A stretch of 64,000 bases of DNA from Fodinibius saliphilus (GTDB lineage Bacteria > Bacteroidota > Rhodothermia > Balneolales > Balneolaceae), in contig NZ_VAWF01000001.1 in the NCBI RefSeq assembly GCF_005869845.1, forward strand, positions 558,001 through 622,000. The letters are read 5' to 3'. Below, one piece after another: positions 1 to 64,000 of this stretch; the first letter of the stretch is position 1, and each line of letters begins with the position of its first letter. The position numbers were made by a program, and so were the translations under genes. Under the pieces are notes generated by a model that was not told the origin of the DNA, searched no databases, and was given only the letters and a program-made list of their open reading frames with translations.

Positions 1-165
1 AATAGTTTTAATAATTTTGGGTTAGACCCATTAGCATCTCCAACAAATTATAGGCTGAAAGGAAGTTGGAGACATAAATGGTTTGGCCTTCCATCAATGA
101 GAAATATCGAAAATCTTAAAGTGGGTATATATGAATACGCAGCATTGTTTTGGTACAGCTTATGA
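1..165 (+). CDS. C-terminal fragment of an unidentified protein (cut by window edge)
   Basis: Reading frame 1 is open from the first base to a TGA at 163-165, giving 54 residues with ordinary composition (a Trp/Arg/Lys-rich stretch, then KVGIYEYAALFWYSL at the end). The start lies outside the window, so the family cannot be named. The reading looks coding because it stays open through a sensible amino-acid mix and ends 47 bp before the stop of the convergent beta-barrel gene. Its position beside polysaccharide genes makes a related role possible, but that is only inference. Confidence 0.45.
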   Translation, partial: NSFNNFGLDPLASPTNYRLKGSWRHKWFGLPSMRNIENLKVGIYEYAALFWYSL

Positions 166-212
166 CGTTATTGAACAAAACAGGCAAATCAATTGAATTG
201 ATAAATAATATC

Positions 213-938
213 TTAAAACATGTAGTACACCGAAAAAGTGAGTGCCATATTTTGGGGTTCGAAACCGGCTGGTTTTTCCCCAGAATCTATAAATGAATAT
301 ATTGCTCTTATTTCAAAACCAACTTTACTATTATTGCCGTGTTCAACGCCGACTCCCAAAATTGCACCACCGTCGAATTCGGAATATTGAGAAAGTACAT
401 CATTAGAGAAATTACCTTCGAAAGGTATGCCAATTGGAGCACCCGTATTGGTGCCTGTGAACTTAGCATAGGGCAGATATCCCCCATAGAATCCTCCTGA
501 AATATGGTAGGTGGTGGCTATGAAATTTCGTCCAAAAACTGTCTTGCTTGGAGGTTTGGTAGAAAGCTGCAATAAGATGGGCAATTGAATGTAGAGAAGT
601 TCCGTTCTGCTGTCAGTTTCAAATTCTGAACCTCGTAAAGTAAATGAATCATCATAATTTGCTCCCAATAGAATTATTGATGGTTCTACCTGCAGGCGTA
701 AAGACTGTGTAAAACTCCTTCGAATAATTACTCCGCCTTGGTAGCCGACGGTGACCTTTGGGTTAAATTGCAGATCAATTTCTCCATCAGTAAAAAAAAA
801 CTTGTTGACATGTGAACTCATGTTTAGTCCTGCCCCAACCCCAAGTTCAAATGATTGACCATTTGAACTTACGGGTAAAATCCCCAAAAAAAGTAAGGCT
901 GTTATTACTACGATGCACCGTGCTCTATTGATATTCAT
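213..938 (-). CDS. Outer-membrane beta-barrel protein (PorT/OMP_b-brl-like)
   Basis: The 241-residue product starts with a basic N-terminus and hydrophobic segment (about residues 8-24) ending near SNGQSF, a plausible signal peptide. The mature part alternates polar and hydrophobic residues, has many Gly/Tyr/Phe (LGVGAGLNMSS, YQGGVIIRRSF, LRLQVEPSI), and ends in an aromatic strand VYYMF, as outer-membrane barrels do. This matches the small porin-like barrel family common in Bacteroidota. It is a single gene on the minus strand, convergent with the fragment at the left edge and divergent from the thioester lipoprotein. The substrate, if any, cannot be inferred. Confidence 0.75.
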   Translation of the reverse strand: MNINRARCIVVITALLFLGILPVSSNGQSFELGVGAGLNMSSHVNKFFFTDGEIDLQFNPKVTVGYQGGVIIRRSFTQSLRLQVEPSIILLGANYDDSFTLRGSEFETDSRTELLYIQLPILLQLSTKPPSKTVFGRNFIATTYHISGGFYGGYLPYAKFTGTNTGAPIGIPFEGNFSNDVLSQYSEFDGGAILGVGVEHGNNSKVGFEIRAIYSFIDSGEKPAGFEPQNMALTFSVYYMF

Positions 939-1210
939 GCGGATACTTTATTGAATTTATGGTCGTTTCTGTTTTGGAGTCTCCGGTATCCTGATGATGC
1001 AAAAATAAGTCCAAAATGATTTTAGTTGCTTTATTTAAATAGGACAAACCTATTTGAAAGGTTTTTTGCTTTCAATTTAAAAAGTACGAAGTCCTAGGTA
1101 TAGGATAATTACACGGCCCTAATCTATATTCGAGTAATTTTTTTACACCACATCTATACTAAATTAAACTCTGTTATTTCATAACTGGTAGGAAAAGGGG
1201 AAATTTAGTT

Positions 1211-1227
1211 TCGGCATAATAATTGTA
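1211..1227 (+). promoter_or_regulatory. Sigma-54-type (-24/-12) promoter
   Basis: TCGGCATAATAATTGTA has the GG dinucleotide at 1213-1214 and GT at 1225-1226, separated by exactly 10 bases as in sigma-54 promoters (consensus TGGCAC-N5-TTGC). It closely resembles the elements at 2699 and 4192. The predicted start of transcription is about 1238, leaving a leader of about 57 bases before the ATG at 1295. The -12 element is TTGT rather than TTGC. Confidence 0.6.
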
Positions 1228-1294
1228 CGGTATTAGTTACAATGTAATGTCAGTTGGTTTAATAATATCTTAATCTATAGACAGAGAGGTTAGT

Positions 1295-1963
1295 ATGAAA
1301 ACAAGAGTACCACATACAGTTAAGAATATATTGATGGTCAGCATAATTATGTATTGCACGGGTTGTATCTTTAATAAGAGTACAGACCCGTCTATAGATG
1401 ATTCATTTGAACCAGTCGAGGAAGTGAGTTTGGTCAATGGTGCCGAAGATGTAACGGTTACGGTTAATAATGATGACAATGCTTATTTTAGCCTGACTTT
1501 TAGCAATATTACTGAAAATAATATTATCGAAAATGGAACAAAGGAAGGGTGGTGTATAGATTGGAAAAGGGGTATCAATTCTAACAACGGCACCTATAAG
1601 GGAATTAGATTGTTTTCAACTGACAATGTTGAAAAGTGGAAAAAACTGAATTACCTGATCAATATAAAAGATGCGTTAATGGATGATGATGCATCCATTG
1701 GCTTCCGTGAAATACAGGCTGCTATATGGACATTGCGCGCTCATCCTGAATTTGATTTAGATAAATTAGCTGTAGAGCAACTTCCAAATAACATGCAAGC
1801 TGACGGAGAACCGCAATTCAGTTATGACAAGGTAAGCAACATTTTAGATACAGTAGATGATGGTTATTCGTCATTTGATTTTAAGTCAGGCACAAAGTTT
1901 GCAGTTATTGCGGAAACACCTTCAGATGTTCAAACCATCTTTACTGTGGTTGAGAAAAAATAA
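1295..1963 (+). CDS. Surface lipoprotein with probable thioester-forming domain
   Basis: The 222-residue protein has a type II signal peptide: a hydrophobic segment, then a lipobox-like YCTGC with lipidated Cys24. This predicts export and lipid anchoring. A short linker (to about 40) precedes one domain. Two motifs match thioester domains (TED/TQXA type): GWCIDW with Cys87 and EIQAAIW with Gln141, set in the family's usual Cys...NYLIN...QxAIW arrangement. Known thioester domains form a Cys-Gln internal thioester that reacts with amines on a target surface; that activity here is inferred. An AGAGAGG ribosome site lies 5-12 bases before the ATG. The gene stands alone behind a sigma-54-type promoter at the edge of the polysaccharide cluster, which suggests surface or matrix attachment. 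Alternatively it could be a structural relative that does not form the bond. Confidence 0.7.
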   Translation: MKTRVPHTVKNILMVSIIMYCTGCIFNKSTDPSIDDSFEPVEEVSLVNGAEDVTVTVNNDDNAYFSLTFSNITENNIIENGTKEGWCIDWKRGINSNNGTYKGIRLFSTDNVEKWKKLNYLINIKDALMDDDASIGFREIQAAIWTLRAHPEFDLDKLAVEQLPNNMQADGEPQFSYDKVSNILDTVDDGYSSFDFKSGTKFAVIAETPSDVQTIFTVVEKK

Positions 1964-2814
1964 ATGGGTGATTTTAAACAGGTCTGATGACGAAATAAAT
2001 TATCAACGGGATTAAAAAAGGTAGGATACCACCTATCAGTCAATTATGTAGTTAGGGATCCTCCTTTTGTACTTCGGATAATGGCAGTTTATTTACGCTT
2101 ATTTTTTTATCCGTAGTCTTATTGAGGTGTATTTAATGGGGGCTTTGTATTCCCCCCGAAATTTAAGAGATCATGCCAAAGAGAATAAGAGTTTTTTTTA
2201 AAATTCCATGAAGGTTCAGTACTAATATTGGGCTGTTCCTAAAAGTCCAATGAGGGTAGGCGACTAATAGCAATAGCTAAGGGGTGATTAAGCTCCCTCA
2301 ATGAATCTGCCACCGAGGGAAATACGGGAGGAGTTCCATTTTATTTTTTCTCTAACCTCTACATTATTAATGTTTTAAACTCTTGTTGAGGCATTTGTAA
2401 ACTTTCTGGTAAGAGTGGGTAAGAAAAATGCCAAACTCGACAGTGCGAAAAAAAGTATGAGTTTAGTACTACGTTTTTTAAGACCTACCGAAGGAAATTC
2501 AGCTATATACTTCAAAGTTTTAACGTAGTGGGCGAGGATGACGCGCAGAATATAAAAAAGTGTTAATAATTTAATCCTATATAGGATTCCGCCAAAGCCC
2601 ATTAATAAAAGGGGGGGTAGGAATATCACAATTGGGTTATAGGTCCAAATAAAAATTTATTTTCAGTTGTTGATTGTAGTGTGAGTAACAATAGAGATTT
2701 GGCATAACTATTGTAGCATTAATTTTCCAGATGGATTAAACATAATTATAGCGGGGAATCTAAATCTGTGCCTATTTTATGAGGGTTAGTTTCCTGTAAA
2801 CTGAGTAACGAAAA
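1964..2814. other. 850-bp AT-rich intergenic region without convincing gene
   Basis: No supported gene is seen. An 84-codon open frame on the minus strand (2375-2629) is hydrophobic and has no recognisable family. The region holds a perfect 16-bp palindrome, AATCCTATATAGGATT, at 2573-2588, and a sigma-54-type promoter at 2699-2715 serving the aminotransferase gene. A single motif around 2230-2256 (GGGCTGTTCCTAAAAGTCC) resembles insertion-sequence ends, but no partner end is visible. Confidence 0.5.
2699..2715 (+). promoter_or_regulatory. Sigma-54-type (-24/-12) promoter
   Basis: TTGGCATAACTATTGTA has GG at 2701-2702 and GT at 2713-2714 with the diagnostic 10-base gap. It differs from the element at 4192 at only two positions. 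Predicted transcription starts near 2725, about 90 bases before the ATG of the DegT aminotransferase gene at 2815. Confidence 0.68.
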
Positions 2815-4032
2815 ATGGACTATTCAGCTAATAGAATTTACCTTTCACCTCCTCATATGGGAGGACAGGAAGAGCATTATATTCGGGATGCTTTCAATAA
2901 AAATTGGATAGCACCGATGGGAGAAAATGTGGATGGGTTTGAACAGGATCTGCAAGAATATACCAATCGAAATGAAGCCGCTGCTGTATCATCAGGTACT
3001 GCTGCTATTCATCTTGCGTTGATTCTTTGTGATGTGGGACTGGGGGATGAGGTAATATGTCAATCATTTACATTTACCGCTTCTGCTAATCCTATACGAT
3101 ACCAAGGTGCTACACCAATCTTTATAGATTCAGAACCGGTTACCTGGAACATGGATCCTCAGCTTTTGGAGAAAGCAATCTTAGATCGGATGGAGAAGGG
3201 AGTCAAGCCTAAAGCGATCATACTGGTACATCTATATGGTATGCCAGCAAAAGTTGACCGAATTTTGGCAGTTGCTGGAAAATACGATATTCCGGTTATT
3301 GAAGATGCCGCAGAAGCAATGGGATCAGCCGTTGAACATTATAAATGCGGAGGCTTTGGGCTATTGTCGATTTTCTCTTTTAATGGTAATAAAATTATCA
3401 CGACCTCGGGTGGCGGGGCCTTACTTAGCGATGACAGGAGGTTGATTCGAAAAGGCCGTTTTTTGGCAACACAAGCACGGGATGAGGCACCACACTACCA
3501 GCATTCTCAGCTGGGATATAACTATCGAATGAGTAATATTGTAGCTGGTATTGGTCGTGGTCAAATGCAGGTTTTGGATGAACATGTCAAAGCAAGGAGA
3601 GCAAATCATGCGTTTTATTTTGAGCAGCTAGAGGGCGTTTGGCTTGAAGAGGAGACGTTACAAACCATGCAAACACCAGCTTTTACCGGTGCCGGGACAT
3701 CAAAAGGAATCTATTTCTTAAGAGAACCTGCCGGTTATTTTAGTAATCGCTGGCTTACTACTATTCTCGTAAATCCCGAAGAGACGGGGGGGGTTACCGC
3801 CACCGATATTCGTCTGGCATTGGAAGAGAAAAACATAGAATCACGTCCGCTTTGGAAGCCGATGCATCTGCAACCCCTGTACAGGAGTTGCAAGCATTAT
3901 GAAAATGGGGTATCGGAAAAACTTTTTGAACTGGGATTGTGTCTTCCTTCAGGAAGTAACCTCTCAAATCGAGAGCGCTTACGGGTTGTTTCAGTGATTA
4001 GGAAAACGTTGAGGGACGTTCATTACGAGTAA
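2815..4032 (+). CDS. DegT/DnrJ/EryC1/StrS family sugar aminotransferase
   Basis: This 405-residue PLP enzyme probably transfers an amino group to a keto-sugar nucleotide. Visible family marks are SSGTAAIHLAL near residue 59 (cofactor phosphate binding), EDAAEAMGS (Asp164, pyridine nitrogen contact), and FNGNKIITTSGGG with the Schiff-base Lys193. NYRMSN and the C-terminal RPLWKPMHLQP stretch are also typical of the EpsN/PglE-like branch. Length is normal. It precedes a membrane UDP-sugar 4,6-dehydratase whose keto product would be its natural substrate, suggesting synthesis of a 4-amino-4,6-dideoxy sugar for surface polysaccharide. It has its own sigma-54-type promoter. A palindrome overlaps its stop codon (4026-4042). 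Confidence 0.9.
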   Translation: MDYSANRIYLSPPHMGGQEEHYIRDAFNKNWIAPMGENVDGFEQDLQEYTNRNEAAAVSSGTAAIHLALILCDVGLGDEVICQSFTFTASANPIRYQGATPIFIDSEPVTWNMDPQLLEKAILDRMEKGVKPKAIILVHLYGMPAKVDRILAVAGKYDIPVIEDAAEAMGSAVEHYKCGGFGLLSIFSFNGNKIITTSGGGALLSDDRRLIRKGRFLATQARDEAPHYQHSQLGYNYRMSNIVAGIGRGQMQVLDEHVKARRANHAFYFEQLEGVWLEEETLQTMQTPAFTGAGTSKGIYFLREPAGYFSNRWLTTILVNPEETGGVTATDIRLALEEKNIESRPLWKPMHLQPLYRSCKHYENGVSEKLFELGLCLPSGSNLSNRERLRVVSVIRKTLRDVHYE

Positions 4033-4042
4033 AATTTACTCG
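4026..4042. repeat. 17-bp palindrome CGAGTAAA-A-TTTACTCG
   Basis: A perfect inverted repeat with 8-bp arms and a one-base centre overlaps the TAA stop of the aminotransferase gene. It lies about 150-170 bp upstream of the sigma-54-type promoter at 4192, a distance at which enhancer-binding proteins bind. The same CGAGTAAA word recurs in the hairpin at 10297-10323. It may be an activator site or simply a weak 3' hairpin. Confidence 0.4.
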
Positions 4043-4191
4043 ACAGTTTGAATAAAAGTAACTCAATTTATGTAGGGCATCGAATTTTAATTGAAAGAAT
4101 AACTGATTCAGGAAATGATTTTTTATAGTCAATGAACTTATAACGAAGTATTTGACACTAAATAAATATTTATCTCTTGTACTAAATACAG

Positions 4192-4208
4192 TTGGCATAA
4201 CTCTTGTG
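4192..4208 (+). promoter_or_regulatory. Sigma-54-type (-24/-12) promoter
   Basis: TTGGCATAACTCTTGTG has GG at 4194-4195 and GT at 4206-4207, again 10 bases apart. Transcription would start near 4219. This excludes the in-frame GTG at 4219 as a start and favours the ATG at 4252, which is preceded by AGAGGG. Confidence 0.68.
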
Positions 4209-4251
4209 TAGTACATAAGTGATAAGGAATAATAGAGAAAGAGGGATTCAG

Positions 4252-6177
4252 ATGGAACTTGAAACATATAACAAGAGATTTAAGTTACTAAATAAATTTA
4301 CGAGGGGAGTGTTTTTTCTGATAGGGGATACGCTGTCACTATTAGTTTCAGCTATGGGGGCCTTTCTGATTCTTTCCATGGTACACCCGAGTGAGATAAC
4401 ATTTCCAATCCAGCAAACACTGATAGTTACAGGGTCGGTATTGGCGGGATTAGCGATATTCAAAATGTATGTTATTAAGTGGCGTTATGTAAGCTTGAAC
4501 GACTTGATTCGTATTATCTTGGGGATAACCATTGGAGGGGGGATTTCACTGGGACTCACTGAAGCATTTTTAGAGGTTGGAAGGTATGAAGGAGCCTTTA
4601 CGGCCCTTCTGATGATTAATGCAGTGATCTCAATAGGTGCTTTTAGAATAAGTAAACGATTGTATCACGGACTCAAAGCATCATCGAAGAAACAAAATCA
4701 TACCATCATTTTTGGTGGTAAAAGTGAAGGAGAACAGATATTGCGAGATATCTTGAACAATGATAACTGGGATTTGTCGGTATACGCAATTTTTGATGAT
4801 CGCTTAATTCCAGGGACTTTCCTGCACGGTGTAAAAATAGTGGGAGGTAAAAATGAGATGATTGGGTATCTCAAAACCCATGAAGTTGATCAGCTTATTG
4901 TCGCATTCCCAGATTATCCTAAAAATGATCTAAAGGTAATGTTCGATGAGATTAAAAAAATTAGCCCAGATATGAATATCAAGGTACTACCTTCATTTCA
5001 TTCCCTGACTGATAACCCTGTAGGAATAGAACATATCCGTGAGGTAAGTATTGATGACATCTTGGGTAGAGAACCGGTTAGTATTGATATAAAGACTATT
5101 GAAAATAGTATCAGTGGAAAAACAATCCTGGTAACCGGTGCCGGGGGATCTATTGGTAGTGAGTTAATCAGGCAATGTGCAGCCCTTAATCCCTCAAAGC
5201 TGATTGCCTTGGATATCGATGAGACAGAACTTTTTCATATCAATAATGAATTAAAGGATAGTGGGGCTTCGCTGATTCCTTGTGTAGCTTCAGTTACGGA
5301 TAGCAAGAAGATGGAAAAGATCTTTTCCAAGTATAACCCTGATGTGTTATTTCATGCAGCGGCCTACAAGCATGTACCGATGATGGAAAGTTTCCCTGAT
5401 GAAGCGATTAAAGTAAATGTCGGTGGTACCCGTTCAATAGCTACGCTGGCCTGCAAGTATGAAGTTGAAAAATTTATAATGATTTCAACTGACAAGGCTG
5501 TAAACCCTGCTAATGTGATGGGGGCAACCAAGCGTGTGGCCGAAGAAGTGTGTATGGCGTTTAATAGCCGAAGTACCAAGACCAAATTTATGTCAGTTCG
5601 TTTTGGCAATGTCCTTGGTTCAAGAGGATCTGTGGTTCCACTTTTTATTGAACAGATAAAGCAAGGTGGGCCAATCACTATAACAGACCCAGAAATGAAA
5701 AGATACTTTATGACTATTCCCGAAGCCGTATTGTTAGTTATGCAGGCTGGATCAATGGGTAGAGGGGGAGAAGTTTTTGTGTTAGATATGGGAGAACCGG
5801 TTAAAATTATTGATATGGCCAAAGACTTGATTCGACTGCATGGGTTAAAGCCATATATCGATATTCCAATTGATGTAATTGGGCTTAGACCTGGAGAAAA
5901 GTTATTCGAAGAATTATTGAACGCAGAAGAAGGCGTTTTAGAAACTGAGTATGAAGAAATTTTTAAAGCAAAATGTAGTAGAAAATTAGCAGAAAATGAA
6001 TTAATCCAGCGAATTGACCAGCTGTTTGATTCATTGGACCAGAAAAATGGAAATTCAATAAAAAAACAGCTTAAAGAAATTGTACCCACATATTCCTTTA
6101 AAGAAAAGAAAACACTCAACAATGGTATTATACATCCAAAAGTTGATCATTCAGTCTTTATGGGAAGAGTAAACTAG
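4252..6177 (+). CDS. Membrane UDP-N-acetylhexosamine 4,6-dehydratase (WbpM/PglF/CapD type)
   Basis: The 641-residue protein has about four membrane segments in its first 150 residues, a CoA-binding-like Rossmann domain (about 155-270, from HTIIFGGKSEGEQIL), and an extended SDR dehydratase domain opening with VTGAGGSIGSEL near residue 295. The catalytic region reads ISTDKAVNP...VMGATKR, with Met in place of the usual Tyr, as known for WbpM-type enzymes. It would convert a UDP-HexNAc to the 4-keto-6-deoxy sugar at the inner membrane, feeding the aminotransferase just upstream. I chose the ATG at 4252 because the promoter places the transcript start near 4219 and an AGAGGG site precedes the ATG. 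The kinase gene follows after 31 bp. Confidence 0.9.
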   Translation: MELETYNKRFKLLNKFTRGVFFLIGDTLSLLVSAMGAFLILSMVHPSEITFPIQQTLIVTGSVLAGLAIFKMYVIKWRYVSLNDLIRIILGITIGGGISLGLTEAFLEVGRYEGAFTALLMINAVISIGAFRISKRLYHGLKASSKKQNHTIIFGGKSEGEQILRDILNNDNWDLSVYAIFDDRLIPGTFLHGVKIVGGKNEMIGYLKTHEVDQLIVAFPDYPKNDLKVMFDEIKKISPDMNIKVLPSFHSLTDNPVGIEHIREVSIDDILGREPVSIDIKTIENSISGKTILVTGAGGSIGSELIRQCAALNPSKLIALDIDETELFHINNELKDSGASLIPCVASVTDSKKMEKIFSKYNPDVLFHAAAYKHVPMMESFPDEAIKVNVGGTRSIATLACKYEVEKFIMISTDKAVNPANVMGATKRVAEEVCMAFNSRSTKTKFMSVRFGNVLGSRGSVVPLFIEQIKQGGPITITDPEMKRYFMTIPEAVLLVMQAGSMGRGGEVFVLDMGEPVKIIDMAKDLIRLHGLKPYIDIPIDVIGLRPGEKLFEELLNAEEGVLETEYEEIFKAKCSRKLAENELIQRIDQLFDSLDQKNGNSIKKQLKEIVPTYSFKEKKTLNNGIIHPKVDHSVFMGRVN

Positions 6178-6208
6178 GTAAACAGTTTAAGAATAATAGG
6201 TTAATCTA

Positions 6209-8563
6209 ATGTCGGAATCAATTCAAAAATTTGATGATAATCATCATAACTCAGAGCGCTCCTCTTTTCAATATGCATATAACGTTGAACCAGATGAGAC
6301 TGAACTTACACCTCAAAAGGTTGTATCAATACTGTTGCGTTATAAATGGCTGGTTCTACTTTTTTTGATTGCAGGTGCAGTGGGTTCATGGTTTTATGCT
6401 GATAGCATTACTCCAACATATGAAAGTGAAGGAACTATGATGATTAGCTCAAATGCAGGGGCTTCTGATGATGAGCTTTCTTCGATTATTTCAAAAGCAA
6501 CCGGGCATGGTATAAATGCAACGCTTGAAAATGAATTACAGGTACTTAAATCGCGCAATTTTGCTAGCAGAGTGGCTGAGAAGTTTTTGGCAACGCTTCC
6601 AGAAAAGGTAGAGAATTATCCCATTTTATGGGCTGAATCTGAAGAAGGTGGGCCATTTCGAGTAAGTGAGCAAACTGTAACATCAAGGATAAGAAGAGGA
6701 CTAGATTTTCAGAAAGTTTCTGATGACTCAGATGTGATTGCTATTCTGTTTTCAAGCACTTCGCCCGAGGAAGCGGCAAAAATCGTAAACCTTACAATGG
6801 ATATTTATGTAAAAAGTTCTACCCGACAAAACCGGCAGGCCGCGGCATCAACGGCTGATTATTTGGAAAATGAAAAGAAAGAGGTAAAGGATAGGCTGGA
6901 AGCTGCTGAACAACGCCTCCATCGATATATGGATGCTACTGGTATCGTACAGGTAGATAAGCAGGCATCAGGGATTATTACCAGAAGAGTAAATCTAGAA
7001 ACCGAATTGCAAGAAGTAAACCTTGAGTTAAATACCATAGGTGAAAAGATTGACAATTATGAAAAACAGCTAGAGCAAATAAAGCCGGGGCTCTCTGATC
7101 AATTTTCAAAGGCTCTCGGTCCACGAATTAGAAATGCACAGGAGGAATTAGCTCGATTTGAAAATGAACGAACGCTCATTATTTCTAAAAATCCCGGAGT
7201 TGAGGACCGTGATACATTACCGCCAAGGTTGGTTTATGTAGATAAACAAATAGAACGTCTGACAGATAAAATTAAAGAGCTTTCAAGTCAATTATTCACC
7301 AAAGATGAAGAGTTTTTGGGAATGAATTCAGAAGAGCGAGCAAAGATGGTATCAGGAATCCAAAGCGAACTAGTGGAGCTTAAAATTGAACAAAATCAAT
7401 ATCAATCCCGGAAGAAGGCTTTAGAAGAGCATAAAGTAGAGCTGGAGAGTAATTTTGAGGCATTACCGCAAGGCATGATTAAACTGGCCCAGTTGAAACG
7501 TGATGTTAGAATAAATGAAGAACTCTTTGTTAAATTATCACGACAGTTAGCAGATATATCTGTTTGGCGACAGTCTCAATTTGGATATGGGCGTATTGTT
7601 GATGACGGAGAAATCCCAACGGTACCGGTGAGTCCAAACAAAAAAATATTTATTATTTTAGGTCTCATGCTTGGTGGAGCTTTGTCAGCAGGGTTCATAT
7701 TTATAAAAGAATTTAATGACAATACCATTAAAAGTGCTAGCGAGCTGCGGGAAAATTACCCCAGATTACTTTCATTTACAGTGGTGCCTTCCCTTGAAAA
7801 GGTTTCGCGAAAAAATCGAAAAACATTTAAAGTTGGTGATGGCACAATCCCCAAAGAAGTTGTGTTGCTACAAGATCGTTCTAGCATTCAGGCTGAATCT
7901 ATAAGAAGATTAAAGAATAATATCATTTACCAATATGGTGAAACTCCTCCTCAAACAGTAGCAGTTACAAGCCCGGAAAAAGGAGATGGAAAATCAACAA
8001 TTGTTAGTAATCTAGGTATTGCACTTGCTGAAGAAGGATATAAAACGTTAATCATTGATGCTGATTTCCGGTGTCCCCGAATTCACACTTATTTTGGGTT
8101 GGATCGAGGAAAAGGGCTGTCAGACTTTTTAATGAATAAAATTACGTTCAAACAACTTCTTTCAAATATTCGCCATACTGATTTGGAAGCTTTGAAGGTA
8201 TTAACAGCCGGTACAGAAACGACGTATCCCCAAAATTTGGCTAACAACAAAGCACTAAAGGAAGTTTTAAAAAAGATGGAGAACGTGTTTGATGTTATCC
8301 TTTTGGATAACCCACCATTTGGTATAATTAGCGATTCTACCTCATTATTGAAAACAGCTGAATCGGTTTTAGTAGTAGCCAGGTATAGAAAAACAAATCA
8401 GGGAATGCTACTTAGAACAGTTGAAGAGCTAGAACGAATTAATGCAAATGTAACTGATATTGTGGTAACAGATTTTGATTATCGTAAAGAGCCTGGTGGC
8501 CTTTATGGAGCAGGGGATTACCAATCACTTTACGACAATTATGAGGATTATAATAGGACCTAA
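6209..8563 (+). CDS. Polysaccharide co-polymerase with tyrosine autokinase domain (Wzc-like)
   Basis: The 784-residue inner-membrane protein controls chain length and export of surface polysaccharide. It has a Wzz-type N-terminal region with a membrane segment (about 47-66), a long periplasmic coiled-coil part (about 210-430), a second membrane segment (about 480-500), and a cytoplasmic BY-kinase domain. The kinase shows Walker A SPEKGDGKST (about 587), Walker A' LIIDADFRCP (about 614) and Walker B VILLDNPP (about 696). The tail, from about 765, contains five Tyr residues (YGAG, DYQSLYDNYEDY), the usual autophosphorylation cluster. It follows the dehydratase closely and is probably cotranscribed from the sigma-54-type promoter at 4192. 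Confidence 0.92.
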   Translation: MSESIQKFDDNHHNSERSSFQYAYNVEPDETELTPQKVVSILLRYKWLVLLFLIAGAVGSWFYADSITPTYESEGTMMISSNAGASDDELSSIISKATGHGINATLENELQVLKSRNFASRVAEKFLATLPEKVENYPILWAESEEGGPFRVSEQTVTSRIRRGLDFQKVSDDSDVIAILFSSTSPEEAAKIVNLTMDIYVKSSTRQNRQAAASTADYLENEKKEVKDRLEAAEQRLHRYMDATGIVQVDKQASGIITRRVNLETELQEVNLELNTIGEKIDNYEKQLEQIKPGLSDQFSKALGPRIRNAQEELARFENERTLIISKNPGVEDRDTLPPRLVYVDKQIERLTDKIKELSSQLFTKDEEFLGMNSEERAKMVSGIQSELVELKIEQNQYQSRKKALEEHKVELESNFEALPQGMIKLAQLKRDVRINEELFVKLSRQLADISVWRQSQFGYGRIVDDGEIPTVPVSPNKKIFIILGLMLGGALSAGFIFIKEFNDNTIKSASELRENYPRLLSFTVVPSLEKVSRKNRKTFKVGDGTIPKEVVLLQDRSSIQAESIRRLKNNIIYQYGETPPQTVAVTSPEKGDGKSTIVSNLGIALAEEGYKTLIIDADFRCPRIHTYFGLDRGKGLSDFLMNKITFKQLLSNIRHTDLEALKVLTAGTETTYPQNLANNKALKEVLKKMENVFDVILLDNPPFGIISDSTSLLKTAESVLVVARYRKTNQGMLLRTVEELERINANVTDIVVTDFDYRKEPGGLYGAGDYQSLYDNYEDYNRT

Positions 8564-8666
8564 TATGTAAACTACGAGCTTGTAGGAGAGACACCAACAC
8601 CTGATGAAATATAGTTTTTACCTGTTACCCAATAAATAGATATCAAGTAGTCAAAATTAATAGATT

Positions 8667-9182
8667 ATGAAACAATTAACGTTATTAGTATCCCTTTTTA
8701 CAACAATATTAGTCTTAAACTCTTCCTCATTGGTAGCACAAATACAACAAGGCGGTAACAGGCTAATTCGTGTTGCAGAAATTGGACAACTTGCAGACTC
8801 TATTAATGTATGGGGTGATGTTGGTAGCTCAGGACGATTCATAGTTCCGGAAGATACTAAACTGCCGGAGTTGATCTCATATAGTTTTGGATATAATGTA
8901 CTGCGTGGGAATCAGAATAATATCGATTGGGCTAAAACCCAGATTGAAGTAAAAGTATCTCGATATAATGCAGACAGAAGGTTTGTAGAAGTGGCTTATT
9001 TTCGATATCGATACCATGACCCGGAACCTAAAGAGATGTTTGAATTTGATTTACAGAACAATGACATCGTAAGTTTACAGGTAAGACGAAAACCGTCTTT
9101 TACAGATTATGTGGATGTAGTGGCGCCGGTAGTAAGCGTTATTGCTACATCAATTTTGTTGATTGAGAACCTGCGAAACTGA
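8667..9182 (+). CDS. Small exported SLBB-like protein (orphan Wza-related)
   Basis: The 171-residue product has a signal peptide (about 1-25, ending SLVAQIQ). Residues about 38-75 read DSINVWGDVGSSGRFIVPEDTKLPELISYSFG, here split from a pattern like 'V.G.V..PG.......T.L..L', the hallmark of SLBB domains in polysaccharide-export proteins. The N-terminal poly_export domain of full-length Wza (over 350 residues) is absent. A hydrophobic segment near the C-terminus (about 148-165) could be a membrane anchor. It sits right after the Wzc-like kinase, where a Wza partner is normally found, so a role in the export channel is a reasonable inference. It is not a visible truncation: it has its own start and signal peptide. 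Confidence 0.65.
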   Translation: MKQLTLLVSLFTTILVLNSSSLVAQIQQGGNRLIRVAEIGQLADSINVWGDVGSSGRFIVPEDTKLPELISYSFGYNVLRGNQNNIDWAKTQIEVKVSRYNADRRFVEVAYFRYRYHDPEPKEMFEFDLQNNDIVSLQVRRKPSFTDYVDVVAPVVSVIATSILLIENLRN

Positions 9183-9304
9183 TCATCATTTCTGGGCGTA
9201 TTTTTCAGGCTGGTTGGTAGTTTAAAGGATTCATTGAGAAGACTTGGATATATATTCCAGTAGCAAAAACTTACTAAATAGCAGAGGCTAGAGAGGGGGT
9301 TAAT

Positions 9305-10285
9305 ATGAATAAAAGCAAGGTAAAAGGGATTATTTGGGCCGTTAGGTCAAAGCCGAGATTATACCCTACGAAGAAATCTGTGGCTAACCATTTGATGCCT
9401 GTCTATGATAAACCGCTGATTTATTACCCGTTATCGGTACTGATGCTGGCTGGAATTCAAGATATTTTGATTATAACATCACCGGCAGATAGCCCTGATT
9501 TTAAAAATATGCTTGGAGACGGTTCGGTTTTTGGTGTTAATATCAGTTATGAATTGCAAAGAAGTTGTGATGACATAGTAGATGCGTTAGTGATAGCAGA
9601 AGGATTTATTGGTGATGATAAAATAGTTTTAATTAGGGGAGATGACATTTTTTATGATCACAATATGCGTTCAATGCTGCGTAGAGCTGTGAGTACAATT
9701 GGTGGTGCAACATTATTTGGTCATAGAATGAAGAATTTTGGTCGGTTTGGTATGTCAGAGGACAAATATCATGACGAAGTAATATGTATTGAAGAAGATT
9801 CCAAGAATTCTTTAAATAACAAAAAAATGGCAGTAACAGGACCGTATTTTTATGATGACCGAGTGATCGATTATGCAAAGCAGGTAAGCGCATGCAGTCG
9901 TTCAGATTCTAAATTATCGGTAATAAATAAGATCTATTTAAAACAGAATAAAATTACCGCTGAGTTTTTTAGTCCTGAATACACATGGCTGAGTGTAGAA
10001 ACACTGAAAGAAAAACGTGATGCTTCGAGTTTTTTGAAATCAATTGAACGAAAAAATAGGGCTAAAGTATTTTGTCCAGAAGAGATTGCTTGGCGAAACA
10101 ATTGGATAGATGATGATCAGGTGATGGGGTTGGCCTGTGATTTAAAAAACAATTCATATGGTGAATACCTTTATTCTTTATTGAGCAAAAAAAATGATCA
10201 AAGAATCAGTACTAATATGCAATCAGATACATTGTTATTTTCTAATACAGAGAGTGGCTATACAATTTCAAGAGGTGAAATATAG
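9305..10285 (+). CDS. RmlA-like nucleotidyltransferase homolog, probably catalytically inactive
   Basis: The 326-residue protein aligns by eye along the full length of glucose-1-phosphate thymidylyltransferase (RmlA): LMPVYDKPLIYYPLS, LMLAGIQDILII, LGDGSVFGVNISYELQ, AVTGPYFYDDRV, VFCPEEIAWRNNWI and SYGEYLYSLL. The active-site motifs, however, are changed. The nucleotide-binding GGSGTRLYP is VRSKPRLYP (residues 13-21). The Lys before LLPVYDKP is Asn28. EEKP is EEDS (about 163), and WLDTGT is WLSVET (about 226). Only the Asp of GDN (now GDD, about 112) and the Arg of GTR remain. The frame is intact and a strong AGAGAGGGGG site precedes the ATG, so this is a pseudoenzyme rather than a decayed gene. 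It may sense a sugar nucleotide or regulate a partner; that is inference. Confidence 0.75.
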   Translation: MNKSKVKGIIWAVRSKPRLYPTKKSVANHLMPVYDKPLIYYPLSVLMLAGIQDILIITSPADSPDFKNMLGDGSVFGVNISYELQRSCDDIVDALVIAEGFIGDDKIVLIRGDDIFYDHNMRSMLRRAVSTIGGATLFGHRMKNFGRFGMSEDKYHDEVICIEEDSKNSLNNKKMAVTGPYFYDDRVIDYAKQVSACSRSDSKLSVINKIYLKQNKITAEFFSPEYTWLSVETLKEKRDASSFLKSIERKNRAKVFCPEEIAWRNNWIDDDQVMGLACDLKNNSYGEYLYSLLSKKNDQRISTNMQSDTLLFSNTESGYTISRGEI

Positions 10286-10296
10286 ATTAATATGTG

Positions 10297-10323
10297 AATT
10301 TTTACTCGGTTCGAGTAAAAATT
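10297..10323 (+). terminator. 12-bp hairpin after the RmlA-like gene (terminator or operator)
   Basis: The arms AATTTTTACTCG and CGAGTAAAAATT pair perfectly around a GTT loop, 11 bases after the stop codon. The U-rich part lies in the stem rather than after it, so it is not a textbook intrinsic terminator. It shares the CGAGTAAA word with the palindrome at 4026 and lies about 110-135 bp upstream of the sigma-54-type promoter at 10431, so an activator site is also possible. Confidence 0.45.
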
Positions 10324-10430
10324 ACCTGTTGATTATTTCCCGTCTCGATTAACAAAACACATGTTGTGAGATAATCTCTTTTTATGACTAATAACCGTCT
10401 GTTATAGCTTATTGCAGGTTCTGAATGTAG

Positions 10431-10446
10431 TGGCACGTTTTTTGAA
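10431..10446 (+). promoter_or_regulatory. Possible sigma-54-type promoter (good -24, weak -12)
   Basis: TGGCACG at 10431-10437 matches the -24 consensus exactly, and TTTTTTGAA follows with the G 10 bases after GG. The -12 element is TTGA rather than TTGC, so this is weaker than the other three. Transcription would start near 10457, before the ATG at 10501. Confidence 0.45.
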
Positions 10447-10500
10447 ATAGTATTGATGTGAGTGAATAAAGTTAAAACAATAGAGAGAATAAAAAGTGTT

Positions 10501-11586
10501 ATGAAAATTTTAGTAACAGGGGCAGCAGGTTTCATTGGTTTTCACTTGACTAGAAAGTTAGCACAAATGAATTACCAAATTGTAGGTCTGGATTGTATTA
10601 ATGATTATTATTCAACCAAACTAAAGTATCGGCGTTTAGAACTATTGGGAATTCACATGGATACCATTAGTGAAGAGGTATTAATTGAAAGCTCTACACA
10701 TAAAAATATAAGCTTTATAAAAGCGGACCTTAAGAATAGATCCGTTATAAATGATTTGTTTGATGACCAGAAGTTTGATATTGTTATTAATCTTGCAGCC
10801 CAGGCGGGTGTGCGCCATAGTCTAATAAATCCTCATTGTTATATAGATAGCAATATAACTGGCTTCTTAAATATCCTAGAAGCAGCAAGGTTTCACTCTA
10901 TTGAACATTTGATATATGCTTCTTCAAGTTCAGTCTATGGGGCAAATACTGATATGCCTTTTACAACGAATGATAATGTGGATCACCCTATGAGCCTTTA
11001 TGCTGCAAGTAAGAAGACTAATGAATTGATGGCTCATACCTACTCAAATTTATTTGATATACCCACGACAGGGTTACGCTTCTTTACGGTCTATGGCCCA
11101 TGGGGGCGGCCAGATATGGCTCTTTTCCTTTTTACAAAAGCCATTCTAAATGGGGAGCCTATCAAAGTTTTTAATTATGGCAAAATGGAACGTGACTTTA
11201 CGTACGTCGGGGATATTGTAGAAGCAATCCACCGGCTGATTCCGAAAGCGCCTTCTGGTAATGCAGATTGGTCTGGAGATAACCCTGATCCGGGAAGTAG
11301 CTTTGCTCCATATCAGCTGTTTAATATTGGTAACAGTAATCCTGTAAAACTAATGGATTTCATTAGTGAATTAGAACATCAGCTTGGGATTAAGGCAGAG
11401 AAAGATTTTCTGCCAATGCAACCGGGTGATGTGCCTAAAACTTGGGCTGATGTAGATGATTTATATAATTATATAGATTTTCAGCCCCAAGTGCGGGTAA
11501 AAGAGGGAATTCACAAATTTGTGGAGTGGTATACTGATTACTATCTAAGAGAAAAACAGAGCCTCTCAGCATTAGTTAGTAAATAA
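10501..11586 (+). CDS. UDP-glucuronate 4-epimerase family protein (extended SDR)
   Basis: From the ATG at 10501 the protein has 361 residues and opens directly with the NAD-binding MKILVTGAAGFIGFHL (GxxGxxG). The family marks AAQAGVRHSL, SSSSVYG and the catalytic YAASK follow, then LRFFTVYGPWGRPDMALF, which is characteristic of the UDP-glucuronate 4-epimerase branch. It would interconvert UDP-glucuronate and UDP-galacturonate, giving acidic sugars for surface polysaccharide. An in-frame GTG at 10462 would add 13 residues, but it lies beside the predicted transcript start and is unlikely. It converges on nuoH with a 44-bp gap. Confidence 0.9.
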   Translation: MKILVTGAAGFIGFHLTRKLAQMNYQIVGLDCINDYYSTKLKYRRLELLGIHMDTISEEVLIESSTHKNISFIKADLKNRSVINDLFDDQKFDIVINLAAQAGVRHSLINPHCYIDSNITGFLNILEAARFHSIEHLIYASSSSVYGANTDMPFTTNDNVDHPMSLYAASKKTNELMAHTYSNLFDIPTTGLRFFTVYGPWGRPDMALFLFTKAILNGEPIKVFNYGKMERDFTYVGDIVEAIHRLIPKAPSGNADWSGDNPDPGSSFAPYQLFNIGNSNPVKLMDFISELEHQLGIKAEKDFLPMQPGDVPKTWADVDDLYNYIDFQPQVRVKEGIHKFVEWYTDYYLREKQSLSALVSK

Positions 11587-11630
11587 TTTTACTTACCAGC
11601 AATGCATGTATTTAATATAGCCCTCTTTTA

Positions 11631-12653
11631 TTACCATCCCAGGTAGTGTTGCCAGAAAAAGATGATGACTGCAAGCCCCAGAAAGTTAAAAATACTGATG
11701 GGAAGCATGCGTTTCCATCCCAATTTCATAACTTGGTTATATTTGAATCGTGGAATTGTCCAGCGTACCCAGATGTATATGAAGCCCCAAATAAGGGTCT
11801 TTACAGTAAATACCGAGACGTCTAAAATCATTTTTCCTACTGAACCGGCTTCGGGTAACAGCCACTCATAATATCCAGCAAAGGGGAGGTGATATCCGCC
11901 AAAAAAGAAGGTGGTAATGAGCATACTCCCGATCATCACATGCATATATTCAGCAAGGAAGAACATCCCGAATTTCATACCACTATACTCTGTGTGGAAT
12001 CCACCAACAAGTTCTTGTTCAGCCTCTACAAGATCGAAAGGAGTACGGTTGGCTTCTGCAAATGCAGCTACAATAAAAATAACAGCTCCAATAGGGTTGC
12101 GAAATATATTCCACCAAATCTCTTGAGATTCTACAACATCGATCATGCTAAGAGATCCTGCAAAAAGAATACAGGAAGCAACAGCCATCCCCATGGGAAG
12201 TTCATAACTAATCATTTGGGCAGCAGCACGCAACCCTCCTAGAAGGGAATATTTACTATTTGAAGCCCACCCGCCGAGTGTAACTCCGTAGACACTAAGT
12301 GAGTTGACAGCTAGCAAATAGAGAACTGCTGCATTGATATCAGTAGCATAAAGACCATCTCCAAAAGGGATTACAGCGACCGTCATCAGGGCTGTAACCA
12401 CCGGTATCATTGGAGCAATGGCATGTACTGTCTTAAATCCTTTAGCAGGAGTTACATCTTCTTTGAGAAGAAGTTTTACTACGTCAGCAATGGGCTGAAG
12501 TAATCCAGCAGGACCGACACGATTGGGACCGTGGCGATTTTGGATAAAAGCAGAAACACGGCGTTCTGCATATACAGCAATTGCTGCCGAGTTAAGTAGC
12601 ATAAAAAGTGCTACTCCTAATACAATATATGATGTAGTTGTTACAGGCTCCAT
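11631..12653 (-). CDS. nuoH: NADH-quinone oxidoreductase subunit H
   Basis: The 340-residue integral membrane subunit links the quinone chamber of complex I to its membrane arm. It has about eight hydrophobic segments and the conserved AERRVSAFIQNRHGPNRVGPAGLLQPIADVVKLLLKED region near residues 29-70 (read in parts: ERRVSAFIQ, RHGPNRVG, QPIADVVKLL), plus EAEQELVGGFHTEYSGMKF in the fifth-loop quinone region. Length is typical. It is the last gene of this nuo block, 13 bp after nuoG; the next gene on the map (the epimerase) is convergent, so nuoI-N are not here. Confidence 0.96.
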   Translation of the reverse strand: MEPVTTTSYIVLGVALFMLLNSAAIAVYAERRVSAFIQNRHGPNRVGPAGLLQPIADVVKLLLKEDVTPAKGFKTVHAIAPMIPVVTALMTVAVIPFGDGLYATDINAAVLYLLAVNSLSVYGVTLGGWASNSKYSLLGGLRAAAQMISYELPMGMAVASCILFAGSLSMIDVVESQEIWWNIFRNPIGAVIFIVAAFAEANRTPFDLVEAEQELVGGFHTEYSGMKFGMFFLAEYMHVMIGSMLITTFFFGGYHLPFAGYYEWLLPEAGSVGKMILDVSVFTVKTLIWGFIYIWVRWTIPRFKYNQVMKLGWKRMLPISIFNFLGLAVIIFFWQHYLGW

Positions 12654-12666
12654 TGAAATAATATAT

Positions 12667-14403
12667 TTACGCTTGTTTTACTTCTTCTTGTTTAATGGGG
12701 AGCTGAACGCCATTTTCTTCGTCCATCCGCTCATATGAGATGTCACTGAGAATTTCGAATTGTTCTCTGATATCATCAAAAACATCACGAGAATGTTTGT
12801 AGCTGAAGTCAAGATTGATTCGTTCTGCAAGTTTATTCAAAAATTGCCAGAGAGGTAAACAGTCAACTTTGTTGTCTTCGCTAACCCAGTTATCAAAGTT
12901 CGTTCCAAATCGATCGAGGCGTCCTTCTGACATCTCGAGGTTGAGGCGACGATTCGTATATTTTGTCTCTTTGGCAGGGTAGGAGCGTTGAATGCGTCCA
13001 TCTACGTTCACATAACTGGCAGCATGTTCGGCAACACAAGTTATTGGAATTACTAAGTCAGAAGCTTGGGTAGTCTCTGTTTGATTGGTCGTCAAACAGA
13101 TGGTATATGAATCATTAAGATCTGTTGCCGAAAGAATTTCTCTGCCGACCAGATCATCAGAAAGAATAACAACAACCTTGGCACCAGAAATAGCAGATTG
13201 CAAGCTATTGCTGTCAACTTCATCAAGATTTAAAGCCCGACAACCATTTGTATTGGGGGCTTGGTCATCGGTAATTAAAAAGTCGTCACCGGCACCGGGT
13301 ATGATATGAGGTATAAACTTAGCATTGGAAGAACCCAGAAGGTTGAAAAACTTATTAAAAGCAAAGTTCTCTTCAACCGAAGCATGGGGACTACCAATCA
13401 CCAAGATATCTTCTGCATTATTTGCTTCCAGAACTTCTGCAAATGTTTCAATAGCATTATTCCAAGAAGTATTAGACTGGTTATTTCCATCTAGTTTAAT
13501 TGAGGGACGATCAACACGGTTTTCATTAAACCGCTTATATGCCTCGCGCCCTGCATCTGGCATCCAATAATCGTTCACTTCTTCATTCTCGCGGGGGGTA
13601 ATACGTAATACTTCATTATCGCGAGTCCAAAGATCAATGTTACATCCTTTTCCGTTTGTGACATCGATACTGGGTGTTTGGTTCATTTCCCAAACGCGTG
13701 CTTTAAAACGAAAATCGGTAGAAGTGAGTGCGCCAACAGGGCAGATGTCTACCGTATTCATAGAATAGGGATCATCAAACTCTTCGCCTGCAGCTGTTTG
13801 GGGATAGTTATCATCACCACGCTGAACAATCGTAAGCTGATTGGTTCCACTAATTTCTTCAGTAAATCGCACGCAACGGGTACAGTTAATACACCGTTCG
13901 GCATCCAGTGTAACGCGTGGGCCAAGCTCCACTCGTTTTGGTTTGTGAACCTTCTTAACTTCAAATCGACTGCCTTCAGGTCCATATTTATAAGTTTGTA
14001 TCTGTAATGGACATTCGCCGGCTTGATCACAAATAGGGCAGTCAAGCGGGTGATTAACAAGTATAAACTCCAAATTATCTTTTTGAGCACGGGCTACTTC
14101 CTCAGAAGTTTCCTGAGTATGAACCACCATACCATCTTGCAGAGGAGTTGAGCATGAAGTCTGTGGATTAGGAAACCATCGGATTTTACGTTCCCCGTTT
14201 TCATCCTTTTCAAACTCTCCTGTTTCACGATCTTTAACAGGTGTCCCCACTTTTACCATGCATTGGCGGCAGTTAGCCGGTATGGACATGGCTGGGTGGT
14301 AACAAAAGAAAGGCACTTCCAATCCCTGATCCAGAATAAACTGGAGCAACATTGGCTTTCCTTCAAATTCGTAACGTTTACCGTCTATAAATACTTCAGG
14401 CAT
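12667..14403 (-). CDS. nuoG: NADH-quinone oxidoreductase subunit G (short form)
   Basis: The 578-residue protein carries iron-sulfur clusters of the peripheral arm. The N-terminal 2Fe-2S domain has FCYHPAMSIPANCRQC and TSCSTPL. Then come HPLDCPICDQAGECPLQ (His-Cys3 cluster) and CINCTRC...DICPVGAL (4Fe-4S), and a molybdopterin-oxidoreductase-like domain opening with the Fe4S4 strand FKARVWEMNQTPSIDV. It is much shorter than E. coli NuoG (about 900 residues), so the C-terminal molybdopterin-like domain is reduced, as in other short NuoG proteins. It lies between nuoF (79-bp gap) and nuoH (13-bp gap). Confidence 0.94.
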   Translation of the reverse strand: MPEVFIDGKRYEFEGKPMLLQFILDQGLEVPFFCYHPAMSIPANCRQCMVKVGTPVKDRETGEFEKDENGERKIRWFPNPQTSCSTPLQDGMVVHTQETSEEVARAQKDNLEFILVNHPLDCPICDQAGECPLQIQTYKYGPEGSRFEVKKVHKPKRVELGPRVTLDAERCINCTRCVRFTEEISGTNQLTIVQRGDDNYPQTAAGEEFDDPYSMNTVDICPVGALTSTDFRFKARVWEMNQTPSIDVTNGKGCNIDLWTRDNEVLRITPRENEEVNDYWMPDAGREAYKRFNENRVDRPSIKLDGNNQSNTSWNNAIETFAEVLEANNAEDILVIGSPHASVEENFAFNKFFNLLGSSNAKFIPHIIPGAGDDFLITDDQAPNTNGCRALNLDEVDSNSLQSAISGAKVVVILSDDLVGREILSATDLNDSYTICLTTNQTETTQASDLVIPITCVAEHAASYVNVDGRIQRSYPAKETKYTNRRLNLEMSEGRLDRFGTNFDNWVSEDNKVDCLPLWQFLNKLAERINLDFSYKHSRDVFDDIREQFEILSDISYERMDEENGVQLPIKQEEVKQA

Positions 14404-14482
14404 CGATTTATCTATTTATTTTTTGACGCTTTTGCAAGCGACTGTAATATCAAAATTTCAATATCCAATATATAACAAAAAG

Positions 14483-15772
14483 TTACGCTACAGCGTGACT
14501 AGATTTCTTACATCGTGCTTCAAATTCATCTCTAAATCGGTTGATAGTATGACGAACAGGCCATACAGCGGCATCAGCAAGAGCACATATCGTGCGGCCT
14601 TCCATCTGGTTGCCTACGTCAAGTAAGAGGTCAAGATCTTTCATTTCTCCATTACCGTTTTTGATCTTAAGCAGCACTTTTTCAAGCCAGCCTGTACCTT
14701 CACGGCATGGGGTACACTGTCCACAAGATTCGTGGTGATAGAAGTGAGCAATTCTCCACAACACATCGACCATATCGGTATCTTCATCCATAACAACCAT
14801 GCCAGCTGTACCCATCATAGAACCAGCCTCTTTTAAAGAGTCTGAATTCATGGTTACTCCTTCAAGCTGATCAGCTCGGAGTACAGGTGTCGAAGATCCA
14901 CCGGGGATAAGTGCCTTAAGCTCTTTTCCGCCTCTGATACCACCGGCAACATCATTAATAAGTTCTAAAACTGGTACACCAGTTGGATATTCATAAACGC
15001 CAGGCTGATTTACATGCCCCGATATGCCATAGAGTACCGGACCGGGATGTTCCTCAGCACCAACATCACTATACCAATCCGCACCGTTATTAATGACTAA
15101 AGGAACATTTGCCAGTGTTTCAATATTATTGATAGTAGTAGGGCGTCCCCATAAACCTTTTTGAGCAGGGAAGGGGGGTTTAACTCGCGGATAACCCCGC
15201 TTGCCTTCTAGGGATTCGAGCATAGAAGTTTCTTCACCACAGATATATGCGCCTGCGCCATAGGTTATTTCCAAATCAATGGAGATGTCTGTACCTAAAA
15301 TATTTTCACCCAGATATCCTTGTTCATAGGCATCGTCTACTGCATCCTGTAGTTGTTCTACCCAAGAGATATATTCGCCACGGATATAAACATAAATCGT
15401 GTCTATAGTCATGGCATATGCTGCAATTAAGGCCCCTTCAATAAAAAGGTGAGGATTGAATTCAAATATTTTACGATCTTTGAATGTCCCGGGTTCAGAT
15501 TCATCTCCATTACATGCAAGATACCGTGGGCCGCCATCGGGATCGGGCATGAAACTCCATTTTAGCCCTGCATTAAATCCGGCACCACCGCGACCGCGAA
15601 TGTTCGCCTGTTTTACTTCATTGACGACATTGTCTCGAGACCATTCTTGTTGGTCATTTAAAATCTTTTTTAGAGCGTTATATCCACCATTTTCCTCATA
15701 AACCTCAATCTTTTGCAGATTGGGAATGTCAGGAATAAGTTGTGGTTCGAATGATTTCCAGTCTTGAGCCAT
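14483..15772 (-). CDS. nuoF: NADH-quinone oxidoreductase subunit F
   Basis: The 429-residue subunit oxidises NADH and holds FMN and cluster N3. The NADH/FMN region shows RGRGGAGFNAGLKWSF and CNGDESEPGTFKDR. YGAGAYICGEETSML follows, and the 4Fe-4S site is SCGQCTPCREGTGWL with the fourth Cys in TICALADAAVWP. Length is typical. Its ATG overlaps the last base of nuoE, so the two are translationally coupled. Confidence 0.97.
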   Translation of the reverse strand: MAQDWKSFEPQLIPDIPNLQKIEVYEENGGYNALKKILNDQQEWSRDNVVNEVKQANIRGRGGAGFNAGLKWSFMPDPDGGPRYLACNGDESEPGTFKDRKIFEFNPHLFIEGALIAAYAMTIDTIYVYIRGEYISWVEQLQDAVDDAYEQGYLGENILGTDISIDLEITYGAGAYICGEETSMLESLEGKRGYPRVKPPFPAQKGLWGRPTTINNIETLANVPLVINNGADWYSDVGAEEHPGPVLYGISGHVNQPGVYEYPTGVPVLELINDVAGGIRGGKELKALIPGGSSTPVLRADQLEGVTMNSDSLKEAGSMMGTAGMVVMDEDTDMVDVLWRIAHFYHHESCGQCTPCREGTGWLEKVLLKIKNGNGEMKDLDLLLDVGNQMEGRTICALADAAVWPVRHTINRFRDEFEARCKKSSHAVA

Positions 15773-16323
15773 TATTCTGAAGCAGCTTGGTTTCGTTTTT
15801 CTAATTCCGGCATCGCCATAGATTCAAACTCGGGTATGTTACCATTTTTTAGGTTTTCTATAAGGGAATCAACCTTTTCTTTGGTAAGATTATTAACATA
15901 AACCCCATTTGTAACTTGAAGCATGGGCGCATATCCACAGGCACCCAAGCATTCAACCGATTGAATACTGAACATTCCATCGTCGGTCGTTTCCCCGGCT
16001 TTAATACCCAGTTTGTCTTCTAGATGATGTAATATATCATAGCCGCCGCATAGCTGACAGCTAAGGCAGGTGCAAACATCGAGAACAAACTTACCTTTTT
16101 CTTCTTTATAATACTGTGTATAAAAGCTTGCCACACCATGCACATGTGATTTTGGGACATCCAATGTATCGGCAACCAGGTTTTGAACCTCAGGTTCCAC
16201 ATGACCATATTTACGTTGCGCTACCCATAATACCTGCAAGGTAGCCGCTTTAGCCGTAGGAAACTTGGCCTTAAGTTGTTCTATTTCTTTAAGTTCTTCT
16301 TCTGTAAATGACAGTTCAGCCAT
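15772..16323 (-). CDS. nuoE: NADH-quinone oxidoreductase subunit E
   Basis: This 183-residue thioredoxin-like 2Fe-2S protein (cluster N1a) partners NuoF. The four cysteine ligands are visible in VCTCLSCQLCGG and VECLGACGYAPM. An N-terminal helical part, about 75 residues, contains the usual QVLWVAQRKYGHVEPEVQ (split as QVLWVAQ and YGHVEPEV) and the GVASFYTQY motif. It lies 71 bp after nuoD and overlaps nuoF by one base. Confidence 0.96.
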   Translation of the reverse strand: MAELSFTEEELKEIEQLKAKFPTAKAATLQVLWVAQRKYGHVEPEVQNLVADTLDVPKSHVHGVASFYTQYYKEEKGKFVLDVCTCLSCQLCGGYDILHHLEDKLGIKAGETTDDGMFSIQSVECLGACGYAPMLQVTNGVYVNNLTKEKVDSLIENLKNGNIPEFESMAMPELEKRNQAASE

Positions 16324-16394
16324 TAATCTATCTTATTCTTAAGTTTTTAATTAGGCCTCTACCTAAACCGTGACCTATCTTGCTATAGCAATTT

Positions 16395-17687
16395 CTACTT
16401 ATCTGCTTCACCCATTACGGGGTCAACACCACCAATGATTACGACAGTGTCGGCAACCATTTCACCATCCAGCATATCTTCAAGTGCTTGTAGGTTCTTA
16501 AAAGATGGAGAGTTGATTTTTAGCCTCCAGGGATGTCCGGTTCCATCACTTTGTATATAGTAACCAAGCTCACCTTTTGGCCCTTCAACAGCATGATAAC
16601 TTTCTTCACCTTCTGGTGGACAAATCCCGGTATCGGTCATCATAAAATCATGAATCATACCCTCCATAGAATAATATACTTCATCTTTGGAAGGATAAGC
16701 TTGTTTGGCATTATCCGTTCTAACAGGTCCCTTCGGTAATTTATCAAGACATTGACGAATAATTCTGATGCTCTCGTGCATCTCTTCCATCCGAACATAA
16801 TAACGTGCCAAATTATCGCCCTCAAGACGAGTAGGAACTTCAAAATCCACCTCATCATATCGGGCATAAGGTTCAAAGTCGCGAATATCGTAAGCATAAC
16901 CCGAAGCTCGCAGGGTAGGACCAGTCGCTCCAATTTCCAAAGCTCTTTCCGGAGATAAAACCCCAACTTCACGGTTACGGTCGAAGAATATACGGTTACG
17001 GTCGAGTAGCCCGTGGAAGTCTTTTAACTCCTGTGGGAAATCGTTGACGAAATCTTTGATCATGGCGATGGCATCATCAGTAAGATCATTGGCCACACCA
17101 CCAATTCTGGCGTGAGAGATCGTAAATCGATGTCCCCCAATATTGTCAAAGATATCATATAGTTTTTCACGCTCGCGGAACGTCCAGATAAAGAATGATA
17201 CGGCACCAGCATCCATTACCATGGTACCAAGCCACAGCAGGTGCGAAGAAATACGGGCAAGTTCACATCCGATCATGCGGATATAATGAGCTCTTTCCGG
17301 CACTTCTACATTTGCAATCTTTTCGACTGCAGTACACAGTGCTACATTATTACTGTATGGTGAAAGGTAATCCATGCGATCGGTATAAGGCATGAATTCC
17401 TGATACGTTTTATTTTCCGCAATCTTTTCTACGCCACGGTGCAGATAGCCTATATCGAGTTTTGCTTTCTCAATGAGCTCACCGTTAAGCTGTAACACAA
17501 GGCGCAGTACCCCGTGTGTAGCAGGGTGTTGAGGACCCATGTTGAGCACCATTTTTGTGCCCAGAGGATCTTGGTCATCCATTTTTTCAATGGTTGTATG
17601 CTTGTCCTCAAGAGCATCGTATAGCTTTTCCTGATGCTCTTTAAAAAACTTTGGATCAACTTGATCCGTAATGTGTTTGGTGTCCAT
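16395..17687 (-). CDS. nuoD: NADH-quinone oxidoreductase subunit D
   Basis: The 430-residue 49-kDa-type subunit helps form the quinone site with NuoB. It carries MGPQHPATHGVLRLVLQL, IGYLHRGVEKIAE, MDYLSPYSNN and the C-terminal KINSPSFKNLQALEDML and VIIGGVDPVMGEADK (split here into short motifs). I took the ATG at 17687 (MDTKHITDQ). The upstream open frame to 17903 only reads through nuoC in another frame and has non-family sequence. The start is 7 bp after the nuoC stop. Confidence 0.95.
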   Translation of the reverse strand: MDTKHITDQVDPKFFKEHQEKLYDALEDKHTTIEKMDDQDPLGTKMVLNMGPQHPATHGVLRLVLQLNGELIEKAKLDIGYLHRGVEKIAENKTYQEFMPYTDRMDYLSPYSNNVALCTAVEKIANVEVPERAHYIRMIGCELARISSHLLWLGTMVMDAGAVSFFIWTFREREKLYDIFDNIGGHRFTISHARIGGVANDLTDDAIAMIKDFVNDFPQELKDFHGLLDRNRIFFDRNREVGVLSPERALEIGATGPTLRASGYAYDIRDFEPYARYDEVDFEVPTRLEGDNLARYYVRMEEMHESIRIIRQCLDKLPKGPVRTDNAKQAYPSKDEVYYSMEGMIHDFMMTDTGICPPEGEESYHAVEGPKGELGYYIQSDGTGHPWRLKINSPSFKNLQALEDMLDGEMVADTVVIIGGVDPVMGEADK

Positions 17688-17694
17688 AAAAAAG

Positions 17695-18207
17695 CTACTC
17701 AGTGTCAGGCGTTGTACTTGGTAATTCGATAGATCCGGGAATACCCAAAAGAGGAAACTCTTTACGCATTGGAAAATAATCGAAATCTTCGGGCATAAAA
17801 ATACGACGGAAGTCGGGATGTTCGGTAAAGGTAACACCAAACATGTCATAAACTTCTCGTTCCATCCAACTTGCTGATTTCCAAATGTTGGAGACGGAAG
17901 CAATTTCCGGGTTTTCTTCCGGTAACCGTGTTTTTAAGAAAAAACGCTCACGGTCGCGTAATGAAATTAGGTTATAAGCAATTTCAAAGCGGTCATTTGA
18001 GGTAAAGCGATCGATGCCGAAAAGGTCTGTGAGATAGATAAAATGCTGTTCATCTTTCAGATAAGAACAGATTTCAACAATAGCACCAGCTTTTACCTGA
18101 ACAAAGGTATCACCGCTTGATTGATATACTTCGATGAAAGAGTCCGAAAACTGTTCGGATAATCCATCGACTACATTTTGAAGTTTTTCTGATAGTTCTA
18201 AATCCAT
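17695..18207 (-). CDS. nuoC: NADH-quinone oxidoreductase subunit C
   Basis: The 170-residue 30-kDa-type subunit has the family signature ASWMEREVYDMFGVTFTEHPDFRRIFMPEDF (seen in parts EREVYDMFG and HPDLRR-like HPDFRRIFMP), followed by FPMRKEFPL. It is a separate gene, not fused to nuoD as in some bacteria. It begins 1 bp after the nuoB stop and is followed 7 bp later by nuoD. Confidence 0.95.
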   Translation of the reverse strand: MDLELSEKLQNVVDGLSEQFSDSFIEVYQSSGDTFVQVKAGAIVEICSYLKDEQHFIYLTDLFGIDRFTSNDRFEIAYNLISLRDRERFFLKTRLPEENPEIASVSNIWKSASWMEREVYDMFGVTFTEHPDFRRIFMPEDFDYFPMRKEFPLLGIPGSIELPSTTPDTE

Positions 18208-18208
18208 A

Positions 18209-18691
18209 TTATGTATCGAGCATTACAGAGTGTTCAGTACGAATTTTATCCTGGATTTTCATAAGGGCATGCAAGAGAGCGTCAGGTCGTGGAGGACAAC
18301 CAGAAATATATGCATCTACGGGTAAGAAATTATCACAACCTTGAACTACACCATAGCAGCGGTGCATTCCACCGGTAGAAGCACAAGCTCCCATAGCAAT
18401 ACACCATTTAGGGTCGGGCATTTGGTCCCATATCCTGCGAATGGCATGCGACATTTTATAATTTACCCATCCGGCAACAATCATAACATCACTTTGCCGG
18501 GGAGAAAACCGCATTACCTCTGAACCAAATCGTGCAGCATCATATTTTGGGCCGGCAAAAGCCATCATCTCAATAGCACAGCAGGCTAAACCCATTGGCA
18601 TAGGCCAAGCTGCATTAGATCGTGCCCAGTTTGTTAATGTATCAATTTTTGTGGTGAAGTAACCGTCACCAAGAGAGCTTTCAATACCCAT
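18209..18691 (-). CDS. nuoB: NADH-quinone oxidoreductase subunit B
   Basis: The 160-residue subunit carries the terminal 4Fe-4S cluster N2. The ligand pattern is complete: [10 protein letters not shown] (tandem Cys), [10 protein letters not shown] and VSGCPPRP-like [12 protein letters not shown]. The N-terminus is short and soluble. It sits between nuoA (21-bp gap) and nuoC (1-bp gap). Confidence 0.97.
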
Positions 18692-18712
18692 ATAAGTATA
18701 GGCTTAAATTAA

Positions 18713-19090
18713 TCAGTTAAACATTCCTTTTTTCATATCCCAATCGAGCGTTCCTTTTTTGATCAGGTAAATAAGACCAACGTAGAGCTCTAAAATAAAT
18801 ATAATCATCGAAACAAGCGTTCCCAGACCATAGTCTAAAAAGCTAACTGCCCAAGGATATATAAATACGACTTCGAGGTCAAAAACAATAAAGGCGATTG
18901 CTACTAGGTAAAAGCTAATAGAATAACGGTCGGCTGCCTCGCCTACAGGGTCCATACCGCTTTCATAAGGGTCCAACTTGTTTTTATTGGGGCGAAAGGG
19001 ACCAAGAATTTTTGATAACGTCATCAAAAGAACCGCTAGAACAATAGCGATTCCTGCAAGAATTACGATTGGTAAATAGTTAGAAAACAT
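18713..19090 (-). CDS. nuoA: NADH-quinone oxidoreductase subunit A
   Basis: The 125-residue membrane subunit has three hydrophobic segments. It also has the family loop KLDPYESGMDPVGEA, then RYSISFYLVAIAFIVFDLEVVFIYPWA (read in parts). It is the first gene of the nuoA-H block. The 194 bp between it and the Mth938-like gene upstream presumably hold the operon promoter, but I see no clear consensus there. Confidence 0.96.
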   Translation of the reverse strand: MFSNYLPIVILAGIAIVLAVLLMTLSKILGPFRPNKNKLDPYESGMDPVGEAADRYSISFYLVAIAFIVFDLEVVFIYPWAVSFLDYGLGTLVSMIIFILELYVGLIYLIKKGTLDWDMKKGMFN

Positions 19091-19284
19091 CAGTCAGTTT
19101 CAGTTTTTTTGAGTCAGTCGGAAATTAGGGGCAATCGCTTGTAATGTCAATAAAATCAAGGTGAGGAATATAGGATTTCTGAAACTCAAAACATATAAAT
19201 TTACCTCACCTTTCTTATTTAAAATGAGTTTAAACACGGGACAATTTATTTGTTTGAACAGTGTGTGCATAGGTGGGAGACTTA

Positions 19285-19659
19285 CTAACAGGTTGAATGA
19301 ATAAGAGCTCCCACGGGATAGTTCATTCTGAGCTCATTATATTTTTCTTTAGCTTGTTCAGTTTCTAGGATATGGTAGTCGATGTTGTGCTCACTAAGAT
19401 ACTTTCTTGTTTCTTGGCAAACCTGTAGGCGTTCATGAAAACCTTGCGATAAAACTACCACACTAGCACCATGTTTAAGCAATTCTTCAACATCTGCGGG
19501 TTGAATACCCGGCACATGATGGGTGCCTGTTTCATTCCAGTCCCACTCTCGAGAACCACTTGGAAAAAGTTTAGCATCCTTATAGGTTTTATGATCAGAG
19601 ACGGTAACCGATCCCCACTTTATGGAATGAATTTTAGGGGATATTTTTTTAGAAACCAT
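19285..19659 (-). CDS. Mth938-like domain protein (DUF498 family)
   Basis: The 124-residue protein has the Mth938/NDUFAF3-type pattern: a beta-strand N-terminus IKWGSVTV, a central REWDWNETGTHHVPGI, VEELLKHGASVVVLSQGF and a C-terminal NYPVGALIHSTC. In mitochondria the related NDUFAF3 assists complex I assembly. Its place directly upstream of nuoA on the same strand is therefore suggestive, but a role in assembly is inference. Length is normal for a single domain. Confidence 0.82.
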   Translation of the reverse strand: MVSKKISPKIHSIKWGSVTVSDHKTYKDAKLFPSGSREWDWNETGTHHVPGIQPADVEELLKHGASVVVLSQGFHERLQVCQETRKYLSEHNIDYHILETEQAKEKYNELRMNYPVGALIHSTC

Positions 19660-19807
19660 AAAACAGGTGATTTTAGTTCACTTTTTAGTAAACATTTAGG
19701 TCAAAAAATCCGTTTATTATAAGGTATTATCAAAGTTTACGGGTACCATAAAAATCAGTAAATTTGTTTCTAAATTAAATTATTATTTAAAAATAATTAT
19801 CTGACCA

Positions 19808-20380
19808 TTGGATAAAATTAAGATGGATATATTAGGGCTTTCTACAAGCCCAAGTAGTGGTGGAGCCTATGCATTGATTTTAAATGAAGTAGATGGTAAT
19901 CGTCGACTTCCTATAATTATTGGAACATTTGAGGCACAGGCGATTGCCCTTGAGTTAGAACATATTCGGCCACCTCGCCCAATGACGCACGACCTTCTCA
20001 AGAATATGATTCAAAATTTTGGATCTGACGTTGAGCAGGTCTTCATTAATGATCTTAGTGAAGGGACCTTTTTTGCAAAGATAATTTATGAGGAAAACGG
20101 TCAGCAGATGGAGCAGGATGCTCGGCCCAGCGATGCAATTGCACTTGCTGTTCGATTTGATGCCTCTATTTATGTAGCACCTGAAATTCTTGATGAGGCC
20201 GGTATCGTTTCGGAAGGTGAGGAGGGAGACGAACTGACAGCTACTGCCGAAGGAGAAGAGAAGTCCCCTGAGATGAGTAAGTTAGAACGGCTAGAAAATG
20301 AGCTTCAAACTGCCATAGATACTGAAAATTATGAAAAGGCGGCACGGCTACGTGATGAAATTCAAAAGCTAAAAGGCTAG
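19808..20380 (+). CDS. Bifunctional nuclease family protein (DUF151) with C-terminal UVR motif
   Basis: The 190-residue product has a DUF151/BFN domain over about residues 1-135: GAYALILNEVDGNRRLPIIIGTFEAQAI, RPMTHDLL and RPSDAIALAVR (read in parts). An acidic linker follows, then a UvrB/UvrC-type helical hairpin, about 155-190 (LERLENELQTAIDTENYEKAARLRDEI in parts). The start is a TTG, giving MDKIKMDILGLS, which aligns with the family N-terminus; the ATG five codons later is the alternative. It lies 6 bp before bshC. Some BFN proteins have nuclease activity; the cellular role is not settled. Confidence 0.85.
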   Translation: MDKIKMDILGLSTSPSSGGAYALILNEVDGNRRLPIIIGTFEAQAIALELEHIRPPRPMTHDLLKNMIQNFGSDVEQVFINDLSEGTFFAKIIYEENGQQMEQDARPSDAIALAVRFDASIYVAPEILDEAGIVSEGEEGDELTATAEGEEKSPEMSKLERLENELQTAIDTENYEKAARLRDEIQKLKG

Positions 20381-20385
20381 TAGAA

Positions 20386-22002
20386 TTGCAACTTTCAGAT
20401 TATTCGTTCGAAACACTACCATTTTCAGATCTTTTTAAAACATATATCACCAATTTTGATGAGCTAAGTGATTTTTATGAGACTAATCCATTCGATAGTA
20501 AGGCGATAGTCCGGAAAGCGGAAGAGTTTGATTTTGGAGGGGACAGAAGCAAAGCATCAGCAATACTTACTGCTTTTAATGCAGCCTTTAATATAGATGA
20601 AGCCGCTCATAATAATATAGAACGCTTAGCTAATGAAGATTCATTGGTAATTGTTACCGGCCAACAGTTGGGTATATATGGAGGTCCCCTGTATACCATC
20701 CTAAAAACGGTTACTACAATTCATATCGCCAAACAACTAGAGCAGAAATTGGATCGTCCTGTTATTCCTATTTTCTGGCTTGCCGATGAAGATCATGACT
20801 ATGAAGAAATACGTTCTATATCAGTACTAGATAGGGATAAGGTGCAGTCTTACGCCTTACCGCCTAAAAATGATAAGTTGCCTACGGTTTCAGAAATAGA
20901 GATACCGGAAGCTATTGATCAAATGAAAGCTGAACTAAAAGAATCCCTTTATGATACTGATTTCTCAGAGGAACTCTGGGACCTATTAGATAATTCTTTT
21001 ACTGCTTCAAATACTTTCTCAGAGGCTTTTGGTCAGTGGATAAGCAATTTGTTCTCTAAGTATGGGCTAGTGCTGGCGGGTAGTAAAAATATTGAGGTGA
21101 AAGAAGCAACTAATAAATTCTTAAAGAAGTCTATCACCAAAGCAAGTGACATTCGCAACCAGCTTGATGTCCAGTCTCAGCGAATTGGCAAAGAATTTCA
21201 TAGGCAGGTTACTATCTATGATTCTAATCTATTTTATTTAAATGGTGATTCGGGACGTACCAAGATTGCCCGAAATGGAGATGGATGGAAGACAGATGCC
21301 GGGCATGAGTGGGAGACGGATCAGTTGGTAGAAGAGATTGAGGAGAATCCCGATCATTTTTCACCAAATGTGTTTTTACGACCTATTTTACAAGATGCCT
21401 TATTGCCTACATTAGGATATGTGGCAGGACCCGGTGAAACAGCATATTACGGACAGATGAAAAAAATGTATGCCTGTTTTAATTTGGAAATGCCCGTTAT
21501 TTTTCCACGACTTAGTGCAACGATTATTGAACCCGCTATTGATCGTATCATCAATGAGCTCCCATTTGATTTCCATGAGTATGGAGACAGGATAGAAGAT
21601 CTTGAATCTGCTTATGTAGACCGTACCGAGCAGCACGATATTGAAGCAATTTTTGATGAATGGAAAAAAGATGTTGAGAAGTTAGCGGAGAAAAAAACAA
21701 AAGAGGTCGCCAATATCGACCCTACGCTTGAGGGGGCGTCTGGAAAAGCAAAAGCAACATATCTTAACGAATTAAATAAACTGAAAGGAAAGGTGTACCG
21801 TGCTGTTAAAAAGCAGGATCAAACACAGTTACAGCGTATTAAGAGAATTAAGGCGCATACTTTTCCGGGGGATGGGCTACAAGAACGTGTAATCGCCAGT
21901 ATTTTTTATATGAATAAATATGGTGTTGATATATGGGATGAACTCCTGAACAACCTCAGTGAGGAAGAGCAATTTGATCACCACAAATTGATTTACATGT
22001 AA
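20386..22002 (+). CDS. bshC: Putative bacillithiol cysteine ligase BshC
   Basis: The 538-residue protein is thought to add cysteine to glucosaminyl-malate in the last step of bacillithiol synthesis. Family motifs are VTGQQLGIYGGPLYTILKT (about residues 88-106), PVIPIFWLADEDHDYEEI, and FSPNVFLRPILQDALLPTLGYVAGPGETAYYGQ (in parts), followed by a coiled-coil region (about 400-480) and FPGDGLQERV. It starts with TTG. Its TAA overlaps the ATG of the folate ligase gene by one base, and it sits 6 bp after the BFN gene. bshA and bshB are not in the window. Confidence 0.93.
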   Translation: MQLSDYSFETLPFSDLFKTYITNFDELSDFYETNPFDSKAIVRKAEEFDFGGDRSKASAILTAFNAAFNIDEAAHNNIERLANEDSLVIVTGQQLGIYGGPLYTILKTVTTIHIAKQLEQKLDRPVIPIFWLADEDHDYEEIRSISVLDRDKVQSYALPPKNDKLPTVSEIEIPEAIDQMKAELKESLYDTDFSEELWDLLDNSFTASNTFSEAFGQWISNLFSKYGLVLAGSKNIEVKEATNKFLKKSITKASDIRNQLDVQSQRIGKEFHRQVTIYDSNLFYLNGDSGRTKIARNGDGWKTDAGHEWETDQLVEEIEENPDHFSPNVFLRPILQDALLPTLGYVAGPGETAYYGQMKKMYACFNLEMPVIFPRLSATIIEPAIDRIINELPFDFHEYGDRIEDLESAYVDRTEQHDIEAIFDEWKKDVEKLAEKKTKEVANIDPTLEGASGKAKATYLNELNKLKGKVYRAVKKQDQTQLQRIKRIKAHTFPGDGLQERVIASIFYMNKYGVDIWDELLNNLSEEEQFDHHKLIYM

Positions 22003-22580
22003 TGAATGATACTCAATCAGAAAAAGAGGAGCTGCGTAGCAGGCTTTTAGAGGCTAGAGAGTCGATTACTGCTAAAGCTTTTTCTCATGGTTCTAAACAT
22101 ATTATTGGCAGCCTTAAAGATAAACCTGCTTTTTTAGAAGCAGATGTTATCCATTGTTACGTGTCAATGAATAGTCGGGGAGAGGTCGATACTCACCACC
22201 TGCTGAAGGAACTACTAAATAGCGATAAGGATGTTATTGTACCAATTTCAAATTTTGCAGATCATACTTTATCACACATTCGTTTAGATTCATTTGACCA
22301 GCTAAAAGAGAATAAATGGGGCGTTTTAGAACCAGATGAAGGTGAAGAGGTTTCAATCGACCAGGTTGATTTAGTTGTTGTACCGATGGTGGGAGGGGAT
22401 GAGTGTGCCAATCGGATTGGCTACGGAAAGGGATTTTATGATCGTTTTTTAAAGGATGTATCAGCCCTTAAAATTGGTCTCTGTTTTGAACAGAATATTG
22501 TTCCGAAATTACCGGTTGAGGAGTTTGATATACCGTTAGATCACATTATCACAGAAGAGCGCATTATTTCTCGCGATTAA
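22002..22580 (+). CDS. fau: 5-formyltetrahydrofolate cyclo-ligase
   Basis: The 192-residue enzyme makes 5,10-methenyl-THF from 5-formyl-THF with ATP. Visible motifs are an N-terminal KEELRSRLLEAR, the substrate-binding HCYVSMNSRGEVDTHHLL, and the C-terminal nucleotide site VVPMVGGDECANRIGYGKGFYDRFL (in parts), which matches the family's GxRLGYGxGYYDR. Length is typical. It is translationally coupled to bshC. Gene names ygfA and fau are both used for the family. Confidence 0.93.
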   Translation: MNDTQSEKEELRSRLLEARESITAKAFSHGSKHIIGSLKDKPAFLEADVIHCYVSMNSRGEVDTHHLLKELLNSDKDVIVPISNFADHTLSHIRLDSFDQLKENKWGVLEPDEGEEVSIDQVDLVVVPMVGGDECANRIGYGKGFYDRFLKDVSALKIGLCFEQNIVPKLPVEEFDIPLDHIITEERIISRD

Positions 22581-22663
22581 TTTTCTATATTGCTGTAACA
22601 AATCTATTACTTATGACGTAATAGTTGTTGTTCGCACAAACTTATGGGCTTGGGAGTATTATT

Positions 22664-23365
22664 ATGGCACAAAGAACCAAACAATCTACACAACAGAACC
22701 TTGATTCATTGATGGATTTCGAAGACCATGAACTTCGAAATACCATGCAGGAATTCTTGAAGGAAGAGAAAAAAGCTAATACTAATATCTGGAACTTTTC
22801 TACTATTGCAGGTATTGCCATGTTTTTTGTAGGGGTGGTATTTATCCTCAACATGCTTATAGGCATTGGACCTAATTTGAGTGGACTTATGGAAGCTATG
22901 CCTTTAATAGGGGCGGTCCTAGTAACACTCGTGGGTTTTGGATTTTTAGTCGGGGATAGAAAAAAAGAAAAGCGGACAAAGAATAAGAAAAACCGTTCTT
23001 CTGATACATATGATTTTGACTATGATTTCGGAGATAGTTCTAATGAAGAGGACTTTACATTAAATAATAATCTTGGAGTTGATAGTAAGAAAAAAAGCAA
23101 TTCTAAATCTTCTTCTGGTGCGTTTGATTTTGACTCCTATGCATTTAGTGAATCCAAGAAATTATATAAATCACGAACGGATAAAAAGATCTCTGGGGTC
23201 TGTGGGGGGCTTGCCAAATATTTTGGTATCAGCTCTACTGTTATCCGTCTATTATTTTTTATAACACTCTTTGCTGCAGGCGGAACATCATTGTTTGTAT
23301 ATATTGCTTTGGCTTTGGCCTTAGATAAAGAGCCGCCCGAAATGATGGACGACTTTAATTTTTAG
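22664..23365 (+). CDS. PspC-domain membrane protein
   Basis: From the ATG at 22664 (MAQRTKQST) the protein has 233 residues. Two membrane segments (about 40-60 and 75-95) are followed by a charged, low-complexity linker with repeated FDFD/YDFD patterns. A C-terminal PspC domain follows: [32 protein letters not shown] (in parts), then a hydrophobic stretch. PspC domains occur in envelope-stress proteins. An in-frame start at 22625 would add 13 residues without family support. The gene stands alone between fau and tmk. Confidence 0.82.
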
Positions 23366-23482
23366 CCGTTACATATTAATATTTTCTATACTTTTAGCAT
23401 TATAAAATAATATTGTAATTCATTGAGACACAGATGATTATTATATTTAAACCTATAACTGAGATTAATTTAATAGAGTAAA

Positions 23483-24082
23483 GTGTTTATAACGTTCGAA
23501 GGGATTGATGGAAGTGGTAAATCCACACAGATTCAAAAGTTGAAGAGACGGCTACAGCAGAATGGGGTACAAGTAAAAGTTTTTAGAGATCCTGGTGGCC
23601 CGGTTGTTTCAGAGAAGGTGCGAGAGCTTTTACTTAATCCTGATTATGATATAGATCCAGTTACCGAACTTTTACTTTTTTCCGCTGCACGTTCTCAGTT
23701 GATGGCAGAAAATGTTATACCATCTATTGAAGAGGGAAAGACAGTTATTTTAGACCGTTTTTATGATTCTACGGTAGCTTATCAGGGATATGGACGACAA
23801 TCAGTAGGGCTGGATGAAATTCATATGATGAACCGGGTAGCCAGCCATAAGTGTGAGCCCGATCTTACTATCTATATGAAATTACCGCTGCATGCGGCTA
23901 AGAAGAGGATGTCAAAAAATAAGGATAGGATGGAGCAAGCCGGAGATTCATTTTATAACAAAGTTATTCAGGGTTTTAATAGGTTAGCAGAGCAAGAGCA
24001 GCGTATTTTTACTGTGGATGCGAGATTGCCGACAGAAGAAGTACACCATAAGATTTGGACTCTTATTGATCGTTCTTTTTAA
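23483..24082 (+). CDS. tmk: Thymidylate kinase
   Basis: The 199-residue enzyme phosphorylates dTMP to dTDP. It opens with FITFEGIDGSGKSTQ (P-loop, residues 7-15), has a substrate region FRDPGGPVVSEKVRELLL (DPGG rather than EPGG), then VILDRFYDSTVAYQGYGR (the DR(F/Y) motif) and a short lid. Length is typical. It starts with GTG at 23483. Confidence 0.95.
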   Translation: MFITFEGIDGSGKSTQIQKLKRRLQQNGVQVKVFRDPGGPVVSEKVRELLLNPDYDIDPVTELLLFSAARSQLMAENVIPSIEEGKTVILDRFYDSTVAYQGYGRQSVGLDEIHMMNRVASHKCEPDLTIYMKLPLHAAKKRMSKNKDRMEQAGDSFYNKVIQGFNRLAEQEQRIFTVDARLPTEEVHHKIWTLIDRSF

Positions 24083-24374
24083 AAAAATCTCATTCACATT
24101 TTATTTTTAACAGTATTATTTGATTGATCGTTTACAAATTATGCGCTGAGTGGCGGGTTAAAAAAGTCTTATTTTCTTTAAATGCCCTTTAGAAGTACGG
24201 TTAAATTGCGTTAAGGGCTATATTGAAACTTAAATCGAGCATGAAATTAATTGCTGATTAGCGAAATAATCATTAATTTTATTGCATTGTGGGTAAAACC
24301 TAATTGGAAACTGAAAAATCTCCTTTTTCATCGTTTCAACTACTAATTTTAACCAACTCTGAAGTATATAAATT

Positions 24375-24878
24375 ATGGCGCACGAAAGAATTGATGTTGA
24401 TCTGCCCCTAGCCAAAGTCTATGAATACTTAAGTGACCCAACCTATTTCCCTCACTTCTTCGAACGGATTGAGCGAGTTAACAAAATAAATTCACAAACG
24501 TTTGAGTATTCGACTACTCTTGGTGGGAAACCATTTGAGTGGACAACAAACGTCATTGATGATCTCCGTAATACACGTTTTGCGTGGATTACTATCAATG
24601 GCAATTTGAATCAGACTGGTACTATTCGATTTACTCCGCTGGATAACGGAGAACGAACCCGGGTTGATTTCAGCCTTGATTACCGTACTTTCTACGGTGA
24701 GCCAGAGGAAGAATTAGCTAACTTTATCCAAGGTCTTTCTGCACAGATGAAGAAGGATCTACAGCGTTTTAAGGAAGAAGCCGAAGAAGGTACTTTCAAA
24801 CAAAATGCGGATGATACTCTTGCTGCTATTGAAAAGGCAGACGAAGAGGCAGAAGCTGAAGAAGAAGCGGCTGCTTAA
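24375..24878 (+). CDS. SRPBCC/START-like family protein (polyketide cyclase-like)
   Basis: The 167-residue cytoplasmic protein fits the SRPBCC helix-grip fold: strand IDVDLPLAKVYEYLSDPTYFPHFF, then alternating strands FEYSTTLGGKPFEWTTNVID and TGTIRFTPLDNGERTRVDFSLDYR (in parts), and a long C-terminal helix from about 112. The end is an acidic, Glu/Ala-rich tail. No ligand can be predicted. It is monocistronic: an intrinsic terminator follows directly and 291 bp of non-coding sequence precede it. Confidence 0.78.
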   Translation: MAHERIDVDLPLAKVYEYLSDPTYFPHFFERIERVNKINSQTFEYSTTLGGKPFEWTTNVIDDLRNTRFAWITINGNLNQTGTIRFTPLDNGERTRVDFSLDYRTFYGEPEEELANFIQGLSAQMKKDLQRFKEEAEEGTFKQNADDTLAAIEKADEEAEAEEEAAA

Positions 24879-24901
24879 AAATAGTCTCTCACTGATATTG
24901 A

Positions 24902-24931
24902 AATGCGCACTTAATAGTGCGCATTTTTTTT
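24902..24931 (+). terminator. Intrinsic terminator after the SRPBCC gene
   Basis: A perfect 9-bp stem, AATGCGCAC/GTGCGCATT, with loop TTAATA is followed by a run of T to 24931. It separates the SRPBCC gene from aroE, which starts only 18 bp later. Confidence 0.92.
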
Positions 24932-24948
24932 GTCTTTACTTTTTGTAA

Positions 24949-25809
24949 ATGAGTTTATCTACCTTTAAAAAGAGTAAAAAAGCCCAGTCTCCTCATTATA
25001 TACTCTTTGGGCACCCCATAGAGCATAGTTGGTCACCACTCATGCATAATTTAGCATTAGATTATTATGATATTGATGCTCAATATTATACGGTTGATCT
25101 TTATAATAGTGAGCTCAATAGCTTGGCCTCATATCTTAACAATGATTCTTTTAAGGGAGCGAATATTACTGTTCCCTATAAACAAATAATTATTGAATAC
25201 TTGGATCGTATTGACAATTCAGCTCAAGAAATTGGTGCTGTTAATACGATTGTAAAAGAGGGGTATCAGTTGGTTGGTTACAATACCGATAGTGCTGGCT
25301 TTTTGGCCCCGTTGAAACAATATAGCGGAGAACTAGAGGGCGGAAGAGCTATTATATTTGGAACCGGAGGTGCTTCAAGAGCAATTGTTTATGCCCTATT
25401 AAATATAGGGATTGAAGAATTATACTTGGTATCTAGAAATCCTGCTCGTAGAAATTTGTTTTCCGAAAACAACCATGTGGTTATGGTTTCTTATAATCAA
25501 TGGACCTCATTGGCAGAGGAAGCCGCCCTTATTATTAATGCTACTCCTTTGGGGATGCATCCCAATGTTAACGATTCGCCAGTCCGGGAAACAGAAAAGG
25601 CATTCCTATCGGATTGCATTTGTTATGATATTGTGTATAATCCAATACAAACCAAATTCTTGAAACAGGCAAATTCAGTGGAGGCGACAACGATAAATGG
25701 CCTGGAGATGTTAATCCAACAAGGAAGTCGGTCCTTTGAACTATGGACGGGACATCCATTCCCTGTAAAAAAGGTTAGAGGTAAATTACATGAACAAATT
25801 AAAAACTGA
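24949..25809 (+). CDS. aroE: Shikimate dehydrogenase (NADP+)
   Basis: The 286-residue enzyme reduces 3-dehydroshikimate in the chorismate pathway that feeds the trp genes further on. Substrate motifs are HPIEHSWSPLMHN and GANITVPYKQ (catalytic Lys), and EIGAVNTIV. The cofactor site is YNTDSAGF and IIFGTGGASRAIVYAL, followed by INATPLGM and NGLEMLIQQ. Length is typical. Its 3' end overlaps pgeF by 20 bp. Confidence 0.95.
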   Translation: MSLSTFKKSKKAQSPHYILFGHPIEHSWSPLMHNLALDYYDIDAQYYTVDLYNSELNSLASYLNNDSFKGANITVPYKQIIIEYLDRIDNSAQEIGAVNTIVKEGYQLVGYNTDSAGFLAPLKQYSGELEGGRAIIFGTGGASRAIVYALLNIGIEELYLVSRNPARRNLFSENNHVVMVSYNQWTSLAEEAALIINATPLGMHPNVNDSPVRETEKAFLSDCICYDIVYNPIQTKFLKQANSVEATTINGLEMLIQQGSRSFELWTGHPFPVKKVRGKLHEQIKN

Positions 25810-26551
25810 CTTTGCTGTTATTCGGCCCACGAATCTTTTTAAAGAGGAAGGGGTTCGGGCATGGTTCACACTCAAAAACAATCAATATAGAAAGCAAAAT
25901 AGTATTGCTGGTCTAAACCTTGGATATAATACATCTGAGAAAAAGGAAGTTGTTACTCAAAACAGACTTAACCTATTATCTTCGTTAGAAGTAAATAAAG
26001 AATGGGTGGCATTTGCTGATCAAGTACACAGTAATAGAGTTAGGATTGTGATACAGGGAGGTACCTTTCCCAATACAGATGGGTTAATTACCTCTGTTCC
26101 AGGTTTAACAATAGCTATTCAGGTGGCTGATTGTGCAGCTATTTTATTATGGGATGCAGAATCAAAAACTATTGGAGCTTTACATGCTGGATGGCGTGGT
26201 GCTGTTGGTGATATTGTACCCAAAGGTATTAATGATATGGCTGATCAGGGAGCTGATCCTCAAAATATGAAGGCGTTTGTAAGTCCTTGTATATCGCTCA
26301 AAAACTTTGAAGTGGGAATAGAAGTTGCAGAGCAGTTTCCGGATAACTTTGTGGATTATGAGCATTTTGAAAAGCCTCATGTAGATCTTCGGAGATTTAT
26401 TCGAAATCAATTACAAGAAGGTGGCATCCCCCAGAAACATATTGAAGTGGCCCCAGGCTGTACTTTTGAAGATAAGGAACGATTTTACTCTTTCCGACGA
26501 GAAGGGAAGAAAAGTGGTAGGATGATGGCTCTTATCCAGATAACTGAATAA
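25790..26551 (+). CDS. pgeF: Peptidoglycan editing factor / multicopper polyphenol oxidase family
   Basis: The 253-residue protein belongs to the YfiH/PgeF family, which hydrolyses wrongly incorporated residues in peptidoglycan precursors and shows purine nucleosidase or oxidase activities in some members. Signatures include FADQVHSNRV, QVADCAAILLWD (metal-binding Cys) and GALHAGWRGAVGDIV (metal-binding His), FVSPCISLKNFEVG and FYSFRREGKKSGRM near the end. The ATG lies inside the end of aroE in another frame (20-bp overlap), so the two are coupled. Confidence 0.92.
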   Translation: MNKLKTDFAVIRPTNLFKEEGVRAWFTLKNNQYRKQNSIAGLNLGYNTSEKKEVVTQNRLNLLSSLEVNKEWVAFADQVHSNRVRIVIQGGTFPNTDGLITSVPGLTIAIQVADCAAILLWDAESKTIGALHAGWRGAVGDIVPKGINDMADQGADPQNMKAFVSPCISLKNFEVGIEVAEQFPDNFVDYEHFEKPHVDLRRFIRNQLQEGGIPQKHIEVAPGCTFEDKERFYSFRREGKKSGRMMALIQITE

Positions 26552-26577
26552 TAAGAATATTAAATTTTCATAGCCTA

Positions 26578-27477
26578 TTGCGACTTTCTTATTCTCCCGA
26601 CTATTATGCTCCTATTCCCAATGAGCATATATTTCCGATGAAAAAATTTACTGCTCTGCATCACTATCTTTTAGAACAAAATCTGATTGATAGCAGTGAT
26701 ATTGTAGAACCTTCTCCGGTGGATATTCCCAACCTTACAACAGTACATTCTCAACGTTATTCCAACGGTATTGTGAATGGGGATTTAGGAAAAAGAGAAT
26801 TGCGGAAGCTAGGGTTGCCTTGGTCGAAGAGGTTGGCTCACAGATCCAGGTTGGCCGTGCAAGGGACGATCAACGCCTCCTTAATGGCACTGCAGGATGG
26901 AATATCAGGAAATTTGGCAGGAGGCACTCATCACGCTATGCCCGACTATGGCGAAGGGTTCTGTGTATTTAATGATGTAGCCGTCGCAATTAAAGTACTG
27001 CGGCAGTCGATGTGGGCTAAAAAGATATTAGTTATTGATTGTGATGTTCATCAAGGGAATGGGACAGCTAAAATTTTTAAAAATAACGACGACGTATTTA
27101 CCTTTTCATTGCATGGTGCAAAGAACTATCCCTTTAAAAAGCCTCCCTCTACATTAGATATTGGGTTGCCGGATGAAACGCAGGATGAAGTATATTTGTC
27201 TACCTTGGGAGATGCACTTGACGAGATATTTGAACAGTTTTCCCCGGATTTGGTCTATTACCTTGGCGGAATAGATCCGTTGGAAGCGGATCATTTCGGA
27301 CGACTTTCTTTAACGATGAATGGTTTAAAAAACAGAGATCGTATAGTAATACAAAAAGTAATAGATGATGATGTTCCACTTGTATTATTGTTGTCGGGCG
27401 GTTATGCTCCCACATTGGGAGATACGGTGAGGGCACATGCGCTAATGTATGAAACAGCCTTAGAATTGGCTCTGTAA
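26578..27477 (+). CDS. Histone-deacetylase superfamily protein
   Basis: The 299-residue protein resembles class II/IV-like deacetylases and acetylpolyamine amidohydrolases. It shows the zinc-site motifs GGTHHAMPDYGEGFCVFNDVAVA (tandem His and Gly-rich loop) and VIDCDVHQGNGTAKIF (Asp and His ligands). It then has YYLGGIDPLEADHFGRL, with Asp, and LLLSGGYAP, the terminal glycine motif. All expected metal ligands appear present. It starts with TTG at 26578 (MRLSYSPDYY), 26 bp after pgeF. The natural substrate in bacteria is usually a small acetylated amine or acetyl-lysine protein; none can be singled out here. Confidence 0.88.
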   Translation: MRLSYSPDYYAPIPNEHIFPMKKFTALHHYLLEQNLIDSSDIVEPSPVDIPNLTTVHSQRYSNGIVNGDLGKRELRKLGLPWSKRLAHRSRLAVQGTINASLMALQDGISGNLAGGTHHAMPDYGEGFCVFNDVAVAIKVLRQSMWAKKILVIDCDVHQGNGTAKIFKNNDDVFTFSLHGAKNYPFKKPPSTLDIGLPDETQDEVYLSTLGDALDEIFEQFSPDLVYYLGGIDPLEADHFGRLSLTMNGLKNRDRIVIQKVIDDDVPLVLLLSGGYAPTLGDTVRAHALMYETALELAL

Positions 27478-27586
27478 TTGAAAGGATGAAGGACAAAACA
27501 ACGGATTAAAGTTAATAATCATATTCTGACTTCTACCTGTTTTTCTCTATCTTCATAGCTCTTTTGAAAAGAAATAAGTAAATCGT

Positions 27587-28735
27587 TTGAAGTCTAAAAA
27601 TATTGTCATACTGGGTTCCACCGGTTCTATTGGCGAACAAGCCTTAGAGGTGATTTGTGAGCATCCTTCTCAATTTAATGTGTTGGCATTAAGCTGTAAT
27701 AGCAGTTGGCAAAAGCTGGCAGAACAGGCTAATAAATATAAGCCTGAGTATATACTGCTAGGTGATGAACAGTACAGCGATTTACTGAGGGATAAGTTGG
27801 ATGATAACAATATCGAGATCTTAGTTGGCAATGAGGATTTACTCCAGTTAACTAAACTTGATAAAGCTGATATTATCCTTAACAGTTTAGTAGGGTATGC
27901 TGGTTTTGAACCTACTGTTGAAGCATTAAAGGCGGGAAAAAAAGTGGCACTTGCCAATAAAGAATCGCTTGTAGTGGGTGGTGGGCTTATCAACAGACTT
28001 ATTCAGGAGAATGGAAATAATCTTATTCCGGTTGATTCTGAACACAGTGCCATGTTACAATGTTTAGTGGGTGAACCAATTGAGAAGATCGAAAAGCTTA
28101 TTATAACAGCAAGTGGAGGACCGTTTCGCACGTGGACTAAGAAACAGATGCAGGATATAACAGTGAGCGATGCTTTAAATCACCCCAATTGGTCGATGGG
28201 GTCTAAAATCACCATCGATTCTGCAACTATGATGAATAAGGGACTTGAAATTATAGAAGCACACTGGATGTTTAATATGCCGCTATCAAAGATTGAAGCT
28301 GTAGTTCATCCCCAAAGTATTATTCACTCGGTAGTTACCTTTACCGATGGGTCAAGCAAGGCCCAATTGGGGCCACCGACAATGAAGGTACCTATTTTAT
28401 ATGCTTTGACTTATCCTGACAGGCTCGAACTTGAAGCTCCGGAATTGGACTGGAGAAAGGCTTTTGACTTAACATTTGAACCTGTAGATTATAATCGGTT
28501 TCCCTGCTTGAAGTTAGCAATTGAAGCAGCCAAGGAAGGAGGATTGGCCCCGGCAATTTTGAATGCGGCAAATGAAGTTGCTGTGCAACGATTTTTGAAC
28601 GAAGAAATTACCTATATTGATATCCCTAAAGTGATAGATCATTGTCTGGAATCATTAAATAATTCTGGAACTATTACGTTAGAATCACTGAAAAATATTG
28701 ATCAACAGGCCAGGGATCTGGCATTAACTTTTTAA
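27587..28735 (+). CDS. dxr: 1-deoxy-D-xylulose 5-phosphate reductoisomerase
   Basis: The 382-residue enzyme makes 2-C-methyl-D-erythritol 4-phosphate in non-mevalonate isoprenoid synthesis. It has the NADPH site LGSTGSIGEQALEV (residues 8-21), KVALANKESLVVGG, the metal/substrate motif PVDSEHSAMLQCL, ASGGPFRTW, NHPNWSMGSKITIDSATMMNKGLEIIEAHWMF (in parts) and the C-terminal NAANEVAVQRFL. Start is TTG. rseP follows after 18 bp, a common pairing. Confidence 0.96.
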   Translation: MKSKNIVILGSTGSIGEQALEVICEHPSQFNVLALSCNSSWQKLAEQANKYKPEYILLGDEQYSDLLRDKLDDNNIEILVGNEDLLQLTKLDKADIILNSLVGYAGFEPTVEALKAGKKVALANKESLVVGGGLINRLIQENGNNLIPVDSEHSAMLQCLVGEPIEKIEKLIITASGGPFRTWTKKQMQDITVSDALNHPNWSMGSKITIDSATMMNKGLEIIEAHWMFNMPLSKIEAVVHPQSIIHSVVTFTDGSSKAQLGPPTMKVPILYALTYPDRLELEAPELDWRKAFDLTFEPVDYNRFPCLKLAIEAAKEGGLAPAILNAANEVAVQRFLNEEITYIDIPKVIDHCLESLNNSGTITLESLKNIDQQARDLALTF

Positions 28736-28753
28736 TCAGTACTACCTCGCTAC

Positions 28754-30091
28754 ATGGAATGGATTTTAAGTTTATTATCAACACTCGGAATTTTTGCTGC
28801 TGCTCTACTTATCTTGGTTTTCTTTCATGAGCTTGGGCACTTTTTAGCTGCAAAACTTTTTGGAATGCGGGTAGAGCGCTTCTCTCTGGGTTTTCCTCCC
28901 CGTATTTTTGGTATTAAAAAGGGAGAAACCGATTACTGTATAGGAGCAACTCCTCTTGGTGGATATGTGAAAATATCCGGTATGATTGATGAAACCATGG
29001 ATGACGATTACTTGGATGAAGAGCCCAAGCCATGGGAGTTTCGTAGCAAACCTGTCTGGCAACGCATTATTGTAATTACTGCCGGAGTTATCTTTAATAT
29101 GATTCTTGCTGTACTTATTTTTGGCGGTTTAGCTTTTAGTACTGGTGAAGAAAAGGTTGATCTGGATAGTGTAGGTAGTATCTATGTACCCGAAAAATCT
29201 TTGGCAGCCCAAGTGGGGTTCCAAACAGGAGATAAGCTTATTGGGGTTAATGGGGAAGATGTTCCATATTTTTCCGACCTGTTTGCCCCCAATAAAATGA
29301 TGGCGTCTTCATTGAGCTATACGGTTAAAAGAGGGAATGAAACAGTTACCGTTGGGGTACCCGATAGCTTACTTAATGAGATTGGGAAACGGGGGTTTAT
29401 TAATTTTCAGCATGCACTTCCCAGTAAAATTCGATCTGTGGTAGAAGGAAGTCCGGCTGATAAAGTGGGGTTAAAAGAAGGTGATTTTATTACTGCTATT
29501 AATGGTGATAATATTTCACACTGGCTACAGCTGGTAGAGAAGATATCTACTGCTGAAGATTCTCTTAATTTAATGGTAAGGCGTTCCTCTGGTGAAACTA
29601 TCTCAGTAGCGGTAACACCTAACGAAAACAATAAACTGGGTATTTATGCCCCTAATAAAGAAATATTTGATGTAGAACGTTTTAATTATGGCCTTTTTGA
29701 AGCACTGAATGTTGGAGTTAAAAAAACTAATGAAACGGTTTCTGGAATTTTTGGTGGATTCAGTAAAATGTTTGCCGGGGATATCTCCGTTCGCGAAAAC
29801 TTAGGCGGACCGGTAGCTATTGCTAATGTTACCAAACAGGCAACAGATGCCGGAGGTGCAATAGGCTTTTGGAATATTACTGCTTTCTTAAGTGTAACAC
29901 TTGCCATCATGAATATTTTACCTATTCCTGTACTTGACGGTGGCCACCTGATGTTTTTGATTTATGAAGGCATTACACGTCGTGAACCCTCTCCTAAAGT
30001 TCGGATGGCGCTACAACAAATTGGGTTTTTGCTTATAATAGCACTCTTTATATTTGTTACATTCAACGATATACTCAGACAATTCGGCTAA
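28754..30091 (+). CDS. rseP: RIP zinc metalloprotease (site-2 protease, RseP family)
   Basis: The 445-residue membrane protease cleaves substrates within the membrane, classically anti-sigma factors. The first membrane segment holds FFHELGHF (HExxH, residues 24-31). FGFPP-like LGFPPRIFG and GGYVKISGM follow, then a second membrane segment, two PDZ-like regions (about 140-205 and 215-290), and the third ligand motif NILPIPVLDGGHL near residue 393. Length is typical. It is clustered with dxr, psd and pssA in an envelope-biogenesis run. Confidence 0.95.
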   Translation: MEWILSLLSTLGIFAAALLILVFFHELGHFLAAKLFGMRVERFSLGFPPRIFGIKKGETDYCIGATPLGGYVKISGMIDETMDDDYLDEEPKPWEFRSKPVWQRIIVITAGVIFNMILAVLIFGGLAFSTGEEKVDLDSVGSIYVPEKSLAAQVGFQTGDKLIGVNGEDVPYFSDLFAPNKMMASSLSYTVKRGNETVTVGVPDSLLNEIGKRGFINFQHALPSKIRSVVEGSPADKVGLKEGDFITAINGDNISHWLQLVEKISTAEDSLNLMVRRSSGETISVAVTPNENNKLGIYAPNKEIFDVERFNYGLFEALNVGVKKTNETVSGIFGGFSKMFAGDISVRENLGGPVAIANVTKQATDAGGAIGFWNITAFLSVTLAIMNILPIPVLDGGHLMFLIYEGITRREPSPKVRMALQQIGFLLIIALFIFVTFNDILRQFG

Positions 30092-30105
30092 CTTCATCAT
30101 TATTT

Positions 30106-30759
30106 ATGTTTGCACGCGACGGATACACTACTATCTTCGTAACCATTATTTTTGCAATTATTGTCAGCGGTATTGCTCGTTATCTTGAGCCCCACTGGAC
30201 GGCCTATATAATTTATACGGCGATGGTACTGCTCGTAGGGTTTATTTTGTTTTTCTTTAGAGATCCGGACAGGGAAATAACCACAGGTGATAATTTGGTT
30301 ATTTCACCGGCTGATGGTAATGTTGTGCAAATAAAAGAGGTGCAAGAAGACCGATACATTAAAGGTCCTGCAAAACAGATTAGTATATTTCTTTCTCCAC
30401 TTGATGTTCATGTTAACAGAGTTCCCGTTAATGGAAAGCTTGAATACTTGGAATATGAACCGGGGATTTTCTTAGTAGCTTATGACCATAGAGCTTCTGA
30501 GCTTAATGAACGCGCAGACTTTGGAGTTAAACATCCATCCGGCACAAAAGTGTTTTTTCGGCAAATTACCGGTTTTCTAGCACGACGCATTGTGTATCAT
30601 ATTGAAGAAGGGGATAATCTGGAAGCCGGAGAGCGTTTTGGAATGATGAAGTTTGGCTCCAGAATGGATATACTTGTTCCGGTTGAGGTAGAAGTTAACG
30701 TCTCAGAAGGAGAAAAGGCTGTAGCCGGCCAAACAATTTTAGCTACCATTAACGCATAA
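30106..30759 (+). CDS. psd: Phosphatidylserine decarboxylase (short, archaeal-type)
   Basis: The 217-residue enzyme forms phosphatidylethanolamine. It has two N-terminal membrane segments, FFRDPDREI, VISPADGNVVQI, FLSPLDVHVNRVPVNG, and the self-cleavage site KFGSRMDILVP near residue 183. Cleavage at Gly-Ser would create the pyruvoyl group. The short form with FGS rather than LGST is typical of the Psd type that sits beside pssA. It lies 1 bp before pssA. Confidence 0.94.
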   Translation: MFARDGYTTIFVTIIFAIIVSGIARYLEPHWTAYIIYTAMVLLVGFILFFFRDPDREITTGDNLVISPADGNVVQIKEVQEDRYIKGPAKQISIFLSPLDVHVNRVPVNGKLEYLEYEPGIFLVAYDHRASELNERADFGVKHPSGTKVFFRQITGFLARRIVYHIEEGDNLEAGERFGMMKFGSRMDILVPVEVEVNVSEGEKAVAGQTILATINA

Positions 30760-30760
30760 A

Positions 30761-31597
30761 ATGAAATATCCTATACAGAAGTGGAAGCGTTTTCGTCGTC
30801 GTAGAAAACGTAAAAGAAATGGGGATAAACATACTAAAAAGCAGATACCGCGTACGGTAATCCCCAGTTTCTTTACTTTGATGAATCTGTTCTGTGGTTT
30901 TTTGGCAATTATTAGCATTGCCGAAGGACGACTCTTCTTTGGGGCTTGGCTCATTGTTTTTGCCGGCCTATTTGATGCATTAGATGGTTTTATGGCCCGC
31001 CTGTCAAATGCTACTTCTCAATTTGGCATTGAATTGGATTCTATTAGCGATGTAGTATCATTTGGAGTTGCCCCGGGCTTTCTACTTTATGCTTTCGGTT
31101 TAGCAGAGATGCCTTTTGTGGGAATTATTTTAAGTGCTCTTCCGCCACTTTGTGGAGCTGTTCGGTTAGCAAGGTACAATGTAGATGTACATGAGAACTT
31201 TGATGATGACAAGGGCCGAGACGATTTTTTTAAGGGGCTTCCTATTCCCGGGCAGGCAATAATGATTGCAGCTTTTTACCTCACCTTCTATAATCAGATT
31301 GAGATTTTTGAAGGTTTGGAATATGGACTAAATACGGTTTTAGTACCCCTAATTATTCTGCTCTCCTTTTTGATGGTTAGCACTATTCCTTTTGATAAGA
31401 TTCCAAGTTTTGATAAAGAATCCATTAAAAAACATAAGATGAAGCTTTCCCTTTTTATTTTCTATGGATTACTTATTCTATTATTTCAGGAAGTAGGACT
31501 AATGATTGTTTTTTCTGCCTTTGTGGGCAAGGGAATTCTCCTGGGGGGCTACTTCTTTTGGAAAGAAGCCTTTGGAGATGAAGAATTTTCTGATTAG
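30761..31597 (+). CDS. pssA: CDP-diacylglycerol-serine O-phosphatidyltransferase
   Basis: The 278-residue membrane enzyme makes phosphatidylserine, the substrate of the upstream Psd. The CDP-alcohol phosphotransferase motif D-G-x2-A-R-x8-G-x3-D-x3-D is present in FDALDGFMARLSNATSQFG followed by IELDSISDVVSFGVAPG. There are about seven hydrophobic segments. The N-terminus is strikingly basic (RFRRRRKRKR), suiting membrane-surface contact. It is the last gene of the plus-strand run before convergent secretion-related genes. Confidence 0.95.
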   Translation: MKYPIQKWKRFRRRRKRKRNGDKHTKKQIPRTVIPSFFTLMNLFCGFLAIISIAEGRLFFGAWLIVFAGLFDALDGFMARLSNATSQFGIELDSISDVVSFGVAPGFLLYAFGLAEMPFVGIILSALPPLCGAVRLARYNVDVHENFDDDKGRDDFFKGLPIPGQAIMIAAFYLTFYNQIEIFEGLEYGLNTVLVPLIILLSFLMVSTIPFDKIPSFDKESIKKHKMKLSLFIFYGLLILLFQEVGLMIVFSAFVGKGILLGGYFFWKEAFGDEEFSD

Positions 31598-31750
31598 AAA
31601 AAGGAAATAGGGCCTGAGAATCAGTAATTTTAGCCTGTTACTTTGTCTTTCTATTTTTATAGGCAGATTGACAGAGGCTAAACATGCATGTCAGAGTTAG
31701 GGAATCAGGAAAGAGGAGGCAGAAATGCAAGGGATAAAGAAGAATATAGC

Positions 31751-32764
31751 TTAAAACCGGTAACTAAGCCCCAATGAATGTACAGTTCCAAAGCCTGTTT
31801 CAAACGGGATGATAGCATAATTGGCAATAACAGAGCCTACTATTATTCCGGCACCTGCTGTCCATGGACGAACGGTATCTCCCGTTTTATATCCCGATCT
31901 TAACATAATTGTTTCTGCGATATTAAATTCAAGAGCAACAGACGTATAGAGTTCCCGTTCTTCTGTCGTCTGTGTTGTCTTGTTCGATACTGTGAGAGGA
32001 AAGGTCCAGTCATTCTTAAGATTCACTGTTACAGGGAGATCATCATTCTCAGGAGGTGTAAAGGTAAAAAGTTTGGCATTAAATCCGCCTCGCAGTGTAG
32101 TTGGCAGAGGGGTAGCTTCATTAATTAGTTCATCCATTTTGCCCAGATTTAGTAAACTTACCCCAATTTGTAGGCGTTTATTCCAGAAACGACTAGCTAT
32201 TCCCCAATTAGTAGCATATCCAGAAGCATTATAGATATAATATTCCTCTCGCAAGTATTGAAAGGTTCCGCCAATAGCAATGGGGCCTACTTTGTAAGCA
32301 TAGCCTGCGCTTAGCGACAGCAGGTTTATAGCAAAAGAACCTTCGGCAGGTCCAGCCTGGTTTCGTAGTATAATATCATCATCTTGGGCCCCGGTAAATC
32401 CAAAAGCTATTCCACGTTCTCCTTTTTTGAAATTTACCGCAGCATGAGTGTGGGAAAGGTCGCCAATCCAGAGGGTATAATCAGCATTGAGTGATGAGCT
32501 GGACTCTAATGCAAGGTTAGCAGGGTTGGAATACAGGTTTGATGCTCCTAACTGTTCAGCTGTTACCACTTCATTAAAACCTAAGGCTTGTGTGCCCGGA
32601 CCAATAGTCAAAAGGTCAAGGCCTGTTTGCTGGCTATAAGCTATATTAGTTGACATTGTACTTATTAAGCACAAACCAAGTAAGAACAAATATGGTGGTC
32701 TCTGTTTCTTGAGAAAAGACAAAGGAAATATATTATGGCATTTATCTGTATTGTTCATCAGCAA
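31751..32764 (-). CDS. PorV/PorQ-family outer-membrane protein
   Basis: The 337-residue protein has an N-terminal hydrophobic export segment (about 24-44, ending NIAYSQ). It then shows a FadL/PorV-like barrel start: LDLLTIGPGTQALGFNEVVTAEQLGASNLYSNPANLAL (in parts), matching the GARALGMGGA...A...NPA pattern of PorV/PorQ proteins. The end LGLSYRF is a typical outer-membrane C-terminal strand. PorV carries cargo in type IX secretion; whether this paralog does is inference. It lies 23 bp after a second related gene. Confidence 0.8.
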   Translation of the reverse strand: MLMNNTDKCHNIFPLSFLKKQRPPYLFLLGLCLISTMSTNIAYSQQTGLDLLTIGPGTQALGFNEVVTAEQLGASNLYSNPANLALESSSSLNADYTLWIGDLSHTHAAVNFKKGERGIAFGFTGAQDDDIILRNQAGPAEGSFAINLLSLSAGYAYKVGPIAIGGTFQYLREEYYIYNASGYATNWGIASRFWNKRLQIGVSLLNLGKMDELINEATPLPTTLRGGFNAKLFTFTPPENDDLPVTVNLKNDWTFPLTVSNKTTQTTEERELYTSVALEFNIAETIMLRSGYKTGDTVRPWTAGAGIIVGSVIANYAIIPFETGFGTVHSLGLSYRF

Positions 32765-32787
32765 AAGTAAATAGATTATTTTCGTTC

Positions 32788-33765
32788 TTACAAGTTCAAC
32801 TGAATACCAAAGATGTGCATATACGCGATTTTATTGGATTCTTGAACAAATGCATAATCGATGGATGGGTTCATAAAATCAAAGGGGAGATGTATGGAGA
32901 AACCGGCACTGGCATGGTTTGTTTTTTTAATTGCTGAAATCGCATCAATCTGCCAACCAGCTCGGAGAGTAACCCGCTCATGAAGTCCATATGCCATTCC
33001 GAGGTTAATATTAGTTATAGTTCCCTCTTCATGGATCTGTTGTCCACCATCCAAGCTAATATGAAATTTATCCATGGGGTTATAAAAGATGCCCAGTTTT
33101 ATTTGAGTTGGGAATGGGTCATTTTGGGAAGAGAGGTTATCACCATAGAAATTACTGGAGTTCCAGCTGTAAGCAGCAATTAAATCTTGAACCGTAGCCC
33201 CTAGCTGAAGTTGATTAGAAATTTTATACAACAACCCGATATCAAGGCCAACAGTAGTAGCATTGTCAACTGCATTGTGTAGATCAGATAGGTAATATTT
33301 AACCCCAAGACCAACAGAAAGGTTGTTTCTCAGGGATAGTCCGGCTGTTGCTGTAAGTTGGTATTCGTGAGTTGAAAGCATGTTTGTGTGATAGCCATCA
33401 GCGTTGCGCCCATCAATATCATTTACATTGGCGTTTATAATAGAGATAGATGCTCCCGCACTGGGTGGTAACCGAAAGGTACTACTGATGGTGTGCAGGC
33501 TGCGATCGAAGCTCATTGCTGCGGTAGAAAGATCGATCTGGTTGCCTGTTCCGGCATGAGCAACAACAGCGGGGTTATAGTAGCTATATATCCCTTCTTG
33601 TGTTGTAGCCGTGAAAGCATTGCCCATTGCCATCCCTCGGGGGCCAAAACCCAACCGACTGAAAGCACCAGCTCGCCCGCCATGTTGAGCTTGTACAGCG
33701 GTAGTACAGGTTGTTACTATTAAAAATAAAAGTAATGATCTACAGTATGCAGTTGGTTTTTGCAT
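32788..33765 (-). CDS. PorV/PorQ-family outer-membrane protein
   Basis: The 325-residue protein has a signal peptide (about 1-27, ending AVQAQ) and the PorV/PorQ opening FSRLGFGPRGMAMGNAFTATTQEGIYSYYNPAVVA (in parts). It continues with barrel-like alternation and ends in HIFGIQLNL. It is a paralog of the following gene with low visible identity. It begins 3 bp after the stop of a large protein with a C-terminal FlgD/T9SS-like domain, so the three are likely one transcript. Confidence 0.82.
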   Translation of the reverse strand: MQKPTAYCRSLLLFLIVTTCTTAVQAQHGGRAGAFSRLGFGPRGMAMGNAFTATTQEGIYSYYNPAVVAHAGTGNQIDLSTAAMSFDRSLHTISSTFRLPPSAGASISIINANVNDIDGRNADGYHTNMLSTHEYQLTATAGLSLRNNLSVGLGVKYYLSDLHNAVDNATTVGLDIGLLYKISNQLQLGATVQDLIAAYSWNSSNFYGDNLSSQNDPFPTQIKLGIFYNPMDKFHISLDGGQQIHEEGTITNINLGMAYGLHERVTLRAGWQIDAISAIKKTNHASAGFSIHLPFDFMNPSIDYAFVQESNKIAYMHIFGIQLNL

Positions 33766-33768
33766 GGT

Positions 33769-35322
33769 TTAATTAATCAATAATATCTTTCCCCGGATCG
33801 TATTGCCCGGGCTATCAATCTGGTAAAATACGGCCCCATTTGCCACGTCTTTCCCATTGGTTGTAGTGCCATCCCATACCGCTTCATAAGTCCCTGGAGT
33901 ATAGTCTCCTGATGCAATCTTTTTGATCAGTTTCATCCTGAAATCAAATAACCGGATTGTGACTTGCCCGGCCTTTTTTACTTCATATTTGATACGCACG
34001 AGACTGTGGCGTCGGGGTGAAAAGGGATTGGGATAGGCATAAGCGTTAACGTCCGGAGCATCCTGTTGGTAGTGATTGTTCCCATCAAGAGGGAAGTTAA
34101 CCCGTGTAATTTCCCAGTTCTCTCCACCATCGGCGGTTGAGGCGATACCATCACCGGTGCCGACCCATAGACGATTGGTAGTAGAGGCAATGCTATAATA
34201 TGCAGCAGACTTTTTGATAAAAGTATTTGCAGAAGTTATCTGTGGTATAGTTGTCCAATTAGCACCACCGTCACTGCTTTTAAATAACCCATCATCTCCA
34301 GCGGCATAAATAACCCCGTCAGAAAAATCAATGTCATTTATACGTTTTCCCTGCAAGTAGCGATCGAAGCTTTTTCCCCCGTTCCTGGTTCGAACAATAC
34401 CAAAACTTTCATTATCACGAAGCCCAGATGACCAGTTGGTCATCCAGATATCTCCGGTAGAGGGCTGCTGTTTAATGGTGATGATCCAGTTGCCTAATAA
34501 ACCATCTGAAGAGCCGTCTACTTGGATATGTCGCCATCGAATACTATCGGCAGGAGCAGTGAGTGCATTATCAGAGATATTTAGCCCTCCTGCGGTACCA
34601 CACCACACCCTATTACTGCGATCGATAAAGACCGAAAACCCCAATAGGTTCTGGTCAAAACGGGGATCATAACGATTGGTGCCATTGCTGTTAAATGTAT
34701 ATTCATTGTCTGGACTTAAGGTATCGACCTGCTGAGGAGGGAGTATAATTCGTTTCCAGTTTGCACCAAAATCTTGGCTTCTGACTAAGCCCAAGGCCCA
34801 ATTTGCAGAAAAAACGGTTTCTCCCTTAAAAGCTACCTCAAAAGACGGAGATTGTTGCTGTGCCGTAACAGGAAGCTTGGCATATCTTGTACCACCATAA
34901 ACGAAGGTGCTGTCATCCTCTTCGTCATTCGGATTTTTAATAAACTTCCAGTTTTCCCCTCCATCTGTGGAATAGTGGAATCCAAGTCCTGATTGTACAT
35001 CCCCGTTTGGTGTAGAGGCTGTGTAACCTAACCCTGCCCAAACGGTATCTTGTGCCAAGGCAAGGGAATATACGCTTCCTTCTTCATTTATAATTTTTTG
35101 CGCATTTTCAGGAAAATACCAATTTGCGCTATTGTCTATGGTACGATTTAAACCGGGACCTATCCATAAGGTATCACCAAATGTTTCCATATTTGAAACA
35201 GAATTACTCTTAATGGATCGGTCTGGAGAGGGAACAGGGCCTACAATTTGAGCTTTAAGAGATAGACTACCCCCTATAGACAAGAGGATAAAGCATAAAA
35301 GAAATCGTGATGACAGCACCAT
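33769..35322 (-). CDS. Exported BNR/sialidase-like repeat protein with C-terminal FlgD/T9SS-type domain
   Basis: The 517-residue protein has a signal peptide (about 1-24, ending SLKAQ). Beta-propeller-like repeats follow with Asp-box-like motifs (YSTDGGENWKFI, VRSQDFGANWKRI, FKSSDGGANWTTI, ASTADGGENWEI). From about residue 425 a C-terminal Ig-like domain reads AYPNPFSPRRHSLVRIKYEV, then VTIRLFDFRMKLIKKI and WDGTTTNGKDVANGAVFYQI. The YPNPF opening and FDFRMKLIKK/WDGTTxxGxxVxxG pattern are those of FlgD-Ig and type IX sorting domains. It would be secreted or surface-attached; the propeller target is unknown. It leads the operon with the two PorV/PorQ genes. Confidence 0.85.
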   Translation of the reverse strand: MVLSSRFLLCFILLSIGGSLSLKAQIVGPVPSPDRSIKSNSVSNMETFGDTLWIGPGLNRTIDNSANWYFPENAQKIINEEGSVYSLALAQDTVWAGLGYTASTPNGDVQSGLGFHYSTDGGENWKFIKNPNDEEDDSTFVYGGTRYAKLPVTAQQQSPSFEVAFKGETVFSANWALGLVRSQDFGANWKRIILPPQQVDTLSPDNEYTFNSNGTNRYDPRFDQNLLGFSVFIDRSNRVWCGTAGGLNISDNALTAPADSIRWRHIQVDGSSDGLLGNWIITIKQQPSTGDIWMTNWSSGLRDNESFGIVRTRNGGKSFDRYLQGKRINDIDFSDGVIYAAGDDGLFKSSDGGANWTTIPQITSANTFIKKSAAYYSIASTTNRLWVGTGDGIASTADGGENWEITRVNFPLDGNNHYQQDAPDVNAYAYPNPFSPRRHSLVRIKYEVKKAGQVTIRLFDFRMKLIKKIASGDYTPGTYEAVWDGTTTNGKDVANGAVFYQIDSPGNTIRGKILLIN

Positions 35323-35380
35323 GAAAAATAGATTTATTATTGAATCGTAATATAGGTTTTATTTCACCTAAATAAACTTG

Positions 35381-35409
35381 TTGATTTTAGTACAGGTGGC
35401 TATTATATT
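35381..35409 (+). promoter_or_regulatory. Possible trp promoter (-35 TTGATT, -10 TATATT)
   Basis: TTGATT at 35381-35386 and TATATT at 35404-35409 are spaced by 17 bp. If correct, transcription starts near 35416, leaving the trp leader peptide almost leaderless (ATG at 35419). The match is to the general bacterial consensus, not the Bacteroidota-specific one, so it is tentative. Confidence 0.35.
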
Positions 35410-35418
35410 CAGAGCGTT

Positions 35419-35496
35419 ATGAAAAAATCAGCTCATAAAAATATCAATTGGTGGTGGCTCGTGAAACAACATACACGGGCAGTGGCATTTTTATGA
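35419..35496 (+). CDS. trpL: trp operon leader peptide with three tandem Trp codons
   Basis: A 25-codon frame from ATG 35419 to TGA 35494 encodes MKKSAHKNINWWWLVKQ and eight more residues. Codons 11-13 (35449-35457) are TGG TGG TGG. Three consecutive Trp codons in a short frame just upstream of trpE, followed by mutually exclusive hairpins, is the hallmark of a ribosome-mediated attenuator. A stalled ribosome at these codons would cover the 5' arm of the pause hairpin. A ribosome reaching the TGA would cover the antiterminator arm. Confidence 0.92.
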   Translation: MKKSAHKNINWWWLVKQHTRAVAFL

Positions 35497-35558
35497 GCTA
35501 GATTCACATAAGCACTTTTTTAGCGAACCCACTGCAGGAAACTGGAGTGGGTTTTTTT
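35430..35558 (+). promoter_or_regulatory. Trp transcription attenuator (pause hairpin, antiterminator, terminator)
   Basis: Arm 1, AGCTCATAAAAAT (35430-35442), and arm 2, ATTTTTATGAGCT (35487-35499), are a perfect 13-bp inverted repeat (pause hairpin). GCAGTGG (35479-35485), just before arm 2, can pair with CCACTGC (35529-35535), which is part of the 5' arm of the terminator (35526-35553). Antiterminator and terminator therefore exclude each other. With low charged tRNA-Trp the ribosome stalls on the WWW codons, freeing GCAGTGG to pair and allowing readthrough into trpE. With enough Trp the terminator forms. The mechanism is inferred from this geometry and from known trp attenuators. Confidence 0.9.
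35526..35558 (+). terminator. Intrinsic terminator of the trp attenuator
   Basis: AACCCACT (35526-35533) pairs with AGTGGGTT (35546-35553). The inner CAG-GAAA-CTG extends the stem across one G-G mismatch to a GAAA tetraloop. Seven T residues (35552-35558) follow. It lies 66 bp before the trpE ATG. Confidence 0.92.
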
Positions 35559-35624
35559 ATTTTCAACTTGTTTGATACCTCCTGAAGGTACTTTTCGGGA
35601 AATAATTAGCAGAGTATATCAGAT

Positions 35625-37088
35625 ATGAATATTGATAAGTTTACAGATTTGGCAAAGCAATATACTGCGATACCAGTTCACCGTCGTTTGATGGCTGATG
35701 TATTAACACCAGTATCCCTGTTCCTTTCGCTTCGCGATAACGGAGGGTATCCTTTTTTGCTGGAGTCAGTGGAGGGGGGAGAGCAAGTTGCTCGTTATTC
35801 GTTCTTGGGGCGAGATCCCTATCAGGTATTAAAATACGATGGGGAAGAAGTGGTACTGGAACGTGATGGCAATACTAGTTGCATCGATCAACCCTATTTT
35901 GAAGCTCTGAAAGCGCTAACCACTCAACACAGCGAGCCGGATATGCCCGAGCTTCCCCGTTTATCTGGTGGAGCTGTAGGTTTTTCTTCTTATGATACGG
36001 TTCGTGAGATCGAGCAGTTAGAAAATCATCCTCAGGATGATATAGATATACCGGAAGCTATTTGGGCCTTTTATGATGAGGTATTTGCCTTTGATCATGT
36101 AAAGCAGCAGGTCATTATCATAAAAACAGTGTTTATTGATGATGAGCATAATGCAGAAGCGAAATACCAGCAGGCACAGCAGAGGCTTAATGAGCTGGAA
36201 GATCGGGTGTATCAGCAGGGACAAACGACTGATACTTTTTCAATAGATCCGGATGATTTGTCTAGCAATATCAGCCAGCCAGAGTTTGAGCAGATGGTAG
36301 AAAAGGCGAAGGAGTATATTTATGAAGGTGATATCTTCCAAGTAGTGCTTTCACAGCGTTTTGAGACCAACTTTAGCGGAGATCGATTTATGTTGTATCG
36401 TGCGCTTCGGATGGTAAATCCTTCTCCATATCTGTTTTTCTTGGAATTTGGTGATTTTGCACTCGTTGGATCATCGCCCGAAGTGTTAGTTCGTGTGCAG
36501 GACGATACGGCCCAGCTGCTACCTATTGCAGGTACACGTCCCCGCGGTAAAACGCCAGAAGAAGACTTAGAACTGGAAAAAGATTTAAAGAACGATCCCA
36601 AGGAGATTGCAGAGCATGTGATGTTGGTTGATCTGGGACGAAATGATTTGTCGCGAGTTTGTAAACCTGCCACCGTACACCCGGTTCGTGAGCAGGTGAT
36701 AGAGCGTTATTCGCATGTTATGCATATTGTTTCTGATGTAAAAGGAGAGCTGAGGGATGATCAAACCTCAGTTGATGCACTGATACGCTGTTTTCCGGCT
36801 GGAACGGTGAGTGGAGCACCAAAAATTCGGGCCATGGAGATTATTGATGAACTTGAACCAACAAAACGAGGTCCCTATGCCGGAGCTGTTGGGTATTTCG
36901 ACTTTTCCGGAAATATGGATACCTGCATTGTAATCCGCACAATGATGGTGACTGAGTCAAAGGTATTTATACAAGCCGGGGCCGGTATTGTTGCCGACAG
37001 TAATCCCGAAAAAGAGTATCTAGAAACAAAGAATAAAGCTGGTGCTTTAGTAGAAGCATTAAGTGTAGCTTTATCAATTACAGATTAA
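35625..37088 (+). CDS. trpE: Anthranilate synthase component I
   Basis: The 487-residue enzyme converts chorismate to anthranilate with ammonia from TrpG. The N-terminal PFLLESVEGG (LLES at residues 45-48) is the Trp feedback-binding motif. The chorismate-binding domain shows DIFQVVLSQRF, IAGTRPRGKTPEED, LVDLGRNDLSRV, FPAGTVSGAPKIRAMEII and GAGIVADSNPEKEY. Length is typical. It is the first structural gene after the attenuator and is followed 37 bp later by trpS. Confidence 0.97.
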   Translation: MNIDKFTDLAKQYTAIPVHRRLMADVLTPVSLFLSLRDNGGYPFLLESVEGGEQVARYSFLGRDPYQVLKYDGEEVVLERDGNTSCIDQPYFEALKALTTQHSEPDMPELPRLSGGAVGFSSYDTVREIEQLENHPQDDIDIPEAIWAFYDEVFAFDHVKQQVIIIKTVFIDDEHNAEAKYQQAQQRLNELEDRVYQQGQTTDTFSIDPDDLSSNISQPEFEQMVEKAKEYIYEGDIFQVVLSQRFETNFSGDRFMLYRALRMVNPSPYLFFLEFGDFALVGSSPEVLVRVQDDTAQLLPIAGTRPRGKTPEEDLELEKDLKNDPKEIAEHVMLVDLGRNDLSRVCKPATVHPVREQVIERYSHVMHIVSDVKGELRDDQTSVDALIRCFPAGTVSGAPKIRAMEIIDELEPTKRGPYAGAVGYFDFSGNMDTCIVIRTMMVTESKVFIQAGAGIVADSNPEKEYLETKNKAGALVEALSVALSITD

Positions 37089-37125
37089 GGATATAAAGAA
37101 TAATTAATTTTAAATTTACGTATCT

Positions 37126-38115
37126 ATGAAAACTATTTTATCTGGTATTCAATCCTCTGGGAAATTACATCTGGGAAACTACTTTGGGGCTTTGCGTCAA
37201 CATATCCAGATGCAGGAAAAAGGAGATGCCTTCTATTTTATTGCCAATTATCACTCATTAACTTCTATTAATGATGGGGAAAAGATCTATAAGAACACTA
37301 TCGATGTAGCCCTTGATTATCTGGCCTTGGGACTTGATCCCAATAAGGCAACCTTTTTTGCTCAGAGTGATGTGCCGCAACATGCTGAGCTCGCTTGGAT
37401 ACTGGGTACGTTCTGTCCGGTAAGTTTGATGGAAAAGGGCGTAGCCTTTAAAGACAAGGTTGCCCAGGGCTTACATCCTAATATCGGTTTGTTTACCTAT
37501 CCCATTTTGCAGGCCGCAGATATTTTGATGTACAATGCTGATTTAGTGCCGGTAGGGCAAGACCAAAAGCAAAATATTGAGATTTGCCGTGATTTGGCCG
37601 GTAAATTTAATCATAATTATGGGGATGAATATCTGAAACTTCCAGAGCCACATATCTTAGAATCAGTGGCAGTAGTTCCGGGTATTGACGGACAAAAGAT
37701 GAGTAAATCATATGGTAATACGATTGGTATCTTTGATGAAGGCAAAGAGTTGAAAAAGAAGGTAATGTCGATAGAAACAGACTCTACGCCACTTGATGAG
37801 CCCAAAAATCCGGATAGTTGTAATGTCTTTGCACTGATAAAACTGTTTGCCGAAGAATATAAACAGAAAGAGATTGCTGAACAGTATCGTGCTGGGGGCT
37901 ACGGCTACGGTCATGCTAAAAAAGAACTTCTGGGTATGATAGAAGAGTATTTTGCTGAGGCTCGTGAAAAACGCAAAGAATTGGCCCAGGATATAGACAC
38001 CGTACGTGATATTCTGCGTGACGGTGGCAAGAAAGCCCGTGCCCGGGCGGAGAAAGTAATGGGGCCGGTGCGTGAGGTAACAGGACTGTTTAAAACATAC
38101 GACTATAGCAGCTAA
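37126..38115 (+). CDS. trpS: Tryptophan-tRNA ligase
   Basis: The 329-residue class I synthetase has the HIGH-type motif KLHLGNYFGAL (residues 13-23), the Trp-pocket region PVSLMEKGVAFKDK and ADILMYNADLVPVGQDQKQ, and the second signature DGQKMSKSYGNT (about 189-200). It charges tRNA-Trp, the molecule sensed by the attenuator upstream. Its location between trpE and trpG is unusual. Spacing of 37 bp before and 18 bp after implies cotranscription. Confidence 0.97.
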   Translation: MKTILSGIQSSGKLHLGNYFGALRQHIQMQEKGDAFYFIANYHSLTSINDGEKIYKNTIDVALDYLALGLDPNKATFFAQSDVPQHAELAWILGTFCPVSLMEKGVAFKDKVAQGLHPNIGLFTYPILQAADILMYNADLVPVGQDQKQNIEICRDLAGKFNHNYGDEYLKLPEPHILESVAVVPGIDGQKMSKSYGNTIGIFDEGKELKKKVMSIETDSTPLDEPKNPDSCNVFALIKLFAEEYKQKEIAEQYRAGGYGYGHAKKELLGMIEEYFAEAREKRKELAQDIDTVRDILRDGGKKARARAEKVMGPVREVTGLFKTYDYSS

Positions 38116-38133
38116 TCCATTGATATCTTTATT

Positions 38134-38709
38134 ATGGTTCTAATTATAGACAATTACGATTCCTTTACTTATAACCTGGTACATATAGTTGCTCAGCATA
38201 CTGAAAGTTATAAGGTAGTGCGTAATGATGCCCTTAGCATGGAGGAGATAAAGGCTTTAGACCCGGACAAGGTGCTTATTTCGCCTGGTCCGGGGCGTCC
38301 GGCTGATGCCGGAGTAACCAAGTCGGTGATAGAAGAGCTGGGAGCCCATACTCCAATATTGGGCGTATGTCTTGGTCACCAGGCGATAGGGGAAGTGTTC
38401 GGAGGAAAAGTGATCCATGCCCCCGAGCTTATGCACGGGAAGACTTCTCCAATAGATCATGACGGGAAATCAGTTTATAAAAATATTCCAACTCCCTTTA
38501 CTGCTACACGCTATCACTCATTGATATTGGACCCGCAACAGATTCCAGAGATGTTGGCGATTACAGCCCGCAGTGACGATGGGGTTATTATGGGGCTTCG
38601 TCATCGAGAGTTTCCAATCGAGGGAATCCAATTTCATCCCGAAAGTATCTTAACTACTGAAGGGCCAAATATTATTAAAAACTGGCTTGACCTGAAAACA
38701 GCAAACTAG
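38134..38709 (+). CDS. trpG: Anthranilate synthase component II (glutamine amidotransferase)
   Basis: The 191-residue class I amidotransferase supplies ammonia to TrpE. It shows IDNYDSFTYNLV, ISPGPGRPADAG, the nucleophile elbow GVCLGHQAIG (Cys79) and the His-Glu pair in GIQFHPESILT. Length is that of the stand-alone form. Such subunits can also serve aminodeoxychorismate synthase; context makes anthranilate synthesis the main role. Confidence 0.95.
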   Translation: MVLIIDNYDSFTYNLVHIVAQHTESYKVVRNDALSMEEIKALDPDKVLISPGPGRPADAGVTKSVIEELGAHTPILGVCLGHQAIGEVFGGKVIHAPELMHGKTSPIDHDGKSVYKNIPTPFTATRYHSLILDPQQIPEMLAITARSDDGVIMGLRHREFPIEGIQFHPESILTTEGPNIIKNWLDLKTAN

Positions 38710-38757
38710 TAATAAACTATTGGTAAATGTTCAATATGAAATCTATAAATATAAGGT

Positions 38758-39804
38758 ATGCAAAAGGTTAAAGACTTTAGTTCAATATTAGATAAAGCAG
38801 TGAACTCTAAAGATCTTACTGATATAGAAGCACGACAAGCCCTGCAGCAGATCGTAAATGGTGAGATCAAAAATGAACAAATTGCTTCTTTTTTAACAGC
38901 CATGCGAGCAAAGGGTGAGACCACCGATGAGCTAACCGCTTTTGTAAAAGTAATGCGTGAAGAGGCCATTAAACCAGAAGTTGAAACAGAAGGTGCTATA
39001 GATCTATGTGGCACAGGTGGAGATAGCTCAGGGACTTTTAATATCTCTACGGCTTCTATGTTTGTAGTATCCGGAGCCGGCGTGCCGGTGTTAAAACATG
39101 GAAATAGGAGTGTTTCCAGTAAGAGCGGTAGCGCAGATGTGTTAGAAGCTCTGGGGGGTGTTGTGATGTTGGAGAAGGGTCAGGTAGAGCAGGTTTTTGA
39201 AGAAACGGGATTGGTGTTTATGTTCGCTCCGTTTTTCCATCCAGCCATGAAACACGTGATGCCTGCCCGGCGAGCAATGGGAATAAGAACATTTTTTAAT
39301 ATTCTTGGGCCACTTTTAAATCCAGCTGGGGTGAGTCGGCAAATGATAGGAGCATATAATATAGATGTTGCTAGACAGATTGCTCATATTCTTGCAAACC
39401 TTGAGACCGATTTTGCTTACACCGTGAATGCCCATGATGGTCTTGATGAGGTAAGTTTATGTGCTCAGTCAGAGATATTTGAGCTTAATGGGAGTTTGGT
39501 CAAAGAAGCGACGACATTTGATCCTCGGTCCCTTGATTTCAATTGGACTGATCTTGATGAACTCCAGGGTGGAGATGCTGAATATAATGCCAATATTATT
39601 CGCTCTATTATGGCTAATAATGCCACCGAAGCACAAGAGAATGTGATACTGTTAAATGCTACTTTTGGTATACATGCTTCCGGAAAAGCAGATCATCTAT
39701 CCGAAGCCAGGGAAATGGCAGAGGAGAGTTTAAGATCGGGAAAAGCATTGCAGGCATTAGATGATTTTATAGAGGTAACAACAGAAGTTGCAAATCAGTC
39801 GTAA
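38758..39804 (+). CDS. trpD: Anthranilate phosphoribosyltransferase
   Basis: The 348-residue enzyme transfers phosphoribose from PRPP to anthranilate. Motifs are DLCGTGGDSSGTFNIST (PRPP loop), VLKHGNRSVSSKSGSADVLEALG, MFAPFFHPAMKHVMPARRAMGIRTFFNILGPLLNP (in parts) and the metal site VNAHDGLDEVSL. It is a stand-alone gene, not fused to trpG. trpC follows after 2 bp. Confidence 0.97.
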   Translation: MQKVKDFSSILDKAVNSKDLTDIEARQALQQIVNGEIKNEQIASFLTAMRAKGETTDELTAFVKVMREEAIKPEVETEGAIDLCGTGGDSSGTFNISTASMFVVSGAGVPVLKHGNRSVSSKSGSADVLEALGGVVMLEKGQVEQVFEETGLVFMFAPFFHPAMKHVMPARRAMGIRTFFNILGPLLNPAGVSRQMIGAYNIDVARQIAHILANLETDFAYTVNAHDGLDEVSLCAQSEIFELNGSLVKEATTFDPRSLDFNWTDLDELQGGDAEYNANIIRSIMANNATEAQENVILLNATFGIHASGKADHLSEAREMAEESLRSGKALQALDDFIEVTTEVANQS

Positions 39805-39806
39805 TT

Positions 39807-40619
39807 ATGTCCAATATACTTGAAGAAATTGTAGAACAAACGGCATCAGATCTTAAGAAGCGAAAGAAAGAACGTAGTTTTAGTGATCTGGGAGACTTGG
39901 AGCTTTATGAAGAAAAATCACAAAATTTTGCTGAATCATTACTACAAGATAATGATGTGGCTATTATTGCGGAAATTAAAAAAGCTTCTCCATCAAAAGG
40001 ACTTATAAGACCGGACTTTGATCCACAAAAAATAGCGGCTCAATACCAAGAGGGAGGGGCCTCAGCGATATCAGTATTAACCGATGAGCCAGCCTTTAAA
40101 GGTAGCCTAAAGTATCTTGAAATTTCTTCCAGGGAAGTATCTATTCCATTGCTGCGCAAGGATTTTATTATTGATCCTTATCAAATAAAAGAAGCTAAAG
40201 CTTTTGGGGCTGATGCGGTATTACTTATTGCTACAATTACCGATGGACATCAGCTGCAGGAGTTGTTACATGCTACCAAGGAGTTTGAATTGCAAGCTCT
40301 GGTAGAATGTTATTCGGAAGAGGATTTTCAATATGTTAACTTTGAAGAGGTCGATATTCTGGGAGTCAATAATCGTGATCTCAGAACTTTTGAGGTAGAC
40401 TTACATCGCGGTGTAGAGCTGTTACATAAAGCACCCGATGATACGGTACTGGTCTCTGAAAGTGGACTGGGTAGTGCTGGTGATTTACAGTTTTTGTTTG
40501 AACAAAATATTGATGCTGCTCTTATTGGAGAATATTTTATGAGACAAAGTAATCCCGGAGAAGCCGTGTCGGCAATGAAATCAGAACTTCAGAAATTAAT
40601 AACTTCAGAAACAGAATAG
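39807..40619 (+). CDS. trpC: Indole-3-glycerol phosphate synthase
   Basis: The 270-residue (beta/alpha)8 enzyme closes the indole ring. Catalytic motifs are IIAEIKKASPSKG (Glu and Lys), ISVLTDEPAFKGSL, LLRKDFIIDPYQI, LLIATI, LVECYSEEDF, ILGVNNRDLRTFEVD and VSESGL. Length is typical. The stop is immediately followed by the trpF ATG with no gap. Confidence 0.97.
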   Translation: MSNILEEIVEQTASDLKKRKKERSFSDLGDLELYEEKSQNFAESLLQDNDVAIIAEIKKASPSKGLIRPDFDPQKIAAQYQEGGASAISVLTDEPAFKGSLKYLEISSREVSIPLLRKDFIIDPYQIKEAKAFGADAVLLIATITDGHQLQELLHATKEFELQALVECYSEEDFQYVNFEEVDILGVNNRDLRTFEVDLHRGVELLHKAPDDTVLVSESGLGSAGDLQFLFEQNIDAALIGEYFMRQSNPGEAVSAMKSELQKLITSETE

Positions 40620-41294
40620 ATGTTTGCAGATCCAGAAGAACGAACGAAAGTAAAAATTTGTGGAATTACCTCACTTGAAGATGCCCGATTTGTATCTGGG
40701 GCACTGGCCCACTATATGGGATTTATCTTTTATGAAGAAAGCCCTCGCAGTATTACACCTGCTGAAGCTGGAGCCATGATTAACTGGTTGCATGGCCCAA
40801 AATGTGTCGGTGTTTTTGTAAATCAGCCATTAGATGATGTGAATATGATTGGACGACAGACCGGCATAGATTATGTGCAGCTTCATGGGAATGAAAACCC
40901 AGAATATTGTTCAATGGTTGATAAACCGGTCATAAAGGCAATCCATGTAGAAAAGGGCGACACGGCATCAGATCTTAATAATCGAATTTCGCCATACCTC
41001 GACTATGTGGAGTATATCCTTTTTGATACAAATATTGATGGACAGTGGGGAGGTACCGGTCAGTCGTTTAATTGGTCAGTACTGGATGAAGTGGCGCAAG
41101 GAATACCTTATTTCTTGGCAGGGGGATTAAATGCGAGTAATATCCGTGAGGCCTGTAAGCAGGTTCAACCTTATGCTGTTGATGTTTCCAGTGGTTTAGA
41201 AGCTGATCCTGGGATAAAAGATTTTGATAAGGTTGATGCATTTATGGAAGAGATGCGAGATATTTGGGAGAAACAAGAAATGGGTGAGTTATAA
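40620..41294 (+). CDS. trpF: Phosphoribosylanthranilate isomerase
   Basis: The 224-residue isomerase opens with VKICGITSLEDARF (catalytic Cys), then GFIFYEESPRSI, CVGVFVNQ, VQLHGNENPEYC, LFDTNIDGQWGGTGQSFNW (catalytic Asp and phosphate loop), AGGLNASNI and DVSSGLEADPGIKD. It is a separate gene. A 155-bp gap without a gene separates it from trpB. Confidence 0.96.
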   Translation: MFADPEERTKVKICGITSLEDARFVSGALAHYMGFIFYEESPRSITPAEAGAMINWLHGPKCVGVFVNQPLDDVNMIGRQTGIDYVQLHGNENPEYCSMVDKPVIKAIHVEKGDTASDLNNRISPYLDYVEYILFDTNIDGQWGGTGQSFNWSVLDEVAQGIPYFLAGGLNASNIREACKQVQPYAVDVSSGLEADPGIKDFDKVDAFMEEMRDIWEKQEMGEL

Positions 41295-41449
41295 TTTATT
41301 TAGAAGCTTCTGAATAGCTGTTAAACTTTATCATTTTTAAGTTGTATATGCGTAATAAAGACAGCTTCCAAAATGAATTTATACTTATGTGTGACAATAG
41401 TTTATATAAAATAGGTTAATTATTTATAACGTATATTGAGAATGAGAAT

Positions 41450-42637
41450 ATGAAATACGATTTACCAACGAAGGAAGGATATTTTGGCAATTTTGGAGGG
41501 AAGTTTGTGCCTGAAATATTAATTCCGGTGCTTGAAGAACTGGAAGAGGCCTATAATGAAGCTTGGCATGATAATTCTTTTCTGAAGGAATATAGTAGCT
41601 TATTAAATGAATATGTTGGACGTCCTACTAAATTGACCTATGCAAATCGGTTGACTGAGTACTATGGAAAGGCCAAGATTTATTTGAAACGAGAGGACCT
41701 ATGCCATACAGGAGCTCATAAAATTAATAATGCTATCGGGCAGATTTTATTGGCTCGACGTATGGGGAAAGATCGAATTATTGCCGAAACCGGCGCCGGG
41801 CAACATGGGGTAGCTACTGCTACGGCCTGTGCCAAGTTCGGGGTCGATTGTATTGTATACATGGGGGCTGAGGATATGGAGCGACAAAAGCTGAATGTTG
41901 AACGGATGAGACTACTTGGTACCGAAGTTCGTTCTGTGACTAGTGGGTCGCAAACATTAAAAGACGCTACGAACGAAGCGATTCGAGACTGGGTAACCAA
42001 CGTAGAGGATACATTTTATATCATCGGTTCTGTTGTTGGCCCGCATCCATACCCCAAGATGGTTCGTAATTTCCATAGGGTAATAGGTGATGAAATTCGA
42101 TCACAGCTTAAAGAGGCTGAGGGTCAAGAGACGCCTGATCATTTATTGGCCTGTGTAGGCGGGGGGTCTAATGCTATCGGAGCTTTTTATCCTTTTATCG
42201 AAGATGAAGAAGTCAAAATGTATGGTCTTGAAGCAGCAGGTTTAGGGGCAAATACTGATGAGACTGCTGCTACTCTTACTATTGGAACTCCTGGGGTACT
42301 ACACGGTTCCATGAGTTATCTACTGCATGATACCGATGGACAAATCCAGCTTGCACATTCTATTAGTGCAGGGCTTGATTATCCGGGTATAGGGCCAGAG
42401 CATTCTTATCTGCATGAGACGAAGCGGGTTAAATATCATTCAATAACGGATAATGAGGCTATGGAGGGAGTAAAATTACTTTCAGAGACAGAAGGTATTA
42501 TACCCGCTCTTGAAACTGCTCATGCCATTGCTTACCTGGATGAACTAATGCCTAAAACATCAGAAGATGAGATCGTTGTTTTGAACTGTTCCGGACGGGG
42601 TGATAAAGATATGACTACAATTTCCAAGAATCTTTAA
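41450..42637 (+). CDS. trpB: Tryptophan synthase beta chain
   Basis: The 395-residue PLP enzyme joins indole and serine. It shows [35 protein letters not shown] (Schiff-base Lys), [13 protein letters not shown], the phosphate loop [12 protein letters not shown] and [10 protein letters not shown]. It is the TrpB1 type, normally partnered with TrpA, which follows. The 155-bp upstream gap could hold an internal promoter; none is obvious. Confidence 0.97.
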
Positions 42638-42696
42638 TATTTGATTATACGGTGTGGGAAATGAACACATACCGAACTAAAAAGAATGAAAGCTCA

Positions 42697-43509
42697 ATGA
42701 TTACGACGAAAAACAGAGTTGCACAACTATTTGAAAACCATGATGATTCATCAAAAATAATGAGTCTCTTTCTTACTGCGGGCTATCCTGATGTAGAGTC
42801 ATGTGTAGACTTAATCCTGGGGTTTGATAAAAACGGAGTTGATATGGTCGAGCTGGGAATGCCGTTTAGTGATCCTCTTGCTGACGGTCCTACAATACAA
42901 TATTCCAGCAATGTAGCTATAGAGCAGGGCATTACTATGGAAAAAATCCTGGATATTGTAAAGCAAGTTCGTAAAAAATCAGAGATCCCTATTATCTTAA
43001 TGGGATATATCAATCCTGTTATTAAATATGGAATTGAACGGTTTTGCCAAGAAGCTTCTAAGGTTGGTGTCGATGGTCTTATTATTCCTGATATTCCTAT
43101 TGAAGAGTCAGGTATTATGACAAAAGAAGCAGAGCAGCATAATTTGCCAATAATATATTTGGTAGCTCCAAATACGTCAGATGAGCGCATGCGTAATATC
43201 GATGAACAGTCACAAGGATTTGTTTATTGTGTCTCAGTAACGGGCGTTACCGGAGCCCGGGAAGGTGAGGAGGTAGCTCAATCGGTACAACGCTTTATTG
43301 ATAGAGTAAAAACCAATATCAGTCAGAATCCCAAAATGGTAGGTTTCGGTATCAAATCTCATGAAGATGCTCAAAAAATTGCAGCTGATATGGATGGGTT
43401 TATTGTGGGAAGTGCCCTCATTGATACTATAAGAGAAAACTACCCTAAAAAAGGTTGGAAGGATGAAGTATTTGCTTTTGTTAGAACGTTGAAGTATGGT
43501 ACGGAGTAA
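42697..43509 (+). CDS. trpA: Tryptophan synthase alpha chain
   Basis: From the ATG at 42697 the protein has 270 residues, the family's usual size. Motifs are LTAGYPDVES, VELGMPFSDPLADGPTIQ (catalytic Glu and Asp), MGYINPVIKYGIERF, GLIIPDIPIEES, YLVAPNTSDERM, YCVSVTGVTGAR and GFGIKSHEDA. In-frame starts at 42652 (GTG) and 42661 (ATG) would add 15 or 12 residues that do not match the family. It releases indole to TrpB. The DUF4837 gene follows after 26 bp. Confidence 0.95.
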   Translation: MITTKNRVAQLFENHDDSSKIMSLFLTAGYPDVESCVDLILGFDKNGVDMVELGMPFSDPLADGPTIQYSSNVAIEQGITMEKILDIVKQVRKKSEIPIILMGYINPVIKYGIERFCQEASKVGVDGLIIPDIPIEESGIMTKEAEQHNLPIIYLVAPNTSDERMRNIDEQSQGFVYCVSVTGVTGAREGEEVAQSVQRFIDRVKTNISQNPKMVGFGIKSHEDAQKIAADMDGFIVGSALIDTIRENYPKKGWKDEVFAFVRTLKYGTE

Positions 43510-43535
43510 TTATTAAAATTAAGAATTAATTTTCT

Positions 43536-44657
43536 ATGAAGGAGATAGGCAAATTAGCTTCGATATTGTTATTAGCAGTTATTTGGGTTGGATGTGATAG
43601 CGACTATCGTAGAAAGGCAAGCGGTAGTTTTGGACAGCTTATTGTTGTAATGGACTCCGCTGATTTTGAGAGTAAAACAGCTGAGGCACTTCGCCAGACA
43701 TTTGGTGGCTGGACACAGACTATTCCCGGCAAACCTCCACGCTTTGATTTAACATTCCGTGATTTTGATAGCAATAATGAACTGGAACAATTAAAACAAT
43801 TCCGAAATGTTATTGTCGCTTCACCTATTGACGATAGTACAAATGTCGCAGAATTTATGCGGGCTCTGCTCAGTGATGAGGTAGAACGTCAAGTTCGTGA
43901 CGGAGAGGCATTTGCTTTTCCCTTAAAAGATCAGTGGTATCGCGATCAATGGTTATTACTACTTGCTGCTCCCAGTGATTCCGCATTGGCTACACAGATT
44001 AAAAACTCCCAAAAAACACTTGTAGATAACCTGATTGATAAAGAGCTCAATCGATGGACGGCAGAAATCTATGAACGGGGAGAACAGGTTGCTCTCGAAG
44101 ATAGCTTATGGCAAAATCATGGATGGAAAATCCGTGTACAGCATGACTGGATAAAAAGTATAGATACCACCTATACTGAAAACAATGAACGGGTTCATTT
44201 CTTAACGATGAGACGTCCTCTGCCCAATAATGATCGATGGTTTTGGGCATGGTGGAAAGAGGTAGATAATATTAACCATGTGGATGATGACTGGATTAAT
44301 ACCAAGCGCGATTCATTAAATAAAAAATGGTTTGAAGGTAGCAGCACAAGGCGAAATTCTTTTGTAACTACTGCATACAAGCGCCCTCATAAGACCGAAA
44401 CCTTTCGTATGAATGGCGACCTCGTTTATGAAAGCCGGGGTGTTTGGCGGATGACTGAAGATGCTATGGCCGGGCCTTTTGTCAACTTTACGGTCTATGA
44501 CAAAGAAACAAGTCGTCTCTTTATGCTTGAGTTTGCCCAGTTTGCTCCAAAATACGATAAACGCAAATTTGTACGTCAATTTCGTGCCATGCTGCGGACC
44601 TTCAAAAGTGATTCAACATGGCAAGCTAATTCCCAAAAATCGATGGCAATAAATTAG
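43536..44657 (+). CDS. DUF4837-family lipoprotein
   Basis: The 373-residue protein has a lipoprotein signal (hydrophobic segment, then IWVGC with Cys20). The body matches the DUF4837 family of Bacteroidota: GSFGQLIVVMDSADFES, FDLTFRDFDS, RNVIVASPIDD, FALPLKDQW-like FAFPLKDQWYRDQWLLLLAAP and RGVWRMTEDAMAGPFVNFTVYD (in parts). Its function is unknown. It is wedged between trpA and bioF with gaps of 26 and 3 bp, so it is almost certainly cotranscribed with them. Confidence 0.85.
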   Translation: MKEIGKLASILLLAVIWVGCDSDYRRKASGSFGQLIVVMDSADFESKTAEALRQTFGGWTQTIPGKPPRFDLTFRDFDSNNELEQLKQFRNVIVASPIDDSTNVAEFMRALLSDEVERQVRDGEAFAFPLKDQWYRDQWLLLLAAPSDSALATQIKNSQKTLVDNLIDKELNRWTAEIYERGEQVALEDSLWQNHGWKIRVQHDWIKSIDTTYTENNERVHFLTMRRPLPNNDRWFWAWWKEVDNINHVDDDWINTKRDSLNKKWFEGSSTRRNSFVTTAYKRPHKTETFRMNGDLVYESRGVWRMTEDAMAGPFVNFTVYDKETSRLFMLEFAQFAPKYDKRKFVRQFRAMLRTFKSDSTWQANSQKSMAIN

Positions 44658-44660
44658 AAC

Positions 44661-45830
44661 GTGTCTTCATCTCAAAAGTACGACTTTGTTGATAAAGCTC
44701 TTGCAAAGCGAAAAAAGCGGCATCAATTTCGTGAGTTAACATCTTTTATACCATCAGATGCTGTTACTTTGTCTAATGGAGATAAGCAATATCTTAACTT
44801 TAGCGGTAATGACTATTTGGGCCTTTCCCACCATCCTAAAGTGACAGAACGGTCACAGTTATATACCGAAAAATATGGGGCAGGGGCTACTGCTTCACGG
44901 TTGATAAATGGAACCTTTGATATTCATGACCGGCTAGAAAGAAAGTTAGCTCAAACGTTTGGGTGGGAATCTGCATTGGTGTTTAATAGCGGTTTTCAGG
45001 CTAATAGTACCATTATCAGCACCTTAACAGATCGGCACTCTCTTATTCTTGCGGATAAGTTGAGTCATCGTAGTTTACTGCAGGGATCATTGGCAAGCCG
45101 AGCTGCCTTCCGTCGATTTAAACATAATTCGGTAACAGATTTGGCAGATCAGCTCAAAAATGCTGATGAAGAAGACTTTTCCAGAATTATTGTAGTTACC
45201 GAATCATTATTTAGCATGGATGGGGATTGTGCAGAACTACAAAAAATAGCAGATTTATGTAATAAATTTGGGGCGCTGCTATTTGTAGATGATGCTCATG
45301 CTGTAGGAGTATGGGGTGAACAAGGTTTAGGATTTACCCACTCTGTTAAAGGCATAGATATAGTACTTGCAACATGTGGTAAAGCATTTGGAGCATTTGG
45401 CGCTTTTGTTCTTTGTGGAAAAGAAATGAGGGATTATTTGCTGAACTTTTGTCCCGGTTTTATTTATACTACGGCGCTGCCCCCAGCGGTAATTGGAGCT
45501 GTTGATGCTTCATTAGAGCTGATTCCCAACATGGATTCGGAACGTGAGGAGCTATATAAGCATATAAAGATTATGCAAAAGGGTATTACGGAGGCTGGCT
45601 TTAGTATCGGAAGTTCACAATCTCAGATAATACCTATCATGGTGGGATCTGAAGAGAATGCGTTAAATTTAGCAGAGTTTTTAAAAAATAATGGGTTTTT
45701 AGCAACAGCAATACGTCCCCCTACAGTGCCTCGGGGCAGTGCTCGAATAAGGATTACGCTCTCTTCTCACCATAAAAAAGGACAGATAGAAGAATTTTTA
45801 ACAGCATTAAATCGATGGAGTAATGGCTGA
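44661..45830 (+). CDS. bioF: 8-amino-7-oxononanoate synthase
   Basis: The 389-residue PLP enzyme condenses pimeloyl-ACP with alanine, the first ring-building step of biotin synthesis. It shows NFSGNDYLGLSHHP, GAGATASRLINGTFDIHDRLE (in parts), FNSGFQANSTIIS, FVDDAHAVGVWG and ATCGKAFGAFGAF with the Schiff-base Lys. Start is GTG at 44661, only 3 bp after the DUF4837 stop. Its end overlaps the next gene by 8 bp. Confidence 0.95.
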   Translation: MSSSQKYDFVDKALAKRKKRHQFRELTSFIPSDAVTLSNGDKQYLNFSGNDYLGLSHHPKVTERSQLYTEKYGAGATASRLINGTFDIHDRLERKLAQTFGWESALVFNSGFQANSTIISTLTDRHSLILADKLSHRSLLQGSLASRAAFRRFKHNSVTDLADQLKNADEEDFSRIIVVTESLFSMDGDCAELQKIADLCNKFGALLFVDDAHAVGVWGEQGLGFTHSVKGIDIVLATCGKAFGAFGAFVLCGKEMRDYLLNFCPGFIYTTALPPAVIGAVDASLELIPNMDSEREELYKHIKIMQKGITEAGFSIGSSQSQIIPIMVGSEENALNLAEFLKNNGFLATAIRPPTVPRGSARIRITLSSHHKKGQIEEFLTALNRWSNG

Positions 45831-46515
45831 CTGCCAGTTTTTTGCACACCATGGATGGGGATTTGATCGCCACACTTGGGATACTTGGAAAAATGAACTC
45901 TCTGAATTTGGCACTTTCCATGCCTATGACCGAGGTTATTTTGATGATCCCAAAGAGATAAAGGTTGATAACAGCGGTGGACCAATAGTTTTACTAACCC
46001 ATTCATTTGGCTTACATTGGATTACCAAAAATCTACTCGAAACAGCTGATCTTTTAGTTATAACAGGTGGCTTTTTATACTTCCATCCCTATGTTGCTCA
46101 GTATAAACGTCGTTCTCGACTTATAATACAGGAGATGGTCAATGAACTGGAGATCAATCCTGAAAAAGTACTAAAACGATTCTACGATAACTGTTTTTCT
46201 CCTTTGGAAGCCGAAGAAGTTAATTTCAAAGACCTTAACTTACAGTTACTCTTGGATGACTTACAGCGCTTACAAGATTCCAGGCTCGATGCTGAGTTAC
46301 TGAAAAAGGCAGGGAAAGTTTGTATCCTTCACGGGTCACAAGATCAGGTAGTTCCTTATAAAAAGGGTAGGCAAATATATAACCAGTTACAGCAGTATGC
46401 CCAGTATTTTGAACTTAAAAACGCCGGTCATGCATTACCTAAAACACATCATCGGCAGTGTCTGGAGTTTATAATTCCTGAAATCCGACAGGTCTTAAAA
46501 GAAAAGCAGGATTAG
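45823..46515 (+). CDS. Alpha/beta hydrolase, probable pimeloyl-ACP methyl ester esterase (BioH/BioG-like)
   Basis: The 230-residue protein has an alpha/beta-hydrolase layout: FAHHGWGFDRHTW near the N-terminus (oxyanion HGW), nucleophile elbow LLTHSFGLHW (Ser at about 65), acid in LHGSQDQVVPYK and His in KNAGHALP. It overlaps bioF by 8 bp and precedes bioC by 13 bp. That is exactly where the esterase releasing pimeloyl-ACP from its methyl ester is expected. The HSFG elbow differs from E. coli BioH (GWSLGG), so the exact esterase class (BioH, BioG or another) is open. Confidence 0.78.
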   Translation: MADCQFFAHHGWGFDRHTWDTWKNELSEFGTFHAYDRGYFDDPKEIKVDNSGGPIVLLTHSFGLHWITKNLLETADLLVITGGFLYFHPYVAQYKRRSRLIIQEMVNELEINPEKVLKRFYDNCFSPLEAEEVNFKDLNLQLLLDDLQRLQDSRLDAELLKKAGKVCILHGSQDQVVPYKKGRQIYNQLQQYAQYFELKNAGHALPKTHHRQCLEFIIPEIRQVLKEKQD

Positions 46516-46528
46516 TTTTATAATTTAT

Positions 46529-47341
46529 ATGAATCAGCAAGTAGTGAGCAGCAACGATTTAAAAGAACAGATAGCTGCAAATTTTGGATCTGCAGCCTCA
46601 CAATACCATAAGCATGCTAACCTTCAGAAAGAAGTGGCAAAGCGGCTTATCGCATCATTAAAGCCGTGGAGAGATATTTTACCTAAAGGTCCTATCATTG
46701 AGTTGGGATGTGGAACCGGATTTGTTACCCAAAGGCTGGCGGAGTTGTACCCCAACAGGGAAATAGAAGTTACCGACCTTTCGCATCAAATGGTTCAATA
46801 TTGTCGAGAACAATTGGGTGATCGTGGCAATCTTTCATTTAGAGTTAAGGATGCTGAGGATACACCTGCAGGGAACCCCAAATATGCGTTAACGATCAGC
46901 GGATTTACAGCACAGTGGTTTAAGAACCCTGCCCAAGTACTGGGAAAGTGGCTGGAGGCTACAAAACCGGGAGGTTTGTTGTTGGTTTCTTTTCCGGGTA
47001 GCGAAAGTTTTCCTGAATGGAAACAGAAATGTAAAGAGCTGGGATTACCCTATACGGGCAATGAACTACCCGATGTAGAGGAAATGGTTGTGAAGATGTC
47101 ATTGGGACCGGCCCAGGTAGACTATTACGAGGACACTGTTACTCAAAGGTTTACGAGTGCTGAGGCATTTTTCCGTAAATTTAAAACAATTGGTACTGCT
47201 ACTCAGAAAAAGGGTAGGTCATTATCTCCTAAGGAGTTATCACTTCTTATTGACCACTGGAATGAATCTGCCAACGGAGATATAACTGTCAGTTACCACT
47301 TGGTATTCTTAGCTGTAAAAAGAGACTTTGATTCGGAATAA
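46529..47341 (+). CDS. bioC: Malonyl-ACP O-methyltransferase
   Basis: The 270-residue SAM-dependent methyltransferase starts the pimelate route by methylating malonyl-ACP. It has an N-terminal IAANFGSAASQYHKHANLQ typical of BioC, SAM motif I IIELGCGTGFVTQRL, then DLSHQMVQYCRE, and SGFTAQWFKNPAQVL, LLVSFPGSESF near the substrate pocket. It lies between the esterase and bioD. Confidence 0.93.
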   Translation: MNQQVVSSNDLKEQIAANFGSAASQYHKHANLQKEVAKRLIASLKPWRDILPKGPIIELGCGTGFVTQRLAELYPNREIEVTDLSHQMVQYCREQLGDRGNLSFRVKDAEDTPAGNPKYALTISGFTAQWFKNPAQVLGKWLEATKPGGLLLVSFPGSESFPEWKQKCKELGLPYTGNELPDVEEMVVKMSLGPAQVDYYEDTVTQRFTSAEAFFRKFKTIGTATQKKGRSLSPKELSLLIDHWNESANGDITVSYHLVFLAVKRDFDSE

Positions 47342-47410
47342 GGTTTGTTACTGCTTAAAGTGTAATTAGATACAACAAACAACTAAAAATCGACATAACG
47401 TTATTGAAGA

Positions 47411-48043
47411 ATGAGTACTTCCCAATGGCCATCCGAAATATTTGTCTCCGGTACCGATACAGGAATTGGTAAAACGGTGGTTTCTGCTATACTAACAAAA
47501 GCTCTTTCAGCAAGCTATTGGAAACCAATACAAGCCGGACTTGAAGAAGAAACTGATACTGAATTTGTCCAGCGAGCAACCGGCTTTTCAAAGCAATGTA
47601 TTATTCCCGAGCGATATCGGCTAGAAACTCCAATGTCTCCCCATGGAGCAGCCCAAATTGATGATATCTATATCGAGATGTCTGATTTTGAGTTGCCTGA
47701 CTATGAAACTGATCATTTAGTAGTAGAAGGGGCCGGTGGTTTACTTGTACCCTTTAACGATGATGTGATGATTATTGATCTCATCGAAAAATTACAGATC
47801 CCGGTATTGCTCGTTGCAAGAAGTACACTGGGAACGTTGAATCATACTTTTCTATCCTTGGAAGCACTTCGAAATCGCAATATTCCTGTTTTAGGAGTTG
47901 TATTGAATGGGCCGGAACATAAAAGTAACCGAGAAGCCATTCAGCACTACGGTGATATTGATATAATTGCTGAAATTGATACCATTGATCCTCTAAATGC
48001 TTCTGGTTTAGAAGAAACATTTGATCTGCATTTTAACTTGTAA
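47411..48043 (+). CDS. bioD: Dethiobiotin synthetase
   Basis: The 210-residue ATP enzyme closes the ureido ring. It opens with FVSGTDTGIGKTVVSAIL (modified P-loop), YWKPIQAGLEEETDTE, SPHGAAQID, VVEGAGGLLVPFND and VARSTLGTLNHTFLSLEALR. Length is typical. It lies 69 bp after bioC and 38 bp before bioA. Confidence 0.95.
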   Translation: MSTSQWPSEIFVSGTDTGIGKTVVSAILTKALSASYWKPIQAGLEEETDTEFVQRATGFSKQCIIPERYRLETPMSPHGAAQIDDIYIEMSDFELPDYETDHLVVEGAGGLLVPFNDDVMIIDLIEKLQIPVLLVARSTLGTLNHTFLSLEALRNRNIPVLGVVLNGPEHKSNREAIQHYGDIDIIAEIDTIDPLNASGLEETFDLHFNL

Positions 48044-48081
48044 CGCATTTACTTTTTAATCAAAAATATTTTTTAAAACCT

Positions 48082-49365
48082 GTGCCCGATTTCCATCGCA
48101 ATGTTTGGTACCCATTTACAATTTTGAAAGAAGCTCCCACTCCTGTCAAGGTAGAAAAGGGAGATGGGCTTTGGCTAGAGCTTGAAGATGGTCGCCGTAT
48201 CATGGATTGTATTTCTAGCTGGTGGGTAAATATACATGGCCATGCGCACCCTAAAATGGCCAAAGCTATCGCCGACCAAGCAAAAAAGCTTGAGCAAGTT
48301 ATCTTTGCCAACTTTACCCATGACCCTGCCGAACGGCTGGCTGAACAAGTGACCGCGCAACTGCCTGGCGAGTTAAATAGGGTCTTCTTTTCTGATGACG
48401 GTTCTACTGCAGTGGAAGTGGCAATGAAAATGGCCTACCAGTACTGGCATAATCAGGGAGAAGAGCGAACCAAGTTCATCTGCTTCGAAGGGGCCTATCA
48501 CGGAGATACCTTTGGGGCGATGTCGGCCGGTGAGCGTTCTGTATTTACTGAGGTTTTTGAAGACTTGCTTTTTGACGTCGATTTTTTACCCTATCCAGAT
48601 ACTTGGATGGATGACGACACTGTAGGGGATCGTGAAGATAAAATCATTCGACAACTTGAGAAGATGTTGGATGAAAATCCGGAAACCTATGCCGGTATTA
48701 TAATTGAACCGCTTATCCAAGGTGCTGGCGGCATGCGTATGTGTAGAGAAGACTTTCTGCAAAAACTGCACTGGGTAAATCGTCAGTTTGATACCCTCCT
48801 TATTTTTGATGAGGTGATGACCGGTTTTGGTCGTACTGGGGATTGGTTTGCCTGTAGAAGGGCACAGGTTGAGCCTGATTTAATAGCAGTAGCCAAGGGA
48901 CTTACCGGTGGGTTTCTACCCCTATCATTGACTATAGCTTCAGATACCATTTTTGAGGCGTTTAATAGCTCAGACCCGATAAAAACGTTTTGGCACGGTC
49001 ACAGTTATACCGCCAACCCTATTGGGTGTGCAGCAGGTTTGGCTTCTATGGAGCTGATGCATGAAAACGAGCCGGTATTTAGCGAGATGGAACAGTGGCA
49101 TCGAGAAGAGTTAGAACCACTTCGTGACCATCCCAAGCTAAAGAAGCATCGTGTTACCGGTACAATAGCAGCTATGGAGATAGATACTGAGGATGCTGAT
49201 GGCTACCTGAATCCCGTAGCAAATAAGATAAAAAAGGAATGTGTTGATAAAGGATTGCTTATACGGCCGTTGGGTAATGTTGTTTACTTAATGCCACCAT
49301 ACTGTACCACCAGAGAGCAGTTATCAAAAATGTATCAGGGTATTAAAAAACTACTTGAAGAGTAG
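48082..49365 (+). CDS. bioA: Adenosylmethionine-8-amino-7-oxononanoate aminotransferase
   Basis: The 427-residue class III aminotransferase makes 7,8-diaminopelargonate. Motifs are VWYPFTILKEAP, ISSWWVNIHGHAHP, FSDDGSTAVEVAMKMA, GAYHGDTFGAMS, LIFDEVMTGFGRTG and AVAKGLTGGFLPL (Schiff-base Lys). Start is GTG at 48082, consistent with the family N-terminus. It ends the trp-bio run; bioB is not in the window. Confidence 0.95.
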   Translation: MPDFHRNVWYPFTILKEAPTPVKVEKGDGLWLELEDGRRIMDCISSWWVNIHGHAHPKMAKAIADQAKKLEQVIFANFTHDPAERLAEQVTAQLPGELNRVFFSDDGSTAVEVAMKMAYQYWHNQGEERTKFICFEGAYHGDTFGAMSAGERSVFTEVFEDLLFDVDFLPYPDTWMDDDTVGDREDKIIRQLEKMLDENPETYAGIIIEPLIQGAGGMRMCREDFLQKLHWVNRQFDTLLIFDEVMTGFGRTGDWFACRRAQVEPDLIAVAKGLTGGFLPLSLTIASDTIFEAFNSSDPIKTFWHGHSYTANPIGCAAGLASMELMHENEPVFSEMEQWHREELEPLRDHPKLKKHRVTGTIAAMEIDTEDADGYLNPVANKIKKECVDKGLLIRPLGNVVYLMPPYCTTREQLSKMYQGIKKLLEE

Positions 49366-49397
49366 AAAAGGTTGGGTAAATATGGTGATAGAAAGTA

Positions 49398-49757
49398 TTA
49401 ACCTTCTAGGTCGGGTCGGTCATGTGTTTTAGGTGGCAGTTTAGAAGTATATGAAATACTCTCTTCGATAAATTTTTTGAGGGCTTTAGAATGGCTATAT
49501 ATCTTCTTTTTTACTGATACAAAATCATTGAAGTCATCATTGTTGGGTAGGTAGGGGTCAATACCGTGCTTGGTTATAATGCTTTTTGCAAGAGATTCCC
49601 CAATACGGGCGATCAGTAGGTCTTCATAGATTCCCAAGCACATGTTGCCGTTTATTAAATACCCTACGCCGCCAAGCTTTTTCTTTTTTTCCAATTCCTC
49701 ATTATCGATAAGGTGATGGTCAAGAAGGTCTTCTAAATGTTGGTTATAATCAGCCAA
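49398..49757 (-). CDS. TfoX N-terminal domain protein
   Basis: The 119-residue protein shows the TfoX_N pattern KKKLGGVGYLINGNMCLGIYEDLLIARIGE (in parts), corresponding to the family's GG.GFL..G.M.....D.L..R. The C-terminal half is charged and less conserved. TfoX/Sxy proteins regulate competence in proteobacteria, but stand-alone N-domains occur widely with unknown roles. It is convergent with bioA (32-bp gap). Confidence 0.75.
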   Translation of the reverse strand: MADYNQHLEDLLDHHLIDNEELEKKKKLGGVGYLINGNMCLGIYEDLLIARIGESLAKSIITKHGIDPYLPNNDDFNDFVSVKKKIYSHSKALKKFIEESISYTSKLPPKTHDRPDLEG

Positions 49758-49911
49758 AATATAGTTTGTTTGATAGCTAAGTGTAGAACACTAATATTTC
49801 ATCTTTTCCCTGATATTACAATTTGAATTTTTAAGGTCTGCTAGAGATTTAGTTCGATACCTTAAATCGGTAACACTGGGAAAGGCTAACAAAGAATTTG
49901 TTTCATTTTCG

Positions 49912-50334
49912 CTAATGTATTCTTACCAGATAACTTTTTTTAATGTGTGTAATTTTTTGGTGGATATCCAACGGTACAGCCGCCTCATCATCGAACTGTG
50001 CTTTTTTATACAGTAGCAGAGCTTGCAGATATGCTTTCTGTGATTGGCTATATTTTTTCTTAGCTAACATTTCTGCTTTTTCTACAAGTAGGTCGGCTAC
50101 TGCTAAGGCCAACTCTGCTTGATAGGTTTCATTTTGAATAAAAAGGGAAATTGTTTCTTTTAGCTCCAGCTTGTGGAACTGTTTTGGATGGCCTTTTGTG
50201 ACACGCTCAAGAGCATTATTTATCTTTTGTATTGCCTCTTGTTTCTGGTTGTTATTTTTTTTGAAGATAATCTGTTGCAACAGCTGGGTAAGATATTGAA
50301 TCTGTCGCATTAGAAAATCTTGTTCAAAAAGTGT
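49912..50334 (-). CDS. Hypothetical helical protein (DUF6483/TPR-like)
   Basis: From the ATG at 50334 (MTLFEQDFLMRQ) the product has 140 residues; an ATG four codons earlier (50346) is possible. It is almost wholly helical: FLMRQIQYLTQLLQQIIF at the start, then YQAELALAVADLLVEKAEMLAKKKY and SQSQKAYLQALLLYKKAQF (in parts), which looks like a TPR-type pair. There is no signal peptide. The start resembles DUF6483 proteins, but I am not sure of the family. It has no clear operon partner. Confidence 0.6.
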   Translation of the reverse strand, partial: TLFEQDFLMRQIQYLTQLLQQIIFKKNNNQKQEAIQKINNALERVTKGHPKQFHKLELKETISLFIQNETYQAELALAVADLLVEKAEMLAKKKYSQSQKAYLQALLLYKKAQFDDEAAVPLDIHQKITHIKKSYLVRIH

Positions 50335-50346
50335 CATAATAAACAA

Positions 50347-50891
50347 GGGAATACATGTTAATTTGAGATGGTTCGTGTTTTAAGTTGAACTATCTATCAT
50401 AACGGTTATGGCTATGCTACAGATCTAGTAATATCTTGCTGAGAGGTATTATACATCAATTCATTGTAAGAAATGCGATACAAGTAACTGCTATTCATTT
50501 TAAGCCATCTCCTTATATCAATAATCAATAACAATGGTCTGTAATCATTAGTATTAGTGTTGGAAATACTGTTTATATCAACAAATAAAAACTTGATAAC
50601 AGTTATATAAAAGAGTTTCAGCTAAGTCCTGAAAAGATACTTTGATAGCCCTAACATAGTATTAAAAAGAGTCATGGGTTTAATTAATCAGTTTTAATAA
50701 GATAACTTTGATGAGCCAACATATTTTAATACGGCAGTTACACTCAAGACCGGAATTCCCGTTCCGGTTATAACGAAAAATATTGAAAACAGAACGGCTT
50801 AATGTATCCCTGCAACTTTTGCCCGCTGCTACAAAATTAAGGCTTTTAGAATTTACTCATTAAACCTTGATTTAAGGTGGCAATAGCTTTT
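50347..50891. other. 545-bp intergenic region
   Basis: No open frame of note is seen. The only structure is an inverted repeat, ACCGGAA-N6-TTCCGGT, at 50749-50768. The flanking genes are both on the minus strand, so the region contains the purE 3' end and the promoter of the helical hypothetical gene. I cannot place either precisely. Confidence 0.5.
50749..50768. repeat. Inverted repeat ACCGGAA-TTCCCG-TTCCGGT
   Basis: A perfect 7-bp inverted repeat with a 6-bp loop lies about 125 bp past the purE stop. No T-run follows on either strand, so a simple terminator is not supported. It is GC-rich against an AT-rich background and could be an operator or processing hairpin. Confidence 0.4.
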
Positions 50892-51383
50892 TTAAGTCAG
50901 GTTTTTGGTTTTAGCTCGTGATTCTTCTGCCATAGCTGCGTGGTAATCTTGCAGTTTATTAGCAAGATCAGCTTCGTGACTACTTAACATACGAATTGCC
51001 AGCAATCCTGCATTTTTAGCTTTGCCTATTGCAACGGTAGCGACAGGAACACCCCCGGGCATTTGGACGATAGAGTAGAGGCTGTCCAAGCCACTTAAGG
51101 TACTCGTTTTTACAGGTACCCCAATAACCGGCAGTGTGGTATGTGCAGCCGTCATTCCCGGTAGGTGAGCTGCGCCGCCTGCTCCTGCAATAATTACTTT
51201 GATGCCCCGATCTCGTGCTTCTTTTCCATACTCAGCCATATCGTCTGGAGTACGATGTGCCGATATCACTTTCTTTTCGTAAGGTACATCGAACTCATCT
51301 AAAATATCACAGGCCGCTTTCATGGTAGGCCAATCGCTATCACTGCCCATGATTACGCCGACAAGGGGTGTTGCTTTACTCAT
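50892..51383 (-). CDS. purE: 5-(carboxyamino)imidazole ribonucleotide mutase
   Basis: The 163-residue enzyme rearranges N5-CAIR to CAIR in purine synthesis. It shows [60 protein letters not shown] (in parts) and [22 protein letters not shown] (in parts), the class I PurE signature. Length is typical. It lies 127 bp after purK on the same strand. Confidence 0.96.
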
Positions 51384-51510
51384 AATCTGTCTAGTTAATT
51401 AGAAAATAGCTTTAATTTAAATTAATATAGAATTTAGAACGTTAATTCCAGAAATCCTTTTTTAAAAATTCTGTATTTGGGATACTAAATTCAGAGTGTA
51501 CCATCTACCG

Positions 51511-52671
51511 TTAAATCCTAATACCATCGGTCACTTGCTTTGCTTTTGTATAAGTTTGTTCCATTTCATCGCCCAGCAGTGTATAGTGGGACATTTTGCG
51601 ACCTACTTTGCTGTCGAGTTTTCCGTACAAATGAAGGTGACCGTCGGATGTTGCCAAGGCCTTGAGAGCATTTTCTACTTTTGCATCTCGCCGGTCGGTA
51701 CCCAGTAGATTTATCATAGCTACTGCGGGTGTCCGTAACTCAGTTGATCCCAGTGGCAGTCCCATGACAGCACGCACATGGTTTTCGAACTGAGAAGTTA
51801 CACAGCCTTCTATAGTATAATGGCCCGAGTTATGGGGACGTGGAGCTGATTCATTGAGTAACAAATCACCATTAGGCTTTAAGAAAAATTCGTAAGCAAA
51901 AATACCTTTTCCATGGATTGCTTCAGTAGCTTGTACCGCCAATTCTTGTGCTTTTTTTTGAACAGATGCATCTACCGGGGCGGGAGATTTTACAGCCACA
52001 CAAATATGATTTTCCTGGACGGTCTCGCAACACGGATAGACAACATGCCCCGTTTCGTTTCGAGCAACCTGTACGGCCAATTCGTGGGTAAAATCAACAA
52101 ATGCTTCGGCTATAATATCCCGATCACTATTACCACCCAGGTTTTCAAACGCCATAATGGCTTCACTAATATCTCGGACGGTCTCATTCCCGTAGCCGTC
52201 GTAACCACCTTTAGATGACTTTAACAGGTAGGGCCAACCGTGTTCGTCTCCAAAATTTTCGAGATGATCTTCATCTTTAATAAGGGCATATGGCGTAACA
52301 GGGATACCTGCGTCTTCAAAGGTTTGCTTCTCTATCAGCTTGTTTTCGATAAGGGCAAAGCTATCCGGGGCAGGAAAGATAGGTGTTCCACTATCTTTTT
52401 GGGCTTGTTTGAGGATATTCGAGCTAATAAACTCATTTTCCAAGGTAAGTACATCACAGCTTTCGGCAAAAGAGGTCAAATCCTCCAAAGAATCAAAAGA
52501 GCCGGTCTGTGAATAAGGGGTCATAAATTGAACAGGCTCATTTTCTTCACGATCAGAAAAGACACCAATCTGAATGCCGTATCGAAATGCTTGCAGCCCG
52601 GACATGCGTGCCAGCTGACCGGCACCGAGGAAACCAAGGCGAAAGGTTGCAGATAAAGGATTTTTATTCAT
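51511..52671 (-). CDS. purK: 5-(carboxyamino)imidazole ribonucleotide synthase
   Basis: The 386-residue ATP-grasp enzyme makes N5-CAIR from AIR, ATP and bicarbonate. It has an N-terminal GFLGAGQLARMSGLQAF, LTLENEFIS, the ATP-grasp region WPYLLKSSKGGYDGYGN, and the metal site GIFAYEFFLKPNGDLLLNESAPRPHNSGH (in parts). Length is typical. It supplies purE, which follows. Confidence 0.95.
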   Translation of the reverse strand: MNKNPLSATFRLGFLGAGQLARMSGLQAFRYGIQIGVFSDREENEPVQFMTPYSQTGSFDSLEDLTSFAESCDVLTLENEFISSNILKQAQKDSGTPIFPAPDSFALIENKLIEKQTFEDAGIPVTPYALIKDEDHLENFGDEHGWPYLLKSSKGGYDGYGNETVRDISEAIMAFENLGGNSDRDIIAEAFVDFTHELAVQVARNETGHVVYPCCETVQENHICVAVKSPAPVDASVQKKAQELAVQATEAIHGKGIFAYEFFLKPNGDLLLNESAPRPHNSGHYTIEGCVTSQFENHVRAVMGLPLGSTELRTPAVAMINLLGTDRRDAKVENALKALATSDGHLHLYGKLDSKVGRKMSHYTLLGDEMEQTYTKAKQVTDGIRI

Positions 52672-52831
52672 TACCCAGTCGTTTTTTATGCTTAAAAATT
52701 TAGACGGAACATAAGAATTATTCGGCTGGTAATTAAGAGCATAGTTTTATTTTGTATATTCTTAATTTTGATTAAAGAATGGTATTTTGTGTATCTAACA
52801 AAAGCTACTTATTTGAAATAGAAGATTATAC

Positions 52832-53908
52832 ATGGATATAGAAGCAAAACTAGAGCAGGTTCGCGAACGATTTGATGAAGTTACGGCGGCCATGAGCGAC
52901 CCTGCCGTATATGATGACCCTGACCATTATACCGAGCTTACGAAAGAGCACAGTGATTTAAAGGAGTTGGTAGAACTATATGAAGAGTGGAAAGAGACCA
53001 AAAAGAATATTAAAGGTAACAAAGAGCTTATTGAAGAAGGGGATGATGCTGAAATCACCGAGATGGCTCGCATGGAAAATGAGGAGCTTGAATCTCATTT
53101 AGAAGAATTGGAAGAGGATATTAAATTCAAGCTTATTCCCAAAGATCCTGATGACTCTAAAAATGTAATTGTAGAGCTTCGTGCGGGAACTGGTGGTGAT
53201 GAAGCCGCCATTTTTGTAGGAGATCTGTTTGATATGTATCGCCGCTATGCCGATAAGATGGGGTGGAAGCTGAATTTGTTGGGATTAAGTGAGTCTGACA
53301 AGGGAGGCTATAAGGAACTCACTTTTGGCTTGGAAGGGGATGAAGTGTATGGGAAGATGAAATATGAAAGTGGTGTTCATCGCGTACAGCGCGTTCCGCA
53401 AACAGAAACGCAGGGACGGGTACACACATCGGCTGCAACTGTTGCCGTTTTACCAGAAGCAGAAGAAGTTGATGTAGAAGTGAATAAAGCGGATCTCCGT
53501 GTTGATACCTTTCGTGCCAGTGGAGCAGGGGGGCAGCACGTAAATAAAACAGATTCTGCTATACGTATTACTCATGAGCCTACGGGAGTAGTGGTAGAAT
53601 GCCAACAGGAACGCTCGCAGCACAAAAATAAGAATAAAGCGATGAAGATGCTGCGTTCCAAGCTATATGAACAGGAAGTAGAGCGACGGCGCAAAGAACG
53701 TGATGAAGAGCGAAAAAGTCAGATATCGACAGGAGATCGAAGTGCAAAAGTACGTACATATAACTTTCCTCAGAGCAGGTTAACCGATCATAGAATCAAT
53801 CTAACACTTTATAACCTGGAAGATATTATGAAGGGTGAGATTGAAGAGGTTATTGAAGCATTACGCGTGCAGGATAATCTCGATAAGCTCAATGCTGTTA
53901 TGGAGTAA
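52832..53908 (+). CDS. prfA: Peptide chain release factor 1
   Basis: The 358-residue factor ends translation at UAA and UAG. Domain marks are an N-terminal helical region, [15 protein letters not shown], the codon-recognition motif [23 protein letters not shown] with PQT (the PxT of RF1), and the catalytic [15 protein letters not shown] with GGQ near residue 235. The C-terminal [14 protein letters not shown] is also typical. Confidence 0.97.
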
Positions 53909-53972
53909 CTTATCTAAACTTCTACCTTTTATTTCATTAAGATGGTCGTTCAGTTGCAGCTTGCATAGTTAG

Positions 53973-54012
53973 ATAGTATAATACTATTAATATAGTATGA
54001 TAAGTATAGTAT
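53973..54012. repeat. Clustered ATAGTAT repeats abutting a start codon
   Basis: ATAGTAT occurs at 53973-53979, 53992-53998 and 54006-54012, and inverted as ATACTAT at 53981-53987. The first and inverted copies form a perfect 15-bp palindrome. The last copy ends 1 base before the ATG at 54014. This may be an operator cluster. Confidence 0.45.
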
Positions 54013-54013
54013 T

Positions 54014-55126
54014 ATGCCTGATAATGTCTTCTTCAGTTTTACACTCTTATTGCTAGCTTTCCACCATGGTTCTTTTGCACAATCACTGAATGGCAGTAAT
54101 TGGCAAATGTGGTCTCCGAAAAAGGCGGGGGTTGAGGTGGAATACTTTAAAGTGATGGAAGACAGCATTCAATCAGGCTATTTTGGAGAAGTTCATTCTG
54201 TATTGGTAATAAAGAATGGCCGACTGATTTTTGAATCATATTACAACGGAAGTCATCGTGATTCTCTTCACACCCTTCAGTCCATTACTAAAAGTATAAC
54301 CGCAACAGGAGTGGGGATAGCTATACAGAGTGGTATAATTGAGGGTGTCCACGAACGAATATTACCTGTGTTTAGGGATAAATTTGAAGTTAGAGCATTA
54401 AACGATAATAAAAAAAGCCTGACATTATATGATCTTATGACGATGCAGGCCGGGTTTAAATGGAAGGAGGGAGCTTGGAATGGTCCCGAAAATAGTTGGA
54501 GGAAAATAGTTGAATACAAGGGTAATTGGTACAAAAAAATATTGGATACACCTGTGACCAAAGTACCGGGCAGTATGTTTGAATACCAGAGTGGAAATCC
54601 AATACTAGTGAATGGGTATATACAGACGGTGAGTGATGGGACACTGACCAACTTTTACCAGCAATACCTGTTCGAGCCTCTCCAGATCAATAACATTCAT
54701 TTTGTGGATGTTAATGGAGGTGCTGAAAAAAATGGTGGCGTGGTACTTAACATGCGCTCGCAGGATCTTGCAAAAATTGGCTATCTTTATCTAAATAAAG
54801 GTCGATGGCAGGGGCAGCAAATTGTTTCCAGCAGCTTTATTAAGGATGCGGTTTCTACACATGTATCCCATGCAGAAGAAAATGCATTTTACAGTTATAG
54901 CTATGGATATTTTTGGTGGTTAAATCCATTAAATAAGCTTGAATCGGAGTGGAAAATAGACAATACGGGAATTTTTCTTGGTCGGGGAGCGGGTGGTCAA
55001 CACTTAATAGTTTGGCCTTCAAAAGAATTGGTTTGTGTTATAACTGCCTGGAATTTGCAAAGGCCTACCCGAGTACAGACTATCTTTGATCGATATGTGA
55101 TACCTGCTGTATTGGGTCAAAAATAA
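54014..55126 (+). CDS. Serine hydrolase, beta-lactamase/class C-like family
   Basis: The 370-residue protein has a signal peptide (about 1-22, ending GSFAQS). Its hydrolase domain shows the SxxK motif in LQSITKSITATG (Ser near 91), a Tyr motif MFEYQSGNPI near residue 190 in the place of YxN, and GRGAGGQHLIVWP with a GGQH motif where KTG-type motifs occur. This is the family of penicillin-binding-protein-like esterases and peptidases; the substrate is unknown and true beta-lactamase activity is not implied. It is a single gene, convergent with pckA across a long hairpin. Confidence 0.82.
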   Translation: MPDNVFFSFTLLLLAFHHGSFAQSLNGSNWQMWSPKKAGVEVEYFKVMEDSIQSGYFGEVHSVLVIKNGRLIFESYYNGSHRDSLHTLQSITKSITATGVGIAIQSGIIEGVHERILPVFRDKFEVRALNDNKKSLTLYDLMTMQAGFKWKEGAWNGPENSWRKIVEYKGNWYKKILDTPVTKVPGSMFEYQSGNPILVNGYIQTVSDGTLTNFYQQYLFEPLQINNIHFVDVNGGAEKNGGVVLNMRSQDLAKIGYLYLNKGRWQGQQIVSSSFIKDAVSTHVSHAEENAFYSYSYGYFWWLNPLNKLESEWKIDNTGIFLGRGAGGQHLIVWPSKELVCVITAWNLQRPTRVQTIFDRYVIPAVLGQK

Positions 55127-55128
55127 TT

Positions 55129-55169
55129 CGTTACCGGTTATTGAGATTGCTTCTCAATAACCGATAACG
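55129..55169. terminator. Long hairpin between convergent genes (bidirectional terminator)
   Basis: An 18-bp stem with one mismatch runs from CGTTACCGG at 55129 to CCGATAACG ending at 55169, with a 5-base loop. It lies 3 bp after the serine hydrolase stop and about 47 bp after the pckA stop on the other strand. On the minus strand the stem is followed by a U-rich stretch (AATTATTTTT), supporting termination of pckA. Confidence 0.78.
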
Positions 55170-55215
55170 ATTAAGTACAAATAATAATTAAGCTTTGGAT
55201 CCTGCTTGTACGAAT

Positions 55216-56820
55216 TTAAGCTGTTACCTTTGGACCTGCTTTAATCAGTTCATCACTTGCTTCATTTTCGAACTGCTCAAAGTTTTCCGCAAACATCTTG
55301 GCTAACTGATCGGCCTTTTCATCATAAGCATTTTGGTCATCCCAGGTATTACGGGGAATAAGCACGTCGTTAGGTACCCCATCAACATGTTTCGGAATAG
55401 CTAATCCAAATACCGGATCGATCTTAAACTCCACATCTGCAATATTTCCATTCAGTGCTTCGCTAAGCATCTGGCGAGTATGGGTAAGTTCCATACGGTG
55501 ACCTACACCATGGGGGCCGCCGGTCCAACCAGTATTGAGTAACCAAACAGTTGAGTTATGTTTGCGAATTTTCTTAGCCAGCAATTCTGCATAAACAGTA
55601 GGATGCAGGGGCATAAAAGGTGCACCGAAACAGGCAGAGAATGTTGCTTGTGGTTCTGTTACCCCACGTTCGGTACCAGCTACTTTGGCAGTATATCCAC
55701 TAATAAAGTGGTACATTGCTTGCTCTGGGGTAAGCTTGGATATGGGAGGCAGTACTCCAAAAGCATCACAAGTTAAGAAAATCACGTTGTTTGGATGGTT
55801 CCCGGTACCGCTTTCACTTGCATTGGGAATATAGTGGATAGGATAGGAGCAACGCGTATTTTGTGTATAACTGGTATCATTGAAGTCAGGTGAACGATTT
55901 TCGTCAAGTACTACATTTTCGAGAATCGTTCCCGGCATCTTCGTAGTTGCATAAATTAATGGTTCTCCTTCTTCAGATAAGTTGATTGTTTTTGCATAAC
56001 AACCTCCTTCGATATTAAAAACACCATCTTCGCTCCACCCGTGCTCATCATCACCGATAAGGATACGGTCTTGGTCAGATGATAACGTTGTTTTACCAGT
56101 TCCGGAGAGACCAAAGAATACTGCTGTTTCACCATCCTCACTCATGTTCGCCGAGCAGTGCATGGCCATAACATCTTGCTTGGGCAGCAGATAATTCATT
56201 ACCGAGAAGATACCTTTCTTTACTTCGCCGGAATACAGCGTACCACCAATAAGAATAATTTTCTTATCAAAGTTTACGAAAATAAACGTTTCGGTTTTAG
56301 TATTGTCTACTTCAGGATCTGCCTTGAAGTTAGGAGCGGCTAAAACAGTAAACTCCGGTTCATGACTTTCAAGTTCTTCTTTAGAGGGGCGTACAAACAT
56401 ATTATGGGCAAATAACCCGTGATAGGCCGCTTCACTTACTACCCGTACATTGAGCTGATATTTCTCATCGGCACCCGCATAGCAGTCTTTAATATATAAC
56501 TTCTTATCTTGTAGGTAGTTAGTAACTTTTTCAAAAAGGTTATCAAACACCTCTTCGTCTGTAGGTTGATTAATCTTGCCCCAGTCAATATCATCATGGA
56601 TTGAGGGTTGATCAACAACGTACTTATCTTTGGGAGAACGGCCGGTATATTCTCCTGTTAGTATGCGAATTGCATAATCGTCTGTTAATGTAGCCTCACC
56701 ATTCTTTATTGCTTCTTCATAAAGCTCAGGAGGAGTCAGATTCCACAGTGTCTTACTGTTGTTTTCTAACTTCAAATATTCAAGTCCCACAGAGCTTTGC
56801 GGGTGTGTTTGATTACTCAT
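55216..56820 (-). CDS. pckA: Phosphoenolpyruvate carboxykinase (ATP)
   Basis: The 534-residue enzyme converts oxaloacetate to PEP in gluconeogenesis. It shows TGRSPKDKYVVD, GTLYSGEVKKGIFSVMNYLLP (in parts), MHCSANM, the P-loop FFGLSGTGKTTLSSD (about 236-248), LIGDDEHGWSEDGVFNIEGGCYAK (in parts) and NTGWTGGPHGVG. Length is typical of the ATP type. It is monocistronic with a long upstream region holding an inverted repeat. Confidence 0.97.
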   Translation of the reverse strand: MSNQTHPQSSVGLEYLKLENNSKTLWNLTPPELYEEAIKNGEATLTDDYAIRILTGEYTGRSPKDKYVVDQPSIHDDIDWGKINQPTDEEVFDNLFEKVTNYLQDKKLYIKDCYAGADEKYQLNVRVVSEAAYHGLFAHNMFVRPSKEELESHEPEFTVLAAPNFKADPEVDNTKTETFIFVNFDKKIILIGGTLYSGEVKKGIFSVMNYLLPKQDVMAMHCSANMSEDGETAVFFGLSGTGKTTLSSDQDRILIGDDEHGWSEDGVFNIEGGCYAKTINLSEEGEPLIYATTKMPGTILENVVLDENRSPDFNDTSYTQNTRCSYPIHYIPNASESGTGNHPNNVIFLTCDAFGVLPPISKLTPEQAMYHFISGYTAKVAGTERGVTEPQATFSACFGAPFMPLHPTVYAELLAKKIRKHNSTVWLLNTGWTGGPHGVGHRMELTHTRQMLSEALNGNIADVEFKIDPVFGLAIPKHVDGVPNDVLIPRNTWDDQNAYDEKADQLAKMFAENFEQFENEASDELIKAGPKVTA

Positions 56821-57536
56821 CTGATAAGTGATTTTGGGATATTTTTAAGTTGTAATTATCGGCTTTTTAGTAATCGAGATAACAATCTTAGGTACTTCTA
56901 AATAGAGAAGTCAGTATAAGGATTTTTCTAGTGAATATGGGGAGGAAAATAGAATGCAAAATTTTTGATGGATAGGGTCTATTAACCCTATATAAATTAG
57001 GTGATTTTGTACTTTTACACTAAATAAAAGCGGATTTATAAGGGGTATCCTACATTTAATAAAAGAGTAAATTTGATGCTTTGAGCTTGTTGCGGTAGTA
57101 TTTTATTGTGTGTATTGTTCACGGAGTAGAAATATTGATATTATCTAAATTGGAAATGGGTAAATTGCAAATTCATGAAAAAATATTGCATGGATTGCTT
57201 TATTAAGGCTCAAAAAAATCTTAAAACCATAGTAGGTTAAGGTGACTTTTTTAGTCCATACAGGTGATGAAATATGTGTAATACCTTTTTTTGAAAAGTA
57301 AAATCGCGGTGCAATTGATGACTATTTAGTTAGACGTAATAAAACCTTATAACAATAGCACCTTTCTTTTATGGTAATTCTTTTTGAAGGTATACATATC
57401 GGAACCAAAATTTTTAAAATATTGCTTAAATAATTATACGCCATATAATGGAGAGTTTTCAAGGTTGACTTTTGCGTATATATCAAGAACATTAGTAATA
57501 TAAAATATATCACTAACTAACAGAGAGGATTGAAAT
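56821..57536. other. 716-bp divergent intergenic region
   Basis: The region lies between pckA (minus) and the haem lipoprotein (plus). It is very AT-rich and holds no supported gene. An inverted repeat, ATAGGGT-N6-ACCCTAT, at 56972-56991 is about 150 bp upstream of pckA and could be an operator. An AGAGAGG ribosome site precedes the lipoprotein ATG. Confidence 0.5.
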
Positions 57537-58985
57537 ATGTTTAAGAGAGGGATTACTATAGCATTGACATTTCTAATTTTAGTGTCATGCCGAACTGAAG
57601 ATTCAAATACAGATAATAAGTCAAAAGAAAAATCACAGCTTCTATCAGCGAATGTTTTTGAGGCTGTCCCTATGCCAGGTGAACTGATAACGGGGAACCC
57701 GTATCCAACGGATTCTACAACTATTAAAAAATGGGTAAGTTCATCATCTGAGGTGAATAACCTAGAAACAAACCGAAATATTATTAGCCATGGTTGGGGA
57801 ATATGGCAGGCGTTAACTGAATTTACTGACCAACAGATCAATGGTCAGAAGTTACGTCGTTTTGAAACATGGTATACGCCAGATGATATTATTACTGCTT
57901 ACAAGAACAGGAAAAAGAACGATCAGGTAGAACTACATCATGTTAAACGAAACAGAGGAGAGCTTAAAACTCTGCGTCAGTTTCATGCAAGTATGAAAGC
58001 TTTGCCTAAACCGGGAGAGGCCGGAGTCATAGGATTTGTGAAGTATGATCCAACTGCTGCAGACCATATATTTGAAAATAATTTATTCTATCAAAGCACA
58101 CTAGATGAGATGTTGGTCAAGGGGAGGATTGCAAATATTTCTAACTTTCCCAATAGTGGTGTTTCTTTAAAACCAGTATTTAAGGTGTTAACGAAACCTA
58201 ATGCAGATGGTGTATATAGTATTGCTGCTTGGCCGGGAGATGGGGGTAAGCCCGAGCGGCCTTTTGGTAGTAAGGAATGGAACCATAGTGTATATGTTAC
58301 AGAAGATGGGGAAACAGATCGCTCTCAAAATATTTATTCGATAAATGATTTTATCCATTTTAAACTAGATAAAGAGCAGGCAAAGCAACGAAAGGATGCC
58401 AAAGCTGGTGACTACGCTGTGCTTTTAGGTATGCATGTTACTACGCGAGAGATTACGCGCTGGTCATGGCAGACATTTTGGTGGTCCGAAAATCCTGACA
58501 AGCCTTACAGTCCAAGCTCTAGTATTATAGCGGGGTATCGCCCCATAGAACAACTGGATCGTGCTGCGAATCACTATGCTATGGCTGTTGCATATAATAT
58601 GGTTCAACCTGCACAGGCCGAACGGGGCGGTTCTGGAAAAAATGCAGCATCTTTGTATGCCTATAACCCGTACCTTGAAGCGGGATTTGGATTGGAAGTA
58701 TTTAAAGAGGGAAATAAAGATGTTCGCGAATATTATCCTAAATCCTATCAAAAAGTTGGGGAAAAGATGAATCTCTACGGCATGCAGACAAATTGTATGA
58801 GTTGTCACGGACAGGCGCGGTATGATCCGCAATCAGTAGGGACACACTTTTATTTAACGGATCAATATTTCTCTATGGATGCTCCATATTTTAAAAATAA
58901 AGTAAAGGTGGACTTCACCTGGAGCATTATCGGTAATCTAATTAATGATAATGAAGAGCCAATTGAGATAGAAAAAAAGAAATAG
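57537..58985 (+). CDS. Exported lipoprotein with one c-type haem motif
   Basis: The 482-residue protein has a lipoprotein signal (LILVSC, Cys18). Most of it is a large domain of unknown family with features such as GWGIWQALTEFTDQ, FETWYTPDDIITAY, GVYSIAAWPGDGGKP, LLGMHVTTREITRWSWQTFWW (in parts) and MAVAYNMVQP. Near the C-terminus, NCMSCHGQA (CxxCH, about residues 420-424) would bind one covalent haem, and a downstream YFSMDAPYF could hold the distal ligand. This suggests an outer-membrane or periplasmic electron carrier or oxidoreductase. It is a single gene followed by a terminator. I do not recognise the family with certainty. Confidence 0.75.
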   Translation: MFKRGITIALTFLILVSCRTEDSNTDNKSKEKSQLLSANVFEAVPMPGELITGNPYPTDSTTIKKWVSSSSEVNNLETNRNIISHGWGIWQALTEFTDQQINGQKLRRFETWYTPDDIITAYKNRKKNDQVELHHVKRNRGELKTLRQFHASMKALPKPGEAGVIGFVKYDPTAADHIFENNLFYQSTLDEMLVKGRIANISNFPNSGVSLKPVFKVLTKPNADGVYSIAAWPGDGGKPERPFGSKEWNHSVYVTEDGETDRSQNIYSINDFIHFKLDKEQAKQRKDAKAGDYAVLLGMHVTTREITRWSWQTFWWSENPDKPYSPSSSIIAGYRPIEQLDRAANHYAMAVAYNMVQPAQAERGGSGKNAASLYAYNPYLEAGFGLEVFKEGNKDVREYYPKSYQKVGEKMNLYGMQTNCMSCHGQARYDPQSVGTHFYLTDQYFSMDAPYFKNKVKVDFTWSIIGNLINDNEEPIEIEKKK

Positions 58986-59002
58986 TTTAAAGCTTAATGT
59001 TG

Positions 59003-59036
59003 AAAATAGAGAGTTAAGTGACTCTCTATTTTTATT
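59003..59036 (+). terminator. Intrinsic terminator after the haem lipoprotein gene
   Basis: AAAATAGAGAGT (59003-59014) pairs perfectly with ACTCTCTATTTT (59021-59032) around loop TAAGTG. The T-rich 3' arm continues as TTATTT. It lies 17 bp past the stop codon. Confidence 0.88.
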
Positions 59037-59150
59037 TAACCTAAATTTTTACAGGATAGGGGGGTAATTTGTTTTGCTCCAACCCAATTATATTAATAAC
59101 AGAACTTTTGCATTTAATTGATCACAATGAAATGTAAATAATGATATAAT

Positions 59151-61673
59151 TTATTTACTATTTACCAGTTTTTTTAAACTCTCTATCTTTTTTTTCAACG
59201 AGTTGTCGAGTTTATTATAGTTACTTTTCGAAATGTTAGAAATCTCAGAGAGAAGCTTACGGGCTTTATCAAATTTATTTTGCTTGGCAGCAAGTTCAGC
59301 TTGATTAGTTTTGATATTTATTATTCTCGGATGATTTTCAGGATGTTTTTTTTCTAAGTTATGTTGTGCTTTTTTTAGGAAAGTTTCGGCAAGTTTATAC
59401 TCTTCTCTAAGAAAGTATATTTTAGCATATTTATTGTAAAAATTGCCTAGTCGTGGATTCTCAGGGTTTATTTTTCGCTGAATTTTTAATGCTTTTTTGA
59501 GATACTGTTCTGCTGAGTCCAGTTTGCCAGCATCTAAGTAGTTACCACTTAGTGTACCTGAAATATTTGCAATTTCTTGGTGTTCTTCGCCATAAAGACT
59601 ATTACTCATTTTTAAAGCATCCTTATTGAGTTCTATGGCTTTTCTTATTTTACCCTTGTTATTATAGAGATTAGCCAGGTTGACTAAATTTGCGGCAATT
59701 CCTGGGTGGGGAGCTTCTGTTACTTCTCGAACCATTTCGAGTGATTCTTTTTGGATAGTTATTGCACTTTTATACTTTTTCTGAAAGCGAAGAATTGAGG
59801 CATAAATAAATAACGTTTCAGCTGTCTTGACATTTGGTTCTTTATAAAGAGTTTTACTTATTTTTAAAGCTTCTTTTATGAGCGTCAAAGCGTTACCATA
59901 GTTTGCCTGTAAGCGTTCTACATATGCTAAATCTCTAAGCGATTTAATATATTCATCAGTATTTTTACGTCGAATGTGACGATATATATTTATTGATTCC
60001 TGCAGTGCCTTCGTAGATTTACTATAGTTTCCCAAGTCACGTTGGATGATACCATATACGTTATAAGATTTTGCTATTTTGGCATTCTTAACTTGTTCTT
60101 TTGCTAATATATTAAGGGCCTTATTTATAAGTGTAGATGCTTTTTGAATGTCGCCTAGTGTACGGTAAGTCCGGCCCATTGTAGTTAATACTTCAGCTTG
60201 AACCAACGGGGTCTTTTTAAGATTTTGAACTTCTTCAAAGCTACTATCGAGAAAATCTGTAATAGATACGGTATCTCCCTGGGCTTCACTGGGGGTGTTT
60301 GCCTCGATCATACTTGTTAGAAAGTTAGTAACGGCAGATGCTTTTTTAGCTTCCAGTTGTGCTTGATTGCGTTCTTGTGAAACCTGGATGCTATGATAAC
60401 TGAATAAGCCTATTAATATGATTAAAAAGGCCGCTGCCGTGTTAATGACTATTTTATTCCGTTTTAAGAATTTCGTTGCTACATAGCGAAAATGTTCGGC
60501 ACGTGCTGTAACCGGTTGATCGGTACCATAGCGACGCAAGTCTTCAACAAAGAGTTCAATTGAGTTATATCGGTTAGCAGCTTTTTTGCGCAAGCTTTTA
60601 CGCACAATAGCATCCAGATCTCCGGAGATAAGCTTAACAAGCTTATGAGGCGAAAAGCCTCGTTTTGCTGCGATTTTTGATTGGGTATCGGTATCTAAAG
60701 TTCGAAAATGAGAAGAAGGTTTAGGAGCAGTTTTTTGAGTAATTAGCTTTTTTAGCTCTCCCCGATTTTTTGTTTCACCAGGTTCAAATGGATGAACACT
60801 TATCAGCAGTTTATATAAAACTATGCCCAGTGCATAATTGTCAGCAGCGGTGGTTATGGTTTCATGATTTATTTGCTCCGGGGCAGCATATGCCAGAGTA
60901 AGCATTTGTGCACCGGCCTGAGTTTTATGGATATTTTCTATTTCGGAGTTGGAATCAAGCAGCTTTGCGATACCAAAATCCAATATTTTTACTTGACCTT
61001 CCGGGGTGATGAGTATATTCGCAGGTTTTAAATCGCGATGGATAACGAGGTTATTATGGGCATACTGCACAGCGTTGCACACTTTTCGGAACAGGGTAAG
61101 ACGTTCATCAATAGAGAGGGTATGCTCATCACAATACTCGTCAATAGGTTGTCCATTGATATATTCCATCACAAGGTATGGAAGTCCCTCGTTGGTAACA
61201 CCGCCATCATAAAGCCGCCCGATATGGGGGTGGTGGAGACTGGCCAGGATATTTTGTTCCTGTTTAAAACGAGCAATATTGGAGGGGGTGTCCATACCGC
61301 GCCGAATTATTTTAATAGCCACTTTATGGTGGAAAGCCCCGTCAGTACGTTCGGCCAGATAAATCGATCCCATTCCGCCATGTTCAATCAATTTTGTGAT
61401 GGAGTAGGCCCCAAGTTGTTTTCCAACAAGAGAAGAGTAATGCTCATCAGGTAAATCTTCAATGATATTAGGAATCAGAATATCTTTTTCTACACTGCCG
61501 GTTTCCAAGAAACCCTCTGAGGACTCAATGGATTCTAAGAGTTCGGTAATCCATGACTTCAGCTGTTTATTATCGCCACATTGCTGTTCAATAAAGGTTA
61601 GGCGTGTGTTTTTAGGCTTGGTTAAGGCCTCATCAAGAATCTGTTCAACCCTATCCCAATTTGTTTGTCCCAT
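59151..61673 (-). CDS. Membrane serine/threonine protein kinase with C-terminal TPR repeats
   Basis: The 840-residue protein has a short N-terminal helical part, then a Hanks-type kinase domain (about 89-370). Motifs are LIEHGGMGSIYLAERTDG (glycine loop), VAIKIIRRG (ATP Lys), VIHRDLKPANIL (about 213) and ILDFGIAKLL (about 233), and an APE-like YAAPEQI. All catalytic residues are present. A single membrane segment lies near 404-424. The rest, about 430-840, is a long run of TPR-like helix pairs (IAKSYNVYGIIQRDLGNYSKS, AANLVNLANLYNNKGKIRKA). It sits 176 bp downstream of an ECF sigma factor gene on the same strand, a pairing known from several phyla, which suggests the kinase controls that factor. 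Confidence 0.93.
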   Translation of the reverse strand: MGQTNWDRVEQILDEALTKPKNTRLTFIEQQCGDNKQLKSWITELLESIESSEGFLETGSVEKDILIPNIIEDLPDEHYSSLVGKQLGAYSITKLIEHGGMGSIYLAERTDGAFHHKVAIKIIRRGMDTPSNIARFKQEQNILASLHHPHIGRLYDGGVTNEGLPYLVMEYINGQPIDEYCDEHTLSIDERLTLFRKVCNAVQYAHNNLVIHRDLKPANILITPEGQVKILDFGIAKLLDSNSEIENIHKTQAGAQMLTLAYAAPEQINHETITTAADNYALGIVLYKLLISVHPFEPGETKNRGELKKLITQKTAPKPSSHFRTLDTDTQSKIAAKRGFSPHKLVKLISGDLDAIVRKSLRKKAANRYNSIELFVEDLRRYGTDQPVTARAEHFRYVATKFLKRNKIVINTAAAFLIILIGLFSYHSIQVSQERNQAQLEAKKASAVTNFLTSMIEANTPSEAQGDTVSITDFLDSSFEEVQNLKKTPLVQAEVLTTMGRTYRTLGDIQKASTLINKALNILAKEQVKNAKIAKSYNVYGIIQRDLGNYSKSTKALQESINIYRHIRRKNTDEYIKSLRDLAYVERLQANYGNALTLIKEALKISKTLYKEPNVKTAETLFIYASILRFQKKYKSAITIQKESLEMVREVTEAPHPGIAANLVNLANLYNNKGKIRKAIELNKDALKMSNSLYGEEHQEIANISGTLSGNYLDAGKLDSAEQYLKKALKIQRKINPENPRLGNFYNKYAKIYFLREEYKLAETFLKKAQHNLEKKHPENHPRIINIKTNQAELAAKQNKFDKARKLLSEISNISKSNYNKLDNSLKKKIESLKKLVNSK

Positions 61674-61849
61674 ACTTTTATACCCTGTTAGTGTGGTAAT
61701 TTTATCTGGCCGAAAGATGACATTTTTTATTGTTTAAAAACTCTAAGGAAGGAACAAAAAGTTTTAATTAATTAAAATAAGGATTAGCTGTTAGGCTTTA
61801 TAGCCAGTATTTAAGTTAAGTGGTTATATGCAGCAAAAAAGTTGGTCTC

Positions 61850-62407
61850 TCATTTCAGTTCTTTATAAAGCCATCCCCGGGCCTTAGCCCAATCTCTTTT
61901 TACGGTGCTTACAGAAATATCCAAAACATCAGCCGTTGCATCAATGGTCATATCCCCAAAGAAGCGAAGTTCTACTATATCTGCCATCCGTTGACTGAGT
62001 TGGGCTAGTTCAGCAAGTTTTTTATCAATTTCTAAAAGGGTTTCAGCACTGGTGTCTTTATTTAAAAGACCATCAATATATGTTAGTTCGTGCTGGTTCC
62101 CGCCACGTTTTTCAGCCTTCTTTTTACGAGCATGATCAATTAATATCTGACGCATACAGCGCGATGAAATGGCAAAAAAGTGGTTGCGATCAGTCGCTTC
62201 TATACTCCCTTGCTGCACCATTTTTAGATACACTTCATGGACCAATGCTGTTTTGGAATAGGTTACTTCAGAATATTCCTTGTTTAGCCGAGCATGGGCA
62301 AGCTGTCTAAGTTGGTTATACACTAAAGGAAATAAAGCGTCGTAGGCCTTTTCCGAACCTTCCTTAATATGTACCAATAGCTGGGTTATTTCCGCTTGGG
62401 ATTTCAT
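61850..62407 (-). CDS. ECF-type RNA polymerase sigma factor (kinase-associated, TIGR02999-like)
   Basis: From the ATG at 62407 (MKSQAEITQLL) the protein has 185 residues, with sigma region 2 (YDALFPLVYNQLRQLAHARL, then LVHEVYLKMV and HFFAISSRCMRQILIDHARKK) and region 4 (LAQLSQRMADIVELRFFGDMTIDATADVLDISVSTVKRDWAKARGWL, in parts). An in-frame TTG at 62485 would add 26 residues unlike the family. The pattern belongs to the ECF group encoded beside serine/threonine kinases, with no anti-sigma factor gene nearby. Phosphorylation by the adjacent kinase is a reasonable inference. Confidence 0.9.
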   Translation of the reverse strand: MKSQAEITQLLVHIKEGSEKAYDALFPLVYNQLRQLAHARLNKEYSEVTYSKTALVHEVYLKMVQQGSIEATDRNHFFAISSRCMRQILIDHARKKKAEKRGGNQHELTYIDGLLNKDTSAETLLEIDKKLAELAQLSQRMADIVELRFFGDMTIDATADVLDISVSTVKRDWAKARGWLYKELK

Positions 62408-62591
62408 AGGTGCAAAAGGGGTATTAGATTCCAATAATTGTGTAGAGATATATTTGTGATGAATATAATAAATACTTTGAACCAATTGTGCTTACCGGCT
62501 CGCATTTACAAGCAGTAGCCCCCAAGGCTCTTCAAGAGTAGATAACAATAGATGTCTTGGATCTTAATCTCAATAAATAAAAAATAAAATT

Positions 62592-64000
62592 ATGAAATAT
62601 TTAGTTACTGTTATAGCGGTTATTGCTTCTGTTTTTTTAATACAGGGGTGTAGCAGCAGTCCTTCAGGCTCAGGAAAGTCGACTAATCCACCTACCTTAG
62701 ATGCGGTAATCGATCATTCGCCTAGTTTACCCGAAACCAATGTTGAAGTTAACTTGGATGCCGGCAATTCCAAAGACGAACAGAATATCGGCTATGATAT
62801 TCAGTGGTCACTTACGAACAAACCAACAAATAGTTCAGTTACCTTAAGTAATACCACTCAACCAAAGATAAAGTTTATCCCCGATGTCGCGGGTGACTAT
62901 GAAGTTAAACTGGAAATAGAAAATAGTTCAAAAGGCATAATCGATGATGCCACTACAACAATATCCGTTATATCATCTGAATCAACAATAGAACTTGAAG
63001 GTGATATTAATACCGACAGTACCTTAACAGATATATTTTCAGAACCTAGTATTCCGGACTATTTAGTAGTTGGTGATGTTGACGTCAATGCTAAGTTAAC
63101 CGTTGATCCAGGTGTTGTAATACATTTTAAAGAAAACTTGGGGCTAAAAGTAGCGAGCGACGGTATATTATCGGCAGTTGGTACTGACAGTAATAGAATT
63201 ATTTTTACTGGTGAAAGCCAATCTGTAAATGGATTTTGGAAAGGCATTAATATTTATTCAAATACTGTAGAGAACGCTATCAAATATGCCGAAATAAGTT
63301 ATGGGGGCAGTAAATCTGCGGGTACTTATTTTGAGGCTGCAAATATAACGATTGATCAGGCTAAAGTTCAGCTTGCCAATACTAAAATATCTAACAGTGG
63401 AATGTTTGGGATTCAAACACGGCGAAGTGGTTCAGAATTCCCAATGGAAAATATGGAGTTCAGTAGTAATGATGATGAACATGCATATGTCCATATCAGT
63501 CAATTGGGTTATTTTGACAGTGGAAGTTCTTTTGACGGTGGATATGTAGAAGGCTTTGGCGGCTCAACAAAAGCTGACCTGGATATTTCGGTGTTGAATG
63601 GGGCAAAGTATAGTATTTTGGATAATGTAGGTTTCGATCACCTTGTGACTATTGATGCAGGTACCCAAATCGAGTTTGTAGCTGATGCGGGTTTTAAGGT
63701 AGGTAATAATGGAACCATCAAAGCCATTGGGGCAGCTAATAATAAAATTATATTTACCGGTACGGCAAAAACTCCAGGGGCCTGGCGAGGCATATTTATC
63801 GGGTCACCTTCTGTTGATAACATCTTGAAGCATGTTGAAATCAGCTATGGTGGCAGTATAAATATGGCTACCTACTTCAATAAGGCCAATATGGTCATTG
63901 ATCGGGCCAAAGTTGAGCTAGACAATGTCGAAATAACCGGAAGTGCAGGTTATGGTATTCAAACCCGCCGAAATGGATCTACATTCACTCTAACCAACTC
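62592..64000 (+). CDS. Lipoprotein with PKD-like domain and parallel beta-helix repeats (3' end outside window)
   Basis: The frame from ATG 62592 stays open to the window end (469 codons). It has a lipoprotein signal (FLIQGC, Cys20), a PKD/Ig-like domain (about 37-135, LDAVIDHSPSLPETNVEVNLDAG and VAGDYEVKLEI, in parts), and a right-handed beta-helix region. Two about 150-190-residue units repeat: each has I.F....G.KV...G.I.A.G, then NRIIFTG/NKIIFTG, W+GI, AEISYGGS/VEISYGGS and YGIQTRR/FGIQTRR. This architecture is common in surface proteins of marine Bacteroidota. It is divergent from the ECF sigma gene across 184 bp. Confidence 0.85.
   Translation, partial: MKYLVTVIAVIASVFLIQGCSSSPSGSGKSTNPPTLDAVIDHSPSLPETNVEVNLDAGNSKDEQNIGYDIQWSLTNKPTNSSVTLSNTTQPKIKFIPDVAGDYEVKLEIENSSKGIIDDATTTISVISSESTIELEGDINTDSTLTDIFSEPSIPDYLVVGDVDVNAKLTVDPGVVIHFKENLGLKVASDGILSAVGTDSNRIIFTGESQSVNGFWKGINIYSNTVENAIKYAEISYGGSKSAGTYFEAANITIDQAKVQLANTKISNSGMFGIQTRRSGSEFPMENMEFSSNDDEHAYVHISQLGYFDSGSSFDGGYVEGFGGSTKADLDISVLNGAKYSILDNVGFDHLVTIDAGTQIEFVADAGFKVGNNGTIKAIGAANNKIIFTGTAKTPGAWRGIFIGSPSVDNILKHVEISYGGSINMATYFNKANMVIDRAKVELDNVEITGSAGYGIQTRRNGSTFTLTN

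Follow-up and report, generated by a model that had tools for sequence, protein, structure and literature searches.

The 222-amino acid (aa) protein encoded near the start of a 64,000-nucleotide stretch of the Fodinibius saliphilus genome (hereafter, the window) is best read as a divergent, class I-like thioester domain (TED) that stands alone on a lipid anchor. The TED fold is strongly supported by structural modeling, and the domain probably forms a thioester that is predicted to link Cys87 to Gln213. An earlier note on this DNA had already read the protein as a TED from its sequence, and the fold, a profile match, and the order of the motifs agree with that reading.

Anchoring and predicted fold of the lipoprotein

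The gene and the predicted parts of its product are as follows (positions in the window):

1295..1963, + strand: coding sequence of the 222-aa thioester-domain lipoprotein (ATG start, full-length homologs, AF2 model)
1295..1366, + strand: lipoprotein signal peptide and lipobox, with lipid-acceptor Cys24 (codon 1364-1366; ...YCTG-C24)
1427..1960, + strand: thioester domain, residues from about 45 to 222 (AF2 model and structure comparison)

The open reading frame (ORF) carries GWCIDW with Cys87 and EIQAAIW with Gln141 at the residues where the earlier note had placed them. Its description as a Gram-negative-type lipoprotein was borne out by the lipobox, whose Cys24 is invariant in both family alignments (A2 and A3) and which is present in 60 of 63 family ORFs. 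The AF2 model comprises one fold spanning residues of about 40 to 222 and no second domain, in keeping with the claim that the protein has no other domain. The LPXTG anchor and isopeptide or ester stalk by which TIE adhesins are defined were not found in this 222-aa lipoprotein. Class I TIE adhesins have both and come from Gram-positive hosts, and most TED adhesins have a stalk domain, whereas the Balneolaceae protein is lipid-anchored and stalkless.

A profile search against the TED/TQXA family, which the earlier note had proposed as a check, came back empty: TED models in Pfam and NCBIfam gave no match to the 222-aa protein, even at an E-value of 10, or to any of 33 family members. PF08341 matched nothing in the F. 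saliphilus genome; the model does match other Bacteroidota. Searches of PDB sequences with the protein or the family profile also returned no match.

The AF2 model, built from 60 relatives (mean pLDDT of 89.6), orders the secondary structure as four strands, with Cys87 on the third, followed by three helices and two strands. TEDs have been described as three central core helices flanked by beta-sheet regions (PMC4450167), and the characteristic beta barrel and three-helix bundle were found here with AF2, Foldseek, and VIA-align. The first 13 Foldseek matches were all TED chains (probability 0.89-1.00) and were followed by unrelated proteasome chains (probability around 0.1). The VIA-align comparison matters because the Foldseek E-values for the TED matches were modest (1.3e-3 to 5.5e-2). 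It returned 12 PDB entries, all TEDs of class I or II, with Z of 8.4-10.3 over 135-158 residues, in a list made up exclusively of TEDs, where the lack of other folds is no proof on its own. Class I TEDs (SfbI 5A0L, Cpa 2XIC/4C0Z, CpTIE 5A0G, and PnTIE 5A0N) share the fold across that range of Z, and the class II TEDs BaTIE (6FWV) and EfmTIE86 (6FWY) share the head fold at Z of 10.1 and 9.5.

In class II TEDs, the bond Gln is preceded by an Ig-like insert, whereas no seven-stranded beta-sandwich insert (~75 residues) was found at this place in the F. saliphilus protein; a short link (194-200) instead joins helix 177-193 to strand 201-207 of the model. This insert is likewise absent from class I TEDs. 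However, the protein is only 7-11% identical to the Gram-positive class I TEDs and, unlike them, is unmatched by PF08341.

A comparison of the family profile (60 relatives) with nine Pfam-recognized Bacteroidota TEDs gave a score of 30.2, which was reached by none of 200 column shuffles (best 20.7, mean 13.4, sd 2.1). The alignment is in the correct register and pairs WCID with FYCID and IQAAIW with VQLAIW. Since the HH-suite probability for this profile pair is just 21%, it is the shuffles and the register that carry the profile argument. The Bacteroidota PF08341 TEDs differ from the 222-aa protein in that they are mostly on proteins of 400-2200 aa.

Residues of the predicted thioester

Three sites in the protein bear on the bond:

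1553..1555, + strand: Cys87, predicted thioester Cys (WCID; conservation, structure alignment)
1715..1729, + strand: Gln141-Trp145 of helix 2, counterpart of TQxxPhiW (invariant in 60/60 relatives; aligned to VQLAIW of Pfam TEDs)
1931..1933, + strand: Gln213 (VQTIF, PhiQzetaPhiPhi), predicted partner of Cys87 (motif, alignment offset, co-loss)

The earlier note had paired Cys87 with Gln141. Cys87 holds up as the predicted bond Cys, but Gln141 is the helical TQxxPhiW Gln and Gln213 fits as partner instead. WCID ends strand 81-87 and follows the [YFL]C-hydrophobic-hydrophilic motif of the barrel strand except at its first place, where Trp precedes Cys rather than the Tyr, Phe, or Leu of class I TEDs. 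The helical motif is found as IQAAIW, with Ile for Thr. In characterized TEDs, the Gln of TQxxPhiW does no more than hydrogen-bond the backbone of the Cys, and the thioester can form without it (PMC4450167, PMC6194298), as reported for Cpa (PMC4450167), while the thioester-forming Gln belongs to a PhiQzetaPhiPhi motif on a beta strand further along the chain (PMC4450167, PMC6194298). Because the literature assigns the TQxxPhiW Gln a non-bonding role, Gln141 is not the expected partner. DVQTIF is the sole PhiQzetaPhiPhi match in the protein, and its Gln213 is two residues ahead of the last strand (215-220). The order of motifs (Cys, helical QxxPhiW, PhiQzetaPhiPhi) and the position of the bond Gln are those of class I TEDs: the published bond Gln of SfbI (261), CpTIE (267), and PnTIE (247) all fall on residue 213 when counted back from the last aligned residue, on the assumption that the final 7-9 residues are free of gaps.

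Cys87 and the C-terminal Gln occur together in 53 of the 60 relatives, in three of which the Gln is displaced by one or two columns (AQDQI). Both are lost in the remaining seven, which have Ser or Leu at Cys87 and Glu, Asp, or a gap at Gln213. These seven share one side of a single branch (support 99/96); the co-loss is therefore one event rather than seven, and as a single event it does not yield an independent-pairs statistic. A bond between Cys87 and Gln141 would accord with the invariance of Gln141. However, Gln141, together with Trp145, is kept in the seven relatives that lack Cys87 and aligns with the helical Gln that Cpa can dispense with, whereas Gln213 tracks Cys87 and coincides with the published bond Gln. 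We consider the Cys87-Gln141 pair highly improbable as the bond.

Judged by sequence, the seven-member clade consists of degenerate thioester domains, and where examined, their C-terminal parts match DUF3466/HAF repeats. That the clade keeps the domain, fused to these repeats, after losing both residues suggests that the TED fold can be useful without the bond. The fold might then serve throughout the family as a stable non-covalent binding module in which the thioester is rare or absent and Cys87 and Gln213 are structural. Against this, all 53 Cys-bearing relatives hold both residues, down to about 25% identity, and the only other invariant Cys or Gln in A2 are the lipobox Cys24 and the helix Gln141. 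A non-covalent module is thus quite unlikely, and we infer that the Cys87-Gln213 bond forms.

Distribution, paralogs, and other thioester domains

Full-length relatives were identified in 23 of 92 Balneolaceae genomes, representing 6 of 21 genera. Among 395 genomes drawn across the phylum, a single match was detected outside the Balneolaceae, and it was marginal and partial. When 84,980 species genomes were scanned, 19 loci were returned, mostly labeled Balneolaceae; five records are named Chitinophagaceae, Bacteroidetes, or Rhodothermaceae, names that come from the titles of metagenome assemblies. In these searches, the family was almost confined to Balneolaceae.

A second family member, of 360 aa, is encoded in the F. 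saliphilus genome. It is located about 50 kb upstream among polysaccharide genes (about 507655-508275 of the contig; L002:1012-2091, minus strand) and has a C-terminal beta domain (WGW...IYIVAHA) with no family assignment. Its model is weak (pLDDT of 71.4) and gave no convincing structure match. Other genomes encode up to six members each, ranging from 213 to 714 aa, with extra domains that comprise SdrD_B or Big_2 Ig domains in some and DUF3466/HAF repeats in others. By their sequences, the paralogs with SdrD_B and Big_2 Ig domains resemble stalked surface adhesins, which would favor the TED reading.

In papers dating up to 2021, TEDs are described as Gram-positive: exclusively so in the founding survey (PMC4450167) and likewise in a later one (PMC8092201). 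The statement in the earlier note that such domains are mostly studied in Gram-positive adhesins is accurate for the literature, but Pfam TEDs (PF08341) were detected in 32 of 395 genomes of the phylum Bacteroidota, where they are on large proteins. These have an apparent Ig-like insert, and some have tails that by eye resemble type IX secretion sorting signals. The open literature that we searched contained no paper describing TEDs in Bacteroidota or with PEP-CTERM. One Bacteroidota assembly encodes a PF08341 protein of 221 aa whose tail resembles PEP-CTERM (L150:800-1465). This protein is isolated, being found in 1 of 41 genomes of its family, and may be contamination; it otherwise hints at TEDs in exosortase systems.

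Gene neighborhood, promoters, and possible role

The lipoprotein gene stands alone between a PF13568 barrel gene and polysaccharide genes, and the following features surround it:

213-938, - strand: beta-barrel outer-membrane protein, divergent (PF13568)
1212-1227, + strand: sigma-54-type (-24/-12) promoter of the lipoprotein gene, CGGCATAATAATTGTA
2700-2715, + strand: sigma-54-type promoter before the polysaccharide genes, TGGCATAACTATTGTA
2815..4032, + strand: DegT/DnrJ-type sugar aminotransferase, first of the polysaccharide genes
4193-4208: sigma-54-like site before the Polysacc_synt_2 gene
4219..6177, + strand: Polysacc_synt_2 nucleotide-sugar epimerase/dehydratase
6209..8563, + strand: Wzz/GNVR/AAA_31 Wzc-type chain-length tyrosine kinase
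8667-9182: exported 171-aa protein without a family match

The aminotransferase, Polysacc_synt_2, and Wzc-type genes downstream uphold the exopolysaccharide neighborhood described in the earlier note, and three other Balneolaceae genomes have Wzc homologs near their TED genes. In other genera, the 171-aa exported protein is retained beside Wzc homologs at 55-67% identity. In other Fodinibius genomes, the TED gene is immediately preceded by genes for leucine-rich-repeat (LRR) proteins and followed at a short distance by a glycosyltransferase gene. LRR surface proteins, one with fn3, occupy this upstream position in most Fodinibius clusters examined; in F. saliphilus, LRR genes are about 15 kb from the TED gene. 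The cluster in the window also encodes an XrtA-type polysaccharide deacetylase (L128:9145-10017), with a match to TIGR03006 (E 3.5e-72) that is below the cut-off. An exosortase/PEP-CTERM reading was not supported for this genome: PF09721 gave no match in it, although the same model matched one control genome.

The lipoprotein and polysaccharide genes had also been proposed to share a promoter class, and the two sites, CGGCATAATAATTGTA and TGGCATAACTATTGTA, do match. Allowing one mismatch, the window alone contains 8 sites versus 4.7 expected, which is near chance, and the case for the promoter therefore rests on conservation. The site is kept in 7 of 9 genus orthologs, at a distance of 62-101 bases before the ORF start; the expectation is 0.006 per 160 bases, from a background that includes the promoter sites themselves. 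Exact sites number six genome-wide, with four of the six within 64 kb around the cluster, and rpoN is present in the genome. Sigma-54 binds -24(GG)/-12(GC) elements, and in Proteobacteria it drives the expression of secreted proteins linked to exopolysaccharide (PMC1569441); the -12 element here is TTGTA, versus TTGC. The RpoN-dependent PEP-CTERM protein PepA of Aquincola moves exopolysaccharide from the released to the cell-bound fraction (PMC9850573). PepA is likewise a secreted protein whose sigma-54-driven gene is tied to exopolysaccharide, but neither PEP-CTERM nor an exosortase is found in the F. saliphilus case. PepA may be taken as a working analogue of the lipoprotein's role rather than a shown homolog.

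We assume that the protein is an outer-membrane-type lipoprotein displayed at the cell surface. The Capnocytophaga-type lipoprotein surface-export signal of Bacteroidetes was not matched in the protein or in family ORFs, and we know of no export signals of this kind in Balneolota. The lack of a known Bacteroidetes signal would accord with a periplasmic lipoprotein whose thioester joins it to peptidoglycan or to some other part of the cell envelope. This is unlikely, however, given the exopolysaccharide and LRR-protein neighborhood, the sigma-54 co-regulation, and the Ig- and SdrD-bearing paralogs, which are typical of surface proteins.

For a surface-exposed TED, we propose that the protein would be exported and lipidated at Cys24, with a tether of about 15-20 residues holding the domain. 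Folding would place Cys87, on the third strand, beside Gln213, at the start of the last strand, so that their side chains close into a thioester while Gln141 and Trp145 of helix 2 brace the Cys backbone. The thioester could then capture a nucleophile (an amine, possibly a hydroxyl) on co-expressed matrix or a neighboring surface, permanently joining Gln213 to its target through an amide or ester, and sigma-54 control would time the lipoprotein together with exopolysaccharide synthesis. A role as a covalent tether of matrix or neighboring cells is possible, and we advance it tentatively. The narrower proposal, of a sigma-54-controlled capsule anchor in which the lipid-anchored TED attaches the exopolysaccharide made by its own cell to the outer membrane through a covalent bond, is rather unlikely. 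Speculatively, the XrtA-type deacetylase could expose amino sugars of the exopolysaccharide as free amines for the TED.

Because Pfam already recognizes TEDs in Bacteroidota, the kind of domain is not new there; what is new is the divergent lipoprotein variant. It carries the TED fold beyond current sequence models, to stalkless, exopolysaccharide-linked lipoproteins of Balneolaceae from saline habitats. The sister clade that lacks both bonding residues provides a natural control for the family. Should the bond form, bacteria without a known animal host would be using covalent attachment for matrix or cell-cell adhesion.

Follow-up and report, generated by a model that had tools for sequence, protein, structure and literature searches.

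Upstream of the trp genes in the window, a stretch of 64,000 nucleotides, lies a short open reading frame (ORF) with three consecutive Trp codons, accompanied by several potential hairpins. The question raised by this locus is whether these elements form an attenuator in which a translating ribosome controls transcription of the genes downstream, and whether such a device in this bacterial group widens the known range of the mechanism. Comparison of related loci and modeled folding make it almost certain that the element is a ribosome-mediated trp operon attenuator, sensing Trp-tRNA(Trp).

Host and Gene Context

The named relatives of the encoded TrpE protein belong to the Balneolaceae (Gracilimonas, Rhodohalobacter, and Balneola, at approximately 70% identity), a family assigned to the phylum Balneolota in the NCBI taxonomy and to the Bacteroidota lineage by GTDB. 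The leader is followed by an intact trp cluster, trpE-trpS-trpG-trpD-trpC-trpF-trpB-trpA, in which all genes run in one direction on the plus strand and are probably co-transcribed. Matches above cut-off identify trpE (35625–37088, TIGR00564), trpS (37126–38115, TIGR00233), trpG (38134–38709, TIGR00566), trpD (38758–39804, TIGR01245), trpC (39807–40619, NF001377), trpB (41450–42637, TIGR00263), and trpA (42697–43509, TIGR00262; start codon uncertain), and trpF (40620–41294) matches NF002298 with 212.3 bits, slightly below its cut-off of 215. The trpS gene, second in the cluster, is the sole copy found in the genome. In every Balneolales locus examined it comes after trpE, an order seen in 0 of 3 Ignavibacteria loci from the same search. 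Inclusion of trpS within the trp cluster means that low tRNA charging should boost tryptophan synthesis and, along with it, the synthetase responsible for charging. With the only TrpS gene and tryptophan synthesis both behind the attenuator, the sensor, charged tRNA, is tied to its own supply. No match to the TrpR family (PF01371) rises above cut-off in the 12 genomes of the genus, which yield weak partial matches only.

Architecture of the Leader

All elements of the leader lie on the plus strand. The leader peptide ORF, MKKSAHKNINWWWLVKQHTRAVAFL* (35419–35496), has 25 codons and a homologous ORF in all 12 genomes of the genus. Its three Trp control codons, TGGTGGTGG (35449–35457), specify WWW in 11 of these 12 members and WCW in the remaining one. 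Two nested helices make up the 1:2 structure. The inner helix pairs GCTCGTG (35457–35463), which begins in the last Trp codon, with CACGGGC (35474–35480), which overlaps the antiterminator strand, and the outer helix joins 35430–35442 to 35487–35499 through 13 bp. The antiterminator is formed by 7 bp between arm 2, GCAGTGG (35479–35485), and arm 3, CCACTGC (35529–35535), the latter held in common with the intrinsic terminator, whose 5′ arm ACCCACTGCAG (35527–35537) pairs with the 3′ arm CTGGAGTGGGT (35542–35552) and which ends in a tract of seven T residues (35552–35558). The region as a whole folds with an energy of −49.4 kcal/mol, as against −28.8 kcal/mol in dinucleotide shuffles (z = −5.64, 0 of 200).

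The preliminary description had reported the leader frame with its three TGG codons, the 13-bp helix, the antiterminator, and the terminator with seven Ts, and each of these is present at exactly the positions given above. One of its details needs adjustment. It had called the 13-bp helix the pause hairpin; the helix is real, but it is a genus-level outer extension of the shorter inner helix, which had been missed. It had also placed the stop codon inside arm 2, as the classical mechanism needs; the stop codon (35494–35496) lies in the distal arm of the 13-bp helix, 3′ of the antiterminator arm.

Covariation of the Helices

Within the genus, 97.5% of cells are paired in the inner helix, where 3 of 7 pairs have changed on both sides, and 85.3% are paired in the outer helix, with compensatory changes at two pairs. 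Both helices were predicted unprompted by RNAalifold, the outer one for the most part. Over 44 sequences of the family the antiterminator is paired in 98.7% of cells and shows compensatory changes in 13 cells, including GC to AU and UA to CG (0 of 500 shuffles), while the terminator is paired in 98.6% of cells, with 5 of 10 pairs changed on both sides and 77 such cells. Arm 3 thus co-varies with two different partners, as would be expected of an attenuator. Midway along the terminator stem, a G-G mismatch (35534 with 35545) persists in each of the two main sequence types of the family; its 5′ G is needed in the antiterminator, where it pairs with C.

Conservation Across Taxa

A single script was run on all trpE loci, scoring both the tandem-Trp leader ORF upstream of trpE and a strict three-part architecture (leader, terminator, and antiterminator, with exact complementarity demanded). 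From the family level upward the loci were sampled, in part from closely related genomes, so that the figures are counts and not independent events. On this basis the tandem-Trp leader ORF is present at all 12 loci of the genus, at 37 of 42 loci from other genera of the family, at 17 of 20 from other families of the order, at 18 of 20 from other orders of the class, and at 12 of 20 from other classes of the phylum, as compared with 5 of 55 TrpE loci from other phyla (Cyanobacteria, Planctomycetota, Nitrospirota, and others). The strict architecture was detected at 12/12, 30/42, 8/20, 11/20, and 4/20 loci at these successive levels and at 1/55 in other phyla; the low counts for order and class are due in part to the demand for exact complementarity. 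Four automatically called leaders (L096, L102, L128, and L129) were set aside as in-gene or chance frames, and one locus (L105) has spaced Trp codons, recognized by eye, that the tandem-Trp scan missed.

A covariance model built from the 44 family sequences was searched against 146 genomes of the class, 85 of which gave matches at E ≤ 0.01. The strong matches mostly abut known trpE coordinates, and the weaker ones include unrelated terminators. The preliminary description had let its reading depend on whether Trp codons and hairpins are conserved in relatives, and the upstream regions of related trpE genes do conserve tandem Trp codons together with covarying hairpins.

These counts bear directly on the simplest competing explanation, that the short ORF and its hairpins arose by chance or are decayed remnants, lying beside an ordinary terminator of an upstream transcript. 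Short tandem-Trp frames by themselves are not rare, occurring in 89 of 845 dinucleotide-shuffled upstream regions (approximately 10%), and genus g5 of the family has a terminator without a tandem-Trp leader. The complete architecture, however, was found in none of the 845 shuffled regions as against all 12 loci of the genus, and compensatory changes are seen in all three helices. In addition, the neighboring gene 5′ of the leader (33769–35322) is encoded on the minus strand, so that the terminator belongs to the trp leader and there is no transcript in the same direction for it to end. As a general explanation, chance is already refuted by conservation and covariation among the aligned sequences, and for the present locus it is extremely improbable.

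Equally improbable is the proposal that the attenuator depends on a protein or a tRNA (TRAP, a T-box, or a tryptophan riboswitch), the short ORF being incidental. Systems of these kinds do control trp genes in other phyla. An Rfam search of the whole window at the gathering threshold nevertheless returned no match to a T-box or any other RNA family, and the terminator and antiterminator accompany tandem Trp codons throughout the class, an association that no such system requires.

A third proposal accepts attenuation in cis and adds an action in trans of the released leader peptide or RNA, as reported for the leader peptide peTrpL of Sinorhizobium (PMC7298713). Residues around the Trp run are similar within the genus (KSAHKN..NWWWPV....AVAFL). 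The RNA arms in which these residues are encoded account for their conservation, however: AVA corresponds to the antiterminator arm, and SAHKN and AFL* to the arms of the outer helix. Between genera the peptide varies freely apart from the Trp run. An added role in trans is accordingly very unlikely.

Departures from the common pattern, and similar leaders elsewhere, were also encountered. The five g5 loci (L066–L070, in genomes of 1.9–2.6 Mb) carry a terminator, CCCACTTTTT...AAAAAGTGGG followed by a T run, and lack a tandem-Trp leader ORF; attenuation in this genus may have been lost or replaced. Six loci of family f25, of Ignavibacteria type (L113–L118), have Trp-rich leaders such as WWWW, WFWWW, and WAWFWF upstream of trpE, with a terminator in 5 of 6; for two of them (L113 and L114), Rfam returned nothing at E ≤ 1. 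A control locus from a Deltaproteobacteria MAG (L204) has MELTIGKSDVRYYWWWYSYGRVMSTA upstream of trpE, which is a likely trp leader.

Predicted Switching of the Leader RNA

The effect of the ribosome was simulated by masking in 49 sequences, with the RNA ended before the 3′ arm of the terminator (arm 4). With the mask of a ribosome stalled at the Trp codons, arm 3 is predicted to pair in the antiterminator region with a mean probability of 0.93, exceeding 0.5 in 49 of 49 sequences. The preliminary description had suggested a comparable folding, with arm 1 blocked, as a check, and under the stall mask the antiterminator is predicted to form in every relative. A mask at the stop codon lowers the mean to 0.02, with 0 of 49 above 0.5, a result that is nearly forced since arm 2 is itself masked. 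In the unmasked RNA the mean antiterminator pairing is 0.41, and 0.0 for the window's own sequence; in 18 of the 49 relatives, free RNA that lacks arm 4 also favors the antiterminator. When spacers were shuffled under the stall mask, 34% of sequences exceeded 0.5, a level well below the 49 of 49 of the real leaders, although by itself this test does not settle the matter. When the full-length RNA was folded at equilibrium with a masked ribosome, the terminator prevailed in every ribosome state, and for this reason antitermination would have to be kinetic and depend on timing, as it does in other attenuators.

Taken together, the features by which a trp attenuator is recognized are found at this locus: a tandem-Trp short ORF before a trp operon, an intrinsic terminator between the leader and the first gene, a protector (1:2) hairpin, the free RNA of the window's sequence being predicted to lack the antiterminator, and an antiterminator exclusive with the terminator that, from folding models and covariation, would be set free once a ribosome stalls on the Trp codons. 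Conservation, covariation, and modeled folding strongly support the ribosome-mediated mechanism that had been proposed.

Promoter-Like Boxes and a Probably Near-Leaderless ORF

Two promoter-like boxes precede the leader, namely TTGA (35381–35384), for which a promoter role is presumed, and 19 nt further downstream TATATTC (35404–35410), which resembles TAnnTTtG and ends 8 nt before the leader ATG. Searched as TTG[AC], a spacer of 14 to 22 nt, and TA(2–3 nt)TT[TC], the box pair is found just 5′ of the leader in 61 of 67 Balneolales leaders, in comparison with 3.8% within 30 nt in composition shuffles. The downstream box lies 0–9 nt from the ATG in all 61 leaders, most commonly 8 nt, and among 16 leaders from the remaining orders of the class, 9 have a looser form of the box pattern 4–9 nt from the ATG. 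At six loci of the Bacteroid-trp type (see below) the distance from box to ATG is 18–26 nt in four and 6 nt in one, and one has no pair. Promoter boxes lie at a usual distance from the transcription start site, and because of this distance the RNA would start within a few bases of the ATG. The leader ORF therefore appears to be near-leaderless, judging from sequence patterns. With its constant short distance between box and ATG, the leader lends itself to testing whether leaderless translation serves regulation outside the mycobacteria.

A Related Leader Rich in Cys and Met Codons

The weaker matches of the covariance model also pointed to leader ORFs with many Cys and Met codons, such as MNFHNQIHNFLVMPVAMCCMCMCCCMHMPGGSGTDMRK, accompanied by antiterminators of the type GGTAGTGG/CCACTACC and intrinsic terminators, located upstream of a rhodanese-type sulfurtransferase whose best NCBIfam match, below cut-off, is 3-mercaptopyruvate sulfurtransferase. 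The genome that contains the window has such a case on another contig (G000, contig C2), where the leader MRFLNYIYKPFANMPMCMCCMCTAKGSGCNFPA lies 5′ of the sulfurtransferase gene at 442328–443167 (L233). This kind of leader is present in 13 of 13 sulfurtransferase loci read, one genome (G004) having been read twice (L228 and L237); besides L233, the loci with such leaders include L222, L223, L227, L231, L232, and L234–L240. An Rfam search of four of these loci gave no family at cut-off and one weak match far below it. The sulfurtransferase leader is probably a cysteine- or methionine-sensing attenuator. A broader reading holds that promoter and leader ORF are fused across the class, with the downstream box about 8 nt from the leader ATG and the leader peptide started at the 5′ end of a leaderless RNA, and that the lineage employs ribosome-mediated attenuation for more than one amino acid (Trp, and Cys/Met before a sulfurtransferase). 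The case for this reading is close to evenly balanced, and we lean slightly against it.

Proposed Mechanism

In the proposed course of events, RNA polymerase would start only a few bases from the leader ATG, followed by a ribosome that translates the leader. When Trp-tRNA is plentiful, the ribosome would reach the stop codon at 35494–35496 and cover arm 2, or would leave and so allow the inner and outer helices to form; by either route CCCACT would pair with AGTGGG, and transcription would terminate at the T tract (35552–35558). When Trp-tRNA is scarce, a ribosome stalled on the three UGG codons would hold both 1:2 helices open, and GCAGUGG could pair with CCACUGC before the 3′ arm of the terminator is made, resulting in read-through into trpE-trpS-trpGDCFBA. 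Translation of the leader and its response to tryptophan are expected from this architecture.

Relation to Known Attenuators

Naville and Gautheret (2010, PMC2965389) stated that, to their knowledge, leader-peptide systems had not been shown beyond the Proteobacteria and Actinobacteria. A trp leader RNA of the Bacteroidetes has nonetheless been catalogued as Bacteroid-trp (RF01692; Weinberg et al., 2010, PMC2864571), a precedent that surfaced here as an Rfam match in one relative (L130). The suggestion that an attenuator in this genome would widen the known range is therefore weakly supported, as Bacteroidetes trp leader attenuators were already on record. A search for literature on trp attenuation in Bacteroidetes or Rhodothermus found no paper, and the comparison of Lopatovskaya et al. 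(2010) may list related leaders. Matches to RF01692 occur in 20 of 198 sampled genomes of the phylum, in families f29, f21, and f32, all outside the class of the window. At its cut-off of 49 bits the model has no match in the window, in the genome that contains it, or in any of 60 genomes of the order, and in locus L001 none even at E ≤ 1. The present element and Bacteroid-trp are alike in being cis-attenuating trp leader RNAs, close upstream of trpE where both were mapped in one genome, with a WWW short ORF (in Bacteroid-trp, for example, MKTILNNTWWWNNLRQSS), and in belonging to one phylum as GTDB draws it; they differ in leader sequence and arms.

In Escherichia coli, trpL has a tandem-UGG leader, mutually exclusive 1:2, 2:3, and 3:4 pairings, an intrinsic terminator, and an arm 1 that overlaps the Trp codons, and all of these are shared by the present element. 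Here, however, the leader has 25 codons, the stop codon lies 3′ of the antiterminator arm, the ORF is seemingly near-leaderless, and TrpR is absent above cut-off. The corresponding Rfam family (RF00513, Trp_leader; cut-off 41 bits) has no match in the window and reaches at best 28.1 bits in the relatives tested. The element thus works like Bacteroid-trp and trpL, and yet by test it lies outside both Rfam families; it exemplifies trp attenuators conserved throughout a class that lies beyond the reach of the Rfam model for such RNAs.

Actinobacteria have leaders with double or triple UGG codons before trp operons, and in Streptomyces trpS is also under trp attenuation (Seliverstov et al., 2005, PMC1262725). 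Such leaders and the attenuation of trpS are both paralleled here, the difference being that the actinobacterial trpS has an attenuator of its own, whereas the single trpS found here occupies second place in the trp cluster. Mycobacteria are reported to use leaderless short ORFs with poly-Cys runs as attenuators (Canestrari et al., 2020, cited in PMC9031893). The similarity lies in an attenuating ORF at or near the transcript 5′ end, a position that is probable for the present leader, and the differences lie in the Cys codons and in the phylum. For the specialist, the points of note are how widely the leader is conserved, that the attenuator precedes the only trpS, and that the leader ORF is probably leaderless. 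With these comparisons the known range of trp attenuation is filled in rather than newly opened, and its mechanism is not new but extended.
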